A DNA stretch of 64,000 nucleotides, from the NCBI RefSeq assembly GCF_024171815.1, contig NZ_JAMTCJ010000002.1:806001-870000 (forward strand), in the 5' to 3' direction. Source of the DNA: Williamsia maris. GTDB taxonomy: Bacteria > Actinomycetota > Actinomycetes > Mycobacteriales > Mycobacteriaceae. Position 1 is the first letter of the stretch. Every line of letters starts with the position of its first letter. The notes beneath the pieces are model-generated. The model was not told the origin of the DNA. It made no database searches and saw only the letters and a program-made list of their open reading frames with translations. The position numbers were made by a program, and so were the translations under genes. This document shows, piece after piece, positions 1-64,000 of the stretch.

Positions 1-778
1 GGCAGTTGCGACGGATGAGCGTGCCGATCTGCTCGCCGCCCTGGTACCAACCGGTGAACGGCGGCATCTCCCAGATCGACTTGTCGGTGAACATCGAGAC
101 GATGGCGTCGACGTCGTAGTTCTGGAAGGCGGCGCAGTAGCGCTCCAACGTTTCTCGCTGGGTTGCCTCGTCCGGCTCGGACACCGAATCGCGCTCAGGA
201 GCAACCAGTTTGACCTGCGTCCGCGCACGCTGCAGCAAGCTGTTCACCGTTGCGACGGTGAGGTCGAGGGTGTCGGCGACCTCGGCGGCGCGCCACTGCA
301 GGACATCACGCAGGATCAGGATCGCGCGCTGACGTTCCGGCAGATGCTGCAGGGCCGCGATGAACGCCAATCGGATCGACTCGCGTGACCCGACCACGGC
401 TGCGGGGTCGGCGGTGTCGGCCGGCGACGCGGAGTCGAGATCGGCGAAAGGCTCCAGCCACGGGACCTCGTGGTCCTGCAGGAGCGGGGCGGTCGGGTCG
501 TAGGCGTCGCCGCCCAGCCCGGACGGCAGCGGGCGCTTCTTCTTGGTCTGCAACGCCGTGAGGCACGTGTTGGTGGCGATCTTGTGCAGCCATGTCCGCA
601 CCGACGCACGCTGGTCGTATCCGGCGTACCCGCGCCAGGCGCGGATGTAGGTCTCCTGCACCAGGTCCTCGGCGTCGTGGTGCGACCCCATCATCCGGTA
701 GCAGTGCGCCATGATCTCCCGGCGATACGGCTCGGTGATCGCGAGAAAATCGTCATCCGTCGTGGTCTGCACGGTCAT
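1..778 (-). CDS. sigG: ECF RNA polymerase sigma factor, SigG-like (3' end outside window)
   Basis: Extracytoplasmic-function sigma factor that would direct RNA polymerase to a stress regulon. It reads on the minus strand from the ATG at 778 for 259 codons with no stop, so the C-terminus lies outside the window. Sigma region 2 is at about residues 18-48 (HDAEDLVQETYIRAW) and region 4 at about 150-200 (LPERQRAILILRD, then a helix-turn-helix). From about residue 205 a SnoaL-like domain begins (TLERYCAAFQNYD, WEMPPFTGWYQG). Such domains are typical of the large ECF groups that include M. tuberculosis SigG and SigJ and have no classical anti-sigma partner. Position in an otherwise Rv0182c-Rv0211-like region favours SigG, but SigJ-type cannot be excluded. 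A leaderless promoter (785-813) supports this start. Confidence 0.85.
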   Translation of the reverse strand, partial: MTVQTTTDDDFLAITEPYRREIMAHCYRMMGSHHDAEDLVQETYIRAWRGYAGYDQRASVRTWLHKIATNTCLTALQTKKKRPLPSGLGGDAYDPTAPLLQDHEVPWLEPFADLDSASPADTADPAAVVGSRESIRLAFIAALQHLPERQRAILILRDVLQWRAAEVADTLDLTVATVNSLLQRARTQVKLVAPERDSVSEPDEATQRETLERYCAAFQNYDVDAIVSMFTDKSIWEMPPFTGWYQGGEQIGTLIRRNC

Positions 779-784
779 GCGCAG

Positions 785-813
785 AGATTACGGCAGAACC
801 CGGACATCCGACC
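785..813 (-). promoter_or_regulatory. Probable leaderless promoter of the SigG-like gene
   Basis: On the minus strand GGTCGG (813-808) is followed after 17 bases by TAATCT (790-785), and six bases later by the ATG at 778. That spacing puts the transcription start at or next to the start codon. The -10 box is a good housekeeping match; the -35 box is weak and could instead be read by another sigma factor. Confidence 0.45.
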
Positions 814-836
814 AGGGAAAGTGGTGGTCAGGACGT

Positions 837-1391
837 TCAGAATCCCGCACCGTCAGCGGTGTGTGAACGCCCCTCATCATCCGGTTCGGTCAGCGCTCTC
901 GCGTACGCGGCGGCCGAACGCTGGTAGCGGGGTAGGTGAGGGATCAGGGCCTCGATCGCTGTTCGCACTGCCTCGTCCGGTCGGCCGGCGTCGCGCAGAG
1001 CCAACGCGAGAAAGATTGCACGCGCGTCCCCGATGGACGGGTCGGGCTCGGTCGCGCGCAGCATGGCCACCGCGTCGTCCACCCGACCGATGTTGCGAAG
1101 GGTGGATCCCTGTTGGATGTTCAGCTGCGCGAGCCGAGCTCCCCCCAGACCGTGTGCGCGTGCGGCCGCATACTCGACGGCGGCCTCCTCCTCGTACCCG
1201 CAGGAGTCGTACGCGCCACCCATCTCGAACCGGGCGTCGGGATCGTCGGGTGCACGCTCGGAGACGAGTCGTTGCATCCGTGCGACCGCGTCCTGCCGGT
1301 TATCGAGATCCACGGTGCGCCAGAACTCCTCGATCCGCGCCTCCCAGGTACCGACGACAGAATCTCGGGCTGGTTCGTCCACAGCGCTCAT
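837..1391 (-). CDS. Tetratricopeptide-repeat protein
   Basis: A 184-residue soluble protein made largely of helix-turn-helix TPR-type units (about residues 45-170: RFEMGGAYDSCGYEEEAAVE, RLAQLNIQQGSTLRNIG, RAIFLALALRDAGRPDEA), each with the spaced small and aromatic residues of TPRs. TPR proteins scaffold protein-protein contacts; no catalytic domain is visible, so a specific role cannot be given. I chose the ATG at 1391 (MSAVDEPARD). The frame stays open upstream to 1511, but that part is intergenic repeat sequence (island at 1401-1821) and is unlikely to be translated. The start lacks a clear Shine-Dalgarno sequence and sits only about 10 bases from a truncated repeat copy, so the promoter must lie inside or beyond the repeats. 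Confidence 0.75.
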   Translation of the reverse strand: MSAVDEPARDSVVGTWEARIEEFWRTVDLDNRQDAVARMQRLVSERAPDDPDARFEMGGAYDSCGYEEEAAVEYAAARAHGLGGARLAQLNIQQGSTLRNIGRVDDAVAMLRATEPDPSIGDARAIFLALALRDAGRPDEAVRTAIEALIPHLPRYQRSAAAYARALTEPDDEGRSHTADGAGF

Positions 1392-1400
1392 GTTAGGGCG

Positions 1401-1821
1401 AGCCGCCGACGGTGCGGAAGCGAGCCGTCGAGCGACCGGGGTGCTGACTGTGTGGAAACACGCTTCGAGTGTGCTGACAGCGCCGGGCGAGACGACCGCA
1501 AAACAACGCACACTCGATGCGGGGCTTCCGCACCGTCAGCGGTTGTGAACTCGAACGACGCACGACGGAGAGCCGCCGACGGTGCGGAACCGCGTCATCG
1601 AGTGTGCGTTGTTCGATTCGCACGTCACGTCGTGCCGTGAGCACACTCGATGGCACGTTTCCACACAGTCGGCCGTGGGGTGCTGATGACCGAGGTGCTG
1701 ACTGTGTGGAAACACGCTTCGAGTGTGCTGACAGCGCGGGGTGAGACGACCGCAAAACGACGCACACTCGATGCGGGGCTTCCGCACCGTCAGCGGTTGT
1801 GAACTCGAACGACGCACGACG
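1401..1821. repeat. Repeat island A: alternating palindromic elements of about 102 bp
   Basis: No gene is seen here. Three full copies of one element alternate in orientation: forward 1441-1542, inverted 1573-1672, forward 1695-1796, plus a truncated inverted end at 1402-1419. Each unit opens with GTGCTGACTGTGTGGAAA and closes with TTCCGCACCGTCAGCGG, whose reverse complement matches the opening at about 13 of 15 positions. Inside is a second inverted repeat, TCGAGTGTGC ... GCACACTCGA, around a variable loop of roughly 30 bases. The two forward copies with their tails (1441-1567 and 1695-1821) differ at only about three positions, which indicates recent duplication. A second island of the same family is at 29681-30226. 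The architecture resembles REP/BIME or MITE-like elements. Confidence 0.85.
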
Positions 1822-1865
1822 ACGAAAGCCGCCGACGACACGTCATCGAAGCCGTGGTGCGCTGG

Positions 1866-3080
1866 TCAGATGATGGTGTGCAGCGGCGGTGGTGTTCCGT
1901 GCAGTACGTAGCGGCCCAGGTGTTGGTACTTCCAACGGACCGGATCGTGCAGCGTGTGGGTGCGCGCGTTGCGCCAGAAGTGGTGCAGGTTGAGGTCGTT
2001 GGCGGCGCTCCGCGTGCCCGACACCTCGAACAGTGCGCTCGACACCTCGTTGGCGGCGCGGTCGGAGGTGACCTTTGCGGTCGCGACCGCCACCGATGCC
2101 TCGGCGGCGAGCAGTACCGGATCGTCGCCGGAGAGCTGCATCGCGTCGACGGCGCGACCGGCCACCTCGAGGGTCGCCTCGGCAGCGGAGACCACCACGG
2201 AGAGCTCACCGAAGCGTTGGATCAGTAGAGGGTCGTCGGCTGCGTGCTCGACCTCGGCCTCCCACCACGGCCTCGACAGGGTGCGAACACAATCGACCGC
2301 AGAATGCAGTGCGCCGGCGGCGATCCCGGTGTCGATGGCGGCGTGGAGGAGTTGTGAGAACGCGCCGAAGCCCGTGGGGGCGTCGACTGCGGCGTCGCGG
2401 GCGATGACATCGGCAGCGGCGACGGCGACATCGTCGAACACGACCGTCCCGCTCCCCGACGTACGTTGCCCGATCCCGTCCCAGTCGTCGATGATCTCGA
2501 CACCGTCGGCGTCGGATCGGACGAAAACGGTGTACTCGCCTGCGAGTAGTTCGTCCGCATCGGTGTCGAGCCGGGCCAGCACCGCGAGGGTGTCGGCGTG
2601 CAGCGAACCGGTGCAGTAGAACTTGGTCCCGACGAGGCGGAAGTCGTTGCCGTCGGGGGAGATCCGGGTCTCGATGAGGTTGGACAGCGCCGTGTCGCGT
2701 TCAGCGTGGGCGTTGGCGAGCAGCCCTCCGGAGAGGATGTGCGTGAACAACTTGTGCCGCTGATCCGCGGTGCCGGCGAGCCTCAGTAGGTTGGCCTGCA
2801 CGAAGTGACTCTGGGGGATCTGCGCCACGTTCGGGTCTGCGGCGGCGATGATGCGGAACACCTCGGCCACCGAGGACGGGGGCAGTCCGGCGCCCCCGTA
2901 CTGCACCGGGACCGTGATCGCGAGCAGTCCCGAGGCGGCGAGTTCGGCGATCTCCGTGTGCGGGAGTCGACGATGGCGATCGCGATCGGCCGCACCCGGA
3001 CCGAATCGTGCCGCGAGCAGGCGCGCGGAATCCAGTGCCTGCTCGCGTGATCCGATCCGGGTTGCGGCGACCGCGGTCAT
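1866..3080 (-). CDS. sfnB: SfnB/DszC-like flavin-dependent oxidoreductase (acyl-CoA dehydrogenase fold)
   Basis: A 404-residue protein of the acyl-CoA dehydrogenase fold, closest in pattern to the SfnB sulfur-acquisition oxidoreductases and DszC-type flavin monooxygenases. The N-terminal helical domain covers about residues 10-125 (HTEIAELAASGLLAITVP, GGAGLPPSSVAEVFRIIA), the central beta domain 125-230 (GTKFYCTGSLHADTLAV), and the C-terminal helical domain 240-400, ending HLGRYVLHGTPPP. The DszC-like group uses reduced FMN and oxygen on organosulfur compounds rather than dehydrogenating CoA esters. The start at 3080 lies three bases after the stop of sfnG, so the two are one operon and probably act in sequence in use of dimethyl sulfone or related sulfones as sulfur source. 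The exact substrate is inferred from context. Confidence 0.82.
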   Translation of the reverse strand: MTAVAATRIGSREQALDSARLLAARFGPGAADRDRHRRLPHTEIAELAASGLLAITVPVQYGGAGLPPSSVAEVFRIIAAADPNVAQIPQSHFVQANLLRLAGTADQRHKLFTHILSGGLLANAHAERDTALSNLIETRISPDGNDFRLVGTKFYCTGSLHADTLAVLARLDTDADELLAGEYTVFVRSDADGVEIIDDWDGIGQRTSGSGTVVFDDVAVAAADVIARDAAVDAPTGFGAFSQLLHAAIDTGIAAGALHSAVDCVRTLSRPWWEAEVEHAADDPLLIQRFGELSVVVSAAEATLEVAGRAVDAMQLSGDDPVLLAAEASVAVATAKVTSDRAANEVSSALFEVSGTRSAANDLNLHHFWRNARTHTLHDPVRWKYQHLGRYVLHGTPPPLHTII

Positions 3081-3082
3081 TG

Positions 3083-4189
3083 TCAGGCCGAGACCTTCTC
3101 GGCGGCCTCGAGCTCGCGGACGAGCGGCATGACCTTCTCGCCGAAGTACTCGATCTCCTCCTGGAAGTGCAGGAAGCCACCGAGGATGAGGTCGACACCG
3201 AGCTTCTTGTAGGCGACGATGCGCTCGGCGATCTGCTCGGGCGTACCGATCAGCTGGGTCTTGAACCCGTCGTTGTACTGGACGAGGTCCTCGAACTTCG
3301 AGTCGGCCCACATGCCCTTGCCGTCCGAGGTGGACTTACCGGCCTGCTGCACCGAGTCGCGGAAGCCTTCCACCGCAGGCTTGTTGGCCTTCTCGATGAT
3401 CTCGCGCAGGGTGTCGCGGGCTTCGGACTCGGTGTCGCGGGCGATGATGAAGCCGTTCAGACCGAATCGGGTCTCGCGGTTGTGGGCCTGGGCGACCGTG
3501 CGCAGATCCTCGATCTGCTCGGTGACGCCGTCGAAGTCCTTGCCGTTGGAGAAGTACCAGTCGGCGAACTGGCCGCCGTTGCGACGGGCCGCCGACGAGT
3601 TGCCACCCTGGAACAGTTCCGGGTTCGGACGCTCGGGGGTGTTGAGCGGCTTGGGCTTGAGGGTGAAGTCGCGGATGCGGTAGAAGTCGCCGGCGAACTC
3701 GACGTTGTCCTCGGTCCAGATCTTGCGGATGACCTCGAGGAACTCCGCGCTGCGACGGTAACGCTCGTCGTGCTCGAGCCACGGCTCGCCGAGGGCTTTG
3801 AACTCACCGGAGAACCAGCCGGAGACGACGTTGATCGCGAACCGGCCGTTCGACAGGTGGTCGGCGGTCGCGCCGAACTTCGCCAGCACGGCGGGATGCC
3901 ACAGGCCGGGGTGGATCGCGGTGATCACCTTGAGCTTCTCGGTCGCCATCAGCAGCGCGAGCGAGAACGACGTCGACTCGTGCTGGAACTCGGCGCCGTA
4001 GGACGCCATGTACCGCACCTGCGACAGGGCGTACTCGAAGCCGACGCGCTCGGCGGTCTGCGCGAGCTTCTTGTTGTACTCGAATTCCCAGTTGGTGCGC
4101 TGCTCGATCTCGCTGGTGACGAGACCGCCGCTGACGTTGGGGACCCAATACGCGAACTTGACCTCGTCCGCGATCTTCTCGGTGCTCAT
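3083..4189 (-). CDS. sfnG: Dimethylsulfone monooxygenase-like FMNH2-dependent enzyme
   Basis: A 368-residue bacterial-luciferase-like (LLM class) monooxygenase resembling SfnG, which converts dimethyl sulfone to methanesulfinate using FMNH2 from a separate reductase. The whole chain is a TIM-barrel flavin domain: FAYWVPNVSGGLV at the N-terminus, ITAIHPGLWHPAVLAKFGA, GRFAINVVSGWFSGEF (flavin phosphate region) and LILGGFLHFQEEIEYFGE at the C-terminus are conserved LLM segments. I chose the ATG at 4189 because it has a good AAAGAG ribosome site; the frame is open further upstream without one. It lies 52 bases downstream of ssuD and three bases upstream of sfnB, forming ssuD-sfnG-sfnB. Together these could take sulfones through sulfinates/sulfonates to sulfite. 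No flavin reductase gene is in the cluster, so FMNH2 must come from elsewhere. Confidence 0.88.
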   Translation of the reverse strand: MSTEKIADEVKFAYWVPNVSGGLVTSEIEQRTNWEFEYNKKLAQTAERVGFEYALSQVRYMASYGAEFQHESTSFSLALLMATEKLKVITAIHPGLWHPAVLAKFGATADHLSNGRFAINVVSGWFSGEFKALGEPWLEHDERYRRSAEFLEVIRKIWTEDNVEFAGDFYRIRDFTLKPKPLNTPERPNPELFQGGNSSAARRNGGQFADWYFSNGKDFDGVTEQIEDLRTVAQAHNRETRFGLNGFIIARDTESEARDTLREIIEKANKPAVEGFRDSVQQAGKSTSDGKGMWADSKFEDLVQYNDGFKTQLIGTPEQIAERIVAYKKLGVDLILGGFLHFQEEIEYFGEKVMPLVRELEAAEKVSA

Positions 4190-4241
4190 TGCGACTCTTT
4201 CTTGTTGACTATGGATCGTTGATGCTCTTCTACACTCTGAC

Positions 4242-5420
4242 TCACGACGCGCCGGATGGTTCCAGGGTGGGTAGAAAAGCGCCTCGAACTGGCTCGACGG
4301 ATTCTTCTGCGGAATCGAGCAGGCCTCGCCGACGCAACGCCGGGCGTACGCCCTCGCCCACGTGGTACGCCTCCTCGACGTGCGGGTAGCCCGAGAGGAT
4401 GAAGTGGTCGATGCCGAGGTCGGCGTACTCGGAGATGCGTTCGGCGACCTCGTCGTACGACCCGACCAGAGCGGTACCGGCGCCACCACGCACCAGACCG
4501 ACGCCGCTCCACAGGTTCGGGTAGATCTCCAGGGTGCGGGCGTCGCCACCGGCGACGTAGGCGTCCCCGCCGCCGTGCAGGTCACGCATCCGACGCTGAC
4601 CTTCGGACTCGGATCGGCGCAACGACGCCTGGGCGTTCTCGATCACCGTCGGGTCCAGCGAGCTGAGCAGTCGGTCGGCCTCGGCCCACGCCGCCTCGGA
4701 GGTCTCCCGGGCGATGACGTGCAGCCTGATCCCGAATCCGGGCGTCCGGTTCAGCGGCGCCGCGAGTCCGCGGATCCAATCCAGCTTCTCGGCAACCGCC
4801 GCGGGCGGCTCACCCCAGGTGAGATAGGTGTCGGCGTGCGCCGCCGCGACAGCGCCCGCGGCTGGCGACGACCCGCCGAAGAAGATCGGGGGCAGCGGAT
4901 CGGGACGACGGGCCAGCGACGCGCCCTCGACCCGCAGGTGCTTGCCGTTGAACGACAACGGCTCGTCGGACGTCCACAGCCGGTTGATGATGTCGAGGTA
5001 CTCCCCGCACCGCTCGTAGCGGGCGTCCTTCGACAGGAAGTCGCCGAACGCGCGTTGCTCGCTCGACTCGCCGCCGGTGACGACGTTGAGCAGCAGACGT
5101 CCCTTCGACTGCCACTGCAGTGTCGCGGCCATCTGCGCCGACAGTGTCGGGCTGGTCAGGCCGGGGCGAAGTGCGACAAGGAATTTGAGCGTCTCGGTGG
5201 TCTCGACGAGCATCGCCGTCGACAACCATGCGTCCTCACACCACAGCCCGGTCGGGGTGAGCACCGACTCGAATCCGTTGACCTCGGCGGCCCCGGCGAG
5301 CTGCTTGAGGTAGCGGAGGTCGGCGGGGCGATCGCCCGACATGGACGACCCGTGGCCGCCGGCCATCAGGTTCCGGGAGTCCCCGTACGTGGGCAGGAAC
5401 CAGTGGAGACGAACAGACAC
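4242..5420 (-). CDS. ssuD: Alkanesulfonate monooxygenase
   Basis: A 392-residue FMNH2-dependent LLM-class monooxygenase of the SsuD family, which cleaves C1 and longer alkanesulfonates to aldehyde and sulfite. Recognisable segments are RLHWFLPTYGDSRNL near the N-terminus, ALRPGLTSPTLSAQMAATLQ, LLLNVVTGGESSEQRAFGD (flavin and sulfonate binding), PIFFGGSSPAAGAVAA and HFILSGYPHVEEAYHVGEG near the C-terminus. Length fits the family. The start is GTG at 5420, preceded by AAAGGTG. It is the first gene of the minus-strand organosulfur operon with sfnG and sfnB, and the 5421-5867 gap is shared with the divergent ROK regulator. No ssuABC transporter accompanies it here. Regulation by the neighbouring SsuR-like protein is likely, by analogy with Corynebacterium glutamicum. 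Confidence 0.9.
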   Translation of the reverse strand: MSVRLHWFLPTYGDSRNLMAGGHGSSMSGDRPADLRYLKQLAGAAEVNGFESVLTPTGLWCEDAWLSTAMLVETTETLKFLVALRPGLTSPTLSAQMAATLQWQSKGRLLLNVVTGGESSEQRAFGDFLSKDARYERCGEYLDIINRLWTSDEPLSFNGKHLRVEGASLARRPDPLPPIFFGGSSPAAGAVAAAHADTYLTWGEPPAAVAEKLDWIRGLAAPLNRTPGFGIRLHVIARETSEAAWAEADRLLSSLDPTVIENAQASLRRSESEGQRRMRDLHGGGDAYVAGGDARTLEIYPNLWSGVGLVRGGAGTALVGSYDEVAERISEYADLGIDHFILSGYPHVEEAYHVGEGVRPALRRRGLLDSAEESVEPVRGAFLPTLEPSGAS

Positions 5421-5627
5421 ACAGACACCTTTCGCGAGACGGGGCTCGAGGAGGGGACAACGGTGATTCAGGCGAGGTCGCCCACCAGTCTCACCGCTCG
5501 GGACGCGGGACCCGGGTCTTTGGATCGCCGTGATCGCAACCCGTTGGCAGGGCTGTGAGCTGGCTAGAATCCGCGCACAGCGCGTCTACCTGCGGGTGTG
5601 TCGAGCCCGCGGCGACGGCGCTGACCT

Positions 5628-5663
5628 TTGCCGCCGACAGTTCATGTTGCTAGATTGGCGTTC
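5628..5663 (+). promoter_or_regulatory. Leaderless promoter of the Cys-Cys leader ORF
   Basis: TTGCCG (5628-5633), 17 bases, TAGATT (5651-5656), 7 bases, then ATG at 5664. Spacing and boxes match a SigA-type actinobacterial promoter, and the predicted start of transcription coincides with the A of the ATG. The rest of the 5421-5867 gap holds the leader ORF, a small hairpin and presumably the ssuD promoter on the other strand, for which I see no convincing boxes. A TAGAAT at 5575-5580 lacks a spaced -35. Confidence 0.7.
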
Positions 5664-5756
5664 ATGCCGAGCTCGACGTCGCACATCCCGGAGATCACCT
5701 ACGTGATCACCGCTTTGGGCTGCCGTTTGCCGTTCGTGCGTCTCTTCTGTTGTTGA
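5664..5756 (+). CDS. Leaderless 30-residue leader peptide ending Cys-Cys (putative cysteine-responsive attenuator)
   Basis: A 30-codon ORF starting MPSSTSHIPEI and ending GCRLPFVRLFCC followed directly by TGA. Three of its last eleven residues are cysteine, with two tandem Cys codons (TGT TGT) before the stop. Its promoter predicts a leaderless mRNA. Short leaderless ORFs with terminal Cys runs are known in mycobacteria as cysteine-responsive attenuators: low Cys-tRNA stalls the ribosome and raises expression of the downstream sulfur genes. The next gene, 112 bases on, is the SsuR-like regulator, so the arrangement makes sense as cysteine sensing ahead of a sulfonate activator. Promoter, ORF and Cys codons are visible in the sequence; the mechanism here is inference. 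Confidence 0.7.
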   Translation: MPSSTSHIPEITYVITALGCRLPFVRLFCC

Positions 5757-5779
5757 GCGTTCTGACCCGACCCCGAGTC

Positions 5780-5802
5780 CGCCGATCCCCGGCCTCTCGG
5801 CG
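5780..5802 (+). other. Small hairpin between leader ORF and ROK regulator
   Basis: CGCCGA (5780-5785) and TCGGCG (5797-5802) are perfect 6-base arms with an 11-base loop, 23 bases after the leader stop codon. It could be part of the structure that responds to ribosome stalling on the leader. No U-run follows, so it is not a standard intrinsic terminator. Confidence 0.3.
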
Positions 5803-5867
5803 ATTCAGACATTCGCTCCCGTACCTGCGCTTTCCGCGTTCGGTGTGGCAGATTCAACGAGGACGAC

Positions 5868-7214
5868 ATGACCACGACGCTCGACCACCTCTCCAATCGC
5901 ACGCGACAGCCTGCCGCTCGCCGTCCGACCGAACAGCCGTCCCGGTCGCCTGCGCGACGCACACGTCAGACCGGTCCGCTGGCCTACGGCGGCTCGCGGG
6001 CCCTCAACGCGGGAGCGGCAACCGGGCCGTTCACCACGAGGACGCCGAAAATTCACATCGCAACCCCGCAGCTGCACCTGTCGACGAAGCCGTCGGCCGT
6101 CGTGCTGCGTACCGCACGGTTGCAGGGCCCGATCTTCCGTGACGACGCCGCGGCCCAGTCGGGCCTGAGCATCTCGACGGTCAACCGCCAGGTCAGCGCC
6201 CTCCTGAAGGCAGGCCTGCTGCGTGAACGCGCCGATCTGGCCCCGGCGGGTGCCATCGGTCGCCCTCGCCTCCCGTTCGAGCTCAACGTCGACAGCTTCC
6301 TGACGGTGGGCATCCACATCGGACTCAAGGTCACCTCGATCACCACCCATGACCTGCTGCATCGGGTGGTCGGGGCGATCCAGATCCCGACCCCGGCCGG
6401 CGACTCCGCCGAGCAGACCCTCACCGCGATCGGCGTGAGCGCACGACGCTTCGCCTCGCGGTGGCCGGCCCAGCGCGTGCTGTGGACCGGTGTCGCCATC
6501 GGCGGTCGGGTCTCGGAGGGCGGTCTCGTCGACCATCCGCGCCTGGGCTGGACCGGCGCCCCGGTCGGACCGGTGCTCTCGCAGGCTCTCGGACTGCCGG
6601 TGTCGGTGGCGTCGCACGTCGAGGCGATGGCCGCGGCCGAACTGCTGGTCAACCCCAAGGACGAGAGCGGCAGCTTCCTGTACTTCTACGCCCGCGAGAT
6701 GGTGGGCATCGCCTTCACCGTCGGCGGCACGGTCTACACCCCGACCGCAGGCCCGCCGGTCATCGGTCACTTCCCCAGCGGGCCCACAACGCTGCTCGAC
6801 CCGCACCGCACCGGACAGCTCGAGCCGTCGGCGAGTGACACCGGCGTCGTCGAGGCGGCCCGGGCGGCCGGGATGTCCGTCGAGAACATCGACGATGTCC
6901 ACGCCGCGGCCACCGCGGGTGACCCGACGGCGTCGGCGATCCTGCTCGAACGCGCCGAGGTCCTCGGCCGCGCGGTGTCGCTGGTCGCGGACATCTTCAA
7001 CCCCGACCACGTGATCCTGGGTGGTCAGGCGTTCACCGACTCCCCGTCGACATTGCCCGCGGTCGCCAAGGCCGTCCGCAACACCCCCGCCGCCCCGAAC
7101 CGCGACGTCCGCGTGACGCGCGCCGGTGCGTCGGTGCAGCAGCAGGCCGCGGGCGCGGTGTCGCTGGATGCCATCTACAGCGATCCGCTGGAGGCGCTCG
7201 CGCTCACCGCGTGA
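5868..7214 (+). CDS. ssuR: ROK-family transcriptional regulator, SsuR-like
   Basis: A 448-residue regulator with a winged helix-turn-helix at about residues 75-135 (DDAAAQSGLSISTVNRQVSA, LLKAGLLRERADL) followed by a ROK sugar-kinase-like domain (about 140-440: VGIHIGLKVTSITTHD, GVAIGGRVSEGG, NPDHVILGGQAFTD). The first 60 residues are Arg/Pro/Thr-rich and probably disordered. In Corynebacterium glutamicum the ROK protein SsuR activates sulfonate and sulfonate-ester genes when sulfate is scarce. This gene lies divergent from ssuD-sfnG-sfnB and behind a Cys-rich leader ORF, so the same job is likely. GAGGACGAC upstream of the ATG is the ribosome site. Its last 11 bases overlap the end of the convergent MFS gene. 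The symbol is assigned by family and context, not by a search. Confidence 0.78.
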   Translation: MTTTLDHLSNRTRQPAARRPTEQPSRSPARRTRQTGPLAYGGSRALNAGAATGPFTTRTPKIHIATPQLHLSTKPSAVVLRTARLQGPIFRDDAAAQSGLSISTVNRQVSALLKAGLLRERADLAPAGAIGRPRLPFELNVDSFLTVGIHIGLKVTSITTHDLLHRVVGAIQIPTPAGDSAEQTLTAIGVSARRFASRWPAQRVLWTGVAIGGRVSEGGLVDHPRLGWTGAPVGPVLSQALGLPVSVASHVEAMAAAELLVNPKDESGSFLYFYAREMVGIAFTVGGTVYTPTAGPPVIGHFPSGPTTLLDPHRTGQLEPSASDTGVVEAARAAGMSVENIDDVHAAATAGDPTASAILLERAEVLGRAVSLVADIFNPDHVILGGQAFTDSPSTLPAVAKAVRNTPAAPNRDVRVTRAGASVQQQAAGAVSLDAIYSDPLEALALTA

Positions 7215-8472
7215 GAGCGGGGGCCCGATCGGGTTCGTCGGTGAAATCGACCGCGGTGGCCTGACTGCCGACGGCGGTGAGGACCGCCACCACGACGGCC
7301 GCCGCGGCGACGGTGACCGACAGCGCCATCGGGTATCCCCACTTCTCGGAGAGATGTTGCTGCAGAGGTAGATTGAGTGCCGCGATGACGTTGCCGAGCT
7401 GATAGGTGACGCCGGGATAGAAGCCGCGGATGGCGTTCGGTGACATCTCCGACAGGTGGGCGGGTACCGCCGCCCATGCCCCCTGCGTCGCGGCCTGGAT
7501 GAGAAATGATCCGAGACACAGCATCCCGGCGGTGGTGGAGTAGGCGAAGATCGGGATTATCGGCAGCGTCAGTACCGCGCCGACGATGATCGCTCCCTTG
7601 CGCCCGATGCGGTCCGACGCCCATCCCAGGATGAACCCGCCGATGATCGCGCCGACGTTGTAGAGAACGGCGATCCACGTCGCGGTCGTCGCATCGAGAC
7701 CGGCGCCGCGGTTCTCGTCGGACTTGAGGAACGTCGGGTAGATGTCCTGCGTGCCGTGGGAGAGGAAGTTGAACGCGGCCATCAGGATGACCAGGAACAC
7801 GAAGCGACGCAGCACCTTCGGGTTGAGGAAGACCGTGCGCACCGAGGTGTTGTTGCGTTCGAGCGTGGCCTTGGTCGACACCCAGACCTGCGACTCCGAC
7901 ACGTTCATCCGGATGATCAGGCTGACCAGCGCGGGCAGGAGCGACAGCGCGAACAGCCAGCGCCAACTCAACCCCAGCCAGGAGTGCACGAGCAGGAACG
8001 CGACCGACGCGAGGAGGTAGCCGCCCGCGTAGCCGCCCTGCAGGATGCCGGAGAAGAACCCTCTGCGGTGTGCGGGCACCTTCTCCATCGACAGGGCGGC
8101 GCCCAGGCCCCATTCGCCGCCCATGCCGAGGCCGTACAGCAGTCGCAGAGCGAACAGGACCCAGTAGTTCGGAGCGAACGCGCAACAGAAGCCGACCACC
8201 GAGTAGAAGCAGACGTCGACGATCAGCGGGGTGCGGCGGCCGACCTTGTCGGCCCAGATGCCGAACAGGTATGCCCCGACCGGCCGCATCACCAGGGTGA
8301 CCGTCGTCAGGTAGGCCATCTTCTCCAACGAGACACCGAAGTCGTCGGCGATCTCTGAGTAGACCAGGACCAGGATGAAGTAGTCGAAGGCGTCCATCGT
8401 CCAGCCCAGGTAACTGGCGACGAACGCCGATCGTTGATCGGAGTCGAGTTTGTCGCTGCTCGTCGTCGCCAT
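7204..8472 (-). CDS. MFS transporter (organic acid/sialate:H+ symporter type)
   Basis: A 422-residue major facilitator protein with about twelve membrane helices. The loop motif between helices 2 and 3 is WADKVGRRTP and is repeated in the second half as WASDRIGRKG. The GLGMGGEWGLGAALSMEK segment is typical of the acid/sugar:proton symporters (NanT, ShiA, aromatic-acid families). The ATG at 8472 opens MATTSSDKLDS. It is convergent with ssuR and overlaps its 3' end by 11 bases. The substrate is unknown. Because the organosulfur cluster has no ABC uptake system, uptake of a sulfonate or a carbon by-product is possible, but nothing in the sequence proves it; an organic-acid carrier is equally likely. 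Confidence 0.82.
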   Translation of the reverse strand: MATTSSDKLDSDQRSAFVASYLGWTMDAFDYFILVLVYSEIADDFGVSLEKMAYLTTVTLVMRPVGAYLFGIWADKVGRRTPLIVDVCFYSVVGFCCAFAPNYWVLFALRLLYGLGMGGEWGLGAALSMEKVPAHRRGFFSGILQGGYAGGYLLASVAFLLVHSWLGLSWRWLFALSLLPALVSLIIRMNVSESQVWVSTKATLERNNTSVRTVFLNPKVLRRFVFLVILMAAFNFLSHGTQDIYPTFLKSDENRGAGLDATTATWIAVLYNVGAIIGGFILGWASDRIGRKGAIIVGAVLTLPIIPIFAYSTTAGMLCLGSFLIQAATQGAWAAVPAHLSEMSPNAIRGFYPGVTYQLGNVIAALNLPLQQHLSEKWGYPMALSVTVAAAAVVVAVLTAVGSQATAVDFTDEPDRAPALTR

Positions 8473-8575
8473 GTCGAATCATCCGTCCCGCGCCGCTGGT
8501 GGTACCTGTCCCTAAGGACTTACCTGAGCGACACCGAAACACCAAGCGGTGCGATCGATTTGACCGACTTGCGAA

Positions 8576-9235
8576 CTATTCGGTCGGCCCGATGGGCGGG
8601 GTTGCCGTGACCGAGTGCCGCTCCCGGCGACGACGCATCACGCCCGCCGTGCGTCCGGCGATGACCAGACATACTGTCAGCGCCACGACGCCGTGACCGC
8701 TGAAGATGTAGGCGGCGGGCGCGGCGACCAGGTAGGCGACGAGGTCGCAGACCAGATCGGTTGCGCTCGACGGGCTCCGGTCCTCGTCGGCCGTCAGTCG
8801 ACGTGACTCGCGATCCACGCTGAGCAGTGCGAGCAGGGCGGCGGCGTTCACCCCGGAGTAGACGACCACGGCGATGCCGCCCGCACCGCCGTTCTGGCCG
8901 AGCAGGGCGGCCGCGAACGGCATCGCGGTGATGGTGAACAGCAGGGCGATGGTGCGGCCGACGAGTGCCGGCGTACACGTGACGACGTGGCGCATCTCCC
9001 GGTGGTGGCGGACCCAGTATTTCGCGATGAGATAGAAGCTCAACGCGAAGGCGATGTAGCTCGGCCACTGCTCTCCGAGTGCGCGGGTCAGCTCCGCGGA
9101 GGTTGCGTCCTTGCCGAGTTCGGGGACCTTGAGGTCGATCGCCAGGAGCGTCATGGCGATGGCGAACACCGCGTCGGTGAGAGCGAAGAGGCGCACGGCC
9201 GAACGCTCGTCCGCGGAGGTCGACGGCTGGGTCAC
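8576..9235 (-). CDS. TMEM175-family (DUF1211) potassium channel-like membrane protein
   Basis: A 219-residue membrane protein with about six helices. The first helix carries the TMEM175 signature RLFALTDAVFAIAMTLLAID (residues ~15-34; the family form is RxxxFSDGVFAIxxTLL). In this family that helix lines an ion pathway, and bacterial members conduct K+. The canonical Ser-Asp is Thr-Asp here (LTDAVFA), and an expected Gly is Ala. The C-terminus is a short basic tail (RRRRERHS). The start is GTG at 9235. It stands alone between the MFS gene and the ABC exporter, with 103 bases to the MFS start, so it is probably its own unit. Confidence 0.8.
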   Translation of the reverse strand: MTQPSTSADERSAVRLFALTDAVFAIAMTLLAIDLKVPELGKDATSAELTRALGEQWPSYIAFALSFYLIAKYWVRHHREMRHVVTCTPALVGRTIALLFTITAMPFAAALLGQNGGAGGIAVVVYSGVNAAALLALLSVDRESRRLTADEDRSPSSATDLVCDLVAYLVAAPAAYIFSGHGVVALTVCLVIAGRTAGVMRRRRERHSVTATPPIGPTE

Positions 9236-9314
9236 GCGCGAAGCCTACCGCCGCCGACGACGCCGCACGCCCCGTGAGGCGAGGGGTGCGGCGTCGATCG
9301 ATCGGGCGCGTCGG

Positions 9315-10159
9315 TCAGTCGGCGGTGCGCTTGTTGTAGGCGCGCAGCGCGAACGGCGCGATGATGACGGTGAGTGCCACCGCCCAGATCACCGTGGAGA
9401 GCACCGGGTGATGCAGCGGCAGTTGCGCGCCGGGTGCGGCGGCTGGTCCGTTGCCCCAGAGTTCGCGCATGGCCTGCACCAACGACGAGATCGGGTTCCA
9501 CTCGGCGATCACGCGCAGCCAGGTGGGCATCGGGCCGGTGGGGACGAACGTGTTGGCCAGGAACGTGACCGGGAACAGCGCCGTGAACATGACGCCGTTG
9601 ACCGCCTCGACCGACCGCATCAGCGAACCGACCAGGATGCCGAACCAGATCATCGCGAAACCGAACAGCAGGATCAGCAGGAACGCGAGGACGGCGTCAA
9701 GAACGCCGTTGCGGATGCGCCACCCGATCAGCAGCCCGGTCACGGCCATCACCGCGATGCCGATCGACGAGTGCAACAGACTGGCGATGCTGCGACCGAT
9801 CAACACCGACGACCGTGCGATGGGGAGCGAGCGGAACCGGTCGATGATGCCCTTGTCGAGGTCGGACGTGATGCCCGCGGCGACGATGAACGCCGAGAAG
9901 ACGATCGTCTGCCCCATGATGCCGGGCAGCAGGAACTCGCGGTACGAGACGCCGCCGGTGTCGGTGATCGAGGCGCCGAACACGAACGCGAACAGCAGGA
10001 CGAACATGATCGGCTGGACCGTGACGTCCGACAGCATCTCCGGCTGGCGTTTGGTGTGGATGAGGTTGCGCTTGACCATGATCCACGACTGCTGCGCGAG
10101 ATTGGTCGAGGTGATGTCGGGTCGGGTCGACGGTGTGGTCGGTGCCGCTGCGGTGGTGG

Positions 10160-10163
<4 letters not shown>
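9315..10163 (-). CDS. ABC-2 type exporter permease, DrrB-like
   Basis: A 282-residue integral membrane protein with six predicted helices, of the DrrB/ABC-2 permease family that exports drugs or lipids. An amphipathic N-terminal stretch (WIMVKRNLIHTKRQPEMLSD) precedes helix 1, as usual. The conserved block GITSDLDKGIIDRFRSLPIA marks the cytoplasmic loop that contacts the ATPase, and AEWNPISSLVQAMRELWGNG lies before the last helix. The ATG at 10163 is within an ATGA overlap with the upstream ATPase gene, so the two are translationally coupled. A longer open frame upstream is a shadow of the ATPase. The substrate is not determinable from sequence; mycolate producers often use such pairs for envelope lipids or for drug efflux. 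Confidence 0.87.
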
Positions 10164-11239
<1,076 letters not shown>

Positions 11240-11363
11240 CGGGCTCTCCTCGAGGATGCGGGTGTGCAGATACCGACCACGCGGGTGTACGGAACTCATC
11301 GGTCTGCTCACACTCGTCGCTCCGGGCCCGCAGAATCCGACGCTCGCGGAGCAGAAAGCCGGT

Positions 11364-11375
11364 TACGGTACCGTA
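11364..11375. promoter_or_regulatory. Perfect 12-bp palindrome upstream of acyltransferase (possible operator)
   Basis: TACGGTACCGTA is self-complementary over all twelve bases and ends six bases before the GTG start at 11382. Its first half, TACGGT, could serve as a -10 box, so a bound repressor would block the promoter. No regulator gene of matching type is directly adjacent. Confidence 0.45.
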
Positions 11376-11381
11376 GGTTTC

Positions 11382-12110
11382 GTGAAGGTGACGGTGGAGA
11401 ACGCAGACGAGGTTTACGACTTCTACACCGATCACCAGCAGCCACGGCTGAAGGCGACGTTCGCCTACTTCGCGCTCGCCGCGAAGTTCCGTCCCCGGGT
11501 GTCGTTCGACGACACCGCGCGATCGGAGATCAAACAGCTCGTCGGCGAACAGGTCCGACTGATCATCTGTATCAATCACCTGTCCAGCAAGGACCAGTAC
11601 ATCGCCGCCGCCACCGTGGCGCGCTCGCCGATCCGACGGTTGATCGGCCACATCAGGGTGTTGGCGAAGAACGATCTGTTCGACGATCCGAAGCAAAAAG
11701 CGAACCTCGACATGATGGGCTGCATCCCCGTCTTCCGCGCCCGTGACAATCACCCCGAGACCGCTGCGGCAGCCAGTCGCCGCATGATCGCGGTCTGCGT
11801 CGAACGCGGTGTCCGCGGCGACAGCATCGCCGTCTTCCCCGAGGGCACCCGCAACGACATCGACCCGTCGACGCTGCTGCCACTTGCGTCGGGTGTCGGG
11901 CAGATCGCCGTGGGCATCGCCGCGCAGGCGCGGGTCGCCATCTTGCCGATGGCCATCGCGTACCGCGACGGCACCCGGGTCGGAGCCGATGTCGTGCTCG
12001 GGCGCCCACGCGAGGTCTCCGCGGGCGAGACCGTCGCCGACGTGACCGATGCCCTGCGCGGTCATCTGCAGCACGCGGTCGATCTCGCCTGGGCTCGCTC
12101 GCCGCGCTGA
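11382..12110 (+). CDS. Lysophospholipid acyltransferase family protein (PlsC-like)
   Basis: A 242-residue glycerolipid acyltransferase of the PlsC/LPLAT superfamily, which transfers an acyl chain to a glycerol- or lyso-phospholipid. The catalytic HX4D motif is at His66-Asp71 in INHLSSKD, block III is FPEGTR at about 151-156, and ILPMAIAYRDG fits block IV. It starts at GTG 11382, just after the palindrome TACGGTACCGTA; the open frame upstream overlaps the ABC gene and is not coding. There is no obvious hydrophobic anchor, so membrane association is probably peripheral. It is divergent from the DrrAB-type exporter and convergent with the LysR gene. Acceptor specificity is unknown. Confidence 0.82.
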   Translation: MKVTVENADEVYDFYTDHQQPRLKATFAYFALAAKFRPRVSFDDTARSEIKQLVGEQVRLIICINHLSSKDQYIAAATVARSPIRRLIGHIRVLAKNDLFDDPKQKANLDMMGCIPVFRARDNHPETAAAASRRMIAVCVERGVRGDSIAVFPEGTRNDIDPSTLLPLASGVGQIAVGIAAQARVAILPMAIAYRDGTRVGADVVLGRPREVSAGETVADVTDALRGHLQHAVDLAWARSPR

Positions 12111-12160
12111 TCGAGACGGCCGGCGTCGCGCGGTTGCTGTTGCAGCCCAGGGCTACTCGG

Positions 12161-13027
12161 TCACTCGGGAAGCAGAGCCTGGGCGGTTTCGATGAACTCG
12201 TACACCAGCGGTGTGTGTCTCTCGATCGGACAGGCGAGCGCCACGCGGTTCGGTCCGAGGTCGTCGACCGCGAGTGCCACCACACCCCGCCGCGTGTAGA
12301 AGCCGGCGGTGGAGGCAGGGAGTATCGCGATACCCGTGCCGTCGGCGACGAGTTCGAGTTTTTCCTCCACGCTGTGGATTGCCGGTACCGCGGGCCGCGA
12401 ACCGGTCCGGATCTCGACCGCCACGTCTCGCCACTCGGGGACGGCATCGGGATCCTGCAGGAGGTGGTCGTTCGCCAGGTCGGCGACGCACACGGACTCC
12501 TGATCCGCCAGTGGATGATTCGTCGCAACCATCGCAACTCTCGGCTCGGTGAACAGAGGGTGGAGTTCGAGCCCGGTCTGGTCTATCGGCAGTCGTACGA
12601 TGCTGACGTCGGCGCGACCGTCGTGCAGGACCTCCACCTGGTTGTCCCATCCCGTCCGCAGTAATCGGGCACTCAGGTCCGGATGCTTGGCGCGCAGGGC
12701 CTGGACCACCGAGGTCAGCGTTATGCCGGGCATGAAACCGATGGTGAAGGTGGCGCCACCGTCGGCAGCCGCCCGCACCCGGCGGGTGAGTGCATCGGCG
12801 GACATCAGCAGAGGGCGCGCGTCGTCGAGGAGTTGCTGACCGGCCGGTGTGAGCGTGGTCCCGCGACGATCGCGGTCGAACAGCGGTGCACGCAGCTCGT
12901 CCTCGAGCGCCCGTATCTGGCGGGACAGCACCGGCTGCGCGATGTGCAGTCGGTCGGCAGCGCGGCCGAAATGCAGTTCATCGGCCACTGCGACGAAATA
13001 GCGGAGCTTACGCAGATCGACGTCCAT
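12161..13027 (-). CDS. LysR-family transcriptional regulator
   Basis: A 288-residue LysR-type regulator. The winged HTH is at residues 1-60 (LRKLRYFVAVADELHFGRAA, LHIAQPVLSRQIRALEDEL), and the effector-binding periplasmic-binding-like domain covers about 90-285 (FTIGFMPGITLTSVVQALRA, ADVSIVRLP, VADGTGIAILPAS). It lies immediately downstream (35 bases) of, and in the same direction as, the NAD-dependent epimerase-like gene at 13063-13920, so the two may be one transcription unit. No convergent or divergent catabolic operon makes the effector obvious. Confidence 0.88.
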   Translation of the reverse strand: MDVDLRKLRYFVAVADELHFGRAADRLHIAQPVLSRQIRALEDELRAPLFDRDRRGTTLTPAGQQLLDDARPLLMSADALTRRVRAAADGGATFTIGFMPGITLTSVVQALRAKHPDLSARLLRTGWDNQVEVLHDGRADVSIVRLPIDQTGLELHPLFTEPRVAMVATNHPLADQESVCVADLANDHLLQDPDAVPEWRDVAVEIRTGSRPAVPAIHSVEEKLELVADGTGIAILPASTAGFYTRRGVVALAVDDLGPNRVALACPIERHTPLVYEFIETAQALLPE

Positions 13028-13062
13028 CGCTCACCCCATCCCCTTTCTCCGAAGCCATTGTC

Positions 13063-13920
13063 TCAACTGCGGGCGAACTCTCCCAGCGGATCGCCGTGCG
13101 TGGGCGCCCAACCGAGATCGGACTTGGCCTTGGCTGAGGTGAGTTGCTGGTCGAGGACGAAGGCGTCGGCAACCGGCCCCATGTCGGTGCGCGCCTGATC
13201 GAGGGTGATCGAGGCGGTCTTGTTCGTGAGTCCCGCTCCCCGCGCGCAGGCCTCGACGACCTCCTTCGCGGTGGGGGTGACATCGCCGACACCGATGTAC
13301 ACCGATCCCGCTGTGGCCGACAGTGCCGCGACATAGAGCCGAGCCAGGTCGTCGACGTGGATCAGCGCCCAGTGGTTGCCTCCGTCGCCGATGTAGGGGA
13401 GGGCGCCGCCGTCTCTGCCCGGTCGGACGAAGAACTCCTCGATCAGCCGGTTGTCGCCGCCGTAGAGCAGACCGGGTTGGATGATGACCGGCCGTCCACC
13501 CGCCGAGGCGCGCGCGAGCACCGCGTCCTCCACTGGCCGTCGCCAGGCGACCAGCCCCGGCGGGTTCCATGGCGCGGTCTCGTCGACCACACCGTCGGTG
13601 TTCCCGTAGACCCAGCTCCCGCCGGTGTGGATGTAGACCCCTGCGCCGATCCCGTCCTGCATCGCCGCCGCGGCGGCCAGATCTTCGTCTCCGCCCGACG
13701 CCTGGGCGAGGTGGATGACCGCCTCGGCGCGTGCGGCGGCCTGATTGAGGACGTCCAGGTCGTCGAGACCGCCGCGAACCGCGGTGGCGCCAAGGGCCTG
13801 GACCGCGGTGTCGGCGCGCTCGCTCCGGGCAAGGGCCTCCACGCTGTGGCCCTGCTGGACGAGCTCGCCGATGATCGACTGCCCGATGTACCCGGAGCCT
13901 CCGGTGACAAAGATCTTCAT
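13063..13920 (-). CDS. NAD(P)-dependent epimerase/dehydratase family protein (extended SDR)
   Basis: A 285-residue Rossmann-fold protein. The N-terminal nucleotide-binding motif is GGSGYIGQ (residues 7-14), characteristic of extended and atypical SDRs. The segment TGGSWVYGN near residue 100 is followed by PGLLYGGDNRLIEEFF. A classical YxxxK catalytic pair is not evident, as the expected Tyr region reads VAWRRPVEDAV. It may therefore be an atypical NmrA/epimerase-like protein rather than an active sugar epimerase. The ATG at 13920 has AAGGAATTGAC upstream. It shares the 13921-14096 region with the divergent SDR gene, where a TetR-type operator lies, so both may be controlled by the TetR at 14933. 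Confidence 0.75.
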   Translation of the reverse strand: MKIFVTGGSGYIGQSIIGELVQQGHSVEALARSERADTAVQALGATAVRGGLDDLDVLNQAAARAEAVIHLAQASGGDEDLAAAAAMQDGIGAGVYIHTGGSWVYGNTDGVVDETAPWNPPGLVAWRRPVEDAVLARASAGGRPVIIQPGLLYGGDNRLIEEFFVRPGRDGGALPYIGDGGNHWALIHVDDLARLYVAALSATAGSVYIGVGDVTPTAKEVVEACARGAGLTNKTASITLDQARTDMGPVADAFVLDQQLTSAKAKSDLGWAPTHGDPLGEFARS

Positions 13921-14054
13921 GTCAATTCCTTTCCATCGCAACTGGTTCCACCTCACCGTGCCGCGATGTCGCGTGGACGTCCAATACCTCGTCGGTCGCA
14001 CCTGATGCCCGCAGGGTATGGCTGATGTGAATTGTCGAGAAGCCGCCTCTATGC

Positions 14055-14072
14055 GTACTGTCAGTACAGTAC
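14055..14072. promoter_or_regulatory. Probable TetR operator between divergent SDR genes
   Basis: GTACTGT-CAGT-ACAGTAC: perfect 7-base arms around a 4-base centre, 24 bases before the SDR start at 14097. TACAGT within it may act as a -10 box. Size and symmetry are typical of TetR operators, and a TetR gene (14933) is the second gene of the downstream operon. Confidence 0.6.
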
Positions 14073-14096
14073 ATTCCAATCGACGAGAGGGAGACC

Positions 14097-14936
14097 ATGA
14101 AGGTGTGGATGGTGACCGGTGCGTCACGTGGATTCGGCCTCGAGATCGTGCGGCAAGTGCTGGATGGTGGTGATGCTGTTGTCGCGTGTGCGCGGCGCCC
14201 GGAGGAGATCGCCGAACGCGTCGACGTCACCGGGTCTGCCGATCGGTTGATGACCGCAGCGGTCGACGTGACCGATATGGCCCAGGTCGCGGCGGCTGTG
14301 GAGTCGGCAGTCGAACGGTTCGGCCGAATCGATGTGGTGGTCAACAACGCCGGGCGTGGCATGGTCGGCGCGGTGGAGGAGGTGTCGGACGGTGAGACTC
14401 GTGCGTTGTTCGAGGTCAACGTCTTCGGCGTGTTGACGGTGACGCGTGCGGTACTGCCGGTGCTGCGCCGACAGCGTTCGGGGCACCTGATCATGATGAG
14501 TTCGATGGGAGGTCTCAGTCAGCCAGGCGCCGGCTGGGGCATCTACGGGGCGTCGAAGTTCGCGGTCGAGGGCCTCGGTGAGGCGTTGCGTAACGAGGTG
14601 TCACCGTTGGGAATCGCGGTCACGCTGGTCGAACCGGGCGTGTTCCGCACCGACTTCCTCGACGGGAGTTCATTGGACACGGCGGACGCGGTCATCGCCG
14701 ATTACGCCGACACCTCGGGACGCACCAGAGATGGCGCGGTCGCGCGCAACCGAACTCAGCAGGGCGACCCCATCAAAGCAGCGGCTGCGATCGTCGACGT
14801 CGCAGGGCGTCCGGACCCTCCGTTGCGCCTCCCCCTGGGCGCCGACGCGGTGGCGGCGATAGAGGCCAAGATGGCCGCCGTCTCGGCGGATCTGGATGCC
14901 ACCCGTGCCATCGCGACGGCCACCGCATTCGCATGA
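14097..14936 (+). CDS. Short-chain dehydrogenase/reductase (classical SDR)
   Basis: A 279-residue classical SDR. The cofactor motif TGASRGFG is at residues 7-14, NNAGRG at about 82, the catalytic Ser lies in MMSSMGG and the catalytic pair in YGASK, about residues 150-154. The PG motif is VEPGVFRTDFLD. The sequence pattern (RGFGLEIVRQVLDGGD) is that of the oxidoreductase subgroup often annotated as NADP-dependent ketoreductase. The ribosome site is GAGAGGGAG before the ATG at 14097. The stop overlaps the start of the TetR gene (ATGA), so the SDR and its likely repressor are one operon. The substrate is unknown; such repressor-linked SDRs commonly handle reactive carbonyls or xenobiotics. Confidence 0.87.
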   Translation: MKVWMVTGASRGFGLEIVRQVLDGGDAVVACARRPEEIAERVDVTGSADRLMTAAVDVTDMAQVAAAVESAVERFGRIDVVVNNAGRGMVGAVEEVSDGETRALFEVNVFGVLTVTRAVLPVLRRQRSGHLIMMSSMGGLSQPGAGWGIYGASKFAVEGLGEALRNEVSPLGIAVTLVEPGVFRTDFLDGSSLDTADAVIADYADTSGRTRDGAVARNRTQQGDPIKAAAAIVDVAGRPDPPLRLPLGADAVAAIEAKMAAVSADLDATRAIATATAFA

Positions 14937-15529
14937 GCGGCACACCACAGCCGTCGTCGCGGCTCGACCGCCCGCGGTCGCGGCGGGTGCACGAAGCCGT
15001 ACTCGAGGCAACGGCCGAACTGCTCGCCGAGGGAGGGTTGGCTGCGGCGACGACAGACGCCGTCAGTGCACGGTCGGGAGCCAGCAAGACGACGCTCTAC
15101 AAGCACTGGCCCAACAGGTTGACGCTCGCGGTCGAGGCATTCGCTCACCACATGACCGACACCGTCACGCCCCCTGACACCGGCAGCACGGAAGGTGATC
15201 TGCGTGCCCACATGCGTATGGTCGCCGAGTTCTACTCGACCGCGCAGGGCCGGATCTATGCCGAGTTGCTGGCGGCCGCCGTCACCGATCCGGTGGCCGC
15301 AGATCTGCTGCGTACCCGCTTTCTCGACCACCGCCGTGAGGTGGTTCTCGCGACGTGGCATCGGGGCATCGATCGCGGGGATGTCGACCCCACGTTGGAT
15401 TTCCAGGCCGTCAACGATGTCCTGTTCGGCCCCATCATCTTTCGTCTGGTCTCCGGGCACGCACCCCTGAATCCCGACGAGGCCGACCTCATCGCCGACG
15501 TGGCCCTGCGCGGCGTGCTCATCAACTGA
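14933..15529 (+). CDS. TetR/AcrR-family repressor
   Basis: A 198-residue TetR-family regulator. The HTH lies at about residues 20-65 (VLEATAELLAEGGLAAATTD, SARSGASKTTLYKHWPNR), and the ligand-binding helical domain follows (about 85-195, ending in a TetR_C-like pattern). It is translationally coupled to the preceding SDR gene through an ATGA overlap. The perfect inverted repeat at 14055-14072 in front of the SDR is the probable operator, giving autoregulation and possibly control of the divergent epimerase-like gene. Confidence 0.88.
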   Translation: MSGTPQPSSRLDRPRSRRVHEAVLEATAELLAEGGLAAATTDAVSARSGASKTTLYKHWPNRLTLAVEAFAHHMTDTVTPPDTGSTEGDLRAHMRMVAEFYSTAQGRIYAELLAAAVTDPVAADLLRTRFLDHRREVVLATWHRGIDRGDVDPTLDFQAVNDVLFGPIIFRLVSGHAPLNPDEADLIADVALRGVLIN

Positions 15530-15541
15530 GATCTACCTGCG

Positions 15542-16441
15542 TCACGCGTCGATCGATCCGACCCACAGGTCGGGTACGAGCCGGTAACCGTCGTCCACGC
15601 GCCGGACGAGATTCACACCCGGGAACTCGGTGTGGGCTCCGGCGATCCGGAAACCGCCTCGGTCGGCCTCGTCGAACAACGTCCTGCGCGCGTCCACTGC
15701 GGCGTCGGGATCGACGTCGAAGATGACGGAGGCGTCCGGCCGGGGGCCCTGGACGGCAGGGACGTGCACGATGTCGCCGACGACCAGGATCGAGTCGGAG
15801 CCCGTGCCCACCCGGTACCCGCTGTGCCCGGGGGTGTGTCCGGTCAACGGAACGGCGGTGATGCCGGGAGCGACGAGCTGCTCGCAGTCGAAGGTGCGCA
15901 GTCGATCTCGGTAGGGCGCCAGCGCGGCAGCTGCGCCCTGCCGGGTGACCGCCGCGGCCCAGGGTGGGTCGTCGTCGGACGGTGGCTCGGGGTCATCGCC
16001 GAGCCAGTGGTCGACCTCGGCTGCGTGCACGATCACCTCGGCGTTCGGAAAACGCGGCGTGCCATCGGGATCGATGAGACCGGCACAGTGGTCGAGGTGG
16101 AGGTGGGTCAGCAACACCGTGCCCACCTCGTCGGCGCCGACACCGATCGACGACAACGCCCACGGCAGATGACCCATGGTGGATCCCCACCCGTCGCCCA
16201 TCCCCGTGTCGATCAGCATCGGTGCGTGGTCGGGGCCCCGCACCACGTACACGTTGTGGGAGATGCGGGGTTCGGCCGACCGGTTCGCTGCCCGCTGCAG
16301 ACCGCCGGCGACGACGCGATCGAACGTGGGAAAAACGGTGAGGTCGGTCTGGTAGTAGCCGTCGCTGACCGAGGTGAACGTCTGACGGCCGACGGGCCAG
16401 TGCACCGCACTGGTGAACGGGGTGAAGCTTCTGGTGGGCAT
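15542..16441 (-). CDS. MBL-fold metallo-hydrolase (AttM/AhlB-type)
   Basis: A 299-residue metallo-beta-lactamase-fold hydrolase. The di-zinc motif HLHLDHCAG occurs at about residues 113-121. Further ligands are the His of TGHTPGHSGY, the Asp of VVGDIVHVP and the His of AGAHTEFPG. This set matches the lactonase/quorum-quenching branch (AttM-like) and the wider group of MBL esterases; the natural substrate is unknown. It is divergent from the HxlR-type regulator at 16485 with only 43 bases between the starts, so regulation by that protein is likely. No quorum-sensing gene is in the window. Confidence 0.83.
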   Translation of the reverse strand: MPTRSFTPFTSAVHWPVGRQTFTSVSDGYYQTDLTVFPTFDRVVAGGLQRAANRSAEPRISHNVYVVRGPDHAPMLIDTGMGDGWGSTMGHLPWALSSIGVGADEVGTVLLTHLHLDHCAGLIDPDGTPRFPNAEVIVHAAEVDHWLGDDPEPPSDDDPPWAAAVTRQGAAAALAPYRDRLRTFDCEQLVAPGITAVPLTGHTPGHSGYRVGTGSDSILVVGDIVHVPAVQGPRPDASVIFDVDPDAAVDARRTLFDEADRGGFRIAGAHTEFPGVNLVRRVDDGYRLVPDLWVGSIDA

Positions 16442-16484
16442 GCATCGACGGTATCTGTCGGAGACGTGGTGTTAAATAGAAACT

Positions 16485-16901
16485 ATGACGTCACCAGGTG
16501 TCCCTGAGGTGACCGCGGAGCGGACGCCGACGACCATGTCGGCGCTGCAGAGGGACTGTCCGGCGCGGCTTCTCCTCGACCAGATCGCCGACAAGTGGAC
16601 CGTTCTGGTGATCTGCGTTCTCGACGAGGGTCCGACCAGATTCAACGAACTTCGACGACGCGTGGACGGGGTCTCACAGAAGGTCTTGACGAGCACGCTG
16701 CGCGCACTCGAGCGCAACGGGATGGTGGAGCGCCTCGTCGCGACGAGTGGGCCGGTCGCCGTCACCTACCGGCTGACCCCGTTGGGCACCACTCTCTACG
16801 AACCGATGCTCGCGCTGTACGGGTGGACCACCCGACACATCGAGTCCGTCGTCGACGCGCAGGATCGATTCGACCGACAGGCGCATATCGCGACTCGCTG
16901 A
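16485..16901 (+). CDS. HxlR-family winged-helix regulator
   Basis: A 138-residue HxlR-type regulator. Family hallmarks are an N-terminal Cys (RDCPARLLLDQIADKWTVL, Cys at about residue 25), GPTRFNELRRRVDGVSQKVL and LRALERNGMVERLV. Several HxlR proteins sense aldehydes, quinones or oxidants through that Cys. It lies divergent from the MBL hydrolase; the 43-base gap holds an AT-rich GTTAAATAGAAACT stretch that would contain both promoters and the operator. It probably regulates the hydrolase and itself. Confidence 0.87.
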   Translation: MTSPGVPEVTAERTPTTMSALQRDCPARLLLDQIADKWTVLVICVLDEGPTRFNELRRRVDGVSQKVLTSTLRALERNGMVERLVATSGPVAVTYRLTPLGTTLYEPMLALYGWTTRHIESVVDAQDRFDRQAHIATR

Positions 16902-16961
16902 CGCGAACGCGGTCGATGCGCCACCATGGACTGCGAATTCGAATCCCGACGCGGAGGTCTG

Positions 16962-18971
16962 ATGTCCACTTATATCGTCACCGGTGCGACCGGCTTTCTC
17001 GGTCGCCGAGTGGTCGCCCGCCTGCTCGAACGCGAACCCGCGGCGCAGGTCTACGCGCTCGTGCGAGCGTCGTCGGTCCCGCGGATCGAGCGACTCGCAG
17101 CATCCTGGCTCGGCGGTGACCGCGTCACCCCGCTCGTGGGTGACCTGACCCAGCCCGGGCTGGGCCTGGGGGAGGACACCCCGGACGCCGACCACATCAT
17201 CCACCTGGGCGCGGTCTACGACATGACCGCCAGCGCAGCCGATTCCGAGGCCGCCAACGTCAACGGCACCCGCGCGGTCATCGACCTCGCGCTGCGTCTC
17301 GACGCCACGCTGCACCACGTGTCGTCGGTCGCGGTGGCCGGCGACCACGTCGGACCGTTCACCGAGGACGATTTCGACCTCGGGCAGGGGTTGCCGTCGC
17401 CGTACCACAGCACCAAGTTCACGGCCGAGAAGATGGTCCGCGAGGCCGACGGCCTGCGGTGGCGGGTGTACCGCCCGGCGATCGTCGTCGGCGACTCGGT
17501 GACCGGCGAGATGGACAAGATCGACGGACCCTATTACTTCTTCACCGCGCTGCGGCTGCTCGGAGCGCTTCCGTCGCTGCTCCCGACGCTGGTCCCCGAG
17601 ATCGGCAATTCCAACGTGGTCCCGGTCGACTACGTCGCCGCGGCGATGGTCGAGCTGGTCCACGGTGACGACCTCGACGGCCGCGCGTTCCACCTGGTCA
17701 ACCCGCGTCCCCAGTCGACACGCGAGATCTACGGCGCGCTCGCGGCCGCGGCAGGCGCCCCGATGGCCGTCGGTTCGGTACCGGAGGCGATTGCGGGTCC
17801 GGCCCTGCGGCTGAGCGAACTGCCCGGACTGAAGATCGCCCGCGACCTGGTGCTCGACCAGCTCGGTGTGCCACCGGTGGTCATCGACCACCTGACCTTC
17901 CCGTCGGTCTTCACCTCGAAGGAGACGCAGAAGGCGTTGGCGGGCAGCGGTTTGTCGGTGCCCGAGTTCACCGATTACGCCGATGTCCTGTGGGAGTACT
18001 GGTACGACAACCTCGACCCGAACCGTGCGCGGCGCCCCAATCCCGCGGGTGAGCTCGCCGGTCGTCGGGTGATGATCACCGGCGGCTCGTCGGGCATCGG
18101 ACTGGCCACCGCCCACAAGGCGGCCAAACGAGGCGCGCGCGTCATCCTGGTGGCGCGTGGCGTCGAGGACCTCGAGACCGCGGTGGCGGAGATCCGCGCC
18201 GAGGGCGGTGACGCCCACGGCTACCCGTGCGACATCACCGACACCGAGTCGGTCGACACGATGGTGAAAACCGTTCTGGACGAACATGATCACATCGATT
18301 ACCTGGTGAACAACGCCGGCCGCTCGATCCGACGCGGGATCGTGCGATCCACCGATCGGATGCACGACTTCGAACGCACCATGTCGGTCAACTACTTCGG
18401 TGCCGTCCGGCTCGTGCTGGCGCTGCTGCCGAGCATGCGGGAGCGACGGTTCGGGCACATCGTCAACATCTCGTCGATCGGTGTGCAGACCAAGGTCCCG
18501 CGTTTCTCCGCCTACGTCGCGAGCAAGGCCGCGCTCGATGCGTTCAGTGACGTCATCGCCTCGGAGGTCCACGACGACGGCATCACATTCACCTCGATCA
18601 AGATGCCGCTCGTGCGGACGCCGATGATCGCACCGACCACGATCTACCAGTCGATGCCGACGTCATCGCCGGATGATGCTGCGCAGATGGTGATCCGGGC
18701 GATGGAGAAGCGTCCGGTCCGCATCGACACCCCGGTGGGCACCATCGCGGAGTTCACCGGACTGTTCGCGCCGCGGTTCAAGAACGCCCTGCTGCACCAG
18801 GCCTACCGGCTGTTCCCGGAATCCAGTGCGGCCAAGGGTGAGGCGCCCGATCCGGCCACCGAGACCGACCGGGCGAAGTCGAAGTCACCAGTGCCGATGA
18901 ACCTGCAGAACGCGGGACTTCCGAAGTCCGCCAAGCGCATCGCGCGATTGGTGCCCGGCGTCTACTGGTGA
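16962..18971 (+). CDS. Two-domain reductase: extended SDR (fatty acyl reductase-like) fused to classical SDR
   Basis: A 669-residue fusion. Residues 1-360 form an extended-SDR, male-sterility-type domain (TGATGFLGRR at 6-15, catalytic YHSTK at about 149, YRPAIVVGDS). Residues 365-600 form a classical SDR (GGSSGIG, NNAGRS, SSIGVQ, YVASK). The layout and length match mycobacterial acyl-CoA reductases such as AcrA1 (Rv3391), which reduce fatty acyl thioesters to aldehyde or alcohol. I took the ATG at 16962 because GGAGGT precedes it; an in-frame ATG 12 codons upstream has no ribosome site. The C-terminus ends LVPGVYW, shared with that family. Likely roles are wax ester or alcohol formation. The 3' end overlaps the convergent methyltransferase gene by 10 bases. 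Confidence 0.85.
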   Translation: MSTYIVTGATGFLGRRVVARLLEREPAAQVYALVRASSVPRIERLAASWLGGDRVTPLVGDLTQPGLGLGEDTPDADHIIHLGAVYDMTASAADSEAANVNGTRAVIDLALRLDATLHHVSSVAVAGDHVGPFTEDDFDLGQGLPSPYHSTKFTAEKMVREADGLRWRVYRPAIVVGDSVTGEMDKIDGPYYFFTALRLLGALPSLLPTLVPEIGNSNVVPVDYVAAAMVELVHGDDLDGRAFHLVNPRPQSTREIYGALAAAAGAPMAVGSVPEAIAGPALRLSELPGLKIARDLVLDQLGVPPVVIDHLTFPSVFTSKETQKALAGSGLSVPEFTDYADVLWEYWYDNLDPNRARRPNPAGELAGRRVMITGGSSGIGLATAHKAAKRGARVILVARGVEDLETAVAEIRAEGGDAHGYPCDITDTESVDTMVKTVLDEHDHIDYLVNNAGRSIRRGIVRSTDRMHDFERTMSVNYFGAVRLVLALLPSMRERRFGHIVNISSIGVQTKVPRFSAYVASKAALDAFSDVIASEVHDDGITFTSIKMPLVRTPMIAPTTIYQSMPTSSPDDAAQMVIRAMEKRPVRIDTPVGTIAEFTGLFAPRFKNALLHQAYRLFPESSAAKGEAPDPATETDRAKSKSPVPMNLQNAGLPKSAKRIARLVPGVYW

Positions 18972-19624
18972 TCGTCGGTGCCGACCCGCCGTGTCGCCCG
19001 CACGACCACGTCATGCAGCGTCCCGGAGTGTCCGTGACCACCACCGGTGGTCCGGGTGCGGTCGGCGGCCGTCTCGACCTGCCAGATCGACGGGTCGAGA
19101 CGACTCGTGATGCCCTCGACCGTCGCGGTCGCCTCGTGCGGTGGGTGATCGGTCCCATCGGGTGAACCGTGGCCGTGGCCGTGGTCGCCACTACGGTGAC
19201 CCACGATGAGAAGGCTGCCGCCGGGGGCCACCCACTGCGCCAGGCGGAGGTAGAACTCGAGCTGCGGGGTCGCCGGGTGGGCGTAGTTCGTCATCACCAG
19301 ATCCCAGCGCTGCGACGGCTCCCACGCACTCGCGTCGGCCTCGATCCAGCTGACCCGCTCCGACACCGCTGCGGCACGGGCGCGGTCGTCGGCTGCCGCG
19401 AGAGCGGTCGCGGAGATGTCGACGCCGGTGACCTCCCAGCCCTGGCCGGCGAGCCAGATGGCCTCGGCGCCCACGCCGCACCCGGCGTCGAGCGCCGTTC
19501 CCGGGGTCAGATCGCGGGTCTCGTCGACGACGTACGGGTTGGCGGGTGGGACGCGCGAGGGCTCGGTGGGCAGCGGGGACTCGCGCCAGTGGCGTTCCCA
19601 GTAGGTCTGATCGAAGTCATGCAC
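18962..19624 (-). CDS. Class I SAM-dependent methyltransferase with His/Gly-rich segment
   Basis: A 220-residue Rossmann-fold methyltransferase. Motif I is ALDAGCGVGAEAIWLA (residues ~44-59), motif II is GVDISATALAAA, and DLVMTNYAHP stands at motif IV. The pattern resembles thiopurine/tellurite-resistance-type methyltransferases. A striking insertion near the C-terminus is rich in His and Gly (GDHGHGHGSPDGTDHPPHE, with a second GGGHGHSGTLHD), which could bind metal. I chose GTG at 19624 (VHDFDQTYWERHW). The frame is open to 19738, but the extension has no ribosome site and overlaps surE. The gene is convergent with the acyl reductase. The substrate is unknown. Confidence 0.78.
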   Translation of the reverse strand: MHDFDQTYWERHWRESPLPTEPSRVPPANPYVVDETRDLTPGTALDAGCGVGAEAIWLAGQGWEVTGVDISATALAAADDRARAAAVSERVSWIEADASAWEPSQRWDLVMTNYAHPATPQLEFYLRLAQWVAPGGSLLIVGHRSGDHGHGHGSPDGTDHPPHEATATVEGITSRLDPSIWQVETAADRTRTTGGGHGHSGTLHDVVVRATRRVGTDDHQ

Positions 19625-19688
19625 AGCACCGAGCGTGCCGCCGCGCGCACGCGAGAGCAACCTTGTTTGCTGTTTCGGCAAAAAGGGG

Positions 19689-20474
19689 TCAGAGCGACAG
19701 GTCGGCGGCGGCCACACGTCGGAGGTGGGCCGCGACACTGTCGTCGAGCAGACCGGTCACCGCCACCGCACTCAGACTGATCAGTCCGGACTTGACCGCC
19801 GCCGTGTCGGTGCCCTCCCCGGCGGGTGGACCCACGGCGAAGGTCAGCGTGAACTCGGTGTCGTCCTCCCCGGCGCTGTATCCCATGCGGCCCATCGGGA
19901 GTCGGTCGGCGTGGGTCGCGGCGAACTCCGGCGTCCGCTCGTGGTCGGGAGCGGGGACGTTCACGTTCAGGACGGTTCCCTCGTGGACGAGATCCGCCGG
20001 GGTGCCCCAGTCGAGGAGGGCCACCGTGACGCGCGTGGTGGTGTCGAAGTCGGCGAGTTCTGCGGTGTGGTCCCAGGCGAGGTCGGTGGAGACCGCGATG
20101 GCGGGGACGCCGAAACTGGTGGCGCAGACGGCTGCGCCGACCGTGCCCGAGAAGTGCACGGCCTGACCGGCGTTCGCGCCCGCGTTGGCGCCGGAGATCA
20201 CGATGTCGGGTGGGGTCTCGGACAGGACGTGGGACAGCCCGAAGATCACCGAGTCCGCCGGTGAGCCCGACACGGCCCAGACGTTGTCGTGTCCCTCTGC
20301 CGGCACGACGGTGAGCTTGCCGGTGGCGCCGATGCGGGCGCTCGCACCGCTCTGGTTCTCGGCCGGCGCGATGGTGAACACCTCATGGCCCGCGGCGCGC
20401 AGCCCCGCCTCCAGGGCGCGGATACCGGGGGCGGCCCACCCGTCGTCGTTGGTCAACAGGATCCGCAGGCTCAT
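19689..20474 (-). CDS. surE: 5'/3'-nucleotidase SurE
   Basis: A 261-residue SurE-family phosphatase that dephosphorylates nucleoside 5'- and 3'-monophosphates and is often linked to stationary-phase survival. The metal-binding acidic pair is TNDDG at residues 8-12. The further conserved blocks IAPAENQSGAS (Ser/Asn ligands), VSGSPADSV and ISGANAGANAG are all present, as is VPAIAVSTDLA. Length fits the family. It lies 64 bases upstream of the methyltransferase start on the same strand. The usual partner gene pcm is not adjacent. Confidence 0.93.
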   Translation of the reverse strand: MSLRILLTNDDGWAAPGIRALEAGLRAAGHEVFTIAPAENQSGASARIGATGKLTVVPAEGHDNVWAVSGSPADSVIFGLSHVLSETPPDIVISGANAGANAGQAVHFSGTVGAAVCATSFGVPAIAVSTDLAWDHTAELADFDTTTRVTVALLDWGTPADLVHEGTVLNVNVPAPDHERTPEFAATHADRLPMGRMGYSAGEDDTEFTLTFAVGPPAGEGTDTAAVKSGLISLSAVAVTGLLDDSVAAHLRRVAAADLSL

Positions 20475-20611
20475 GGTCCCCGACGCTAGCCGACGCCCGC
20501 GCCGACCCGACGTCGTGCCGGGACGGGCCGGGGCGACGAAACCCCCGCGGATTCGCGCATGCGGATACGATGACCGCGAACAACCGCAGATGCGACGACA
20601 ACGAGGGTGAG

Positions 20612-21031
20612 ATGACCCAGATCAGGATCCGCCGGGCAGCTGAGCTGCTCGGGGTCAGCGACGACACCGTGCGGCGCTGGGTCGCCGGCGGCGAGTTGAA
20701 CGGCGGAACCGACACGTCCGGCAGGGCCGTCGTGGACGGTGCGCAGCTGGCGGAGCTCGCTCGTGATCGGGCGCCCGAGCCGGCCGCAGACGGCATCGGC
20801 GTGGAGCGCTCGGCCCGCAACCGGTTCGTCGGCCTGGTGACCGCGGTCCGCTCCGACCCCGTCATGTCGCAGGTGACCATGCAGTGCGGACCCTTCGAGG
20901 TCACGTCGCTGATGAGCACCGACGCCGTCGGTGATCTGGACCTGCGGGTCGGTGTCGTCGCCACCGCGGTCGTCAAGGCCACCACCGTCATCGTCGAACG
21001 ACCGGACACATCCACGAAAGAGGACCAATGA
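20612..21031 (+). CDS. Molybdopterin-binding (Mop/TOBE) protein with N-terminal helix-turn-helix
   Basis: A 139-residue protein with a MerR/excisionase-like HTH (residues ~1-45, RIRRAAELLGVSDDTVRRWV) followed by a Mop-type molybdate-binding domain (about 70-133: SARNRFVGLVTAVRSDPVMS, VGVVATAVVKATTVIVE). It probably senses or buffers molybdate and regulates the operon. The ATG at 20612 follows GAGGGTGAG. An ATG at 20570 lies inside a likely -10 box (TACGAT, 20566-20571) and is rejected as start. The stop overlaps modA (ATGA), making it the first gene of a modA-modB-modC operon. Confidence 0.83.
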   Translation: MTQIRIRRAAELLGVSDDTVRRWVAGGELNGGTDTSGRAVVDGAQLAELARDRAPEPAADGIGVERSARNRFVGLVTAVRSDPVMSQVTMQCGPFEVTSLMSTDAVGDLDLRVGVVATAVVKATTVIVERPDTSTKEDQ

Positions 21032-21858
21032 CAGCGTCATTCACCACGCCACCACTCATCCGGATTGCCGCACTGGTGGGCGTCGTGGCCGCAGGTGTCG
21101 CACTGACCGCCGGGTGCTCGTCGGACTCCGACAGCGCCGACGGCACGCCGGGCGCCTCGGGCTCCGCCGGTGCGAGTTCGTCGGTCGCGTCGTCGACGAC
21201 GCTGTCGGTGTTCGCGGCGGCCTCCCTGAAGAAGGGCTTCACCGAGATCGCCGACGACTACATGAAGGCGCATCCCGAGGTCACGGTGAAGCTGAACTTC
21301 GACGGGTCGTCGTCGCTGGTCACCCAGATCAAGCAGGGCGCGACCGCCGACGTGATCGCCACCGCCGACCAGAAGACCATGACGAGCCTCGGCGACCAGG
21401 CCGTCGATCCGCAGATCTTCGCGAAGAACGTGTTGACGATCATCACCGCGCCGGGCAACCCGAAGAAGATCACCTCGGTGGCCGACCTGGCGAAGCCGGG
21501 CGTCACCACCGTGCTGTGCGCGGTCGCGGTCCCGTGCGGCAACGCCGCCGCCCAGGTGGAGCGCAACGCCGGCGTCGACATCACACCGGCCAGCGAGGAG
21601 ACCGCCGTGACCGGCGTGGTCTCCAAGGTGACCTCGGGCCAGGCCGACGCCGGTCTGGTCTACACCTCCGACGCGAAAGCGGCGGGGTCGAAGGTCGCCA
21701 CGGTCGGCGACCCCGCGTTCGCGTCGGTGGTCAACTCGTACCCGATCGCGACCGTCAAGGACTCGAAGAACACCGGCGCCGCGGCGACGTTCATCCAGGA
21801 AGTGCTGGGCACCACCGGGACCGGAGTGCTCCAGGGTCTGGGGTTCGGCGCGAAGTGA
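21028..21858 (+). CDS. modA: Molybdate ABC transporter substrate-binding lipoprotein ModA
   Basis: A 276-residue extracytoplasmic binding protein for molybdate/tungstate. A lipoprotein signal peptide covers residues 1-29 with the lipobox LTAGC (Cys30), followed by a Ser-rich linker. The mature domain has the ModA pattern: LSVFAAASLKKGFTEIADDY, FDGSSSLVTQIKQGATADVI, ATADQKTM, CAVAVPCGNAAAQV and SGQADAGLVYTSDAKAAG. It overlaps the upstream Mop-HTH gene by four bases and lies 10 bases before modB. Molybdate uptake would supply molybdenum cofactor enzymes. Confidence 0.95.
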   Translation: MTASFTTPPLIRIAALVGVVAAGVALTAGCSSDSDSADGTPGASGSAGASSSVASSTTLSVFAAASLKKGFTEIADDYMKAHPEVTVKLNFDGSSSLVTQIKQGATADVIATADQKTMTSLGDQAVDPQIFAKNVLTIITAPGNPKKITSVADLAKPGVTTVLCAVAVPCGNAAAQVERNAGVDITPASEETAVTGVVSKVTSGQADAGLVYTSDAKAAGSKVATVGDPAFASVVNSYPIATVKDSKNTGAAATFIQEVLGTTGTGVLQGLGFGAK

Positions 21859-21868
21859 CGCCCCCGCA

Positions 21869-22678
21869 TTGACGTCGCAGTCGGGTCTCCGACCGGTACC
21901 ACCGTGGCTCTACGTGCCCGCCGTCCTCGGGTTCGCGCTCATCATCATCCCGCCGATCGCGCTGGCGCAGCGCATGCCGTGGGACGACTTCTGGGGCTCG
22001 ATCACCTCGGAGGCGTCGCTGCAGGCCCTCGGGCTGAGTCTGCGCACCGCCGGCGCGAGCACGATCGCCTGCATCCTCATCGGCGTGCCGATGGCGACAA
22101 TCTTCGCCCGCAGCGACGGAATGGTGTTGCGCGTCATCAGGTCCGCGGTGTTGCTGCCGCTGGTCCTGCCGCCCGTGGTCGGCGGTATCGCGCTGCTGTA
22201 CGCGTTCGGGCGCAAGGGCCTCATCGGTGAGCACCTCACCGTCTGGGGCATCGACATCGCCTTCTCGACCACCGCGGTGGTGCTCGCCCAGACCTTTGTC
22301 GCCCTGCCGTTCCTGGTGATCAGTGTCGAAGGGGCGCTGCGGGTCTCGGGTTCGTCGTACGAGCAGGTCGCGGCCACCCTGGGCGCCGGACCGACCCGCA
22401 CCCTGCTCACGGTGACCCTGCCGCTGGTCTTCCCGGCCGTGCTGTCCGGGGTGGTGCTGGCTTTCGCGCGGGCCATGGGGGAGTTCGGTGCGACGATCAC
22501 CTTCGCGGGGAACTCACCCGGCGTGACGCAGACCGCGCCGCTGAAGATCTACGTCGACGAGATCAGCGACCCGCAGCAGGCGCTGCCGCTCGCGCTCGTG
22601 CTGGTGGTCCTCGCGTTGGTCGTCGTCGTGGCTGTCCACCTACGGCGTCCCGGACAGCGACGAACGGCCGCGGTGTGA
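21869..22678 (+). CDS. modB: Molybdate ABC transporter permease ModB
   Basis: A 269-residue inner-membrane permease with about six helices. The EAA-type coupling loop is VAATLGAGPTRTLLTVTLPL (about residues 170-190), followed by ARAMGEFGATITFAGN, both hallmarks of ModB/CysT-type permeases. It starts at TTG 21869 (TTG ACG TCG CAG), 10 bases after modA; no better start is in frame nearby, and the start codon is the weakest in the operon. Its last four bases overlap the GTG start of modC. Confidence 0.93.
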   Translation: MTSQSGLRPVPPWLYVPAVLGFALIIIPPIALAQRMPWDDFWGSITSEASLQALGLSLRTAGASTIACILIGVPMATIFARSDGMVLRVIRSAVLLPLVLPPVVGGIALLYAFGRKGLIGEHLTVWGIDIAFSTTAVVLAQTFVALPFLVISVEGALRVSGSSYEQVAATLGAGPTRTLLTVTLPLVFPAVLSGVVLAFARAMGEFGATITFAGNSPGVTQTAPLKIYVDEISDPQQALPLALVLVVLALVVVVAVHLRRPGQRRTAAV

Positions 22679-23757
22679 GCACCGGTCTGAGCGCGGTTCT
22701 GCAGCTCGGTGTCCCGGCTGTCGATGTCGACTTCGAGGCGCCCGCGGGGGCCACGGTCGCGGTGCTCGGTCCCAACGGTGCGGGCAAGAGCAGTGTCCTG
22801 AACCTGCTGGCCGGACTCCTCCGCCCCGACTCCGCGACGGTGCGTGTGGGCGATCGGGTGCTCGTGGACGACTCGACCTTCGTCGCCCCGCACCGACGGT
22901 CCGTGGCGCTGCTCTCCCAACAGGCTCGACTGTTCCCGCACATGACGGTTCGTCAGAACATCGCGTTCGCACCGTCGGCCGCTCGCGTCGGGCGGACCGA
23001 GGTACGCAGGCGGACCGAGGACTGGATGGCGGCGGTCGATGTGGTGGACCTGGCCGACCGCAAACCGGCGCAGCTCTCCGGCGGTCAGGCGCAGCGGGTC
23101 GCGGTGGCACGGGCACTCGCCGCCGACCCCGAGGTGCTGCTCCTCGATGAGCCGTTCGCCGCACTCGACGTCGATGTCGCCGCGAGATTGCGGACGCTGG
23201 TCGGGGAGGTGCTGACCGACCGCCGACGCATCACGCTGTTCGTCACGCACGACATCGTCGATGCGGTGAGTCTCGCCGACACCGCGTTCGTGATGTCGGG
23301 GGGCCGGATCGTCGACCGCGGCCCTGTGCGCGACGTCCTCGCGAATCCGGTCAACGACTTCGCCGCGCGGCTGGCCGGCCTCAACCTCGTCGGCGGACTG
23401 TGGCGGTCGGATCACGTTGCGGGTGAGGGCGTCACGGTCGTCGGTGAGCCGGCGCACGGGGTGCGGGTCGGCGAGCCGGTGCTGGCTGCGTTCGCCCCGC
23501 GGTCGGTCGCCGTCTTCCGGGAGAAGCCGCATGGCAGTCCGCGCAACGTGTTCGCGGGTGTCGTTGCCCAGGTGGTCCCGCACGGTGATCGAGCGTTGGC
23601 CCGCGTCGAGTGTGCGGCGATCACGATCGCCGCCGAGCTGACCTGGGCGGCGGTCGCCGACCTCGGGCTGACCGCGGGGACACCCGTACATCTCGCGGTC
23701 AAGGCCTCCGAGGTGACCGTCTACCCGTCGAGGTCGTCCCCGACGTGGTCGGCCTGA
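22675..23757 (+). CDS. modC: Molybdate ABC transporter ATP-binding protein ModC
   Basis: A 360-residue ATPase of the molybdate importer. Walker A is GPNGAGKSS (residues 32-40), the signature LSGGQAQR, Walker B LLLDEPFAALD and the H-loop LFVTHDIVDAVSL. After about residue 290 comes a C-terminal TOBE/Mop domain (NVFAGVVAQVVPHG, VHLAVKASEVTVYPS) that binds oxyanion and regulates activity. The start is GTG 22675, overlapping modB. It ends convergently with the adenylate cyclase gene (20 bases apart). Confidence 0.94.
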   Translation: MSTGLSAVLQLGVPAVDVDFEAPAGATVAVLGPNGAGKSSVLNLLAGLLRPDSATVRVGDRVLVDDSTFVAPHRRSVALLSQQARLFPHMTVRQNIAFAPSAARVGRTEVRRRTEDWMAAVDVVDLADRKPAQLSGGQAQRVAVARALAADPEVLLLDEPFAALDVDVAARLRTLVGEVLTDRRRITLFVTHDIVDAVSLADTAFVMSGGRIVDRGPVRDVLANPVNDFAARLAGLNLVGGLWRSDHVAGEGVTVVGEPAHGVRVGEPVLAAFAPRSVAVFREKPHGSPRNVFAGVVAQVVPHGDRALARVECAAITIAAELTWAAVADLGLTAGTPVHLAVKASEVTVYPSRSSPTWSA

Positions 23758-23777
23758 ACATCGCCGACGTGGTCGGT

Positions 23778-24833
23778 CTACTCGTCCGAGTCGGCCTTGC
23801 GGTTGTACTCGATGACGCGGGCCTTGAGGTGGCGGTATCCGCGCACGCTCAGTGAGCCGATCGACTTGAAGAAGAAGCGGTCGTCGTCGACCGCGTCGGC
23901 GAAGGTGGCGTCGCACAGCGAGCTCCCGGGCCGCGCGGATCCGGTGAGGCGGGCCGCGATGTTGACGGGTTCGCCGAAGACGTCGCCGAAACGGGTGAGG
24001 ACGCGTCCATAGGCGAGACCGACTCGCAGCGGCGGGATCTCGTCACGGTCGGACAGCGAGTGCAACTCGAGGCCGATGAGCGTTGCCTCGGTGGGGTCGT
24101 CGGCGGTGAACATCACCGCGTCGCCCAATGTCTTCACGATCTGACCGCCGTGCCGGGCGATGATGTCGTTGGCGTTGACCTCGAACGACTCCAGCAGTCC
24201 GTTGAGCTCGTGCATGCCGATCTTCCGCGACAGGCTCGTGTAACCGACGATGTCGCAGAACCCGACCACCAGCACATGGCCCTCACCCTCGTCGCCGCTG
24301 CGCGCGGCGTTGAGGTTGCGCAGGGACGCCGCGAGGTGTCGCCGCCAGATCAGCGTCTGCACCCGCCCCATCGCGAGCGCCATCTGCGCGAGGCTGGCGT
24401 CGAAATCGGGGTCGCGGTCGAGTTCGTCGAGACGATAGGCCTGCCAGTCGGCCAGCCGCGACATGGTCTGTCCGATGGTGCGGGCCGCCGCGACCGCCGA
24501 GCCCTGCGGTGCGGACCGGTAGGCGACGATCACCAGACCCATCGCGGAGAGGTCGTCCTCGGTGAAGATGGCCTCGTCGCGGGAGTCGTGGGCGAAACCG
24601 AAGGCCCGCCAGATCTCGTCCGCCAGTTCGCGGTCGATGTCGAGCTCGCTGACCGCCTGGTCACGGGTGAACATCCGCGGACCGCCGAGCAACACCTCCT
24701 CGACCTTGCTCAACTGGTCGTCGGACGGCCCGGTGTCGGGTCGGTCCGGGACATCGGCCCGGTTGGTCGACGGGGCCGGGGACAGCCGATCGAGTGCTGC
24801 GGCGTCGTCGGAGGTGGATTCAGGGCCGGTCAC
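23778..24833 (-). CDS. Class III adenylate cyclase with N-terminal regulatory domain
   Basis: A 351-residue cytosolic adenylate cyclase. The catalytic domain is at about residues 185-345. It has a metal-binding Asp in VVGFCDIVGYTSLS, the substrate-specifying Lys with the second metal Asp in GQIVKTLGDAVMF, an Asp in GDVFGEPVN, and the transition-state Asn and Arg in VNIAARL. All key residues for ATP cyclisation are present. The N-terminal half (DQLSKVEEVLLGG, TRDQAVSELDID) matches the autoinhibitory domain of mycobacterial cyclases of the Rv1264/Rv2212 type, where pH or lipid controls activity. GTG 24833 overlaps the stop of the TetR gene (GTGA). The pair is divergent from fadAB, suggesting cAMP and fatty-acid control are linked. 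Confidence 0.87.
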   Translation of the reverse strand: MTGPESTSDDAAALDRLSPAPSTNRADVPDRPDTGPSDDQLSKVEEVLLGGPRMFTRDQAVSELDIDRELADEIWRAFGFAHDSRDEAIFTEDDLSAMGLVIVAYRSAPQGSAVAAARTIGQTMSRLADWQAYRLDELDRDPDFDASLAQMALAMGRVQTLIWRRHLAASLRNLNAARSGDEGEGHVLVVGFCDIVGYTSLSRKIGMHELNGLLESFEVNANDIIARHGGQIVKTLGDAVMFTADDPTEATLIGLELHSLSDRDEIPPLRVGLAYGRVLTRFGDVFGEPVNIAARLTGSARPGSSLCDATFADAVDDDRFFFKSIGSLSVRGYRHLKARVIEYNRKADSDE

Positions 24834-26035
24834 AGTCCCAGAACGCCTTTCATGAGGTAGGCGAGCTGCCCCGGAAGGGCGGGTCGCTCTCTACCCCGAC
24901 GCATCCGCACCGTGTCGTTGGCGATGGACAACGCCGCGTGCACGGTGATCGCCGCCTCGGCCCGGGGGAGTCCGGGCTCGATCTCGGTGACCAGCGCGAT
25001 CCAGCGTGCCACGTAATGGTGCTGCGCCGCGAGCAGATCGCGCGCATCCAGATTGCGCAGCACCGCGCCGTTGTTGAAGGCCACAGAAAGATCCGGCGTA
25101 CTTGTGAGGACGGCGACATAGGACTCGGCCAACGCGGCCAACAACTGCCTCGGCGAGGTGGTCAGCGTGCCCGCGGCCATCGCGCCGGCTTCGAGTCGGG
25201 CCGCACTGCGACGGCCGATGCTCGTCAGGATCGCGATCTTGCTGGGGAAGTGCTTGTAGACGCTCGGCCCGGTGATCCCCACGGCCTCGCCGATCTCGTC
25301 GACCCCGACGTTGCCGAAACCCCTGCGCTGGAACAGCTCCGACGACGCATCGAGGATCTCCTCGCGGCGCCCGATGGCTTCGGCCGCGGGCATCGTCACC
25401 GCGGTTAGTTCCGGTGCGGTCGCCGGACGCAGGGCGATGGCCCGACCGACGAGCGTCCGCAGCTGCGCTCGGGCCCGCACGGCCGGGATGCGCGTCGTGT
25501 GTACCGACAGGCTGCCGGTGATGCTGAGCACCGCCCACGCAAGCTGCCGGATCTCCCACGGGCTCAGCTCGTCCCGGCCCAGGAACAACGCGTCCGCCCA
25601 GCGTTCGAGAACGGCGGTGGTCCGTGCGGCGACCTCGCTGTTCTGCTCGTCGGACAGGAACGCGCCGTTCCATCGCCACAGCACCGCCGCCTCCGGACGT
25701 CGGATGCCGAGGTTGCAGATCGCGTCGACGAGGACGTCGAGCCGCCGCGGGTCGTCGGCCTCGTATCGCTGTGTCGAGGACAGCGCGCGGTCGGTACACG
25801 CCTCCAGATCGTCGACCCCGGTCAGCACAGCCGCGGTCAACAGCGCCTGTTTGTCGTCGAAGTGCCGGTAGAGCGACGGCCCCGTCACCCCGGCCGCCCG
25901 CGCGATCTCGGCCACCGACACCTGGGGATAGCCGCGCTCGAGGAACAACTGAGCCGCCCGATCGATCAGCTGACGCTTGCGATCAGCCGGTCGGCGGGCC
26001 GTCGAGAGGGCCGGGGGCTCTGGGATGGCGGACAT
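24830..26035 (-). CDS. Double TetR-type regulator (two tandem TetR modules)
   Basis: A 401-residue protein made of two consecutive TetR modules. The first HTH is at about residues 20-65 (IDRAAQLFLERGYPQVSVAE, GVTGPSLYRHFDDKQALL) and the second at about 225-270 (ILDASSELFQRRGFGNVGVD, GITGPSVYKHFPSKIAILTS). Each is followed by a helical ligand-binding region. Single TetR proteins are near 200 residues, so this is a true fusion or duplication. It is divergent from fadA (146 bases between starts) and translationally coupled to the adenylate cyclase. The likely role is acyl-CoA- or fatty-acid-responsive control of fadAB, which is inference from position. Confidence 0.83.
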   Translation of the reverse strand: MSAIPEPPALSTARRPADRKRQLIDRAAQLFLERGYPQVSVAEIARAAGVTGPSLYRHFDDKQALLTAAVLTGVDDLEACTDRALSSTQRYEADDPRRLDVLVDAICNLGIRRPEAAVLWRWNGAFLSDEQNSEVAARTTAVLERWADALFLGRDELSPWEIRQLAWAVLSITGSLSVHTTRIPAVRARAQLRTLVGRAIALRPATAPELTAVTMPAAEAIGRREEILDASSELFQRRGFGNVGVDEIGEAVGITGPSVYKHFPSKIAILTSIGRRSAARLEAGAMAAGTLTTSPRQLLAALAESYVAVLTSTPDLSVAFNNGAVLRNLDARDLLAAQHHYVARWIALVTEIEPGLPRAEAAITVHAALSIANDTVRMRRGRERPALPGQLAYLMKGVLGL

Positions 26036-26149
26036 GGTGAACAGACACTAGCGCAGAATTGAACGGCTGCGAAGGTATCTGACGAGCGGGTATAGCCAAA
26101 TAAGTTATCGCGCGTTAGCCTATGGCGAACACGGTTGGAAACGTAGAGA

Positions 26150-26164
26150 GTTCCGAAGTGGAAC
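26150..26164. promoter_or_regulatory. Inverted repeat upstream of fadA
   Basis: GTTCC-GAAGT-GGAAC, 5-base arms and a 5-base centre, 17 bases before the fadA start. It could be an operator for the divergent double-TetR regulator, or simply a small leader hairpin. No clear -35/-10 pair is identified in 26036-26181. Confidence 0.3.
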
Positions 26165-26181
26165 TGAGAGGAACACCCACC

Positions 26182-27390
<1,209 letters not shown>

Positions 27391-27440
27391 TCGCGCTTCA
27401 CCCTTCCACGACTGCATCTCATAAAGGACATTCGAAACAC

Positions 27441-29615
27441 ATGAGCGACAACATGATTGCCTGGGACAAAGACGCCGACGGGGTCGTCGTCCTGACCATG
27501 GACGACCCGAACCAGGGCGCGAACACCATGAACGACCTGTTCATGACGTCGATCGCGGCGACGGTCGATCGCCTCGAGGCCGAGAAGGACGACATCACCG
27601 GTGTCGTGCTCACCTCGGCGAAGAAGACCTTCTTCGCCGGTGGCGACCTCAAGGACATGACCAGTGACCGCGGCGAACGCGACAAGGTCGAGATCGCCAC
27701 CGAGATCACCAAGCGCACCAACGACATGAAGAAGAACCTCCGTCGTCTGGAGACCTTCGGTAAGCCGGTCGTGTCGGCCATCAACGGCGCCGCTCTCGGC
27801 GGTGGCCTCGAGCTCACCCTCGCGACGCAGCACCGCATCGCGGCCGACGTCAAGGGTGCCTCGCTCGGCCTGCCCGAGGTCACGCTCGGTCTGCTGCCCG
27901 GTGGCGGCGGCGTCGCGCGCACCGTGCGACTGCTCGGCATCCAGAACGCCCTGATGGGTGTCCTGCTGCAGGGACCCCGGCTGCGTCCGGAGAAGGCCAA
28001 GGAGATCGGCCTGATCCACGAGGTCGTCGGCAGCGTCGAGGAACTCCTGCCCGCCGCGAAGGCATGGCTCAAGGCCAACCCCGAGGCCGTGCAGCCGTGG
28101 GACGTCAAGGGCTTCAAGATCCCCGGTGGATCGCCCACGAGCCCGTCGGTCGCGCAGTTCCTGCCCGCGATGCCTGCCATCCTGCGTCGTCAGCTCAAGG
28201 GCGCCCCGATGCCCGCACCGCGTGCGATCCTCTCGGCCGCGGTCGAGGGCGCGTTGGTCGACATCGACACCGCCACCGAGATCGAGACCCGCTACTTCGT
28301 GTCGCTGGTGACCGGCCAGGTCGCGCAGAACATGATCAAGGCGTTCTTCTTCGACCTCAACCACATCAACGGCGGCGGCTCGCGTCCCGACGGTTACGAC
28401 AAGTGGACCGCCTCGAAGGTCGGCGTCATCGGCGCGGGCATGATGGGCGCGGCCATCGCGTACGTCTCGGCCAAGGCCGGCATCGACGTCGTGATCAAGG
28501 ACATCGATCTCGATGCGGCCAAGCGCGGCAAGGCCTACTCGGAGAAGCTGGAGGAGAAGGCACTCTCGCGTGGGAAGACCACGCAGGAGAAGTCCGACGC
28601 GCTGCTCGCCCGCATCCACCCGACCGTCGACGCGGCGGATTTCAAGGGTGTCGACCTCGTGATCGAGGCCGCCTTCGAGTCGGTGGACGTCAAGCACAAG
28701 GTGTTCCAGGAGATCGAGGACATCGTCGAGCCCGACGCCGTGCTCGGGTCGAACACCTCGACGCTGCCGATCACCATCCTCGCCGAGGGCGTCAAGCGCT
28801 CCGAGGACTTCATCGGCATCCACTTCTTCTCGCCCGTCGACAAGATGCCGCTGGTGGAGATCATCAAGGGCGCGAAGACCTCGGATGCGGTGCTGGCCAA
28901 GGTCATCGACTACACCCTCGCGATCAAGAAGACCCCGATCGTCGTCAACGACAGCCGTGGCTTCTTCACCTCGCGCGTCATCGGCACGTTCATCAACGAG
29001 GCCATCGCGGCCGTCGGTGAGGGTGTCGAGCCGCAGATCATCGAGCAGGCCGGCCAGCAGGCCGGATACCCCGCAGCGCCGCTGCAGCTCTCGGACGAGC
29101 TCAAGCTCGGTCTCATGCAGAAGATCCGCAAGGAGACGCAGGAGGGTGCGAAGGCCGACGGCAAGGAGTTCCCCGAGCACGGCTCCTACGAGGTCATCGA
29201 CCGTCTGCTCGAGCAGGGCCGCGACGGCAAGACCGCGGGCAAGGGCTTCTACGACTACGACGAGAACGGCAAGCGCACCGGCCTGTGGCCGGGCCTGCGT
29301 GACGAGTTCAAGTCGGGCAGCAAGGAGGTCCCGTTCCAGGACCTGATCGACCGGATGCTGTTCGCCGAGTCGCTCGAGACCGTGAAGTGTTTCGACGAGG
29401 GCGTGCTGGAGTCGATCCCCGACGCCAACATCGGCTCGATCTTCGGCATCGGCTTCCCGGCGTGGACCGGTGGCGTCATCCAGTACATCAACCAGTACCC
29501 GGGTGGACTGCAGGGCTTCGTCGATCGCGCGAACGACCTGGCGTCGAAATACGGCAAGCACTTCGAGCCGCCGCAGTCGCTGGTCGACAAGGCAGCCAAG
29601 GGCGAGAAGTACTGA
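27441..29615 (+). CDS. fadB: Multifunctional beta-oxidation enzyme: enoyl-CoA hydratase / 3-hydroxyacyl-CoA dehydrogenase FadB
   Basis: A 724-residue fatty-acid oxidation alpha subunit. Residues 1-300 are the crotonase-like enoyl-CoA hydratase domain (FFAGGDLKDM and GAALGGGLELTLA form the oxyanion hole; GLPEVTLGLLPGGGG carries the acidic residue). Residues 320-510 are the NAD-binding part of hydroxyacyl-CoA dehydrogenase (VGVIGAGMMGAAIAY, GSNTSTLPI, IGIHFFSPVDKM with the catalytic His). The remainder is the C-terminal HAD domains (NDSRGFFTSRV, GIGFPAWTGG). The start is ATG 27441 after AAAGGA. An open frame extending back through fadA in another phase is a shadow. Two hairpins follow the stop. 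Confidence 0.95.
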   Translation: MSDNMIAWDKDADGVVVLTMDDPNQGANTMNDLFMTSIAATVDRLEAEKDDITGVVLTSAKKTFFAGGDLKDMTSDRGERDKVEIATEITKRTNDMKKNLRRLETFGKPVVSAINGAALGGGLELTLATQHRIAADVKGASLGLPEVTLGLLPGGGGVARTVRLLGIQNALMGVLLQGPRLRPEKAKEIGLIHEVVGSVEELLPAAKAWLKANPEAVQPWDVKGFKIPGGSPTSPSVAQFLPAMPAILRRQLKGAPMPAPRAILSAAVEGALVDIDTATEIETRYFVSLVTGQVAQNMIKAFFFDLNHINGGGSRPDGYDKWTASKVGVIGAGMMGAAIAYVSAKAGIDVVIKDIDLDAAKRGKAYSEKLEEKALSRGKTTQEKSDALLARIHPTVDAADFKGVDLVIEAAFESVDVKHKVFQEIEDIVEPDAVLGSNTSTLPITILAEGVKRSEDFIGIHFFSPVDKMPLVEIIKGAKTSDAVLAKVIDYTLAIKKTPIVVNDSRGFFTSRVIGTFINEAIAAVGEGVEPQIIEQAGQQAGYPAAPLQLSDELKLGLMQKIRKETQEGAKADGKEFPEHGSYEVIDRLLEQGRDGKTAGKGFYDYDENGKRTGLWPGLRDEFKSGSKEVPFQDLIDRMLFAESLETVKCFDEGVLESIPDANIGSIFGIGFPAWTGGVIQYINQYPGGLQGFVDRANDLASKYGKHFEPPQSLVDKAAKGEKY

Positions 29616-29675
29616 TCTGACCTGACGTCAGATGCTCGACGAGCGGCCCGGTTCCTCACGAGGAGCCGGGCCGCT
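29615..29675 (+). terminator. Tandem hairpins ending the fadAB operon
   Basis: ATCTGAC-CTGAC-GTCAGAT (29615-29633) is directly followed by a strong GC hairpin, arms AGCGGCCCGG (29642-29651) and CCGGGCCGCT (29666-29675), with an inner TCCT/AGGA pairing. There is no long T-run, as is common for actinobacterial terminators. Confidence 0.6.
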
Positions 29676-29680
29676 GTCGT

Positions 29681-30226
29681 GTGCTGACCGGGCGGAAAGG
29701 CCACCGCGGTGCTGACTGGGTGGAACGGGCCATCGAGTGTGCTTGTCGCGGCGGGTGAGATGCCCTCGGGACGGCGCACACTCGATGCGGCGTTTCCGCC
29801 CTGTCGGCGGCTTGTGTCTCGTTTTGCTGAGTTCTCGAGCCGCTGACGGTGCGGAAGCCCGTCGTCGAGTGTGCGTTGTTTGGATGTCAGGTCACGGTGC
29901 GATGTCAGCACACTCGACGGCGGTTTCCACACAGTCAGCTGTGGTTTGCGTGTGCTGACTGGGTGGAAAGGACCATCGAGTGTGCTGGGTGCGACGGGCG
30001 AGGTGTGTTCGGGACTGCGCACACTCGATGCGGCGTTTCCGCCCTGTCGGCGGCTTGTGATGTCTGTGTCTCGGGTTCTCGAGCCGCTGACGGTGCGGAA
30101 GCCCGTCGTCGAGTGTGCGTTGTTTGTCTGTCAGGTCACGGTGCGATGTCAGCACACTCGACGGCGGTTTCCACACAGTCAGCATTGCGGTCGCCGGCAC
30201 AGTCGACGGCGATTTCCACACAGTCA
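29681..30226. repeat. Repeat island B: alternating palindromic elements (same family as 1401-1821)
   Basis: No gene is seen from 29616 to 30308. Full units alternate in orientation: forward 29709-29811, inverted 29839-29939, forward 29952-30054, inverted 30083-30183. Partial copies flank them at 29681-29700 and 30195-30226. The forward-inverted dimer is repeated with a period of about 244 bases, so the island grew by dimer duplication. In the first unit CATCGAGTGTGC (29731-29742) and GCACACTCGATG (29776-29787) form a perfect 12-base inverted repeat. The outer ends pair imperfectly (GCTGACTGGGTGGAA against TTCCGCCCTGTCGGC). Compared with island A the forward units have diverged (GGGTGG for TGTGTGG), which defines a subfamily. 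Confidence 0.85.
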
Positions 30227-30308
30227 GCACAACAGCAGTCGCGAAGTACCCGCCGAGACTGACGCCGCGGGCTTTCCTTTCGACGCGGGGTCAGCAATAG
30301 TGACATTC

Positions 30309-31829
30309 ATGAATGGCAACGTTGCACAGTCCGGGCCCGACCACGAAGTCGTGATCGTGGGTGGTGGATTCTCCGGCATCGGCGCGGCCATCATCCTCGC
30401 CCGCGCCGGTTTCGACGACTACCTGCTGGTCGAGGACGGCGACGGACTGGGCGGCGCGTGGTTCTGGAACACCTACCCCGGTGTCGGGGTGGACATCCCG
30501 TCGTTCAGCTACCAGTTCTCCTTCGAGCAGATCTCCGACTGGTCGCGGGTCTACGCGCCCGGCGAGGAACTCAAGCAGTACGCCGACCACTGCGTCCGCA
30601 AGTACGGCGTCGACTCACACACCCGGCTCAACACGCGGATCGTCGGCGCGGTGTTCGACGACGAGACCGACATCTGGACCCTGACCACGGCCACCGGCGA
30701 CACCATCTCCGCACGCCATGTCGTGGGCGCGACCGGCGTGCTGACCCAGCCGAAGCCGCCCGCCATCGACGGACTCGACGACTTCGCCGGCACCGTGATG
30801 CACACCGCGCGGTGGGACCACGACGTCGACCTCGCGGGCAAGCGCGTGGCGATCGTCGGCACCGGTGCGTCGGCGGTGCAGGTCATACCCTCCATCGCGC
30901 CCGAGGTCGAGCACCTGACGGTCTTCCAGCGCACCGCGATCTGGTGTCTACCCAAACCCGATGCGATCCTGCCCGGGCCGGCGCGTCTGGCCCTGCGGCG
31001 GATCCCGGGACTCAAACGCGTCGCGCGCACGGTGAGCCAGGCGTTCGTCGAGCTGAACTTCCCGACACCGGCGCACTTCAACGGCATCGTGCCGATCGCG
31101 ACGGTGGGGGAGCGGATGGGGCGTAGACACCTGAACAACCAGGTCACCGATCCGGAGACCCGGGCCAAGCTGACACCGCACTACTCACTCGGCTGCAAGC
31201 GCCCCAGCTTCTCCAACGCCTATCTGCGTGCGTTCAACCGCGACAACGTGACCCTGGAGACCTCGGGCATCGAGTCGGTGACCCCGACCGGGATCCGGAC
31301 CGTCGACGGCACCGAACACGACGTCGACATCCTGATCCTCGCCACCGGGTTCAAGGTGTTCGAGCACGGGAACATGCCGCCGTTCCCGGTGCAGGGATCG
31401 GGTGGTCGGGACCTCGAGACGTGGTGGGACGAGAACCGCTTCCAGGCGTTCCAGGGGGTGTCGGTGCCGGGCATCCCCAACTTCTTCACCATCCTCGGCC
31501 CCTACGGCTTCAACGGCTCGTCGTACTTCAACCTCATCGAGACCCAGTCGAACCACATCGTCCGGGTGCTGCGGCACGCACGCGGACAGGCGGCGACGCG
31601 GGTGGAGGTGACCGAGAAGGCCAACGCGGAGTATTTCGAGTCGGTGCTGGGCAGGCGGAAGAACCAAGTGTTCTTCCAGGGCGGCTGCGGCAACGCCAAC
31701 AGCTACTACTTCGACGTGCACGGCGACGTCCCGTTCCGCCCGTCGCCCACGCTCGAGACGATGTGGGCGAGCCGTCGTTTCGATCTCGACGCGTACTCCT
31801 ACGGAGCGGCCGCGGTACCGCAGAACTGA
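30309..31829 (+). CDS. Baeyer-Villiger-type flavin-containing monooxygenase
   Basis: A 506-residue FAD/NADPH monooxygenase. The FAD-binding motif is VGGGFSGIGAA (residues ~17-27), the BVMO fingerprint FxGxxxHxxxW appears as FAGTVMHTARW (about 160-170), and the NADPH motif is VGTGASAVQ (about 185). These features identify a Baeyer-Villiger monooxygenase, converting ketones to esters or lactones; such enzymes are abundant in Gordonia/Rhodococcus and mycobacteria (EthA relatives). I took the ATG at 30309; an in-frame GTG at 30300 is an alternative, and no strong ribosome site marks either. The gene begins about 80 bases after repeat island B. An alpha/beta hydrolase follows 21 bases downstream and could open the ester produced. 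Confidence 0.87.
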   Translation: MNGNVAQSGPDHEVVIVGGGFSGIGAAIILARAGFDDYLLVEDGDGLGGAWFWNTYPGVGVDIPSFSYQFSFEQISDWSRVYAPGEELKQYADHCVRKYGVDSHTRLNTRIVGAVFDDETDIWTLTTATGDTISARHVVGATGVLTQPKPPAIDGLDDFAGTVMHTARWDHDVDLAGKRVAIVGTGASAVQVIPSIAPEVEHLTVFQRTAIWCLPKPDAILPGPARLALRRIPGLKRVARTVSQAFVELNFPTPAHFNGIVPIATVGERMGRRHLNNQVTDPETRAKLTPHYSLGCKRPSFSNAYLRAFNRDNVTLETSGIESVTPTGIRTVDGTEHDVDILILATGFKVFEHGNMPPFPVQGSGGRDLETWWDENRFQAFQGVSVPGIPNFFTILGPYGFNGSSYFNLIETQSNHIVRVLRHARGQAATRVEVTEKANAEYFESVLGRRKNQVFFQGGCGNANSYYFDVHGDVPFRPSPTLETMWASRRFDLDAYSYGAAAVPQN

Positions 31830-31850
31830 CACACGTTCTAGTCTGTCGGT

Positions 31851-32702
31851 GTGGACGTGACATTCGAGGGCACCGCGCGGGAACTGACCACCGACTACGG
31901 CGTGCTGCGCTATCACGAGGCCGGCGAGGGGCCGCCGCTGATCCTGCTGCACGGGTCCGGCCCCGGCGTCACCGGCTGGCGCAACTTCCGCGGCAACCTC
32001 GGCACCTTCGCCGACCATCACCACTGCTACGTCCTGGAGTTCCCCGGGTTCGGGGTGAGCGACGCCTGGGGCGGGATGCCGGTGCTCGACGCAGGGAAGT
32101 CGGTCAACGTCTTCATGAAGGCGCTCGGGATCGAATCGGCCGCGTTCATCGGCAACTCGATGGGCGGTGTCGTCGGGGTCAACCTCGCCATCCGCAAGCC
32201 GGCGCTGGTGTCGAAGCTGGTGACCATCGGCGGCGTCGGCGCCAACCTGTTCAGTCCGCAGCCCACCGAGGGCCTGCAGCTCCTGCAGGAGTTCGCCGAT
32301 GCGCCGGATGAGGACAAGCTGGTGCGCTGGCTGCGCGGCATGGTGTTCGACAAGTCGCTGGTGACCGACGAGCTGATCGCCGAGCGGTGGGAGGCGGCCA
32401 ACAACCCCGACGCCCTCGAGACCGGCCGATCGATGTACGGCTCGGCGGCCTTCGAGATGCAGCAGCAGTTCATGGCCTCGTCCGACACCCCGCCGTACTG
32501 GTCGATGCTGCACAAGGTCGCCTGTCCCACGCTGCTCACCTGGGGTCGTGACGACCGCGTCAGCCCGCCGGACATGGCGTTGCTGCCGATGCGGACCATC
32601 CCCGACGCCGAACTGCACGTGTTCCCTCGCTGCGGGCACTGGGTCATGATCGAGGCGAAGGCCGCGTTCGAGAGCGCGGTGTTGGCGTTCCTGGGTCGCT
32701 GA
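31851..32702 (+). CDS. Alpha/beta-fold hydrolase (meta-cleavage-product hydrolase-like)
   Basis: A 283-residue alpha/beta hydrolase. HGSGPGVTGWRNF forms the oxyanion region, the nucleophile Ser lies in IGNSMGGVVG (about residue 105), Asp in GRDDRVSPPD (about 230) and His in CGHWVMIE (about 262). The sequence is closest in style to the MhpC/HsaD group that hydrolyses C-C bonds of ring-cleavage products, but ester hydrolysis is equally possible. The GTG start at 31851 is 21 bases after the Baeyer-Villiger monooxygenase, so the two probably form an operon in which the ketone-derived ester is hydrolysed. Confidence 0.87.
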   Translation: MDVTFEGTARELTTDYGVLRYHEAGEGPPLILLHGSGPGVTGWRNFRGNLGTFADHHHCYVLEFPGFGVSDAWGGMPVLDAGKSVNVFMKALGIESAAFIGNSMGGVVGVNLAIRKPALVSKLVTIGGVGANLFSPQPTEGLQLLQEFADAPDEDKLVRWLRGMVFDKSLVTDELIAERWEAANNPDALETGRSMYGSAAFEMQQQFMASSDTPPYWSMLHKVACPTLLTWGRDDRVSPPDMALLPMRTIPDAELHVFPRCGHWVMIEAKAAFESAVLAFLGR

Positions 32703-32713
32703 CCAGCGGCGAC

Positions 32714-32741
32714 TTTACCTTCTCTTTGCCATTGCTACTCT
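32714..32741 (+). promoter_or_regulatory. Probable leaderless promoter of GNAT-like gene
   Basis: TTTACC (32714-32719), 16 bases, TACTCT (32736-32741), 6 bases, then GTG at 32748. Spacing predicts transcription starting at the GTG, so the gene is likely translated from a leaderless mRNA. Confidence 0.55.
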
Positions 32742-32747
32742 GGACGC

Positions 32748-33818
32748 GTGTCCGGGGGGAACAAAGAAATCGACCTTGTCGATCAATGGGATCAACTGTC
32801 CGCTGCACTGGGCGCCCGCTTCACCGACGGCGCCGTCTACAGCGCCGCGGTGGCCGAGATGCGTTCGGTGACACCGACGCTGGTGTCGGTGCACGACCGG
32901 GGAGAGCTGCGTGCGATGGCGGCGCTCGCGAGCCGCCGCGTGGGTCCGGTGTCGATCGCGAAACTCATGAGCCACGGACTGGGGCAGGGTGGTGACGCCC
33001 TCACGACCGACGCGTCGGCGGCCCGAGAACTCGCGGACCGGCTGGCCGAGCGCCGCCAGATCCTGCACCTCGACCAACTCGCCGCCGACAGCGACCTGCT
33101 CGGTGCACTGCGCGACGACCCCCGCTGGCGCGTGCACGCGAGGGTCGTCAGCGAGATCCCCGTACTGGCGTTGCAGCCGGGGTGGACCGCCCGCGACGTC
33201 CGCAGCAAACGCACGCTGAGCCAGCTGCGGTCGGTGCGCACGAAATACGAGACCGCCGGTGACGATGTCCGGTTCGAGCTCCTTCAGACGGTGGCCGACC
33301 TGGACCGCCGGTGGGAGGTCATGGTCGGGGTGGCGTCGAAACGGGCCGAGTCGCGACCGAAGTGGGATCAGTGGCTCGAGGGCGAGCGCGGCACGCTGGT
33401 GCGTGCGGTACTCGCCGGGGAGGCGCGCGCCGGTCGGATGCGGGTGCTCGGGGTGACCGTCGGTGGCGTCTGGGTCGGTCACGACATCGCCGTGAAGTGC
33501 GGCACCACCTGGGCCCGCTACCTCACCCACTTCGACCCCGACCACGCCCGACTACAGCCCGGCCACCAGCTGATGGTCTGGATCGTCGATCACCACGACG
33601 AGCTCGGTGTGGATCGGATCCATCACGGCCGGGGGGTCACACCGGTGAAGAAGGCGTGGTCGAACGGCGAACTGATGGATGCGTTCGACGTCTGGGCCGT
33701 GCCCGACACGATCCCGGCCGCGGGCATCGTGCTGCCCGTCATCACCGGGATCACCATCGGACGGATCCGCGCGGTTACCGCGCTGAAGCGGGTCGCCCGC
33801 CGCGTACTGCGACGCTGA
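32748..33818 (+). CDS. GNAT/BioF2-like acetyltransferase-domain protein
   Basis: A 356-residue soluble protein that looks like a FemAB/CelD-type double GNAT-fold protein. The second half has RWEVMVGVASKRAESRPKWD, RMRVLGVTVGGVWVGHDIAV, WARYLTHFDPDHARLQPGHQ and LMVWIVDHHDELGVDRIHHG, a pattern of the acetyltransferase-6 (BioF2-like) domain. The C-terminus is basic (RVARRVLRR). Members transfer acyl or aminoacyl groups in envelope polysaccharide or peptidoglycan modification; the substrate here is unknown. It starts with GTG 32748 under its own leaderless promoter, separate from the monooxygenase-hydrolase pair, and is convergent with the ANTAR gene (4 bases between stops). Confidence 0.65.
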   Translation: MSGGNKEIDLVDQWDQLSAALGARFTDGAVYSAAVAEMRSVTPTLVSVHDRGELRAMAALASRRVGPVSIAKLMSHGLGQGGDALTTDASAARELADRLAERRQILHLDQLAADSDLLGALRDDPRWRVHARVVSEIPVLALQPGWTARDVRSKRTLSQLRSVRTKYETAGDDVRFELLQTVADLDRRWEVMVGVASKRAESRPKWDQWLEGERGTLVRAVLAGEARAGRMRVLGVTVGGVWVGHDIAVKCGTTWARYLTHFDPDHARLQPGHQLMVWIVDHHDELGVDRIHHGRGVTPVKKAWSNGELMDAFDVWAVPDTIPAAGIVLPVITGITIGRIRAVTALKRVARRVLRR

Positions 33819-33822
33819 GCGG

Positions 33823-34584
33823 TTACTCGCCGGGACCGGCGTCGACGACCTGCAGGGCCACGTCGGCCAGCTTGGTGTTGGAGTCCTGGGACAGCCGCGC
33901 GAGCAGTCGGAACGCCTCGTCGGAGCTGAGGGTGTAACGCTCCATCAGCATGCCCTTGGCTTGACCGATGATGTCGCGGTTGGTCAGAGCGGCACGGATC
34001 TGTTCCTTCTCCCGCACCGCGGAGAAGGCGATCGCGGCGTGTGCGGCGAACAGGCTGCCGATCGACCGGGAGTCGTCGTCGTAGGCGTCGACCTGCGTGG
34101 AGTGCAGGTTCAGTGCGCCGAAGTTGTCGCCCTCCACGTAGAGGCAGAAGCACAGCATCGACCGGATCCCCAGGTCGGCCGCAGCCCGGGAGAACGAGGG
34201 CCACCGGTCCTCGGACCGCATGTCGCTGATCCAGACCGTGTCGGAGTCGAGTGCGGACCGGATGCACGGGCCCTCGCGGAGCTCGGCCTGCAGCCGGTCG
34301 GACTCGCGGGCGAGGTCGCCGATGAGCACCGGACTCTCCACGGTCGCATCGCCGGTGACCAGCGTGATGCTGGCGTACTCGGCGCCGGGGATGGACTCGA
34401 CGGCCGAGATGCTGATGGCACGCAGGATGGTCTCGGTGTCCTTGCTCTCCGACCGGAGGCGACGGGCGATGTCGGCCATCTGGGCGGGCAGGGCTGCGAT
34501 CGGCGTGACGTCGACCGCGCGCGGCGTCTGCGCCAGGACACCGGCGTCGACGATCTCACCGTTGGATTCGGCGATGGTCTCCAT
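33823..34584 (-). CDS. GAF and ANTAR domain antiterminator-type regulator
   Basis: A 253-residue signalling protein. The GAF domain is at about residues 45-180 (AEYASITLVTGDATVESPVL, GIRSMLCFCLYVEGDNFGAL) and the C-terminal ANTAR domain at 190-250 (LTNRDIIGQAKGMLMERYTL, DEAFRLLARLSQDSN), which binds paired hairpins in nascent RNA to prevent termination. GAF-ANTAR proteins are numerous in Rhodococcus/Gordonia and mycobacteria (Rv1626-like partners). I chose the ATG at 34584 because AGGGGGAA precedes it. Starts further upstream, such as the one giving MDQLSQEVAEKT, are possible. The signal and RNA targets are unknown. The 34585-34852 gap towards the L,D-transpeptidase holds both promoters, not resolved. 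Confidence 0.87.
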   Translation of the reverse strand: METIAESNGEIVDAGVLAQTPRAVDVTPIAALPAQMADIARRLRSESKDTETILRAISISAVESIPGAEYASITLVTGDATVESPVLIGDLARESDRLQAELREGPCIRSALDSDTVWISDMRSEDRWPSFSRAAADLGIRSMLCFCLYVEGDNFGALNLHSTQVDAYDDDSRSIGSLFAAHAAIAFSAVREKEQIRAALTNRDIIGQAKGMLMERYTLSSDEAFRLLARLSQDSNTKLADVALQVVDAGPGE

Positions 34585-34852
34585 GATCGTTCCCCCTGCG
34601 GTCTTTTCCGCGACTTCCTGACTCAACTGGTCCATCTCATCTACTGTTCGTTCCAGGCACACGGCCATTGCTCGGCGACGACTCCGCTCCCGACGAAGCC
34701 AGTGGTGAGAGTGTAGCCAGCGTGCCGGGCCGGTGGCCGGGTGATCGGATAATGACCGTTCTGCCGACACGAGTCGACCCCGAGCCAACGCGGGCCGACC
34801 GTCTGACCTGCATTGTTCGCCGGCCAGCGGCTGTGACACCGAGGTGACCCCC

Positions 34853-35749
34853 ATGCCGAACACCATCGCAGGTTCGTGGCGTGGGTCGGTCCGCGCGTTC
34901 GTGGCCGTCGGCGCGGTGGTGATCGCCACCGCGGTCGCCGTTCCGGCGGTGTCCGCCGATCCCCTGTGGCCCGGCGGCCCCGACATCCCGGGCGTTTCCG
35001 TCCCGGGTTCGCCGTCGACCCCGCCCCCGCTCGCACGCGCCAACTTCTCGGTCCCGACGTTCACGCCCGCCGACGGTGCGACCGTGGGGATCGCCCAGCC
35101 GATCATCCTGACCTTCGACGACGCGATCGACGACCGGGACGCCGCGCAACGCGCCATCCGGGTGACCACCCGTCCGGCCGTGGCGGGTCATCTGTACTGG
35201 GCAGGCAACAAGCAGGTGCGATGGAAGCCCGACAGCGGACTGTGGCCCGCGCACACCCGGGTGACCGTCGAGGCCGGGAAGACGAAGTCCGCGTTCACGA
35301 TCGGTGACGCATGGGTCGCGACGGCCGACGACAACACCCACACCGTGACCGTGACCGTGAACGGTGCGATGGTCAGGACGATGCCGACGTCGATGGGCAG
35401 CAACGTCCATCCCACCCCCAACGGCACCTACACCGTCGGCGAGCGTTTCCGGGACATGTTCATGGACAGCTCGACCTACGGCGTGCCGGTCGACTCCCCG
35501 GAGGGCTACCGGACCTACGTCGAGTACGCGACCCGGATCTCCGCGGGCGGCATCTTCGTGCACGCCGCGCCGTGGTCGGTGGCGCAGCAGGGCCGGTCGA
35601 ACACCAGCCACGGATGCCTGAACGTCAGCATGGATGACGGGAAGTGGTTCTACGACAACGCGCCGACGGGTGCGCCGGTCATCGTGCGCAACACCGTCGG
35701 CGGTCGGGTCGACCCCGGCGACGGGCTCACCGACTTCAGCGCGAACTGA
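34853..35749 (+). CDS. L,D-transpeptidase (YkuD) with Ig-like domain
   Basis: A 298-residue secreted cell-wall enzyme forming 3-3 cross-links in peptidoglycan. A signal/anchor helix is at about residues 14-35, followed by a Pro-rich linker. An Ig-like domain lies at 60-150 (TFTPADGATVGIAQPIILTF, WKPDSGLWPAHTRVTV) and the YkuD domain at 155-285 with His237 and the catalytic Cys255 in SNTSHGCLNVS. This is the usual mycobacterial Ldt plan. The ATG at 34853 follows CGAGG; a GTG at 34844 overlaps that ribosome site. It precedes the convergent M13 peptidase gene, as an Ldt gene (Rv0192) lies near zmp1 in M. tuberculosis, so it may be the LdtMt4 counterpart. Confidence 0.92.
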   Translation: MPNTIAGSWRGSVRAFVAVGAVVIATAVAVPAVSADPLWPGGPDIPGVSVPGSPSTPPPLARANFSVPTFTPADGATVGIAQPIILTFDDAIDDRDAAQRAIRVTTRPAVAGHLYWAGNKQVRWKPDSGLWPAHTRVTVEAGKTKSAFTIGDAWVATADDNTHTVTVTVNGAMVRTMPTSMGSNVHPTPNGTYTVGERFRDMFMDSSTYGVPVDSPEGYRTYVEYATRISAGGIFVHAAPWSVAQQGRSNTSHGCLNVSMDDGKWFYDNAPTGAPVIVRNTVGGRVDPGDGLTDFSAN

Positions 35750-35785
35750 CGACCGCGTCCCCGTGGGGTCGGTGAGCCGCTGGTC

Positions 35786-37786
35786 TCACCAGATGTGGAC
35801 GCGCTGGGACTCCTCGAGGTAGAGCGCGTCACCGGGGGAGACCTCGAACGCGTCGTAGAAGGCGTCGATGTTGCGGATGACGCCGTTGCATCGGAACTCC
35901 GGCGGGGAGTGCGGGTCGATGGACAGCCGTCGGATGGCCTCGGCCTCGCGGGTCTTGGTGCGCCACACCTGGGCCCATCCGAAGAACACCCGCTGCAGGC
36001 CGGTCAGGCCGTCGATCACCGGCGGCTCGGAGTCCTCGGTGGCGATCCGGTAGGCGGCCAACGAGATCGACAGGCCGCCGAGGTCGCCGATGTTCTCACC
36101 GATGGTGAATTCGCCGTTGACCGTGTACTTCTCGTCCAGACCCTTGGGTGTGAAGGTGCTGTACTGCTCGATCAGGGCCCGGGTCCGCTTGCCGAACTCG
36201 GTGCGATCGGAGTCGGTCCACCAGTCGACGAGGTTGCCGTCACCGTCGTACTTGGCGCCCTGGTCGTCGAAGCCGTGACCGATCTCGTGGCCGATCACCG
36301 CACCGATGCCGCCGTAGTTGGCGGCGTCGTCGGCGTCCGGGTCGAAGAACGGCGGCTGCAGGATCGCGGCCGGGAAGACGATCTCGTTCATACCGGGGTT
36401 GTAGTAGGCGTTGACCGTCTGCGGCGTCATGAACCACTCGTCGTGATCGACCGGCCCACCGATCTTCGCCAGCTCCCGATCCTGCTCGAAGGCGTTGGCA
36501 CGCGCGACGTTCCCGACCAGGTCGGCGCGGTCGATCTCGAGGCCGTCGTAGTCGCGCCAGGTCTCGGGGTAACCGATCTTCGGGGTGAACTTGCCCAGCT
36601 TGGTCAGGGCCCGCTCCCGTGTCTCGGGGCTCATCCAGTCCAGGTCGGAGATGTTGCGGCGGTACGCCTCGACGAGATTGGCGATCAGTTCGTCCATCCG
36701 CGCCTTGGCGGCCGGCGGGAAGTGCTTGTCCACGTACAGCTTGCCGACCGCGAATCCCAGTCCGCCCTCGACGAGGCCGACACCGCGCTTCCAGCGTTCC
36801 CGCATCGCGGGGGTCCCCGACAGGTTCCGGCCGTAGAAGTCGAAGTTCTCCTCGACGACGTCGCCGGACAGGTACGGCGCAGCCGAATGCAGCAGTCGCC
36901 ACTGCGCCCAGACGATCCACTCGGCCAGGTCGCGCTCGGCGAACAGCGCGCCCACCCCGGAGACGAACGACGGCTGTCCGACCACGATCTCGGCGAACGC
37001 GGCATCATCGGCACCGAGTCCGCGCAGCCACGCGGCGATGTCGAAACCCCCTGCCTCGGAGGTCACCTCGGCCAGGGTGCGCAGGTTGTAGGACTTCTCG
37101 GCGTCGCGTCGACGGACCACGTCCCAGTGGTGTCCGGCGATCGCGGTCTCCAGGGCCATGACGGTCTGCGCGCGTCGCTCGGCGTCGTCGAATCCAGCCA
37201 GTGCGAACATCTTCCGGACGTGCTCGACGTACTGCTCGCGGGTCTGCGCGTGCTTCTCGTCGTGGTAGTACGACTCGTCGGGCAGTCCGATGCCCGACTG
37301 CGTCAGGTGCACGACGTAGCGGTCAGATTTCTTGGAGTCGGTGTCGACGTAGAAGCCGATCGCGCCACCGGTGCCGGTGCGCTGGAGTCCGCCGATGACG
37401 CCGGCCAGGTCGCTGACCGAGTCGACCGCGGCGATGCGGTCGAGGTCGGCGCGGATCGGGTCGGTGCCCAGGGCGTCGGCACGCTCGGAGTCCATGAAGC
37501 TGGCGTAGAGGTCACCGATCCGCGCGGCGTCGGTGCCCGGGGCCGCGTCGGACTCGGCGCACTCGACGACCAGATCGCGCACGTTCTCCTCGGCGGCGTC
37601 GCGCAGTGCGAGGAACGATCCGTCCAGCGGACGATCGTCGGGGATGGCGTGGTCGCGGATCCAGACGCCGTTCACGTGCTCGAACAGGTCGTCCTGGGCG
37701 CGCACCGATTCGTCGACCCACTCGAGGTCGATGCCCGAGGGCGGTGTGGAACCGGAGGCGTTGGCAGTGTCAGTCGCTGAGGTCAC
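35786..37786 (-). CDS. zmp1: M13-family zinc metallopeptidase (Zmp1/PepO-like)
   Basis: A 666-residue neprilysin-type endopeptidase. The zinc site is HEIGH at residues 500-504, the second zinc/catalytic motif GENIGD at about 563-568, the substrate-binding NAYYNP lies upstream of FPAAILQPPFF, and the C-terminus ends RVHIW, as in bacterial M13 enzymes. Length equals the M. tuberculosis Zmp1 (Rv0198c) class. No signal peptide is visible, also true of Zmp1. The GTG start is at 37786. The gene is minus strand, convergent with the L,D-transpeptidase, and 31 bases downstream of the pirin gene, though a separate promoter is possible. Confidence 0.93.
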   Translation of the reverse strand: MTSATDTANASGSTPPSGIDLEWVDESVRAQDDLFEHVNGVWIRDHAIPDDRPLDGSFLALRDAAEENVRDLVVECAESDAAPGTDAARIGDLYASFMDSERADALGTDPIRADLDRIAAVDSVSDLAGVIGGLQRTGTGGAIGFYVDTDSKKSDRYVVHLTQSGIGLPDESYYHDEKHAQTREQYVEHVRKMFALAGFDDAERRAQTVMALETAIAGHHWDVVRRRDAEKSYNLRTLAEVTSEAGGFDIAAWLRGLGADDAAFAEIVVGQPSFVSGVGALFAERDLAEWIVWAQWRLLHSAAPYLSGDVVEENFDFYGRNLSGTPAMRERWKRGVGLVEGGLGFAVGKLYVDKHFPPAAKARMDELIANLVEAYRRNISDLDWMSPETRERALTKLGKFTPKIGYPETWRDYDGLEIDRADLVGNVARANAFEQDRELAKIGGPVDHDEWFMTPQTVNAYYNPGMNEIVFPAAILQPPFFDPDADDAANYGGIGAVIGHEIGHGFDDQGAKYDGDGNLVDWWTDSDRTEFGKRTRALIEQYSTFTPKGLDEKYTVNGEFTIGENIGDLGGLSISLAAYRIATEDSEPPVIDGLTGLQRVFFGWAQVWRTKTREAEAIRRLSIDPHSPPEFRCNGVIRNIDAFYDAFEVSPGDALYLEESQRVHIW

Positions 37787-37817
37787 CCGACCATCCTGGC
37801 ACCGGTTTCGCGATCCG

Positions 37818-38585
37818 TCAGGTGCCGGTCACCTGATCGGTGAGCCCACGGTGCATCTCCCAGACCATGATCTCCGCGGCCGAGGTGGCGGTGACCGACG
37901 CCGCACCGTGGTCGGTGAACCGGACCGTGTCGCCGGACGCGAGGGATGTCCCGTCGTCGAGCCGGACCTCCCCGGCGACCACGAACAGGTGCACGAACCG
38001 TGCGACGGGCAGCGCCACCGTGGCGCCCACCGCCGGCCGTCCGACGTGCAGGGAGGCATCGCGGTTGCCGATGCCGATCGCGGCGCCGCGTCCCGGATCG
38101 CCCGAGGCCACGAGGACCAGTTCCCCTGCGTCGAGCGCGGCGGTCACGTCGTGCTGCTGGTAGCTCGGCTCGCCGCCAGGACGATCGGGGATCACCCAGC
38201 TCTGCACGAGGTGCGCGGGCGCCGTTCCCGCGGCCGGTGCATCGGACCAGGTGTCGTTGCGCTCGGTGTGCTCGGTGCCCGAGCCGGCGCTCATCCGCTG
38301 CACGAGACCCCGATGAAGGAGGCCGGAGTGTCCGTCGGAGTCCGAGTGCACCATCGTCCCCGACACCACCCACGTCAGCACCTCCATGTCGCGGTGCCGG
38401 TGGGTGTCGAAACCCGCGCCGGGCGCGACGACGTCCTCGTTGAACGCGAGCAGCACGCCGTGATGGGTGTTGTCGGGGTCGTAGTGGTCGCCGAAGGAGA
38501 AGCCATGGCGCGACTCGAGCCAGTCCGTGGAGGTCCGGGCGCGCTCGTCCGAGCGGATGACCAGGCGCGACGATGCGGTGTCCAC
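37818..38585 (-). CDS. Pirin-family protein
   Basis: A 255-residue double-cupin pirin. The N-terminal metal-binding cupin has THRHRDMEVLTWVVSGTMVH (His, His, Glu ligands) and a fourth His in GSGTEHTERN; the second cupin carries the C-terminal pirin-type segment (ASLHVGRPAVGATVALPVA). Pirins can be quercetinases or redox-dependent regulatory proteins; activity here is unknown. I chose GTG 38585 (VDTASSRLVIRSDE), six bases before the stop of the upstream CsoR-like gene. It is the last gene of the MMPL-DUF302-CsoR-pirin run on the minus strand, so it may share their induction. Confidence 0.87.
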   Translation of the reverse strand: MDTASSRLVIRSDERARTSTDWLESRHGFSFGDHYDPDNTHHGVLLAFNEDVVAPGAGFDTHRHRDMEVLTWVVSGTMVHSDSDGHSGLLHRGLVQRMSAGSGTEHTERNDTWSDAPAAGTAPAHLVQSWVIPDRPGGEPSYQQHDVTAALDAGELVLVASGDPGRGAAIGIGNRDASLHVGRPAVGATVALPVARFVHLFVVAGEVRLDDGTSLASGDTVRFTDHGAASVTATSAAEIMVWEMHRGLTDQVTGT

Positions 38586-38590
38586 GTGTC

Positions 38591-38887
<297 letters not shown>

Positions 38888-38896
38888 TCAGGGTAG

Positions 38897-38910
38897 TACC
38901 CCTGGGGGCA
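38897..38910. promoter_or_regulatory. CsoR-type operator-like palindrome upstream of the CsoR-family gene
   Basis: TACCCCTGGGGGCA: C-run/G-run dyad bounded by TA and (imperfectly) its complement, between the DUF302 stop and the repressor start. It resembles the sites at 41538 and 41606 and the known ATACC(C)...(G)GGTAT operators of CsoR/CstR proteins. Confidence 0.6.
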
Positions 38911-38915
38911 TGTGA

Positions 38916-39326
38916 TCAGGGTGCCAGGTCGGCGATCGCGGCCGCGAGCAGCGTGCCCGCACGCTCGGCGACCGACCGCAGACCGCCCTCACCGGTGGCG
39001 GTCACCATCATTTCCGGGTTCATCGCCTCCACGATGACGGTCCGCCCCGACTCGTCGGCGGGGTCGGTGCGGACGACGACGTTGCACGGCAGCAACAAAC
39101 CGACCTGCGCCATCACCTCGAGGGCCTCATGGGCCAGGGCCGGGTTGCACGCCCCGAGGATCAGATACGGCGGCATGTCGACGTCGAGCTTGCGTTTCAT
39201 CGTGGCGGCGACATCGATCTCGGTGAGGATCCCGAAACCGTGCACGGCGAGCGCCGCGGTGGTGCGCGCGACGGCGGTCTCGACATCGGTGTCGGTGATG
39301 GTGGTGCTCAGAGCGATGGTGGTCAT
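38916..39326 (-). CDS. DUF302 domain-containing protein
   Basis: A 136-residue DUF302 protein. The pattern (DVETAVARTTAALAVHGFGI, LTEIDVAATMKRKLDVDMPP, YLILGACNPALAHEAL, PCNVVVRTDPADESG) is complete for the family. The single DUF302 fold makes a small dimer; biochemical function is unknown, though the family occurs next to metal, sulfur and redox stress genes. Here it stands between the MMPL transporter (45 bases upstream) and the CsoR-like repressor, all minus strand. One Cys in GACNP and one in LPCNVV are candidate thiol sites. Joint regulation by the repressor is inferred from the palindromes. Confidence 0.88.
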   Translation of the reverse strand: MTTIALSTTITDTDVETAVARTTAALAVHGFGILTEIDVAATMKRKLDVDMPPYLILGACNPALAHEALEVMAQVGLLLPCNVVVRTDPADESGRTVIVEAMNPEMMVTATGEGGLRSVAERAGTLLAAAIADLAP

Positions 39327-39371
39327 GTCTTCTCCATGGTCGGGGCGAACGGTTCCGGTCTGGCCGGTGTG

Positions 39372-41522
39372 TCAATGGGCGAAGCGGATGTCGGGCAGGA
39401 CGCGCCGCAGCCAGGACGGCGACCACCAGGCCGCGCGTCCGGTGAGGCGTAGCAGCACGGGAAGCAGCATCAGTCGAACCAATGTCGCGTCCAGCAGGAC
39501 CGCGACACCGAGGACGATGCCCATCTCTTTGGGTGGCAACGGATCCGACAGCGCAAAGGTGAGGAACACCGCGACCATGACGGCTGCGGCCGCGAGGATC
39601 ACGCGACCGGAGTGCGCCAGGCCATCGACCTGCGCCTGCACCGGATCGCCGGTTCGTTCGAAGTGCTCCTTGGCGGTGGCCAGCAGGAACACGGTGTAAT
39701 CCATGGCGATGGCGAAGATCATCGCGAAGAAGAACACCGGTCCCCACCCGTCGAGGAAGCCCTGCGGTGTGAAACCCAGCAGCCCCGATCCGTGGCCGTC
39801 CTGGAAGATCAGTCGAGCGACGCCGAACGCGGCCCCGGTGGACAGCAGACTCACCACCGTGCCCAGCACCGCGATCAGCGGGGCCTGGAGAGCGACGAGC
39901 AGCAACACGAAGCCGAGCAGCAGGATGATCCCGACCACCATCGGGAGGTTGTCGTCGAGGGCGGTCTGCAGATCGAGGTTCTCCGCGGCGGCCCCTCCGA
40001 CGAGGGCGTCGGCCGGAAGGCGCTCACGCAGACCGTCGAGGATCGACCCCATCCGCGGGCTCGACGGGTCGACCGCCGGTATGGCTTCCAGGAAGACGTA
40101 TCCGGAACCGTCGCTCGCCGCCTGCGGAGGCGTCACCGACGCGATGCCCGTGCCGTGGGCCGCGACGACCGTGGCGGCGACGTCGGCTGCAGGGGTGACG
40201 ATCTGCAGTGCTCCGGGAGCCCCGGGGCCGAACTCCTGTGCGACCACCGAATAGCCCTGGCGGACCGCAGCGTCTTCCGGAACCACCGAGATCGACGGCA
40301 TCGCCACCGTCAGCCCGACCACCGGTATCGAGAGTGCGACGAGGATGCCGAGAGCGGCCAGGCCGAACGGCCACGGGTGGCGGTGCATCAGCATTCCCCA
40401 CCGGGTGAACGCAGGAGAGCGCAGTTCCCGGTCGCGCGCCCACGGCAACGACCCCGCATCGACACGACTGCCGAGGCCGCCGAGCGCAGCGGGGAGCAGG
40501 GTCATCGTCGCCAGCAGCACGAAGCCGACCGCGAGCATGATCCCGACCGCCATGGTCCGCACAGCAGGTGCCGGCACCAACAGGACCGCCGACAAACTGA
40601 CCAGCACGGTCAGGCCCGACAGGACCACCGCTTTGCCCGCGGTGTCCATGGTCTCGCGCACCGCGGTGCGTGGATCGGTTCTGCCGGTCGCGTCCCGGAA
40701 CCGCGACACGATGAACAGCGCGTAGTCGATTCCCAGGGCGAGAGCGAACATCATCGCGAAGTTCATGGCCCACACCGAGATCGGTGTGACCTCGTTGAGC
40801 AGGACCAGTCCACCCGCGGATGCGACGAGGCCGGCGATCGTGAGCAACAGGGGCAGACCGGCCGCGACCAGCGATCCGAACGCCAGGACCATGATGGCCA
40901 GCGTCACCGGCCACGAGAACAGTTCGGCGGTGATCATCGCATCGTGGTTGGCGGTGTTGAAGTCCGACCAGAGGGCGGACGCGCCGGTCGGGTACACCTC
41001 GACGCCGTCCCTCGACAATGCCGAGAGCGCAGCCTTGTGGTCGTCGACGGCCGAGACCATCGCGTCGGTGTCGGCCGCGGCGCCGGCGATCACGATCGCG
41101 GTATGCCGGTCGGGGCTGATGCTCTGGCCCGGTTGCGGCGCGATGACCTCGCCGAAGCGGGGGTCGCCGCGCAGGACGTCGCCGATGCCGTCGACGGCTC
41201 GGAGCATGGCGGGGTCGCCGAAGACGGCGGTGTCGGAGTGGACGACCACCTGAACCGCAGCCGATGAGTTCCCACCGAGATGTGACCGGGCGAGCTCCCG
41301 CACCTGCACCGACTCCGAACCATTGGCCTGCCACCCGGCTCCGGCCAACGACGAGAACACCGACGGTGCCAACGATCCCAATCCGATGAGCAGCAGCACC
41401 CACACCGTGAACACCACGCGGCGGTGATCGGACATGGTGATCCCGAGTCGTCCCAGCGGACCTGCCGGTCGTGAGGCGTCGCGGGGCTCGACCTCGGACG
41501 GAGGGGCATCTCGAATGGTCAT
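39372..41522 (-). CDS. MMPL/RND-family membrane transporter
   Basis: A 716-residue RND-type transporter with about twelve membrane helices in two halves, each with an extracytoplasmic loop (porter domain). The proton-relay Asp-Tyr pairs occur in ALGIDYALFIVSRFRD (first half) and FAIAMDYTVFLLATAKEHF (second half), as in mycobacterial MmpL proteins. It lacks the long C-terminal tail of MmpL3 and ends LRRVLPDIRFAH. It is the first gene of a minus-strand run with DUF302, CsoR-like and pirin genes. Two CsoR-type palindromes (41538-41553, 41606-41619) lie in its promoter region, so it is probably derepressed by the signal the CsoR-like protein senses. Substrate unknown; lipid or toxic small-molecule export are both plausible. 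Confidence 0.9.
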   Translation of the reverse strand: MTIRDAPPSEVEPRDASRPAGPLGRLGITMSDHRRVVFTVWVLLLIGLGSLAPSVFSSLAGAGWQANGSESVQVRELARSHLGGNSSAAVQVVVHSDTAVFGDPAMLRAVDGIGDVLRGDPRFGEVIAPQPGQSISPDRHTAIVIAGAAADTDAMVSAVDDHKAALSALSRDGVEVYPTGASALWSDFNTANHDAMITAELFSWPVTLAIMVLAFGSLVAAGLPLLLTIAGLVASAGGLVLLNEVTPISVWAMNFAMMFALALGIDYALFIVSRFRDATGRTDPRTAVRETMDTAGKAVVLSGLTVLVSLSAVLLVPAPAVRTMAVGIMLAVGFVLLATMTLLPAALGGLGSRVDAGSLPWARDRELRSPAFTRWGMLMHRHPWPFGLAALGILVALSIPVVGLTVAMPSISVVPEDAAVRQGYSVVAQEFGPGAPGALQIVTPAADVAATVVAAHGTGIASVTPPQAASDGSGYVFLEAIPAVDPSSPRMGSILDGLRERLPADALVGGAAAENLDLQTALDDNLPMVVGIILLLGFVLLLVALQAPLIAVLGTVVSLLSTGAAFGVARLIFQDGHGSGLLGFTPQGFLDGWGPVFFFAMIFAIAMDYTVFLLATAKEHFERTGDPVQAQVDGLAHSGRVILAAAAVMVAVFLTFALSDPLPPKEMGIVLGVAVLLDATLVRLMLLPVLLRLTGRAAWWSPSWLRRVLPDIRFAH

Positions 41523-41537
41523 CTCGCGTCTCCTTCA

Positions 41538-41553
41538 ATACGGGTGGGGGTAT
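41538..41553. promoter_or_regulatory. CsoR-type operator-like site 1 upstream of MMPL gene
   Basis: ATACGGGTGGGGGTAT: ATAC and GTAT ends enclosing a G-tract, 16 bases before the MMPL start. The end sequence and length match the CsoR/CstR operator type, although the centre is a G-tract on one strand rather than a C/G dyad. Confidence 0.55.
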
Positions 41554-41605
41554 ATGGAACGGCCGAAAAAGGCGGCGGTCCGAGACCGCCGCGCTGGAAA
41601 AAACA

Positions 41606-41619
41606 TACCCCCGGGGGTA
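41606..41619. promoter_or_regulatory. CsoR-type operator-like site 2 (perfect palindrome) upstream of MMPL gene
   Basis: TACCCCCGGGGGTA is a perfect 14-base palindrome (C5/G5 core, TA ends). On the minus strand the right part continues as TATGTT, a possible -10 box, so a repressor bound here would cover the MMPL promoter. The rest of the 41523-41778 gap also serves the divergent lipoprotein gene. Confidence 0.65.
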
Positions 41620-41778
41620 CCAGGGAAGAATGACCGATCACTACATCTGGTGTCAAGCGCGTGCACCGCCCATACGTGCATTCGCCCTGGTTATGCGTTC
41701 GTGACGGGACTGTAAGCGAATCGGGAACACCAACGGTGTCATTCGTGATGTGACCAGAGTGAAATGAGGGACGTGAAT

Positions 41779-43410
41779 GTGGCAGTGTCCGGTCGCGCGC
41801 GTATCGCCGCGGCCTCAGTGGTCAGTGGTGTTCTCGTGCTGGCGTCGTGCGGGGTGTTCACCGACGCTCCCAAGACCGAGTCGGCGCGCATGCTCGACAC
41901 GTTCGCCGCCGCTCTCGGCGCGCAGGACGCCTCGCGAGCGGCGCAGCTGACGTCGGCGCCGGGTCAGGCCGCCGAGCAGATCGGCGCGACCCTGTCCGGG
42001 ATGCATGCCGCGACGGTGTCGGTGAAGGTCACCGACCCGGTGGAGTACTCCGACCACACGGCGACCTACAACCTGACCACGCGGTACGACCTGGGCAAGG
42101 ACCGCGAGTACACGACCCAGACGTCGGGGACCGCGCGGAAGCTGACGTCCGGATGGCGTGTCCAGTGGGAGCCGACCCTGCTGGCCTCGGGGATGCAGGC
42201 CGGTGGTCATCTGGCCGCGGTCCGCACCGACGCCACCCCCGCCCCGGCGGTCCGCGACGGCGCCAACCGCCCCTGGATGGCGCTGCAGCCCGTCAACGAC
42301 ATCGTCATCGACCCGTCGACGACGCGTGATCTCCCGCGCACGACAAGTGATCTCGCCCGGGTCATCGCCCCGATCGCACCGCTGATCACCTCCCGGGTGA
42401 TCTCCGACCGGCTCGCGGCCGCCCCGGGCAAGCCGGTGACCGTCGTGTCACTGCGCGACTCGGACATGACCGTGCTGGCGGGCGACCCGGATCGCGTCGC
42501 CGGTGTCGACGTCGACAAGACCTCGGCCCTGCTCGTCACCGACCGACGCATCACCTCGCCGCTGACGGCGGGGACGACGAACTACTGGCAGGCCATCCGC
42601 GACGCGACGGCGGGGTGGGCGGTACAGATGGTCGCCCCGAACGGCGCGACCAACCGGCTCGCCGGTGCGCAGGGGCCGGCCTCACCCGACGTGCGCACGA
42701 CGCTGAACTCGGGAATCCAGCTTTCCCTGGTCGATTCGGTGGTCGAGGTGGCCCAGCCGGCCACGATGATGGTGCTCGACGCACGGTCGGGAGCCATCCT
42801 CGCCGCTGCGGCCAACGACGCGGCGACCTCCGCCGGGATGTCGCTGACCACGTCGACGACGCCGGGCACCACGCTCGATCCGGTCATCGCGGCCATCGAT
42901 TCCGCCGCCGGCGGCGACCGCGGTGCGGCCGAGGAGCAGCTGCACCGCCTCGGACTCGGCGTCGGCTACAAGATCCCCGGGGTCTCGATGCCGTTGTCGG
43001 ACAACGACACGACGGCCTCGGTGAGCGCCGCGTCCTACAACCCGAGCTCGCTGACCGTGTCACCGGTGTCGATGGGTGCGCTGGGCGTCGCGGTCGCCAG
43101 GATGAGTTCGGTGGCGCCGACCTTCGTTCGCGGGGTCACCACGACCGTCACCGGTGGCGACCTCGGGCCGGTCGACGCGAAGGTGGCCTCGGCCATCGCC
43201 GCGGCGATGCGCAAGACGGCGACGAGCGGCGATGCCAGCGACCTGACCGGGGCGCCGGGCCTGCGCGCGCTGGTCGGGACGAACGGACCCCAGGGGCCGG
43301 GCTGGTTTGTCGGGATCGACGGCGGCAAGGTCCTCGTGGTCCATTGCGCCGGTGAGCGTTCGGGTACCGCCGCCCTGCAGGTCGTCCAGAAGTATCTGCG
43401 CGTCCGCTGA
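41779..43410 (+). CDS. Penicillin-binding-protein-like lipoprotein without catalytic motifs
   Basis: A 543-residue exported lipoprotein, signal peptide with lipobox LASC near residue 24. It has the plan of penicillin-binding lipoproteins (Rv2864c type): an NTF2/MecA_N-like domain (about 30-140), a dimerisation domain (about 140-260), and a transpeptidase-like domain from about 320 (MMVLDARSGAILAAAANDAA). At the place of the active-site SxxK (normally PGSTFK) the sequence is PGTTLD, so Ser is Thr364 and Lys is Asp367. The SxN block is missing, and GTNG stands where KTG is expected. It is therefore probably a non-catalytic paralogue. I chose GTG 41779, eight bases after GAGGG; an ATG at 41764 is the alternative. 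It shares an upstream region with the MMPL gene. Confidence 0.83.
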   Translation: MAVSGRARIAAASVVSGVLVLASCGVFTDAPKTESARMLDTFAAALGAQDASRAAQLTSAPGQAAEQIGATLSGMHAATVSVKVTDPVEYSDHTATYNLTTRYDLGKDREYTTQTSGTARKLTSGWRVQWEPTLLASGMQAGGHLAAVRTDATPAPAVRDGANRPWMALQPVNDIVIDPSTTRDLPRTTSDLARVIAPIAPLITSRVISDRLAAAPGKPVTVVSLRDSDMTVLAGDPDRVAGVDVDKTSALLVTDRRITSPLTAGTTNYWQAIRDATAGWAVQMVAPNGATNRLAGAQGPASPDVRTTLNSGIQLSLVDSVVEVAQPATMMVLDARSGAILAAAANDAATSAGMSLTTSTTPGTTLDPVIAAIDSAAGGDRGAAEEQLHRLGLGVGYKIPGVSMPLSDNDTTASVSAASYNPSSLTVSPVSMGALGVAVARMSSVAPTFVRGVTTTVTGGDLGPVDAKVASAIAAAMRKTATSGDASDLTGAPGLRALVGTNGPQGPGWFVGIDGGKVLVVHCAGERSGTAALQVVQKYLRVR

Positions 43411-43454
43411 CTCCCGGGTCGTGCCCGGACACACGAGGACGACATCATGGGGGC

Positions 43455-44666
43455 ATGCGTAGGTTCTCGAGGGTCCTTGCCACGGTGATCGGTGTCGTGC
43501 TGGTGCTGTACGTCGTCGTCGGTCAGCTCCTCGCGCTGACACCGGTGCCGTGGATGTCGTGGACGTTGAACGCGGGCTTCCTGCAGTCTCTGTGGCTGGC
43601 GGTCGGCCTCCTGCGCGACAACCTCGGCATCTACAACGTGCTCGTCGCGCTCGTGTCGGTCGCACTGATCTTCCGGACGGTTCGTCCGCGGCGATGGCGT
43701 CCGTCGGGGCTGAGCCGTCGGCGCACCATCGCAGCGGGGTTCGCGACCTTCGGTGTCGTCGCCTCCCTGGTCACCGCAGTCGTCATCAGCGTCGGTGTCG
43801 CCAACGGTGGTGCGGGGTTCGCGTTCTTCACCCCGCCCGGCCCGGGCGGCGATCTCGGCGCCAAGGCCGACCGTCGCGTCGTCGTCGGCAGCCCCGACGG
43901 CACTCCGATCCACGCCGATCTGTACGAGCCGACATCCCCGGGTCCGCATCCGGTGGTGGTCTTCGCGCATGGCGGGGGTTTCGTCGCCGGTGCGCCCGGC
44001 CCGACCCCGTACAACCGCTACCTGGCCGACCACGGGTACGCCGTGCTCGACGTGGACTACCGACTCGCCTCGGACACCGTGCACAACTGGGACACGCAGG
44101 TCGGCGACGTGGGGTGCGCGCTGACCTGGGTGACGCGCAACAGCGCGGCCGCCGGTCTCGACACCAGCCGGGTGGTGACGTTCGGTGAGTCGTCAGGCGG
44201 CAACCTGGCGATCAACGCCGCGTACATGACCGCCGCGAAGACCCTGAAGCCGACGTGCGGGACACCGGACGAGCTGCCCAGGATCGTCGCGACCGTCGGC
44301 GGCTACCCGGCGGTGGACATCACCGCGGCATACGCGGATTCGGCTCTCGGCAAGGCCACGGGTCGTCAGTTCATCGGGGGATCGCCGGAGACCTATCCGG
44401 ACCGTTACCGCTTCGTCGACGCCGCGAATCACCTCACGGCGCAGTCGCCGCCGACATTGATCGTCCAGGGCGGCGCCGACCATCTCGTCCTCGCCGCCCC
44501 GGTCAAGCGGTTCGCGGACAAGGTGAGGGCTGCCGGGGTCCCCTCCCGCTACATCGAACTGCCCGCACTCGACCACGGCATGGGCGACTCGGCATCCACG
44601 GGAACCGCGGGAACCATCACCTTGCGCCATGCGCTACTGGACTGGCTCGGCAGATACACCCGGTGA
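43455..44666 (+). CDS. Membrane-anchored alpha/beta hydrolase (carboxylesterase/lipase-like)
   Basis: A 403-residue protein with three hydrophobic segments in the first 120 residues (about 8-30, 45-75 and 88-112), followed by an esterase domain. The oxyanion motif is [10 protein letters not shown], the nucleophile Ser is in [10 protein letters not shown], Asp in VQGGADHLV and His in LDHGMGD: the hormone-sensitive-lipase/BD-FAE pattern. The anchor suggests action at the outer face of the membrane on lipid or peptide esters. It is 44 bases downstream of the PBP-like lipoprotein, so they may be co-transcribed. The last 33 bases overlap the convergent ABC-F gene. Confidence 0.85.
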
Positions 44667-46238
44667 ATCCGTCGGACCGTCGAGGTCGACGATCCGGGTG
44701 ATGCCCAGGTCGTCCACGAAGTGGTCGTCGTGGCTGACGACGACGAGCGCCCCGCGGAAGTCGGCCAGGGCCTGCGCGAGATGATCGCGGGTCACGATGT
44801 CGACGTTGTTCGTGGGCTCGTCCAGGATCAACAGGCGCGGTGCCGGGTCGGCGAGCAGGACCGCCGACAACGCCGCGCGGACACGTTCCCCGCCGGACAG
44901 GTCGCGGACCGGTCGGTCGGCGTCATCGGCCCGGAACAGCATGCGCGCCAGCCCGGCCCGTCGCTGCTGCGCGGTCGATGACGGACTCGCGGCGGCGACC
45001 AGGTCGTAGGGGGAGGCCTCGGGATCGAGGCCGTCGAGCACCTGCGGGAGACAGCCGACGGACACCTCGGGTGGGGCCGCGAGCACCGCTCGGATCAGCG
45101 TCGTCTTGCCCGCGCCGTTACGACCCCGCAGATGGATGCGCTCAGGTCCGACGATCGACAGTTCGATCTCACCCGCGGGCAGTCCGAGCCGTCGCGGAGC
45201 CAACACCACCTGGCCGGGATGCACTGCGGTGTCAGGCAGTTCGACCCGCACCTCACGGTCGTCGCGGATCGCCTCGGCCGCCACGCCTGCCTGTGTGCGT
45301 GCGTCGTCCAGCCGACGCTGATGGCCGCCCGTCAGCTTGGCCGCCGCCTCCTGAGCGGACCGCTTGCGCTGGTTCATCACGATCTTCGGCTCGCGCTTCT
45401 GCTCGTTCATCTTCCGGCCGTACCGCTGCCGCCGTGCGATGACCGTCTGCGAGGCGATCAACTCCCGTTTCTGCTTGGCGGCATCACTTTTCGCGTGTGC
45501 GAGGACCTCGCGCGCCCGGTCCTGTTCCGCGGTGACGATGTCGATGAAATCGGAGTAGTTGCCCGTGACGACGCGGATGGTCCCGTCGCGCACCTCGGCG
45601 ATCGCGTCGGCGTGGTCGAGGAGGTCGCGATCGTGGCTGACCGTCAGCACCTGCCCCGGATGTCGTGCGATGGCGGCCACCACGAGACGTCGCGCCGCGG
45701 GATCGAGGTTGTTGGTCGGCTCGTCGAGGACGAGTAGCTGCGGTCCGGCGATGAGCGCGCCGATCAGCGCGATCAGGGTCGACTCCCCGCCGGACAACTC
45801 GTCGACCACGCGGGTCAGATCGCCCGGTCCGGTCACGAGGTGTCCGAGGCCGAGCTGATCGAAGAGGGTGACCGCGCGCTCGTCGACATCCCAGTTGCCC
45901 TCGGCCAGTTCGTGATCGGCCTCGCCTGTGGACCCCGACTCGATCCGGGCCAGCGCGGCGCGGATCCCCGCGACCCCGATGAGGTCCTCGACACGTCGGT
46001 GTCGGTGCATCGAGATGTCCTGCGGTACATACCCGATGGAGGACGGCCGGTCGACGGACCCCGACGTGGGTGTCAGTTCGCCGATGATCAGCCGAACCAG
46101 AGTGGACTTGCCGCCACCGTTGGAACCGACGATCCCGACATGGTGGCCGCTCAGCGACACCGACACGTCGTCGAAGATCGCACTGCCGTCGGGGAATCGG
46201 AAACCCAGCGCGGACAGGGTGACCGATCGCGTGGACAT
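44634..46238 (-). CDS. ABC-F family ATPase
   Basis: A 534-residue protein with two ABC ATPase domains and no membrane segment, the ABC-F plan. Domain 1 has Walker [12 protein letters not shown], signature ELSGGESTL and Walker [15 protein letters not shown] charged linker (about residues 225-300, [20 protein letters not shown]) follows. Domain 2 has [20 protein letters not shown] and [12 protein letters not shown]. Members act on the ribosome in translation control or antibiotic resistance. The start is ATG 46238; the long open frame upstream is a shadow of the next genes. The DUF3054 gene starts upstream on the same strand with 11 bases between. Confidence 0.9.
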
Positions 46239-46249
46239 GAGGGGCAATG

Positions 46250-46687
46250 CTAGGGAGTCGCCCGGCGCCTCGCGACCGATTTTCTGACCAGTCGCCATCC
46301 GATGAGGAACAGGCCCAGGACGATGGTCGCGACGATGACGAAGCTGACCGCGATGCCCTGCCCGAACTGGTCCCGCATCACCATGCCGATGATCAGCGTG
46401 GACAGCCAGATCACGACACCCTCGGGGAGGAGTCGCGACGGGCGGAAGTCCGGCTCGGCGAGGTCGCCGGACCGCAGGTGCGAGACGAGGTAGCCGATGG
46501 CCCAGCCCAGGGCGGCGCCGACCGCGAACGGCCAGAAGGTGGAGAAGATCCCGCCGACGCTCAACCCGTCGTCGTGGTTGAAGCGACCGATGACGACGAA
46601 CACGAGGATGGCGATCACGTCGTACGCGCCGGCCTCGACGGCCGGTCGGAGTCGGCGACGGCGCGGGGTGGCAGACGGACGGCTCAT
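46250..46687 (-). CDS. DUF3054 membrane protein
   Basis: A 145-residue protein with four hydrophobic segments and DUF3054 features: [20 protein letters not shown] near the N-terminus, [18 protein letters not shown], and [20 protein letters not shown]. The ATG is at 46687 ([12 protein letters not shown]), basic N-terminus inside. It lies between the flippase-like gene (29 bases) and the ABC-F gene (11 bases), all minus strand, probably one operon. Function is unknown; actinobacterial members are widespread and conserved, suggesting an envelope-related housekeeping role. Confidence 0.83.
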
Positions 46688-46716
46688 GCGCACACGGTAG
46701 CCGGTGAGGCCTCCGG

Positions 46717-47925
46717 TCAGCTCCCGGACTCGGACGGATCCCGGCGATCGCTGATCGGCGGGTCGGTCGCCGACGTGGTGGCCGGGCCGGGCTCGTCGGC
46801 GGTGTCGCGGGAGGTGTCGTCGTCCGGGTCGGTGTCGGTGTCGATGTCGGACTCCACGTCGCCGATCGCCTGCCGGAACATGAAGAAGATGACCACCCAG
46901 CCGACCAGGGACACCAACAGGTAGCTGACCAGGCGGTAGACCAGCACGGCGGTGACGGCCTCGCCCGCGCCCATGCCGGCCGAGGTGAGGGCCGGGACCA
47001 GCACCGCGTCGACCACGCCGAGTCCGCCGGGCAGCAGCGGGAACGCGGTGCCCACGGCCTTGCCCGCGGCGTAGGCGACCGCCAGGCCGGAGATCGACGG
47101 CTCGCCGCCGACGGCGTAACAGGCGAAGGCCAGGCAGGCGACGTCGGCGATCCAGTTGAACAGCGACCAGGCGAACGCCTCGCCGGTGTGGCGACCGTTG
47201 AGCTGCACCGCACGCAGCTGATCGAGGATCTCGTGCCAGCGCGTGACGCCGTGATCCTGCGGCTTGTCGCGGAAGTGGTTGACCACGTGCAGGAGTCGGG
47301 TGCCGAGGCCCTGGATCGACTCGGGGTGTCCGGCCACGTACTGGGCGGCGATGACGAAGGCGATGAAGCCGCTGATCGAGAAGATCACCGAGAACGGGCT
47401 GGTCTTCGCGCCGGCGAGCAGTGCGCCGCCCAGTCCGAGGACCGCGAGACCGACACCCATCAGCAGTCCCGACATGACCACCTGCCAGGACGCGACGACC
47501 GGGGTGGCCCCCCATTTACGGGTCTGGCGATAGGTGAAGGCGGGTGCGAGCACGTTGCCGCCGGGCATCGTCTGACTGACCGAGTTGGCCGCGAGGACGA
47601 CCGAGAGCGACTTGAGCTGCTTGACCTTGACGCCGGCCGAGCGCAGCAGGGTGCGCTGCACCTGCGCGAAACTGTCCATCGAGAACCCGGCGGCGACGAT
47701 GCACGCGAGGACCCACAGCCAGTTCAGGCGGTCCATGCTGTGCCAGGCCTCTTCGAGCTTCGGCCAGACCAGGATCGCCTCGACGGTCAGGATGACGATG
47801 ACGAGGGCGATGGCCACCCAGCGCAACCACCAGAAACGGCGGCGCCCGGGGGCCGCGGAGGGACCCGATCCTCCGTCGCCGGAATCGATGGGCTCGTCGG
47901 CGGCGTCACTGTACTCGGCCGTCAT
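46717..47925 (-). CDS. YbhN/LPG-synthase-TM-like flippase protein (Rv0204c-like)
   Basis: A 402-residue membrane protein with about eight helices of the lysylphosphatidylglycerol synthase TM/UPF0104 (YbhN) family. The diagnostic segments are [20 protein letters not shown] and [20 protein letters not shown] (P-G-G turns), together with [20 protein letters not shown]- and C-terminal tails are acidic and disordered ([11 protein letters not shown]). By position next to the AI-2E gene and MmpL3 it corresponds to M. tuberculosis Rv0204c. Members are thought to move lipids across the membrane. It starts at ATG 47925, 94 bases from the divergent AI-2E gene. Confidence 0.85.
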
Positions 47926-48019
47926 GGACTCACACCCTATCGACCGGCCTGCGCACCCGGGTGCACCGAGCCTGATTTCGGCGGTCTTGTGAGACTGTCC
48001 CGCGGGCTAGTGTTGCGAG

Positions 48020-49360
48020 GTGACAGAGCGTAGATCGGGTATCGCGGCGGCCATCGGCGCTGCGCGGAAACGGTCCGCCGGCGACACCGCCACGGCCGCA
48101 TCCGACCGCGAGAAGGTCCACCCGTTGGTCCGTGCCGCGGCCGAGTGGTCGTGGCGACTCATCGTCGTCGCGGTCGCGCTGTACCTGCTCGCGATCGTCG
48201 CCAACCGGTACGAAGAGGTCATCGTCCCGGTGGCGCTGGCCATCCTCGGCACCGCCTTCCTGATCCCGTTGGTCGACTGGCTCGATCGACACGGGGTCAA
48301 TCGCGGGGTGGCGGTCGCGTTCGTACTCATCGTCTTCCTCGGCGCGGTGGCCGGGATCCTCACGTTCGTCGTCCAGCAGTTCATCGACGGACTCCCGGAT
48401 CTGTCGACGCAGGCCACGCAATCGATCAACTCCGTCAAGGACTGGCTGGTCAACGGCCCGCCCGGGTTGAAGCAGGCGCAGATCGACAAGATCGGCGACG
48501 ACATCATCGCCATGATCCAGCGCAACCAGGACAAGATCACCAGCGGCGCCATCGCGACCGCCGGTGTGGTCACCAAGATCGCGACCGCGGGCGTCCTCCT
48601 GCTGTTCCTGATGATCTTCTTCCTCTTCGGCGGCGGGCACGTCTGGGAGTTCACGACGCGACTGGTCCCGTCGGGCAGTCGGCCGAAGGTGTTGGAGGCC
48701 GGTCGCGCCGGGTTCGGCACGCTGGTCGGTTATGTCCGCGCGACGGTGGCGGTGGCTCTCGTCGACGCGATCGGCATCGGCACCGGCCTGGCGATCCTCC
48801 AGGTACCCCTCGCGCTGCCCCTGGCGTCCCTGGTGTTCATCGGCGCGTTCGTCCCCATCGTCGGAGCGCTGGTCACCGGGTCGCTGGCCGTCCTGGTCGC
48901 ACTCGTCACGAAGGGCTGGATCGCGGCGGTCATCGCGCTGGCCGTCGTCGTCGCGGTCATGCAGATCGAAAGTCATGTGCTCCAACCATTCCTGCTGGGC
49001 CGGTCGGTGCGACTGCACCCGGTGGCGGTGGTCCTGGGCATCGCGGCGGGCATCGTGTCCGCGGGGATCATCGGCGGGTTGCTGGCCGTACCCCTCATCG
49101 CCTTCCTCAACACCGCGGTGCGGTCAATGTACTCGCAGACCGCGCAGGCGGCCGAGACCGCCGACAACGAGGTGCAGATGGGCATCTACGCCGCGAAGGC
49201 CGACCCGCCCACGTGGGATTCGTCGGACGCGCCGGGCCTCAACGGTCCGCCGGACGCCCCGGACGACGAGAAAGCCGACGGCGAGGGCGTCGACGACTCG
49301 GATCCCGACGACGGAGACTCGCCGTCCGACCCACCGACGCGTCCCGACACGATCAGCTGA
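48020..49360 (+). CDS. AI-2E family transporter-like membrane protein (Rv0205-like)
   Basis: A 446-residue PerM/AI-2E family protein with about eight helices. VALAILGTAFLIPLVDWLDR lies near the N-terminal third, a long extracytoplasmic or amphipathic region around residues 110-175, and the conserved block VPIVGALVTGSLAVLVALV, then QPFLLGRSVRLHPVAVVLGI. The C-terminal 55 residues are acidic and disordered. Despite the name, most members are not proven AI-2 exporters; Na+/H+ antiport and other roles are known. The GTG start is at 48020. It is the Rv0205 counterpart next to the flippase gene and is followed after 10 bases by the histidine kinase, so the three plus-strand genes form an operon. 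Confidence 0.88.
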   Translation: MTERRSGIAAAIGAARKRSAGDTATAASDREKVHPLVRAAAEWSWRLIVVAVALYLLAIVANRYEEVIVPVALAILGTAFLIPLVDWLDRHGVNRGVAVAFVLIVFLGAVAGILTFVVQQFIDGLPDLSTQATQSINSVKDWLVNGPPGLKQAQIDKIGDDIIAMIQRNQDKITSGAIATAGVVTKIATAGVLLLFLMIFFLFGGGHVWEFTTRLVPSGSRPKVLEAGRAGFGTLVGYVRATVAVALVDAIGIGTGLAILQVPLALPLASLVFIGAFVPIVGALVTGSLAVLVALVTKGWIAAVIALAVVVAVMQIESHVLQPFLLGRSVRLHPVAVVLGIAAGIVSAGIIGGLLAVPLIAFLNTAVRSMYSQTAQAAETADNEVQMGIYAAKADPPTWDSSDAPGLNGPPDAPDDEKADGEGVDDSDPDDGDSPSDPPTRPDTIS

Positions 49361-49370
49361 CACCACGGTC

Positions 49371-50567
49371 ATGACAGCCGCCGACCGCTCGCGCCTGCCG
49401 AACCGGCTTGCCCGGTTGGCCGATGCAGCGGCCGACGACGCCGTCGCGCCGCTGTGGCGGGCGGCTCAGGCGTTCCGGTTGCTCAGCTACCTCTATGCGC
49501 TCGGTTTCCAGATCGCGGTCAACGACGATCTCGAGCACCGCGCACTGGGGGCGACGCTGTTCGCGGTGCTGACCGTGTGGACCGGAGTGTGCACCCTCGC
49601 CTACCTCGCCGGCTTCGGTCGACGCCGCTCGTGGGTGATCGCCGAGGTCGTCTTCGTCTGTCTGTTGATGATGGCCACCGTGTTCATCGCCTCCACCGAG
49701 TGGCGGGAGGCGAACCAGTCGATCCCGACCACACTGTGGGCGGCCAACGCCGTCATCTCCGCCGCCATCCAGCTCGGCGCGGTCGGTGGCGGGGTGGCCG
49801 CGGTGGCGGTGATCGTCTCCAGCACGGTGGCCAAGGGATTCGTCAACGTCGACCTCGGGCGCAACGCGGCCGTGGTCATCCTGCTCGCGGTGGGACTGGT
49901 GATCGGCATGGGTGCGGTGACCGCACGGCGTGCGCAGGAACGTCTGGCCGAGGCCGCTCGACTGACGGCCGCCACGGCCGAGCGGGACCGGTTGTCGCGC
50001 CACGTGCACGACGGTGTCCTCCAGGTCCTGGCGCTCATCAGCCGTCGTGGTCGCGAGATAGGTGGCCCCACCGCGGATCTCGCGATGCTGGCCGCCGACC
50101 AGGAACGGGCGCTGCGGTCGCTGATCAGCGAGGCCGGGCCGTCCGTCGCGAACGCTGCCGACGGGATGGGCGACCTGTCGGCGTTGCTGCGTGCGCGGGC
50201 GTCCGACCACGTCACGGTCAGTGCTCCCGCCGACCCGGTGCTGCTCGATCCGCTACGGGTGTCGGAAATGCTTGCCGCGGTGGACAATGCGTTGGACAAC
50301 GTCACTCACCACGCCGGTGTCGGGGCGAAGGCGTTCGTGCTGCTCGAGGACCTGTCGGATGCGGTGGTGGTGAGCGTGCGCGACGACGGTGTCGGGATAG
50401 CGCCCGGCCGCCTGCCCGAGGCGGTCGCCGCCGGCCGGATGGGCATCTCGCAGTCGATCGTCGGGCGTATCGAGGCATTGGGCGGCACCGCCGTCCTCGA
50501 CACCGGGCCGGACATCGGGACCGAGTGGGAGTTCACCGTGCCGTCAACAGGAGGGTCGCCGAAGTGA
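49371..50567 (+). CDS. Membrane sensor histidine kinase (NarL-partner type)
   Basis: A 398-residue sensor kinase with five or six N-terminal helices (about residues 35-180) forming a membrane sensor. The dimerisation/phosphoacceptor helix has RLSRHVHDGVLQVLALISRR (about 203-222), and the HATPase domain has DNALDNVTHHAG (N-box) and DDGVGIAPGRLPEA (G-box). This is the HisKA_3-like arrangement typical of partners of LuxR/NarL response regulators. The ATG is at 49371; a longer open frame upstream overlaps the AI-2E gene. The stop overlaps the response regulator start (GTGA). The signal is unknown; its place between the AI-2E gene and MmpL3 suggests envelope monitoring. Confidence 0.9.
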   Translation: MTAADRSRLPNRLARLADAAADDAVAPLWRAAQAFRLLSYLYALGFQIAVNDDLEHRALGATLFAVLTVWTGVCTLAYLAGFGRRRSWVIAEVVFVCLLMMATVFIASTEWREANQSIPTTLWAANAVISAAIQLGAVGGGVAAVAVIVSSTVAKGFVNVDLGRNAAVVILLAVGLVIGMGAVTARRAQERLAEAARLTAATAERDRLSRHVHDGVLQVLALISRRGREIGGPTADLAMLAADQERALRSLISEAGPSVANAADGMGDLSALLRARASDHVTVSAPADPVLLDPLRVSEMLAAVDNALDNVTHHAGVGAKAFVLLEDLSDAVVVSVRDDGVGIAPGRLPEAVAAGRMGISQSIVGRIEALGGTAVLDTGPDIGTEWEFTVPSTGGSPK

Positions 50568-51247
50568 GGATCGAGCGTAGCGAGGCCCGGAGCGAGGCGG
50601 GCCCTCCTGTGAAGATCATGGTTGTTGATGATCATCCGATCTGGCGTGAGGGCGTGGCGCGCGATCTGGCCGAGGACGGATTCGACGTCGTCGCCACCGC
50701 CGACGGCGTACGCGCTGCGGCCGCGCGAGCCGCGGCCGTCCGACCCGATGTGGTCCTGATGGACATGCAGCTGCCGGACGGGACCGGCGTGGACGCGACC
50801 CTCGCGGTGCTCGAGGCATCGCCGACGACCAGGGTGCTGGTGCTGTCGGCGTCGGCGGAACGCGACGACGTGCTCGCGGCCGTGAAGAGCGGCGCGAGTG
50901 GGTATCTCGTGAAAAGTGCGTCGCGGACCGAGCTGGTCGACGCCGTGGTGGCGACCGCGGACGGACAGGCCGTCTTCACGCCCGGTCTCGCCGGTCTGGT
51001 GCTGGGGGAGTTCCGCCGCATCGCCGGTGACACCGGTCGCGACGAGCAGACGCCGGTGATCACCGAGCGCGAGACCGAGGTGCTGCGCCTCGTCGCCAAG
51101 GGCCTCAGTGCCCGACAGATCGCCACCCGGCTCGGGCTGAGTCATCGCACCGTCGAGAACCATGTGCAGTCCACGTTGCGAAAGCTGCAGTTGGCCAACC
51201 GGGTCGAACTCACCCGCTACGCCATCGAGCACGGTCTCGACGAGTAG
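50564..51247 (+). CDS. NarL/LuxR-family response regulator
   Basis: A 227-residue response regulator. The receiver domain has the DDHPIWREG acidic pair, the phospho-Asp in VVLMDMQLPDG, a Ser in LVLSASA and the Lys in GYLVKSAS. The LuxR HTH is at the C-terminus (TERETEVLRLVAKGLSARQI, LGLSHRTVENHVQSTLRKL). The GTG at 50564 overlaps the kinase stop. A second GTG at 50609 (VKIMVVDDH) would give a more typical N-terminus and may be the true start, since the first 15 residues (VRIERSEARSEAGPP) come from a short GC-rich direct repeat. It regulates with the preceding kinase. Confidence 0.9.
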   Translation: MRIERSEARSEAGPPVKIMVVDDHPIWREGVARDLAEDGFDVVATADGVRAAAARAAAVRPDVVLMDMQLPDGTGVDATLAVLEASPTTRVLVLSASAERDDVLAAVKSGASGYLVKSASRTELVDAVVATADGQAVFTPGLAGLVLGEFRRIAGDTGRDEQTPVITERETEVLRLVAKGLSARQIATRLGLSHRTVENHVQSTLRKLQLANRVELTRYAIEHGLDE

Positions 51248-51261
51248 TCAGCGGGCATGCG

Positions 51262-51334
51262 ACTGAAATCGTCCGAATACAGAGCCTTCGAGGGCAATAT
51301 GCCCTCGGCGACGCTCATGTCGGACGATTTCAGT
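51262..51334. repeat. Nested perfect inverted repeat (hairpin element)
   Basis: ACTGAAATCGTCCGA (51262-51276) and TCGGACGATTTCAGT (51320-51334) are perfect 15-base arms. Inside is a second perfect hairpin, CGAGGGC-AATAT-GCCCTCG (51289-51307). The cruciform-like element lies between the response regulator and the DUF2339 gene and could be a terminator, an RNA structure or a small palindromic repeat. No related copy was noticed elsewhere in the window. Confidence 0.75.
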
Positions 51335-51341
51335 GGTGGAA

Positions 51342-51365
51342 CGCCCCGGGGAAGTCCCCAGGGCG
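51342..51365 (+). terminator. GC-rich hairpin after the AI-2E/two-component operon
   Basis: CGCCC/GGGCG and GGGGA/TCCCC pair over 51342-51365 with a two-base loop and single unpaired bases. There is no T-run, but together with the hairpin at 51262 it probably ends the operon before the DUF2339 gene at 51419. Confidence 0.45.
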
Positions 51366-51418
51366 CCTGAGTAGTCGTACTCATCTGCCTACGGCCGATC
51401 CTGGCGAGGATCGACGGC

Positions 51419-53449
51419 ATGACCGAATCAGATGCTCGTCCCGATCGCCCGGACTGGACCGTCCTGTCCCGGGTCTCTGCGGATTTCGAATCCCTGTCGC
51501 GCCAGATGGCGCAGATGTCGTCGCACCTCACCGAGATGCAGTCGACGATGACCGCCGCACCACCCACATCCGCGCCCGTCCCGACTCCGGCGACCGCTGC
51601 TCCACCGGCCCAGCAGACACCCCGGGCGCCGCACCCCACACCGCAGATGTACCCGCCGGACCTCCCGCAGTGGATGCGGCCGGGTTCGGGCCTGGAGGCG
51701 CCGATGGCGCAGTTCCCGCCGCCACGGCATCCTGCACAGGGTCCACCGCTGCAGGGGCCGGCACCGCGATCGATGCCCCAGAGCCCGATGCCCCCGCGTC
51801 CGCCGATGCCGCAGTACCCGATCGGTCCGCCCCCGCCACCGCGACCGGGTCTGCTGAAGCGGGCCGCGTCGGCCGCCGACGGGCGCCTTGTCGGTGCGAT
51901 CCTGGCCGCTGCGGGAGTCGCGGTGACCCTGGTCGGCGTGGTGCTGCTCCTGGTCCTCGCGGCCCAGGCCGGCATCCTGCGACCCGAGGTCCGGGTGGGT
52001 GCCGGCGCCGTCCTGGCCGGCCTCCTCGTGGCGGCCGGATGGCGGATGCACCACCGAGCCGAGGGCCGGATCGGATCGCTCGCACTCGCGGCGACCGGCA
52101 TCGCCACCGCCTACCTCGACGTCATCGCGGTCACCCGGATCTACGAATGGCTGCCTGCCGCAGCCGGACTCGCGATCGCCGCAGCGGTCGGAGGCGCCGG
52201 ACTGGCTCTCGCGCGTCGCTGGGACTCCGAGTACCTCGCGCTCGGGGTACTGGTCCCGTTGATCGTCCTGGCACCCTTCGTCGCCGACGGCGTGAACCTC
52301 ACCCTCGTCGGTTTCATGCTGGCGTTGTCCGCGGTCGCCCTGCCCGCGCACCTCGGCACCGACTGGCTGTACCTGCACGTCGTGCGGGTCGTCGCCGGGA
52401 CCATCTGGCTCGTGCCTGCCACCGCCCTGTCGGGCACGGCCACCGACATCGACATGTGGTTGCTGGCCGGCGCCTGCGCGGTCAACGCCGCGCTCACGCT
52501 GGGCTCCACCGTCGCGGTGTTGCCGCGCCTGACCTCTCGGGTCGCCACCCTCGCCGTGGCCGCCACCTCGGTGATCGGGGTGATCCCGCTGCTGGTGTGT
52601 GGCATCGCCGTCGACCGCCACCTGGCCGCGGGCGCGATCGCGCTCCTCGCGCTGTCGCTGCTGGCGCTGGTCCTGCTCGCGGAGAGGATCCCGTCGATGA
52701 CGGTCGTGCTCCGACACACGTGGGCCGCCCTGGCCGGCGTCGCCGCCCTGATCAGTGTGGTCGCGGCGTTCGATGCGCCGGTGGCGGTTCCGGCGCTGCT
52801 CGGCCTGGCCGCGACCATCACCGTCGTCGGACGCCACGACACGGTCGGTCGGTACGTCGGACTCGCGTTCGCCGTCATCGGGGGCCTGGCGTTCGTGGCG
52901 CAGTCGCCGGTGTCGACGCTGATCGACCCCGTCGACATCCGTCCGACACTCGCCGCGTCGACGATCGTCGCGGGTCTCCTGCTCGCGGTCACCGCCGGTG
53001 TCACGGCGTGGGCCTGGGTCCGTTCGGAGGCCGTCGCCCCGGCCGCCCAGTGGCTCTGGGCCCTGACGGGTGTGGTTGCGCTGTACGCGATCACGACCGT
53101 CAGCGTCACCACGGGCGTGGCCACCGGAGGCGTCGACACCGGCTTCTTCGCCGGCCACATGGCGGCGACGATCTGCTGGGTCATCGCAGCCGCGGCGGCC
53201 CTGGTCCAGGCGACGCGGGTCCCGGCCGGGTCGGCGCGGATCGTCCCCGTCGGAGCCGGACTCGTCCTCGCCGCGGCGGCGGTCGGCAAGCTGATGCTCT
53301 TCGACCTCGCCACCCTCGACGGGGCGTTCCGCGTGGGAGCGTTCATCGTCGTCGGACTGATCCTGCTGACGATCGGTTCCCGCTACGCCCGCGTGCTCGG
53401 TCGGGATGCGGCCGAGAAGGCCGACACCCCGTCACCCGCGGCGCGGTAG
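51419..53449 (+). CDS. DUF2339 polytopic membrane protein
   Basis: A 676-residue protein. Residues 1-40 look like a short coiled coil (LSRQMAQMSSHLTEMQSTM), residues 40-145 form a Pro/Ala-rich linker, and from about 150 to 660 there are some eighteen or more membrane helices, the DUF2339 plan. Function is unknown; large DUF2339 proteins in other bacteria are sometimes linked to envelope polymer handling. Characteristic stretches are ALAATGIATAYLDVIAVTRI and RWDSEYLALGVLVPLIVLAP. The ATG is at 51419. It is monocistronic, preceded by the nested hairpins, and ends four bases from the convergent mmpL3 stop. Confidence 0.8.
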   Translation: MTESDARPDRPDWTVLSRVSADFESLSRQMAQMSSHLTEMQSTMTAAPPTSAPVPTPATAAPPAQQTPRAPHPTPQMYPPDLPQWMRPGSGLEAPMAQFPPPRHPAQGPPLQGPAPRSMPQSPMPPRPPMPQYPIGPPPPPRPGLLKRAASAADGRLVGAILAAAGVAVTLVGVVLLLVLAAQAGILRPEVRVGAGAVLAGLLVAAGWRMHHRAEGRIGSLALAATGIATAYLDVIAVTRIYEWLPAAAGLAIAAAVGGAGLALARRWDSEYLALGVLVPLIVLAPFVADGVNLTLVGFMLALSAVALPAHLGTDWLYLHVVRVVAGTIWLVPATALSGTATDIDMWLLAGACAVNAALTLGSTVAVLPRLTSRVATLAVAATSVIGVIPLLVCGIAVDRHLAAGAIALLALSLLALVLLAERIPSMTVVLRHTWAALAGVAALISVVAAFDAPVAVPALLGLAATITVVGRHDTVGRYVGLAFAVIGGLAFVAQSPVSTLIDPVDIRPTLAASTIVAGLLLAVTAGVTAWAWVRSEAVAPAAQWLWALTGVVALYAITTVSVTTGVATGGVDTGFFAGHMAATICWVIAAAAALVQATRVPAGSARIVPVGAGLVLAAAAVGKLMLFDLATLDGAFRVGAFIVVGLILLTIGSRYARVLGRDAAEKADTPSPAAR

Positions 53450-53452
53450 GAC

Positions 53453-56400
53453 CTACTCGCCGTTGTTGTTCCGACGACGTAGCAGCTCCTGGACGCTGAT
53501 CTGGCGATCATCGCCCCGCTCGTGCCGACGGCCACTGGAATCGTGGTCGTCGGTTCGGTCGTCGGACGGGTCGTCGCGCGAATCGTCCTCGGGACTCAAC
53601 GACGCGATCAGCGGACGATCGTTGCGCTGGTCCTGCAGGGACGGACGCCGACCCAGCGGGCCACGGTCATCCGACCCGGACGGTGCGGCGGGGGGTCGGG
53701 CGCCGGTGCGCTCGGGCGGCACCGGACGTCCACCCCGCACCGGCATCGGCTCCGGGCCGCGCCCGGTGGCCGGACCTGCGGATGCGGGAGCGCCGTTCGA
53801 CACGGCCGACGAGCCGTTGGAACGGGGCTGGTCGCCGCCGCTCGGGGGCCGGGCACTGATGGCCCCGCCGAGGCGGATGCCGCTGTCGCCGAGGCTCCAG
53901 CCGCCGGTGTCCGGCCGCGAACTGTTCGCGCGTCCACGGGGCGAACCGGTTCCGGCGGGCGCCGGCGGTCGGGTGCTGGTCGTGGTCTCCCGGCTGGGGC
54001 GCGGAGGTGCGATGGGCCCGCTGTCCGGCGGGGGCGGCGGACGTCGCGGACCGACGGGTGCGTCGGCGTCGACCCGACGCACCTTCGGACGGACCGGCCC
54101 GTCGTGCGGCGACTGATCCCGCGAGGGAGGACCACCGCGACCGACGGCGGGTCGTGGGGGCAGCGGTCGGCCGTCCCGCGGCGGGACACGGTCAGGGGTT
54201 ACGCGTTCCGGACCGGCCGGACGTGGTGCGGCAGGCCGGGTTCCGGCGCCGCGACCACTGCCTGCTGCGGCCATCGCCATCGTGGGGACCTGTGCGACAA
54301 CGGTTCCCGCGTCCCGACTCGAACCCGGGATGGTCGCGCGGCCGGGCTCGTCGTCGAGGATGGTCTCACCGAGACCGATCTTGCGCTGGACGGCCTGCAT
54401 CCACTTCGGTGCCCACCAGCAGTCGTCGCCGAGCAGCTTCATGATCGCGGGGACCAGCAGCATGCGGATGACCGTGGCGTCGAGGATCAGTGCCGCGATG
54501 ATGCCGAACGCGATGTACTTCATCATCACGATCTCGGAGAACCCGAACGCGCCGACCACCACCACGAGGATCGCCGCGGCCGCGGTGATGATGCGACCGG
54601 TGTGCGCGGTACCGCTGCGGATGGCCTCGGTGGTCGTCGCGCCCTTCTGTCTCGCCTCCACCATTCGAGACAACAGGAACACCTCGTAGTCGGTGGACAA
54701 CCCGTAGATGATCGCGATGATCAGGACCAGGACCGCCGACATCAGCGGTCCCGGGGTGAAGTTGAACAGCGATGAGCCGTGTCCGTCGATGAAGATCCAG
54801 GTCAGCACGCCGAGCGTGGAGCCGAGGCCCAGCGCCGACATCAGGGCCGCCTTGATCGGCAACACCACCGACCCGAACTGCAGGAACATCAACAGGAACG
54901 TCACCACGATCAACATCACCGCCATGAGCGGCAGGTCGTCGAGCAGGGCGTCGATGGAGTCCTGGGTCAGCGCGGGCGTCCCGGCCACGTACATCGTGAG
55001 GCCCTGGGTGTCGATCGCGCGCAACGCCTTGACCGCGTCACCCGCGGTGTTGCGGTCGATGAGACCCGCCGACATCTGGACCACACCGGTGTTCGTGCCC
55101 TCGATGCTGCCCGTCTGCGCACCCTGGGCGCTGTCGAGGCTGAACTGCTTGGTGAAGCCGGGGATCTTGTTGGCCTCGTCGGCGATGGTCTGGAGCTTTG
55201 TGCCGTCGTCGTTGCTGTTCTCGTCGTAGGGGATGACGAGCTTGATGTCCTCGGTGCGCTGCGTCGGGAAGATGCGGTCGAAATCCTGCTGCGCGCTACG
55301 GAAGTCATTGCCCGGCGGCAGGTACTTCTCGGTGATGCCGCCGAACGAGATGTTGCTGAACGGGATGATGAGAACGAGCAGCAGCAGGACCGTCGGGATC
55401 GCGGTCTTGAGCGGGTGCCGCATGACCCAGCCGGCGAGCTTGCCCCAGAAGCCGTCCTCGATCTCCTTCTTGGTCTTGGTGCGACGCAGGAACTTGAAAC
55501 CGAGCATGTCGATGCGCGTCCCGAGGATCCCGAGGATGCCGGGTAGCACCGTCACCGACAGCAGCGCCGCGAGACTGACCGCGCAGATCGCGCCGTAGGC
55601 GACCGACTTGAGGAAGCCCTGCGGGAAGATGAGCAGACACGCCAGGGCCGCGACGATGATCGTCGCCGAGAACACCACCGTCTGACCGGCGGTCATCACC
55701 GTTCTTCGCACCGCGAGTTTCGGCGGATAACCCTCCGCCAATTCTTCTCGGAATCTGCTGACGATGAACAACCCGTAGTCGATGGCGATGCCCAGACCGA
55801 TCAGCGAGATGACCGGTTGCGCGAAGAAGTTGACCTCGGTGGTCTGGGCCAGGGCGTTGAGGATGCCGGTGGCGCCGGCGATGGTGAGGCCACCGATGAC
55901 GACCGGCAGCACCGCGGCCACGACGCCACCGAAGATGAAGAAGAGCATCAGCGCGACCAGCGGCAGCGCGATGACCTCGGCGCGCGTGGTGTCCTCGGCA
56001 GTGCCGTTGGAGATCGCGTTGGCGATCGGTTGCAGACCGGCCAGTTGGAACTTCGCCCCGGGGAGGTCGTAGCGGCCGTCGATGTTGTCGAAGGCCGGTT
56101 CGAGCTTCTTGTAGTTGTTGAGGACGGTGGTGTCGTCGTCGCCGCGGACGCCGATGCTGATGAAGGCGTGGTCGCGGGACGCGTCGAAGGTCTGCGCCCG
56201 GATCTGGTCCTGGGCGGCCTTCGCGGCGGTGCTGGTGGCAGGCGCGAACGGGTCGATGATGCCCGGGTCGTTGCGGTCGACGACGTCGCTGTGATCGCGG
56301 ATCATCTCGTCGACGAACTTCTCGACCTTGGTGCCGAACGCGGCGTCGTCGACCTTGGTCCCCGACGGCGGCGTGATCAGCAGGACGATGTCGGACTTGT

Positions 56401-56593
56401 GGTCGCGGCCGAACGTGGTGTCGGCGAGCTGCGATCCCTTCACCGACTGCGAACCGTCGTCGAAGAACCCGCTCTGGGAGAGGTTCTTGCCGAGACCGAG
56501 GCCGTAGAGGCCGAGGCCGCCCATCAGGACGATCATCACGGCGATGACCGCGAAGCGCATCCGGTACACGAATGTGCCAATGGCTCCGAACAC
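53453..56593 (-). CDS. mmpL3: MmpL3-like trehalose monomycolate exporter
   Basis: A 1046-residue RND transporter matching MmpL3, the essential flippase/exporter of trehalose monomycolate. Twelve helices (to about residue 735) and two porter domains; the proton-relay pairs are Asp272-Tyr273 (GIAIDYGLF) and Asp635-Tyr636 (LSTDYEVF). After CWWAPKWMQAVQRKIGLG comes a 300-residue Pro/Arg/Asp-rich disordered tail ending ISVQELLRRRNNNGE, longer than in many mycobacterial MmpL3 proteins. The start is GTG 56593 with GAGAGGAT upstream. Neighbours (flippase and AI-2E genes, NYN, trmB, pckG) keep the Rv0204c-Rv0211 order. Its presence argues for a mycolic-acid envelope. Confidence 0.95.
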   Translation of the reverse strand: MFGAIGTFVYRMRFAVIAVMIVLMGGLGLYGLGLGKNLSQSGFFDDGSQSVKGSQLADTTFGRDHKSDIVLLITPPSGTKVDDAAFGTKVEKFVDEMIRDHSDVVDRNDPGIIDPFAPATSTAAKAAQDQIRAQTFDASRDHAFISIGVRGDDDTTVLNNYKKLEPAFDNIDGRYDLPGAKFQLAGLQPIANAISNGTAEDTTRAEVIALPLVALMLFFIFGGVVAAVLPVVIGGLTIAGATGILNALAQTTEVNFFAQPVISLIGLGIAIDYGLFIVSRFREELAEGYPPKLAVRRTVMTAGQTVVFSATIIVAALACLLIFPQGFLKSVAYGAICAVSLAALLSVTVLPGILGILGTRIDMLGFKFLRRTKTKKEIEDGFWGKLAGWVMRHPLKTAIPTVLLLLVLIIPFSNISFGGITEKYLPPGNDFRSAQQDFDRIFPTQRTEDIKLVIPYDENSNDDGTKLQTIADEANKIPGFTKQFSLDSAQGAQTGSIEGTNTGVVQMSAGLIDRNTAGDAVKALRAIDTQGLTMYVAGTPALTQDSIDALLDDLPLMAVMLIVVTFLLMFLQFGSVVLPIKAALMSALGLGSTLGVLTWIFIDGHGSSLFNFTPGPLMSAVLVLIIAIIYGLSTDYEVFLLSRMVEARQKGATTTEAIRSGTAHTGRIITAAAAILVVVVGAFGFSEIVMMKYIAFGIIAALILDATVIRMLLVPAIMKLLGDDCWWAPKWMQAVQRKIGLGETILDDEPGRATIPGSSRDAGTVVAQVPTMAMAAAGSGRGAGTRPAAPRPAGPERVTPDRVPPRDGRPLPPRPAVGRGGPPSRDQSPHDGPVRPKVRRVDADAPVGPRRPPPPPDSGPIAPPRPSRETTTSTRPPAPAGTGSPRGRANSSRPDTGGWSLGDSGIRLGGAISARPPSGGDQPRSNGSSAVSNGAPASAGPATGRGPEPMPVRGGRPVPPERTGARPPAAPSGSDDRGPLGRRPSLQDQRNDRPLIASLSPEDDSRDDPSDDRTDDHDSSGRRHERGDDRQISVQELLRRRNNNGE

Positions 56594-56738
56594 CGGTTAC
56601 ATCCTCTCGAAGGTCGTGGGGGAAGTCGTCGCAGCGCAGCGCGTGATCGCTCACACGGGGGTTGCCAGCACCGATTGTCTCAGCTCACCGAGCCGATCGG
56701 TGCTTCTGCCAGCGACTCCTTAGCGTTCCCACATTGTC

Positions 56739-56752
56739 GGTCCCGAAGGACC
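56739..56752 (-). terminator. UUCG-tetraloop hairpin after the NYN gene
   Basis: On the minus strand GGTCC-TTCG-GGACC forms a five-pair stem capped by a TTCG tetraloop, four bases after the NYN stop. No T-run follows. It separates the trmB-NYN unit from mmpL3 downstream, whose own promoter would lie in 56594-56738. Confidence 0.4.
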
Positions 56753-56756
56753 CTGA

Positions 56757-57476
56757 CTAGTTCTGACGGCCGGAGAGCAGCGCCGTCAACGGACGGAACG
56801 GGGCCAACCAGGCACCGTCGTCGGGCAGCGAATCGAGGTTGATCCGCGGCAGCGGTTCCCGGAACACCCCGGGGATGTCCTCGAGATCGACGAAGTCGAC
56901 GATGTCGGAGGTGACCGCCCAGCTGGCGTGCTCCCGGAAACCCAGGACCGTGACGGGGGTGCCGTCACCTGCGACGTCCTCGAGCGGCTCTCGGAAGGCC
57001 TGACCGTCGGCTGAGGCCACGATCAGCCCCGCCAGCCCCACAGTGTGCCTGCGCAACTCGATGTGGTCGAGCATGTCCGAATCGACGTCGGTGTCGTCGG
57101 CGAGCTTGGGCTTGGCGAAAACGGCGAAGCCCACGTTACGCAACGCCTCGACCCACGGCCGGACCACTTCGGCGCTGCCGGGGACGATGTTGGTGAACAC
57201 GGTCGCCTCGGGTTCGACCTCGCCCTCGTACCCGGCCGAGATGTCGGCGGTGCGCGCGAGCAGCCACCGCCCGAGTGCGTCGAAGCGTGGTCGGTGGGCG
57301 GTGGTGGGCCGTCCGCCGAGGATCGATCCGAGACCCATGTCGAGGTTGGGGGCGTCCCAGACGAGCAGGACCCGCGACGCCGGGCTGGTGCCCGAGATGG
57401 TCCGGGCGACCCCGGGCCCCTCGGCGGTCCCGGTGCCGTACCCGCCCATGTTCGGTGACGCTGCGTCGACGGCCAT
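56757..57476 (-). CDS. NYN-domain protein (Rv0207c-like)
   Basis: A 239-residue protein with a PIN-like NYN fold: LLVWDAPNLDMGLGSILGG near residue 38 (the first acidic residue), ISAGYEGEVEPEATVFTNIV, DSDMLDHIELRRHTVGLAGL, IVASADGQAFREPL (second acidic cluster) and VTVLGFREHASW. The fold is shared with RNases of the PIN/NYN group, but nuclease activity is unproven here. The ATG at 57476 overlaps the trmB stop by four bases (ATGA), so it is translationally coupled to the tRNA methyltransferase. Location between trmB and mmpL3 equals M. tuberculosis Rv0207c. Confidence 0.85.
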   Translation of the reverse strand: MAVDAASPNMGGYGTGTAEGPGVARTISGTSPASRVLLVWDAPNLDMGLGSILGGRPTTAHRPRFDALGRWLLARTADISAGYEGEVEPEATVFTNIVPGSAEVVRPWVEALRNVGFAVFAKPKLADDTDVDSDMLDHIELRRHTVGLAGLIVASADGQAFREPLEDVAGDGTPVTVLGFREHASWAVTSDIVDFVDLEDIPGVFREPLPRINLDSLPDDGAWLAPFRPLTALLSGRQN

Positions 57477-58234
57477 CAGTGGTCTCCTGCCCTGGGGATG
57501 CGCCGGAGGACGAACTCGGTGACCGAGCGTCCCTCGCGGTCGGCGCGGCCCTCGAATTTGGTGGTCGGTCGATCCAGCGAGAACGGTGCCTCGCCCTCGA
57601 GCGGGACCAACAGTTCCTGCGCGGCGAGTTCCTCGGCGATCCACTCGGCGTAGTCGGCGTGGTCGGTGGCGATGTGTACGACACCGTCGTCGACGACCGC
57701 GTCGGCGATGAGTCCCAGCGTGCCGGACTGGATCAGCCGACGCTTGTGGTGCCGCGCCTTGGGCCAGGGGTCGGGGAAGAAGATGCGGATGCCTGCGAAG
57801 AACGCGGTCGGGACCATCTCGCGCAGCACCACGACGGCGTCGCCGCGGACGATGCGGATGTTGTCGATGTCCTCGCGCTGGATGAAGCCCAGGAGCTGGG
57901 CGAGCCCGGGCTTGTAGACCTCCACCGCCAGCACGTCGATCTCCGGTTCGAGTTTCGCCATCGCCGCGGTCGAGGTGCCGGTGCCCGATCCGATCTCCAT
58001 GATCACCGGCGCGCTGCGCCCGAACCACTGCTCGAGATCGAGGCGCGTGTCCGTGGCGTCGCGACCGACGATCGGCCACAATGTCTCCCAGTTGTGCTGC
58101 TGGGCGGGGGTGAGCGACCCGCGTCGCGACCGGAAACTGGTCACCCGGGGATACAACCGAGCCCGATCCCGCAGATCCTCGGCGGTCAGCGGTGCCGGAT
58201 CGGCGGTTGCGGCGGGTCGCTCGGTGTTCTCCAC
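57476..58234 (-). CDS. trmB: tRNA (guanine-N7-)-methyltransferase TrmB
   Basis: A 252-residue SAM-dependent enzyme that makes m7G46 in the tRNA variable loop. Motif I is VIMEIGSGTGTSTAAMA, motif II DVLAVEVYKPGLAQL, and the TrmB-specific block is IRIFFPDPWPKARHHKRRLI; TTKFEGRADREGRSVTEFVL near the C-terminus completes the family pattern. I chose GTG 58234 (GTG GAG AAC ACC GAG), the nearest in-frame start; the open frame extends much further without ribosome sites. It is followed by the coupled NYN gene, the arrangement of Rv0208c-Rv0207c. Confidence 0.95.
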   Translation of the reverse strand: MENTERPAATADPAPLTAEDLRDRARLYPRVTSFRSRRGSLTPAQQHNWETLWPIVGRDATDTRLDLEQWFGRSAPVIMEIGSGTGTSTAAMAKLEPEIDVLAVEVYKPGLAQLLGFIQREDIDNIRIVRGDAVVVLREMVPTAFFAGIRIFFPDPWPKARHHKRRLIQSGTLGLIADAVVDDGVVHIATDHADYAEWIAEELAAQELLVPLEGEAPFSLDRPTTKFEGRADREGRSVTEFVLRRIPRAGDH

Positions 58235-58316
58235 CCTGACATGGTGGCGTATCCGGCCGATTGTGCACAGCTGGGTCGGGTGTCGGGCAGGCGTGAACGT
58301 GCAGGAGGGGACGGTC

Positions 58317-59156
58317 GTGACGCTGGATGTGACGAGCGCCGAACTCGATCGCGCGTCGGAATTCGTGACCGATCTGCTCACCCGTTTCCCCGACTCGGCC
58401 GAACTCCACCGCGCCGCACGTGAGCTCGACGGTCGACTGCGGGTCGCTGTGCGTGGGCGTGCGGGCACCGGGCGCGACACCATGGCGCGCGCGGTCCGGG
58501 AGCGGCTCGCGGTCACCCCGATCGGTCCCGGCGACGACGACACCGACGCCGACGTCTGGCTGTACGTCCTGGTGGGCTGGCCGCGTCCCGCCGACCGCGT
58601 CGCGCTGCGCCGACTGCCGCCGGAGCGCACGGTGCTCGCGCTGGGCAAGGCCGACACCCTCGGATCGTGGGAGGACGCCGAGGAGACCGCGCGGGCCTGT
58701 GCGCGTGACCTGGGCCGATCGGTCCATCCGACGATGCCGCTGCTGGCGTGCGCCGACCTCGTCGACGAGGAATTCGAGCTGCTGGCGCAGATGCTGCGTG
58801 ACGACGAGCCCATGCCGTCGATGGCCGCGCACTTCATCACCGGCGACCGCGCCGAGCGAACCCTGCGCACCGGTCTGCTGCGGCGCCTCGACCAGTTCGG
58901 CATCCTCAGCGCGCTCGACCTCCTCGAGGCCGGCGCCGACGCGGACACCCCGCTCGACCGCCGTGCCCTCGAATACCTGCTGCACCGACAGAGCGGGATC
59001 CCGGGCCTGGCGGCCCCGCTCGCGGCGACGCTGGACGCGGTACGTGTGCGCCGACTGCACGGTGTCGTCGGATTGCTCGACCGTGTCGCGGCGAGCGGGA
59101 CGGCCCGCGATGAGATCGAACACACCCTGTCGCGACTCGTCTGGGTCGACGCGTGA
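58317..59156 (+). CDS. Degenerate GTPase-like protein (Rv0209-like)
   Basis: A 279-residue cytoplasmic protein of unknown function, by position the counterpart of M. tuberculosis Rv0209. RVAVRGRAGTGRDTMARAV (about residues 40-58) is a P-loop in which the invariant Lys is Arg (GRAGTGRDT for GxxGxGKST). VWLYVLVGWPRPADRV follows where a G3 strand would lie, and VLALGKADTLGSW looks like an NKxD base motif with Gly for Asn. The second half (about 170-275) is helical, possibly stalk-like. The GTG at 58317 follows GGAGGGG. It overlaps the next gene by four bases (GTGA), and the two have parallel degeneracy, suggesting a paired GTPase-derived system. Confidence 0.75.
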   Translation: MTLDVTSAELDRASEFVTDLLTRFPDSAELHRAARELDGRLRVAVRGRAGTGRDTMARAVRERLAVTPIGPGDDDTDADVWLYVLVGWPRPADRVALRRLPPERTVLALGKADTLGSWEDAEETARACARDLGRSVHPTMPLLACADLVDEEFELLAQMLRDDEPMPSMAAHFITGDRAERTLRTGLLRRLDQFGILSALDLLEAGADADTPLDRRALEYLLHRQSGIPGLAAPLAATLDAVRVRRLHGVVGLLDRVAASGTARDEIEHTLSRLVWVDA

Positions 59157-60469
59157 GCGGCGGGGTGGTCGTCGCCGGCGTCGGCCGATCCGGGGCCGCG
59201 ACGCTGATCGACGCCCTGGCGGTGGTCGATCCCGGTCTGCGCGTCGAGCGGTATCGCGGGGACCTCGCCGCCCACGCGGTGGTCGGGCTGCTCGTCATCG
59301 ACCCGTCGTCGGTCGCGGGGGACTCCGACCGCGCCCTGCTCGACGAGCTGCGGTCCTCGGTCGGTGTCGCCGCGGTCGTCTGCACCAAGGTCGACGCGTT
59401 CTGGGACTGGCCGACGAACGCCAAGGCCAGCCGACGCGTCCTGGACCCCACCGAGGCGCTCCCGGTGTTCGCCGTGTCCGGGGCCGCCGCGGTCGCCGGA
59501 GCCGCCGACGAGTCCGGCGTGGACGAGCTCGCCCGCTGGATCCGGGAGCACACCGACGACGACCCGACGCGGATCAGCGCACGGACCGCCGCCGCGCGGT
59601 CGGCGGTCGCCCAGGAGATCGATCGACGTCCGTCCACCGCCACACCGGTCACCGCCGAGGTGTTGGTCGCGACCCGCGCCCGTCTGGTGCGCTCCCGCGA
59701 CCGCGGTCGCGCCGACCGGCTCGGCGCACTGCGCGGAGGGCTCAACCGGGTGCGGTCCGGCGCCGTCGCCGACCTCGACGCCGGCATCCGCGACATCGGC
59801 GCGCGGTCACGGGACGCCGTCGGTGGTCTGCGCCGCGCCGACGTCGACCGGCACGCGATCTGGCTGGCGTCGGCGGTGACCGAGCTGCGGGACCGGCTCG
59901 ACGCGGGGGTGCGCGACGACCTCGACCGCATCCGTTCGGTGGCGCTGCTCGGCGTCGAACCGGTGTCCCCGGACCCAGCCCCGGTGCCCGAACGCGCGCC
60001 GGTCACCCTGCGACCGCACACCGAACGACGCCGCACGGCCGAGGATGCGCTGGTGGTCCTCCTCGGGGCCTCCGCCGGCATCGGGCTGGGCCGCCTGGTC
60101 GTCACGCCGCTCGCCGGGGTGCACACCCTGCAGTGGATCAGCATGCCGCTGGCCCTGATCGTGGGTGTGGGCGTCGCGGCGCTGGTGGTGCGGCTGCGCA
60201 GGATCGGTGCGCTGCGTGCGCAGATGCGGTCCTGGTCCGCCGACGCGCTGGCCGAGGCCCGCGCGAGCATCGAACACGACGTCGTCGGGGCGGTCACCGC
60301 GGCCGAACCGGTCGTCGCCGGACAGGTGATGCGGCATTACGAGCGACGGGCTCGGATGATCGCCGACGACGTCGCCCGCATCGACACCGAGATCCGGGCG
60401 CGCCGGGCGGATGCACGCGATGGAACCCCGATCGCCCGCGCCGCGTCCAACACGTCGGGCCCTGTCTGA
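59153..60469 (+). CDS. Degenerate GTPase/dynamin-like membrane protein (Rv0210-like)
   Basis: A 438-residue protein, position of Rv0210. The N-terminus VVVAGVGRSGAATLIDALA is a P-loop-like strand-loop-helix without the Lys, AVVCTKVDAFWDW resembles a G4 TKxD motif, and FAVSGAAAVAG an SA-type G5. Residues ~145-290 form a long Arg-rich helical region (ARLVRSRDRGRADRLGALRG). Two hydrophobic segments follow (about 297-315 and 330-350), then a further coiled segment (ADALAEARASIEHDV). This resembles dynamin-like or IniA-type proteins with a degenerate nucleotide site. It is translationally coupled to the preceding gene. Membrane remodelling is conjecture. Confidence 0.72.
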   Translation: MSGGVVVAGVGRSGAATLIDALAVVDPGLRVERYRGDLAAHAVVGLLVIDPSSVAGDSDRALLDELRSSVGVAAVVCTKVDAFWDWPTNAKASRRVLDPTEALPVFAVSGAAAVAGAADESGVDELARWIREHTDDDPTRISARTAAARSAVAQEIDRRPSTATPVTAEVLVATRARLVRSRDRGRADRLGALRGGLNRVRSGAVADLDAGIRDIGARSRDAVGGLRRADVDRHAIWLASAVTELRDRLDAGVRDDLDRIRSVALLGVEPVSPDPAPVPERAPVTLRPHTERRRTAEDALVVLLGASAGIGLGRLVVTPLAGVHTLQWISMPLALIVGVGVAALVVRLRRIGALRAQMRSWSADALAEARASIEHDVVGAVTAAEPVVAGQVMRHYERRARMIADDVARIDTEIRARRADARDGTPIARAASNTSGPV

Positions 60470-60507
60470 GCTTCGGCACTGCCTGACCTGAGGGGAGATC
60501 AGCACAC

Positions 60508-60888
60508 ATGGACGTCAGTTCACCGTTCGACGGATCCGACGACGACGCGACGGACGCGCTGCACGGGTTCGAGTCCGGGACCCATGTCGGCGCGGCCGAG
60601 CCGCTGCTCGCGTCGGCGCCGGTCCACGACCCGCACGACAACCTGTGGATCGCCGACGGCGACCGCGTCTGGGACCTCGGGCCCGCCGACGTCGATTCCG
60701 ACGCCGACGGCATTCCGGATTCCCTCACCCGCGTCGGCCCGGGCGGGGTCACCGTCTACACCGACACCGACCACGACGGACGCGTCGACGCGATCACCGA
60801 GGTGCACAGCGACGGGGCGTTCGAGTCCCGCCGACTCGACGTCGAGACCGGCGACTGGGTGCGCACCGACATTGGCAGGCTGGACTGA
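60508..60888 (+). CDS. Small acidic protein with DxDxDG calcium-binding-like repeats (DUF6802-like)
   Basis: A 126-residue, very acidic protein. Two DxDxDG-type motifs are evident, [11 protein letters not shown] and [11 protein letters not shown], of the kind that binds Ca2+ in dockerin/EF-hand or thrombospondin type-3 repeats. [20 protein letters not shown] precedes them and [18 protein letters not shown] follows. There is no signal peptide or membrane segment, so it seems cytosolic. The ATG at 60508 is preceded by GAGGGGAGA at a long spacing. It lies between the GTPase-like pair and pckG on the same strand. Function unknown. Confidence 0.7.
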
Positions 60889-60961
60889 TCGGGGTCGAGC
60901 CGGTGACCCCGATCACCCCCGATCGCTCGATCGGTCCCCCATTGGTGGATCGGTACACGCA

Positions 60962-60975
60962 ACCAGTAACCTGGT
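60962..60975. promoter_or_regulatory. Inverted repeat in the pckG promoter region
   Basis: ACCAG-TAAC-CTGGT, perfect 5-base arms, 62 bases before the pckG start. A TAGATA further downstream (within GGGTAGATACG) may be the -10 box, placing this dyad near -40, suited to an activator or repressor such as a GntR-type protein. Confidence 0.35.
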
Positions 60976-61036
60976 CAAACACATACGGCGGGTAGATACG
61001 CGGCGCTCGCTGGTCGGCCATCCCAGGAGACACATC

Positions 61037-62860
61037 ATGACGTCAGCGACCATTCCCGGACTGGAACCCGGAAGCGCCCCGACCCGGCATCAAGAGCTGC
61101 TGGAGTGGGTTGCCGAGGTCGCTCGTCTGACGCAGCCCGACCAGGTCGTGTGGTCCGACGGCAGCGACGAGGAGTGGACGCGGCTCACCGACGAGCTCCT
61201 CGCGGCCGGCACCATCACGAAGCTGGACGAGGAGAAGCAGCCGAACTCGTTCGCCGCGAACTCCGACCCCGCCGACGTCGCGCGCGTCGAGTCCCGGACC
61301 TTCATCTGTTCCAAGCGTGAGATCGACGCCGGACCGACCAACAACTGGGTCGATCCCACCGAGATGCGCGCCACCATGACCGAGCTCTACACGGGCAGCA
61401 TGCGTGGCCGCACGATGTACGTCATCCCGTTCTGCATGGGCCCGCTCGGTGCCGACGACCCCAAGCTGGGCGTCGAGATCACCGACTCCGCGTACGTGGT
61501 GTTGTCGATGCGCATCATGACCCGCGTCGGACCCGCGGTCCTCGAGACCCTCGGCACCGACAAGTTCTTCGTCAAGGCACTGCACTCGCTGGGCGCACCG
61601 CTGCAGCCCGGCGACACCGACGTGCCGTGGCCCTGCAACACCGAGAAATACATCACCCACTTCCCCGAGGACCGCGAGATCTGGTCCTACGGTTCGGGTT
61701 ACGGCGGCAACGCCTTGCTGGGCAAGAAGTGCTACTCGCTGCGCATCGCCTCGGCCATGGCGCACGACGAGGGCTGGCTGGCCGAGCACATGCTGATCCT
61801 CAAGCTGATCAGCCCCGAGGAGAAGGCGTACTACATCGCCGCGGCGTTCCCGAGCGCGTGTGGCAAGACCAACCTCGCGATGATCCAGCCGACCATCCCG
61901 GGATGGCGCGCAGAGACCCTCGGCGACGACATCGCCTGGATGCGTTTCGGCGACGACGGCCGGCTCTACGCGGTCAACCCGGAGTTCGGTTTCTTCGGTG
62001 TCGCGCCCGGCACCAACTGGTCGTCGAACCCCAACGCCATGGAGACCCTCAAGCAGGGCAACACCATGTACACCAACGTCGCCGTCACCGACGACAAGGA
62101 CGTCTGGTGGGAGGGTCTCGAGGGCAGCCACGACCACCTCATCGACTGGCAGGGCAAGGACTGGACCCCGGAGTCCGACGGTCCCGCCGCGCACCCCAAC
62201 TCGCGCTACTGCGTGCCGATGAGCCAGTGCCCGATCATGGCCCCGGAGTGGGACGACCCGCAGGGCGTGCCCATCTCGGCGATCCTCTTCGGCGGACGCC
62301 GCAAGACCACCGTCCCGCTGGTGACCGAGGCCCGCGACTGGCAGCACGGCGTGTTCATGGGCGCCACCGTCGGCTCCGAGCAGACCGCCGCCGCCGAGGG
62401 CACCGTCGGCGCGATCCGTCGCGACCCGATGGCCATGCTCCCGTTCCTCGGCTACAACGTGGGCGACTACCTGCAGCACTGGATCGAGCTGGGCAAGAGC
62501 GCCGACGAGTCGAAGCTGCCCAAGGTCTTCTACGTCAACTGGTTCCGCCGCGGCGCCGACAAGCGCTTCCTGTGGCCCGGTTTCGGTGAGAACAGCCGCG
62601 TCCTGAAGTGGATCGTCGAGCGCATCGAGGGCACCGCCGGCGGCGTGGAGACCCCGGTCGGCATCGTCGCGACGCCCGAGGCGCTCGATCTCGACGGACT
62701 CGACGTCGACATCGACGACGTCGCCGAGGCGCTCGCGGTGAACGTCGACGAGTGGCGCGAGGAGATCCCGTCGATCGAGGAGTGGTTCTCCTTCGTCGGG
62801 GACAAGTTGCCCACCGGCATCGCCGACGAGTTCGCCGCGCTCAAGCAGCGACTCGCATAA
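61037..62860 (+). CDS. pckG: Phosphoenolpyruvate carboxykinase (GTP)
   Basis: A 607-residue GTP-dependent PEPCK, converting oxaloacetate and GTP to PEP, CO2 and GDP (gluconeogenesis; also anaplerotic in mycobacteria). The P-loop with the catalytic Cys is FPSACGKTN at residues 271-279 (Cys275). [12 protein letters not shown] binds the nucleotide, and [15 protein letters not shown] carries substrate residues. Length and motifs are those of actinobacterial PckA (Rv0211). The ATG is at 61037 with AGGAGA upstream. A 985-codon open frame on the other strand is a codon-bias shadow. It is followed by a separate secreted-protein gene. Confidence 0.97.
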
Positions 62861-62924
62861 CGTTTCGCGGTCGCACGAGTAACGCTTGTGGTCACTCGGA
62901 TAGCGCTGCGTATCGCTGATTCGG

Positions 62925-62930
62925 TAGCAT
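62925..62930 (+). promoter_or_regulatory. Possible -10 box of the secreted phytase-like gene
   Basis: TAGCAT eight bases before the ATG at 62939 suggests a leaderless or nearly leaderless transcript. No confident -35 box was found. Confidence 0.35.
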
Positions 62931-62938
62931 CCCGACCC

Positions 62939-64000
62939 ATGGGTCTCAGCCGTCTCGGCCAGCGTGTTCAGATCGGCTGCCTCGTCGGCGCCGTGGCAGT
63001 GTCCGGACTGGTCGCCGCGGCGCCCGCGAACGCCGCGCCGAACGGGCCCACGGCCCGTTACGTCGACACGATGACCGTGCCCGACAACTTCGTCCCGACC
63101 CCGTTCCGCTTCGGCGGACTGTCCGGCATCGACAACATCGGTGGCGGCAACTACGTCGCCGTCAGCGACGACCCGGGCAAATTCGGTCCGGCCCGGTACT
63201 TCCAGTTCCGACTGCCGATCACCGGCAACGGGCAGTTCGCGACCCGGACCCCGGTGCTGACCAACGCCGGCACCATCCTCGGCCCGGGCAACATCCCCCT
63301 GCTGCCCGGTCAGATGGATCTCGAGGGCATCCGCAAACTCGGCGGCAACTTCGTCGTCAGCAGTGAGGGCGCCCGGCCGTTCGTCCGCGTCGTCACCCCG
63401 CCCGGACTGTATGTCCGCGACATCCCGATCCCGGCCGCCTACCGGCCCGGTCCCGGACGTGGCCTGAAGACCAACGACGGCTTCGAGGGGCTGACGGTGA
63501 CCCGCAGCGGTCAGGTCGCGTTGATGACCGAGTCCGCCCTGGTCCAGGACGGTGGCGACCCCACCAAGGCGGCCGGAACCCGGTCGCGCCTGCTGATCAC
63601 CGGCGCCCGCGGCAACAGCGAGTACGTCTACCGCACCGACCCGATCGCCCGGAACGCGAGCAGCCGCGCCACCAACGGTGTCTCGGAGATCCTGTCGATC
63701 AGCAGCACCGACTACCTGGTGCTCGAGCGCGGATTCGACCCGGTCGCCAACCGCAACAGCATCAAGGTCTACGCCGCCACCACGCGCGGCGCCACCTCGG
63801 TCACCGGCGTGAACAAGCTGTCCGGCCGTGAGGTGCCGATGTCCAAGCGGCTGGTGTTCGACTTCGCCAAGCTGCCGATGCTGCGTCCCGACAACGTCGA
63901 GGGCATGGCGTGGGGTCCGACGATCTCGGGCGGCCGTCGCACGCTGATCCTCATCAGCGACGACAACTTCAACAACCCGGCGCAGCACACCAAGCTGCAC
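62939..64000 (+). CDS. Secreted esterase-like/phytase-like beta-propeller protein (3' end outside window)
   Basis: The first 354 codons of an exported protein; the frame continues past the window. A signal peptide is at residues 1-34 (GAVAVSGLVAAAPANAAP, cleavage near ANA-AP). The mature part carries the esterase-like-activity-of-phytase pattern: FRFGGLSGIDNIGGGNYVAV, LPGQMDLEGIRKLGGNFVVS, RGLKTNDGFEGLTVTRSGQV, MLRPDNVEGMAWGPTISGGR and LILISDDNFNNPAQHTKLH. These proteins are predicted six-bladed propellers; many are annotated as phosphatase/phytase-like but the substrate is unknown. The start at ATG 62939 agrees with the proposed -10 box. Transcribed in the same direction as pckG. Confidence 0.85.
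   Translation, partial: MGLSRLGQRVQIGCLVGAVAVSGLVAAAPANAAPNGPTARYVDTMTVPDNFVPTPFRFGGLSGIDNIGGGNYVAVSDDPGKFGPARYFQFRLPITGNGQFATRTPVLTNAGTILGPGNIPLLPGQMDLEGIRKLGGNFVVSSEGARPFVRVVTPPGLYVRDIPIPAAYRPGPGRGLKTNDGFEGLTVTRSGQVALMTESALVQDGGDPTKAAGTRSRLLITGARGNSEYVYRTDPIARNASSRATNGVSEILSISSTDYLVLERGFDPVANRNSIKVYAATTRGATSVTGVNKLSGREVPMSKRLVFDFAKLPMLRPDNVEGMAWGPTISGGRRTLILISDDNFNNPAQHTKLH

Follow-up and report, generated by a model that had tools for sequence, protein, structure and literature searches.

A conserved, cysteine-ended leaderless-type upstream ORF before a ROK-family regulator gene of Williamsia maris, and its probable role in cysteine-responsive translational attenuation

The window, the whole stretch of Williamsia maris DNA that was analysed (64,000 nucleotides, numbered from its first base), carries on its plus strand a gene for a 448-residue ROK-family transcriptional regulator (5868-7214; PF00480, E 1.2e-17). 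Divergent from it, on the minus strand, are an ssuD-like gene of the luciferase monooxygenase family (4242-5420), which scores below the cut-offs of the curated SsuD models, then sfnG, encoding dimethylsulfone monooxygenase (3083-4222; TIGR04021, 630.7 bits against a cut-off of 382.95), and an acyl-CoA-dehydrogenase-like gene (1866-3086). The original prediction had set the ROK gene opposite ssuD-sfnG-sfnB; the order is right, with the first gene ssuD-like and the sfnB place occupied by the acyl-CoA-dehydrogenase-like gene. The closest named record to the ROK protein is from a Williamsia metagenome-assembled genome (97% identity). Since the gene 3' of the ROK gene is convergent, the regulator gene is probably the sole downstream target of the leader described below. 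A sequence at 5522-5547, GGATCGCCGTGATCGCAACCCGTTGG, near the ssuD promoter, has by eye similar stretches at a comparable place in relatives and is a candidate operator.

Preceding the ROK gene on the plus strand is a leaderless-type upstream ORF (uORF) of 30 codons (5664-5756), MPSSTSHIPEITYVITALGCRLPFVRLFCC followed by a TGA stop, recognized from its reading frame, its relatives and the selection on it. Its Cys codons lie at 5721, 5748 and 5751, and it closes with TGT TGT TGA (...LFCC-stop), so that direct reading confirms the predicted 30-codon ORF ending FCC-stop with a third Cys nearby. The predicted promoter is also in place: TTGCCG (5628-5633), 17 nt, TAGATT (5651-5656) preceded by TGC as in an extended -10 element, and 7 nt to the ATG at 5664. 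A generic sigma-70 scan returned no promoter at its threshold here, and the promoter call therefore rests on the conservation of TGCTANNTT among relatives and on how it is spaced there. With a finding rule that permitted 4-9 nt between TANNNT and the start codon, the uORF began 6-7 nt after TANNNT, commonly as TGCTANNTT, in 66 of 68 loci. Leaderless mRNAs have this spacing, and it points to a transcript start at the A of ATG 5664 or directly beside it; judged by promoter spacing, the uORF is of the leaderless, Cys-ended type that had been proposed. Searching the window's own genome for TGCTANNTT followed by a start codon gave 10 rows (8 sites) against 11 for the control, and among these sites only the one in the window encodes a Cys-ended short ORF, although the pattern is narrow and other Cys uORFs are possible.

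Could such an ORF be an accident of composition? When the interval 5421-5867 was shuffled with dinucleotides preserved, 4 of 5000 shuffles contained an ORF of 12-60 codons at leaderless spacing that had CC at most 6 residues from its end. At 69 of the 70 family loci examined, the related ROK gene has a Cys-ended uORF in front of it. The 70 comprise the family's 30 top-ranking ROK loci, all of which carry it (L016 included), and 40 further loci hand-picked across genera, and so not random, from a listing in which 193 of 201 genomes matched, in 31 genera. The automatic rule kept 38 of the 40; L087 has the peptide by eye and L078 lacks it. The uORF is also present at all 55 named loci (titled Williamsia, Gordonia, Jongsikchunia and one Kitasatospora), a set that shares some genomes with the family loci; 52 were found by the search and three (L122, L123 and L138) from reading frames without a spacing count. 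The record titled Kitasatospora arboriphila (L118) carries a Williamsia-type locus, and its title is probably wrong. In all, the arrangement of uORF and ROK gene was found in 21 of 22 genera sampled. The leader is real and conserved, not a product of chance. No NCBIfam or Pfam family matched the three versions of the peptide at E values up to 1.

Is the leader then tied to the sulfonate genes or to the regulator? Within the fetched flank ssuD lies upstream at 18 of the 55 named loci, as against the uORF at all 55, and the uORF therefore goes with the regulator. In broad type the ROK protein matches CysR and SsuR of Corynebacterium glutamicum; SsuR is its putative identity, with a CysR- or Rv0485-type regulator as the alternatives. 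In all four genomes checked of g29, which is probably Mycobacterium, the ROK gene stands directly before mshA; it is 2-12 kb from mshA in seven others, and in the window's own genome the distance is 506 kb. Rv0485 is a ROK gene beside mshA (in the order Rv0485-Rv0486), and the g29 form of the uORF is presumably the published form of Rv0485/Msmeg_0932.

The peptide contains a conserved core, ITYVITALGCRLPFVRLFC (5694-5750, plus strand), which in most Gordonia/Williamsia-type loci reads VTYV[TI]TALGCRLP[FL]AR[VL]LC. Among 53 distinct cores of this type (1375 pairs) dN was 0.076 and dS 0.707, a ratio of 0.108; these cores were picked by their Gly-Cys anchor only, a pattern that fixed residues having given 0.083. 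The majority base had a frequency of 0.92 at the first codon position, 0.97 at the second and 0.73 at the third. The substitution pattern suggests that the uORF is probably translated and its peptide under purifying selection. The more general motif VTYVTxALGxRLPxxRxLC was found in most genera sampled: as a pattern it matches 51 of 68 peptides, and L001 and L087 have it by eye. A second form of the core, VTYVTAALGSRLPLARELCC, was taken for that of Rhodococcus and Nocardia relatives.

The last codon of the core (5748-5750), which specifies the first terminal Cys, is TGT in all 53 distinct Gordonia/Williamsia-type cores; at the internal Cys, by contrast, 28 have TGC and 25 TGT. At least two Cys fall within the last 14 residues in 68 of 68 kept peptides, a count that is partly built in because the finding rule demanded Cys near the end. 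Tandem Cys occurs in 63 of the 68, and all five exceptions belong to the window's own genus: in five of eight Williamsia genomes the peptide ends ...LLCRTNL or ...ILCRTSL, with the core and one TGT kept. The expected conservation of the terminal Cys codons thus holds for the core with its single invariant TGT but not for the tandem pair. Other uORFs have Cys and no core: in g29 a run of at least three Cys is present in 12 of 12 loci, and Cys-ended uORFs of this kind occur in g24 and g20 as well.

Several features of these leaders may be recorded in their own right. At L060 the core is kept and the Cys cluster lies further downstream, as if modules had been exchanged; in L072, L084 and L096 the uORF is of another kind and ends MCRM.C..CC. 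In g29 uORFs such as L075 the Cys codons, TGTTGTTGT, are flanked by GTGCG and CGCAC (seen by eye, L075-L092); the two are complementary, and a hairpin loop around the Cys codons is therefore possible in some g29 uORFs. Most Gordonia-type leaders have GGAGGT (GGAGAT in the window) 7 nt 5' of in-frame codon 14 (5703-5705), which is GTG in 37 and ATG in 12 of 49 cores and is a possible internal start led by a Shine-Dalgarno sequence. Inside the uORF there is also an inverted repeat, GATCAC-CTAC-GTGATC (5693-5708; GGTCAC-N4-GTGACC in relatives), which could be an RNA hairpin or a DNA operator; six cells were changed on both sides of it (a count matched in 3 of 500 shuffles), and its covariation score was matched in 50 of 500.

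Folding of the window's leader places the Shine-Dalgarno (SD) sequence of the ROK gene opposite the last uORF codons in the minimum-energy structure. The predicted anti-SD strand (5734-5752, plus strand) pairs with the SD and start codon (5855-5871, with GAGGA at 5859-5863), and pair probabilities reach 0.90 for 5749-5751 with 5856-5858. The whole leader is moderately more stable than its shuffles (z -1.54). Over 30 Gordonia/Williamsia-type loci the pairing of the SD with the uORF tail averaged 0.62 and exceeded 0.3 in 28. Synonymous recoding of the tail lowered it from 0.62 to 0.20, with 19 of the 30 loci at 5 in 100 or less, but the background for Cys in this recoding came from two Cys codons; with the Cys codons fixed the recoded value was 0.35, and 6 of 30 loci were at 5 in 100 or less. 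To simulate a stall, 27 nt were masked around a ribosome whose A site held the conserved Cys codon. SD accessibility then rose from 0.24 to 0.45, with an increase in 28 of 30 loci, against 0.24 and 0.27 for control blocks of equal size over the uORF start or within the spacer.

When partners were exchanged between loci, swapped pairs were only weakly worse than native ones, with permutation counts of 2516 in 20000 over the 30 loci and 713 in 20000 over 19 representatives, and covariation support for the SD pairing is weak. Duplex energies of long segments (-23.9 native, -22.7 swapped) were set aside because extended spurious helices dominate them. At 38 loci of other genera the pairing exceeded 0.3 in only four, and the simulated stall had no mean effect (0.38 to 0.39, higher in 21 of 38); L078 and L087 were left out of the folding sets. 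Either the assigned ROK starts are wrong in these genera or switching works differently there.

No intrinsic terminator, the mark of a classical transcription attenuator, was found in 5400-5900, and Rfam gave no match at E values up to 1. Between the uORF and the ROK gene, where the original prediction had put a small hairpin, there is predicted structure.

Conservation, leaderless spacing, selection, the predicted pairing and its predicted relief lead us to read the leader as a translational attenuator that responds to cysteine and acts on a sulfur-type ROK regulator, more of which would be made when cysteine is short; we put the probability of this at roughly 0.65. The transcript would begin at or beside the A of ATG 5664, so that a ribosome would load without a Shine-Dalgarno sequence and read the 30-codon uORF. 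With charged Cys-tRNA ample, the ribosome would complete the uORF and depart, and the freed uORF end (about 5734-5752) would pair with the ROK SD region (5855-5871) and keep ROK translation low. If cysteine were scarce, the ribosome would pause at the TGT codons at 5748 and 5751 and cover the anti-SD strand, leaving the ROK start free for more regulator to be made. The transcript start, the stall, the way in which expression responds and the consequences for the sulfonate and sulfone genes are all inferred. Attenuation by a Cys leader had been proposed for this locus at the outset, and what stands of the proposal is a uORF kept with the ROK gene and a predicted SD pairing that a stall could break; its tandem Cys codons are not general even in the genus, as the five Williamsia genomes testify.

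One feature sits uneasily with this attenuator: a counter of Cys codons has no need of a conserved core. The unexplained core suggests a role for the nascent peptide, by which VTYVTxALGxRLPxxRxLC in the exit tunnel, together with a Cys codon, would set an arrest or pause controlling ROK; the core would then belong to the sensor instead of being a spacer, and the same SD switch could be used. Its occurrence in most of the peptides, its low dN/dS and its retention in the Williamsia genomes without tandem Cys all speak for such a role. The core-less Cys-ended uORFs of g29, g24 and g20 do not, and part of the conservation appears to be at the RNA level, given the alternation of GTG and ATG at one Val/Met position and the hairpin there with some paired changes. 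We regard a nascent-peptide role as rather unlikely. Similarly tentative is the combined idea of a sensor with two inputs, in which the selected nascent-chain motif would set a programmed pause at the Cys codon shared with the anti-SD strand, one TGT being sufficient. If true, it would explain the loss of tandem Cys in sister species, and the core and Cys cluster as separable modules (L060).

The spacer between the uORF and the ROK gene (5757-5849, plus strand) is structured and C-rich (C 0.41, G 0.27), and Rho may therefore take part at a possible site there: completion of the uORF would expose the spacer to Rho, which would end transcription before ROK, and a stalled ribosome would prevent this. 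The content of C is more than 1.3 times that of G in the spacers of 29 of 30 Gordonia/Williamsia-type loci and of 55 of 68 loci overall, but C-rich spacers are common in genomes of this kind. Rho was proposed in 2005 for mycobacterial cys leaders, in a prediction that describes itself as weak (PMC1262725). With control already accounted for by the predicted SD switch and with an intrinsic terminator absent, we consider attenuation by Rho improbable.

The amino-acid conservation of the core would also suit a small protein acting in trans, its position before ROK being secondary. An order-wide profile search, however, matched 29 of 397 genomes, each of them once, and a ROK gene was present at 26 of the 29 loci, the exceptions being L058 and L059, both from another family, and L056, a contig piece of 1784 bases; the C-terminal codons, moreover, fit pairing with ROK, and we think a trans role very improbable. 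That the ORF is a chance one without function, as in the few shuffles that produced its like, is contradicted by conservation and selection and deserves next to no weight.

How does the leader compare with known systems? A literature search, with most subscription papers outside its scope, turned up no account of this leader from Williamsia or Gordonia. In M. smegmatis, Canestrari et al. reportedly described in 2020 leaderless polycysteine sORFs that act as attenuators, a stalled ribosome freeing a sequestered ribosome-binding site; citing papers describe cysteine-dependent translation attenuation in this species, and we counted it as precedent. The window shares with these sORFs the leaderless start spacing, consecutive Cys codons near the stop and, by folding only, a sequestered ribosome-binding site. 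It differs in that the target is a lone regulator gene and that sister species have no polycysteine tract.

Cys leader peptides were predicted before cys operons of Mycobacterium and other genera by Seliverstov et al. (2005), with Rho as the suggested agent. They too are short ORFs that lack a terminator and carry Cys codons close to the stop (PMC1262725), but they are located before biosynthetic operons. Here a ribosomal cysteine sensor would be placed above a regulator and not above biosynthetic enzymes, and one stall could reach a wider sulfur regulon. CysR and SsuR, the ROK proteins that govern sulfur assimilation and the use of sulfonates in C. glutamicum, offer a further comparison (PMC2580772): one such regulator controls the gene of another, and the cysR and ssuR genes, which McbR and CysR control, are themselves leaderless and so leave no room for a uORF.

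A closely similar system is the leaderless, Cys-rich uORF drawn by Shell et al. (2015) before Rv0485/Msmeg_0932 (PMC4633059). It is alike in being leaderless and Cys-rich and in preceding a ROK regulator gene. It is unlike in belonging to another genus, in that g29 lacks the conserved core of the window form, and in that the window's ROK gene is remote from mshA and adjoins ssuD-sfnG. This kind of leader is therefore already published for Rv0485/Msmeg_0932, and the unexplained feature here is the selected peptide core. The relatives form a natural series, of cores with and without tandem Cys and of Cys clusters without a core, that could separate the sensing of codon supply from that of the nascent peptide.
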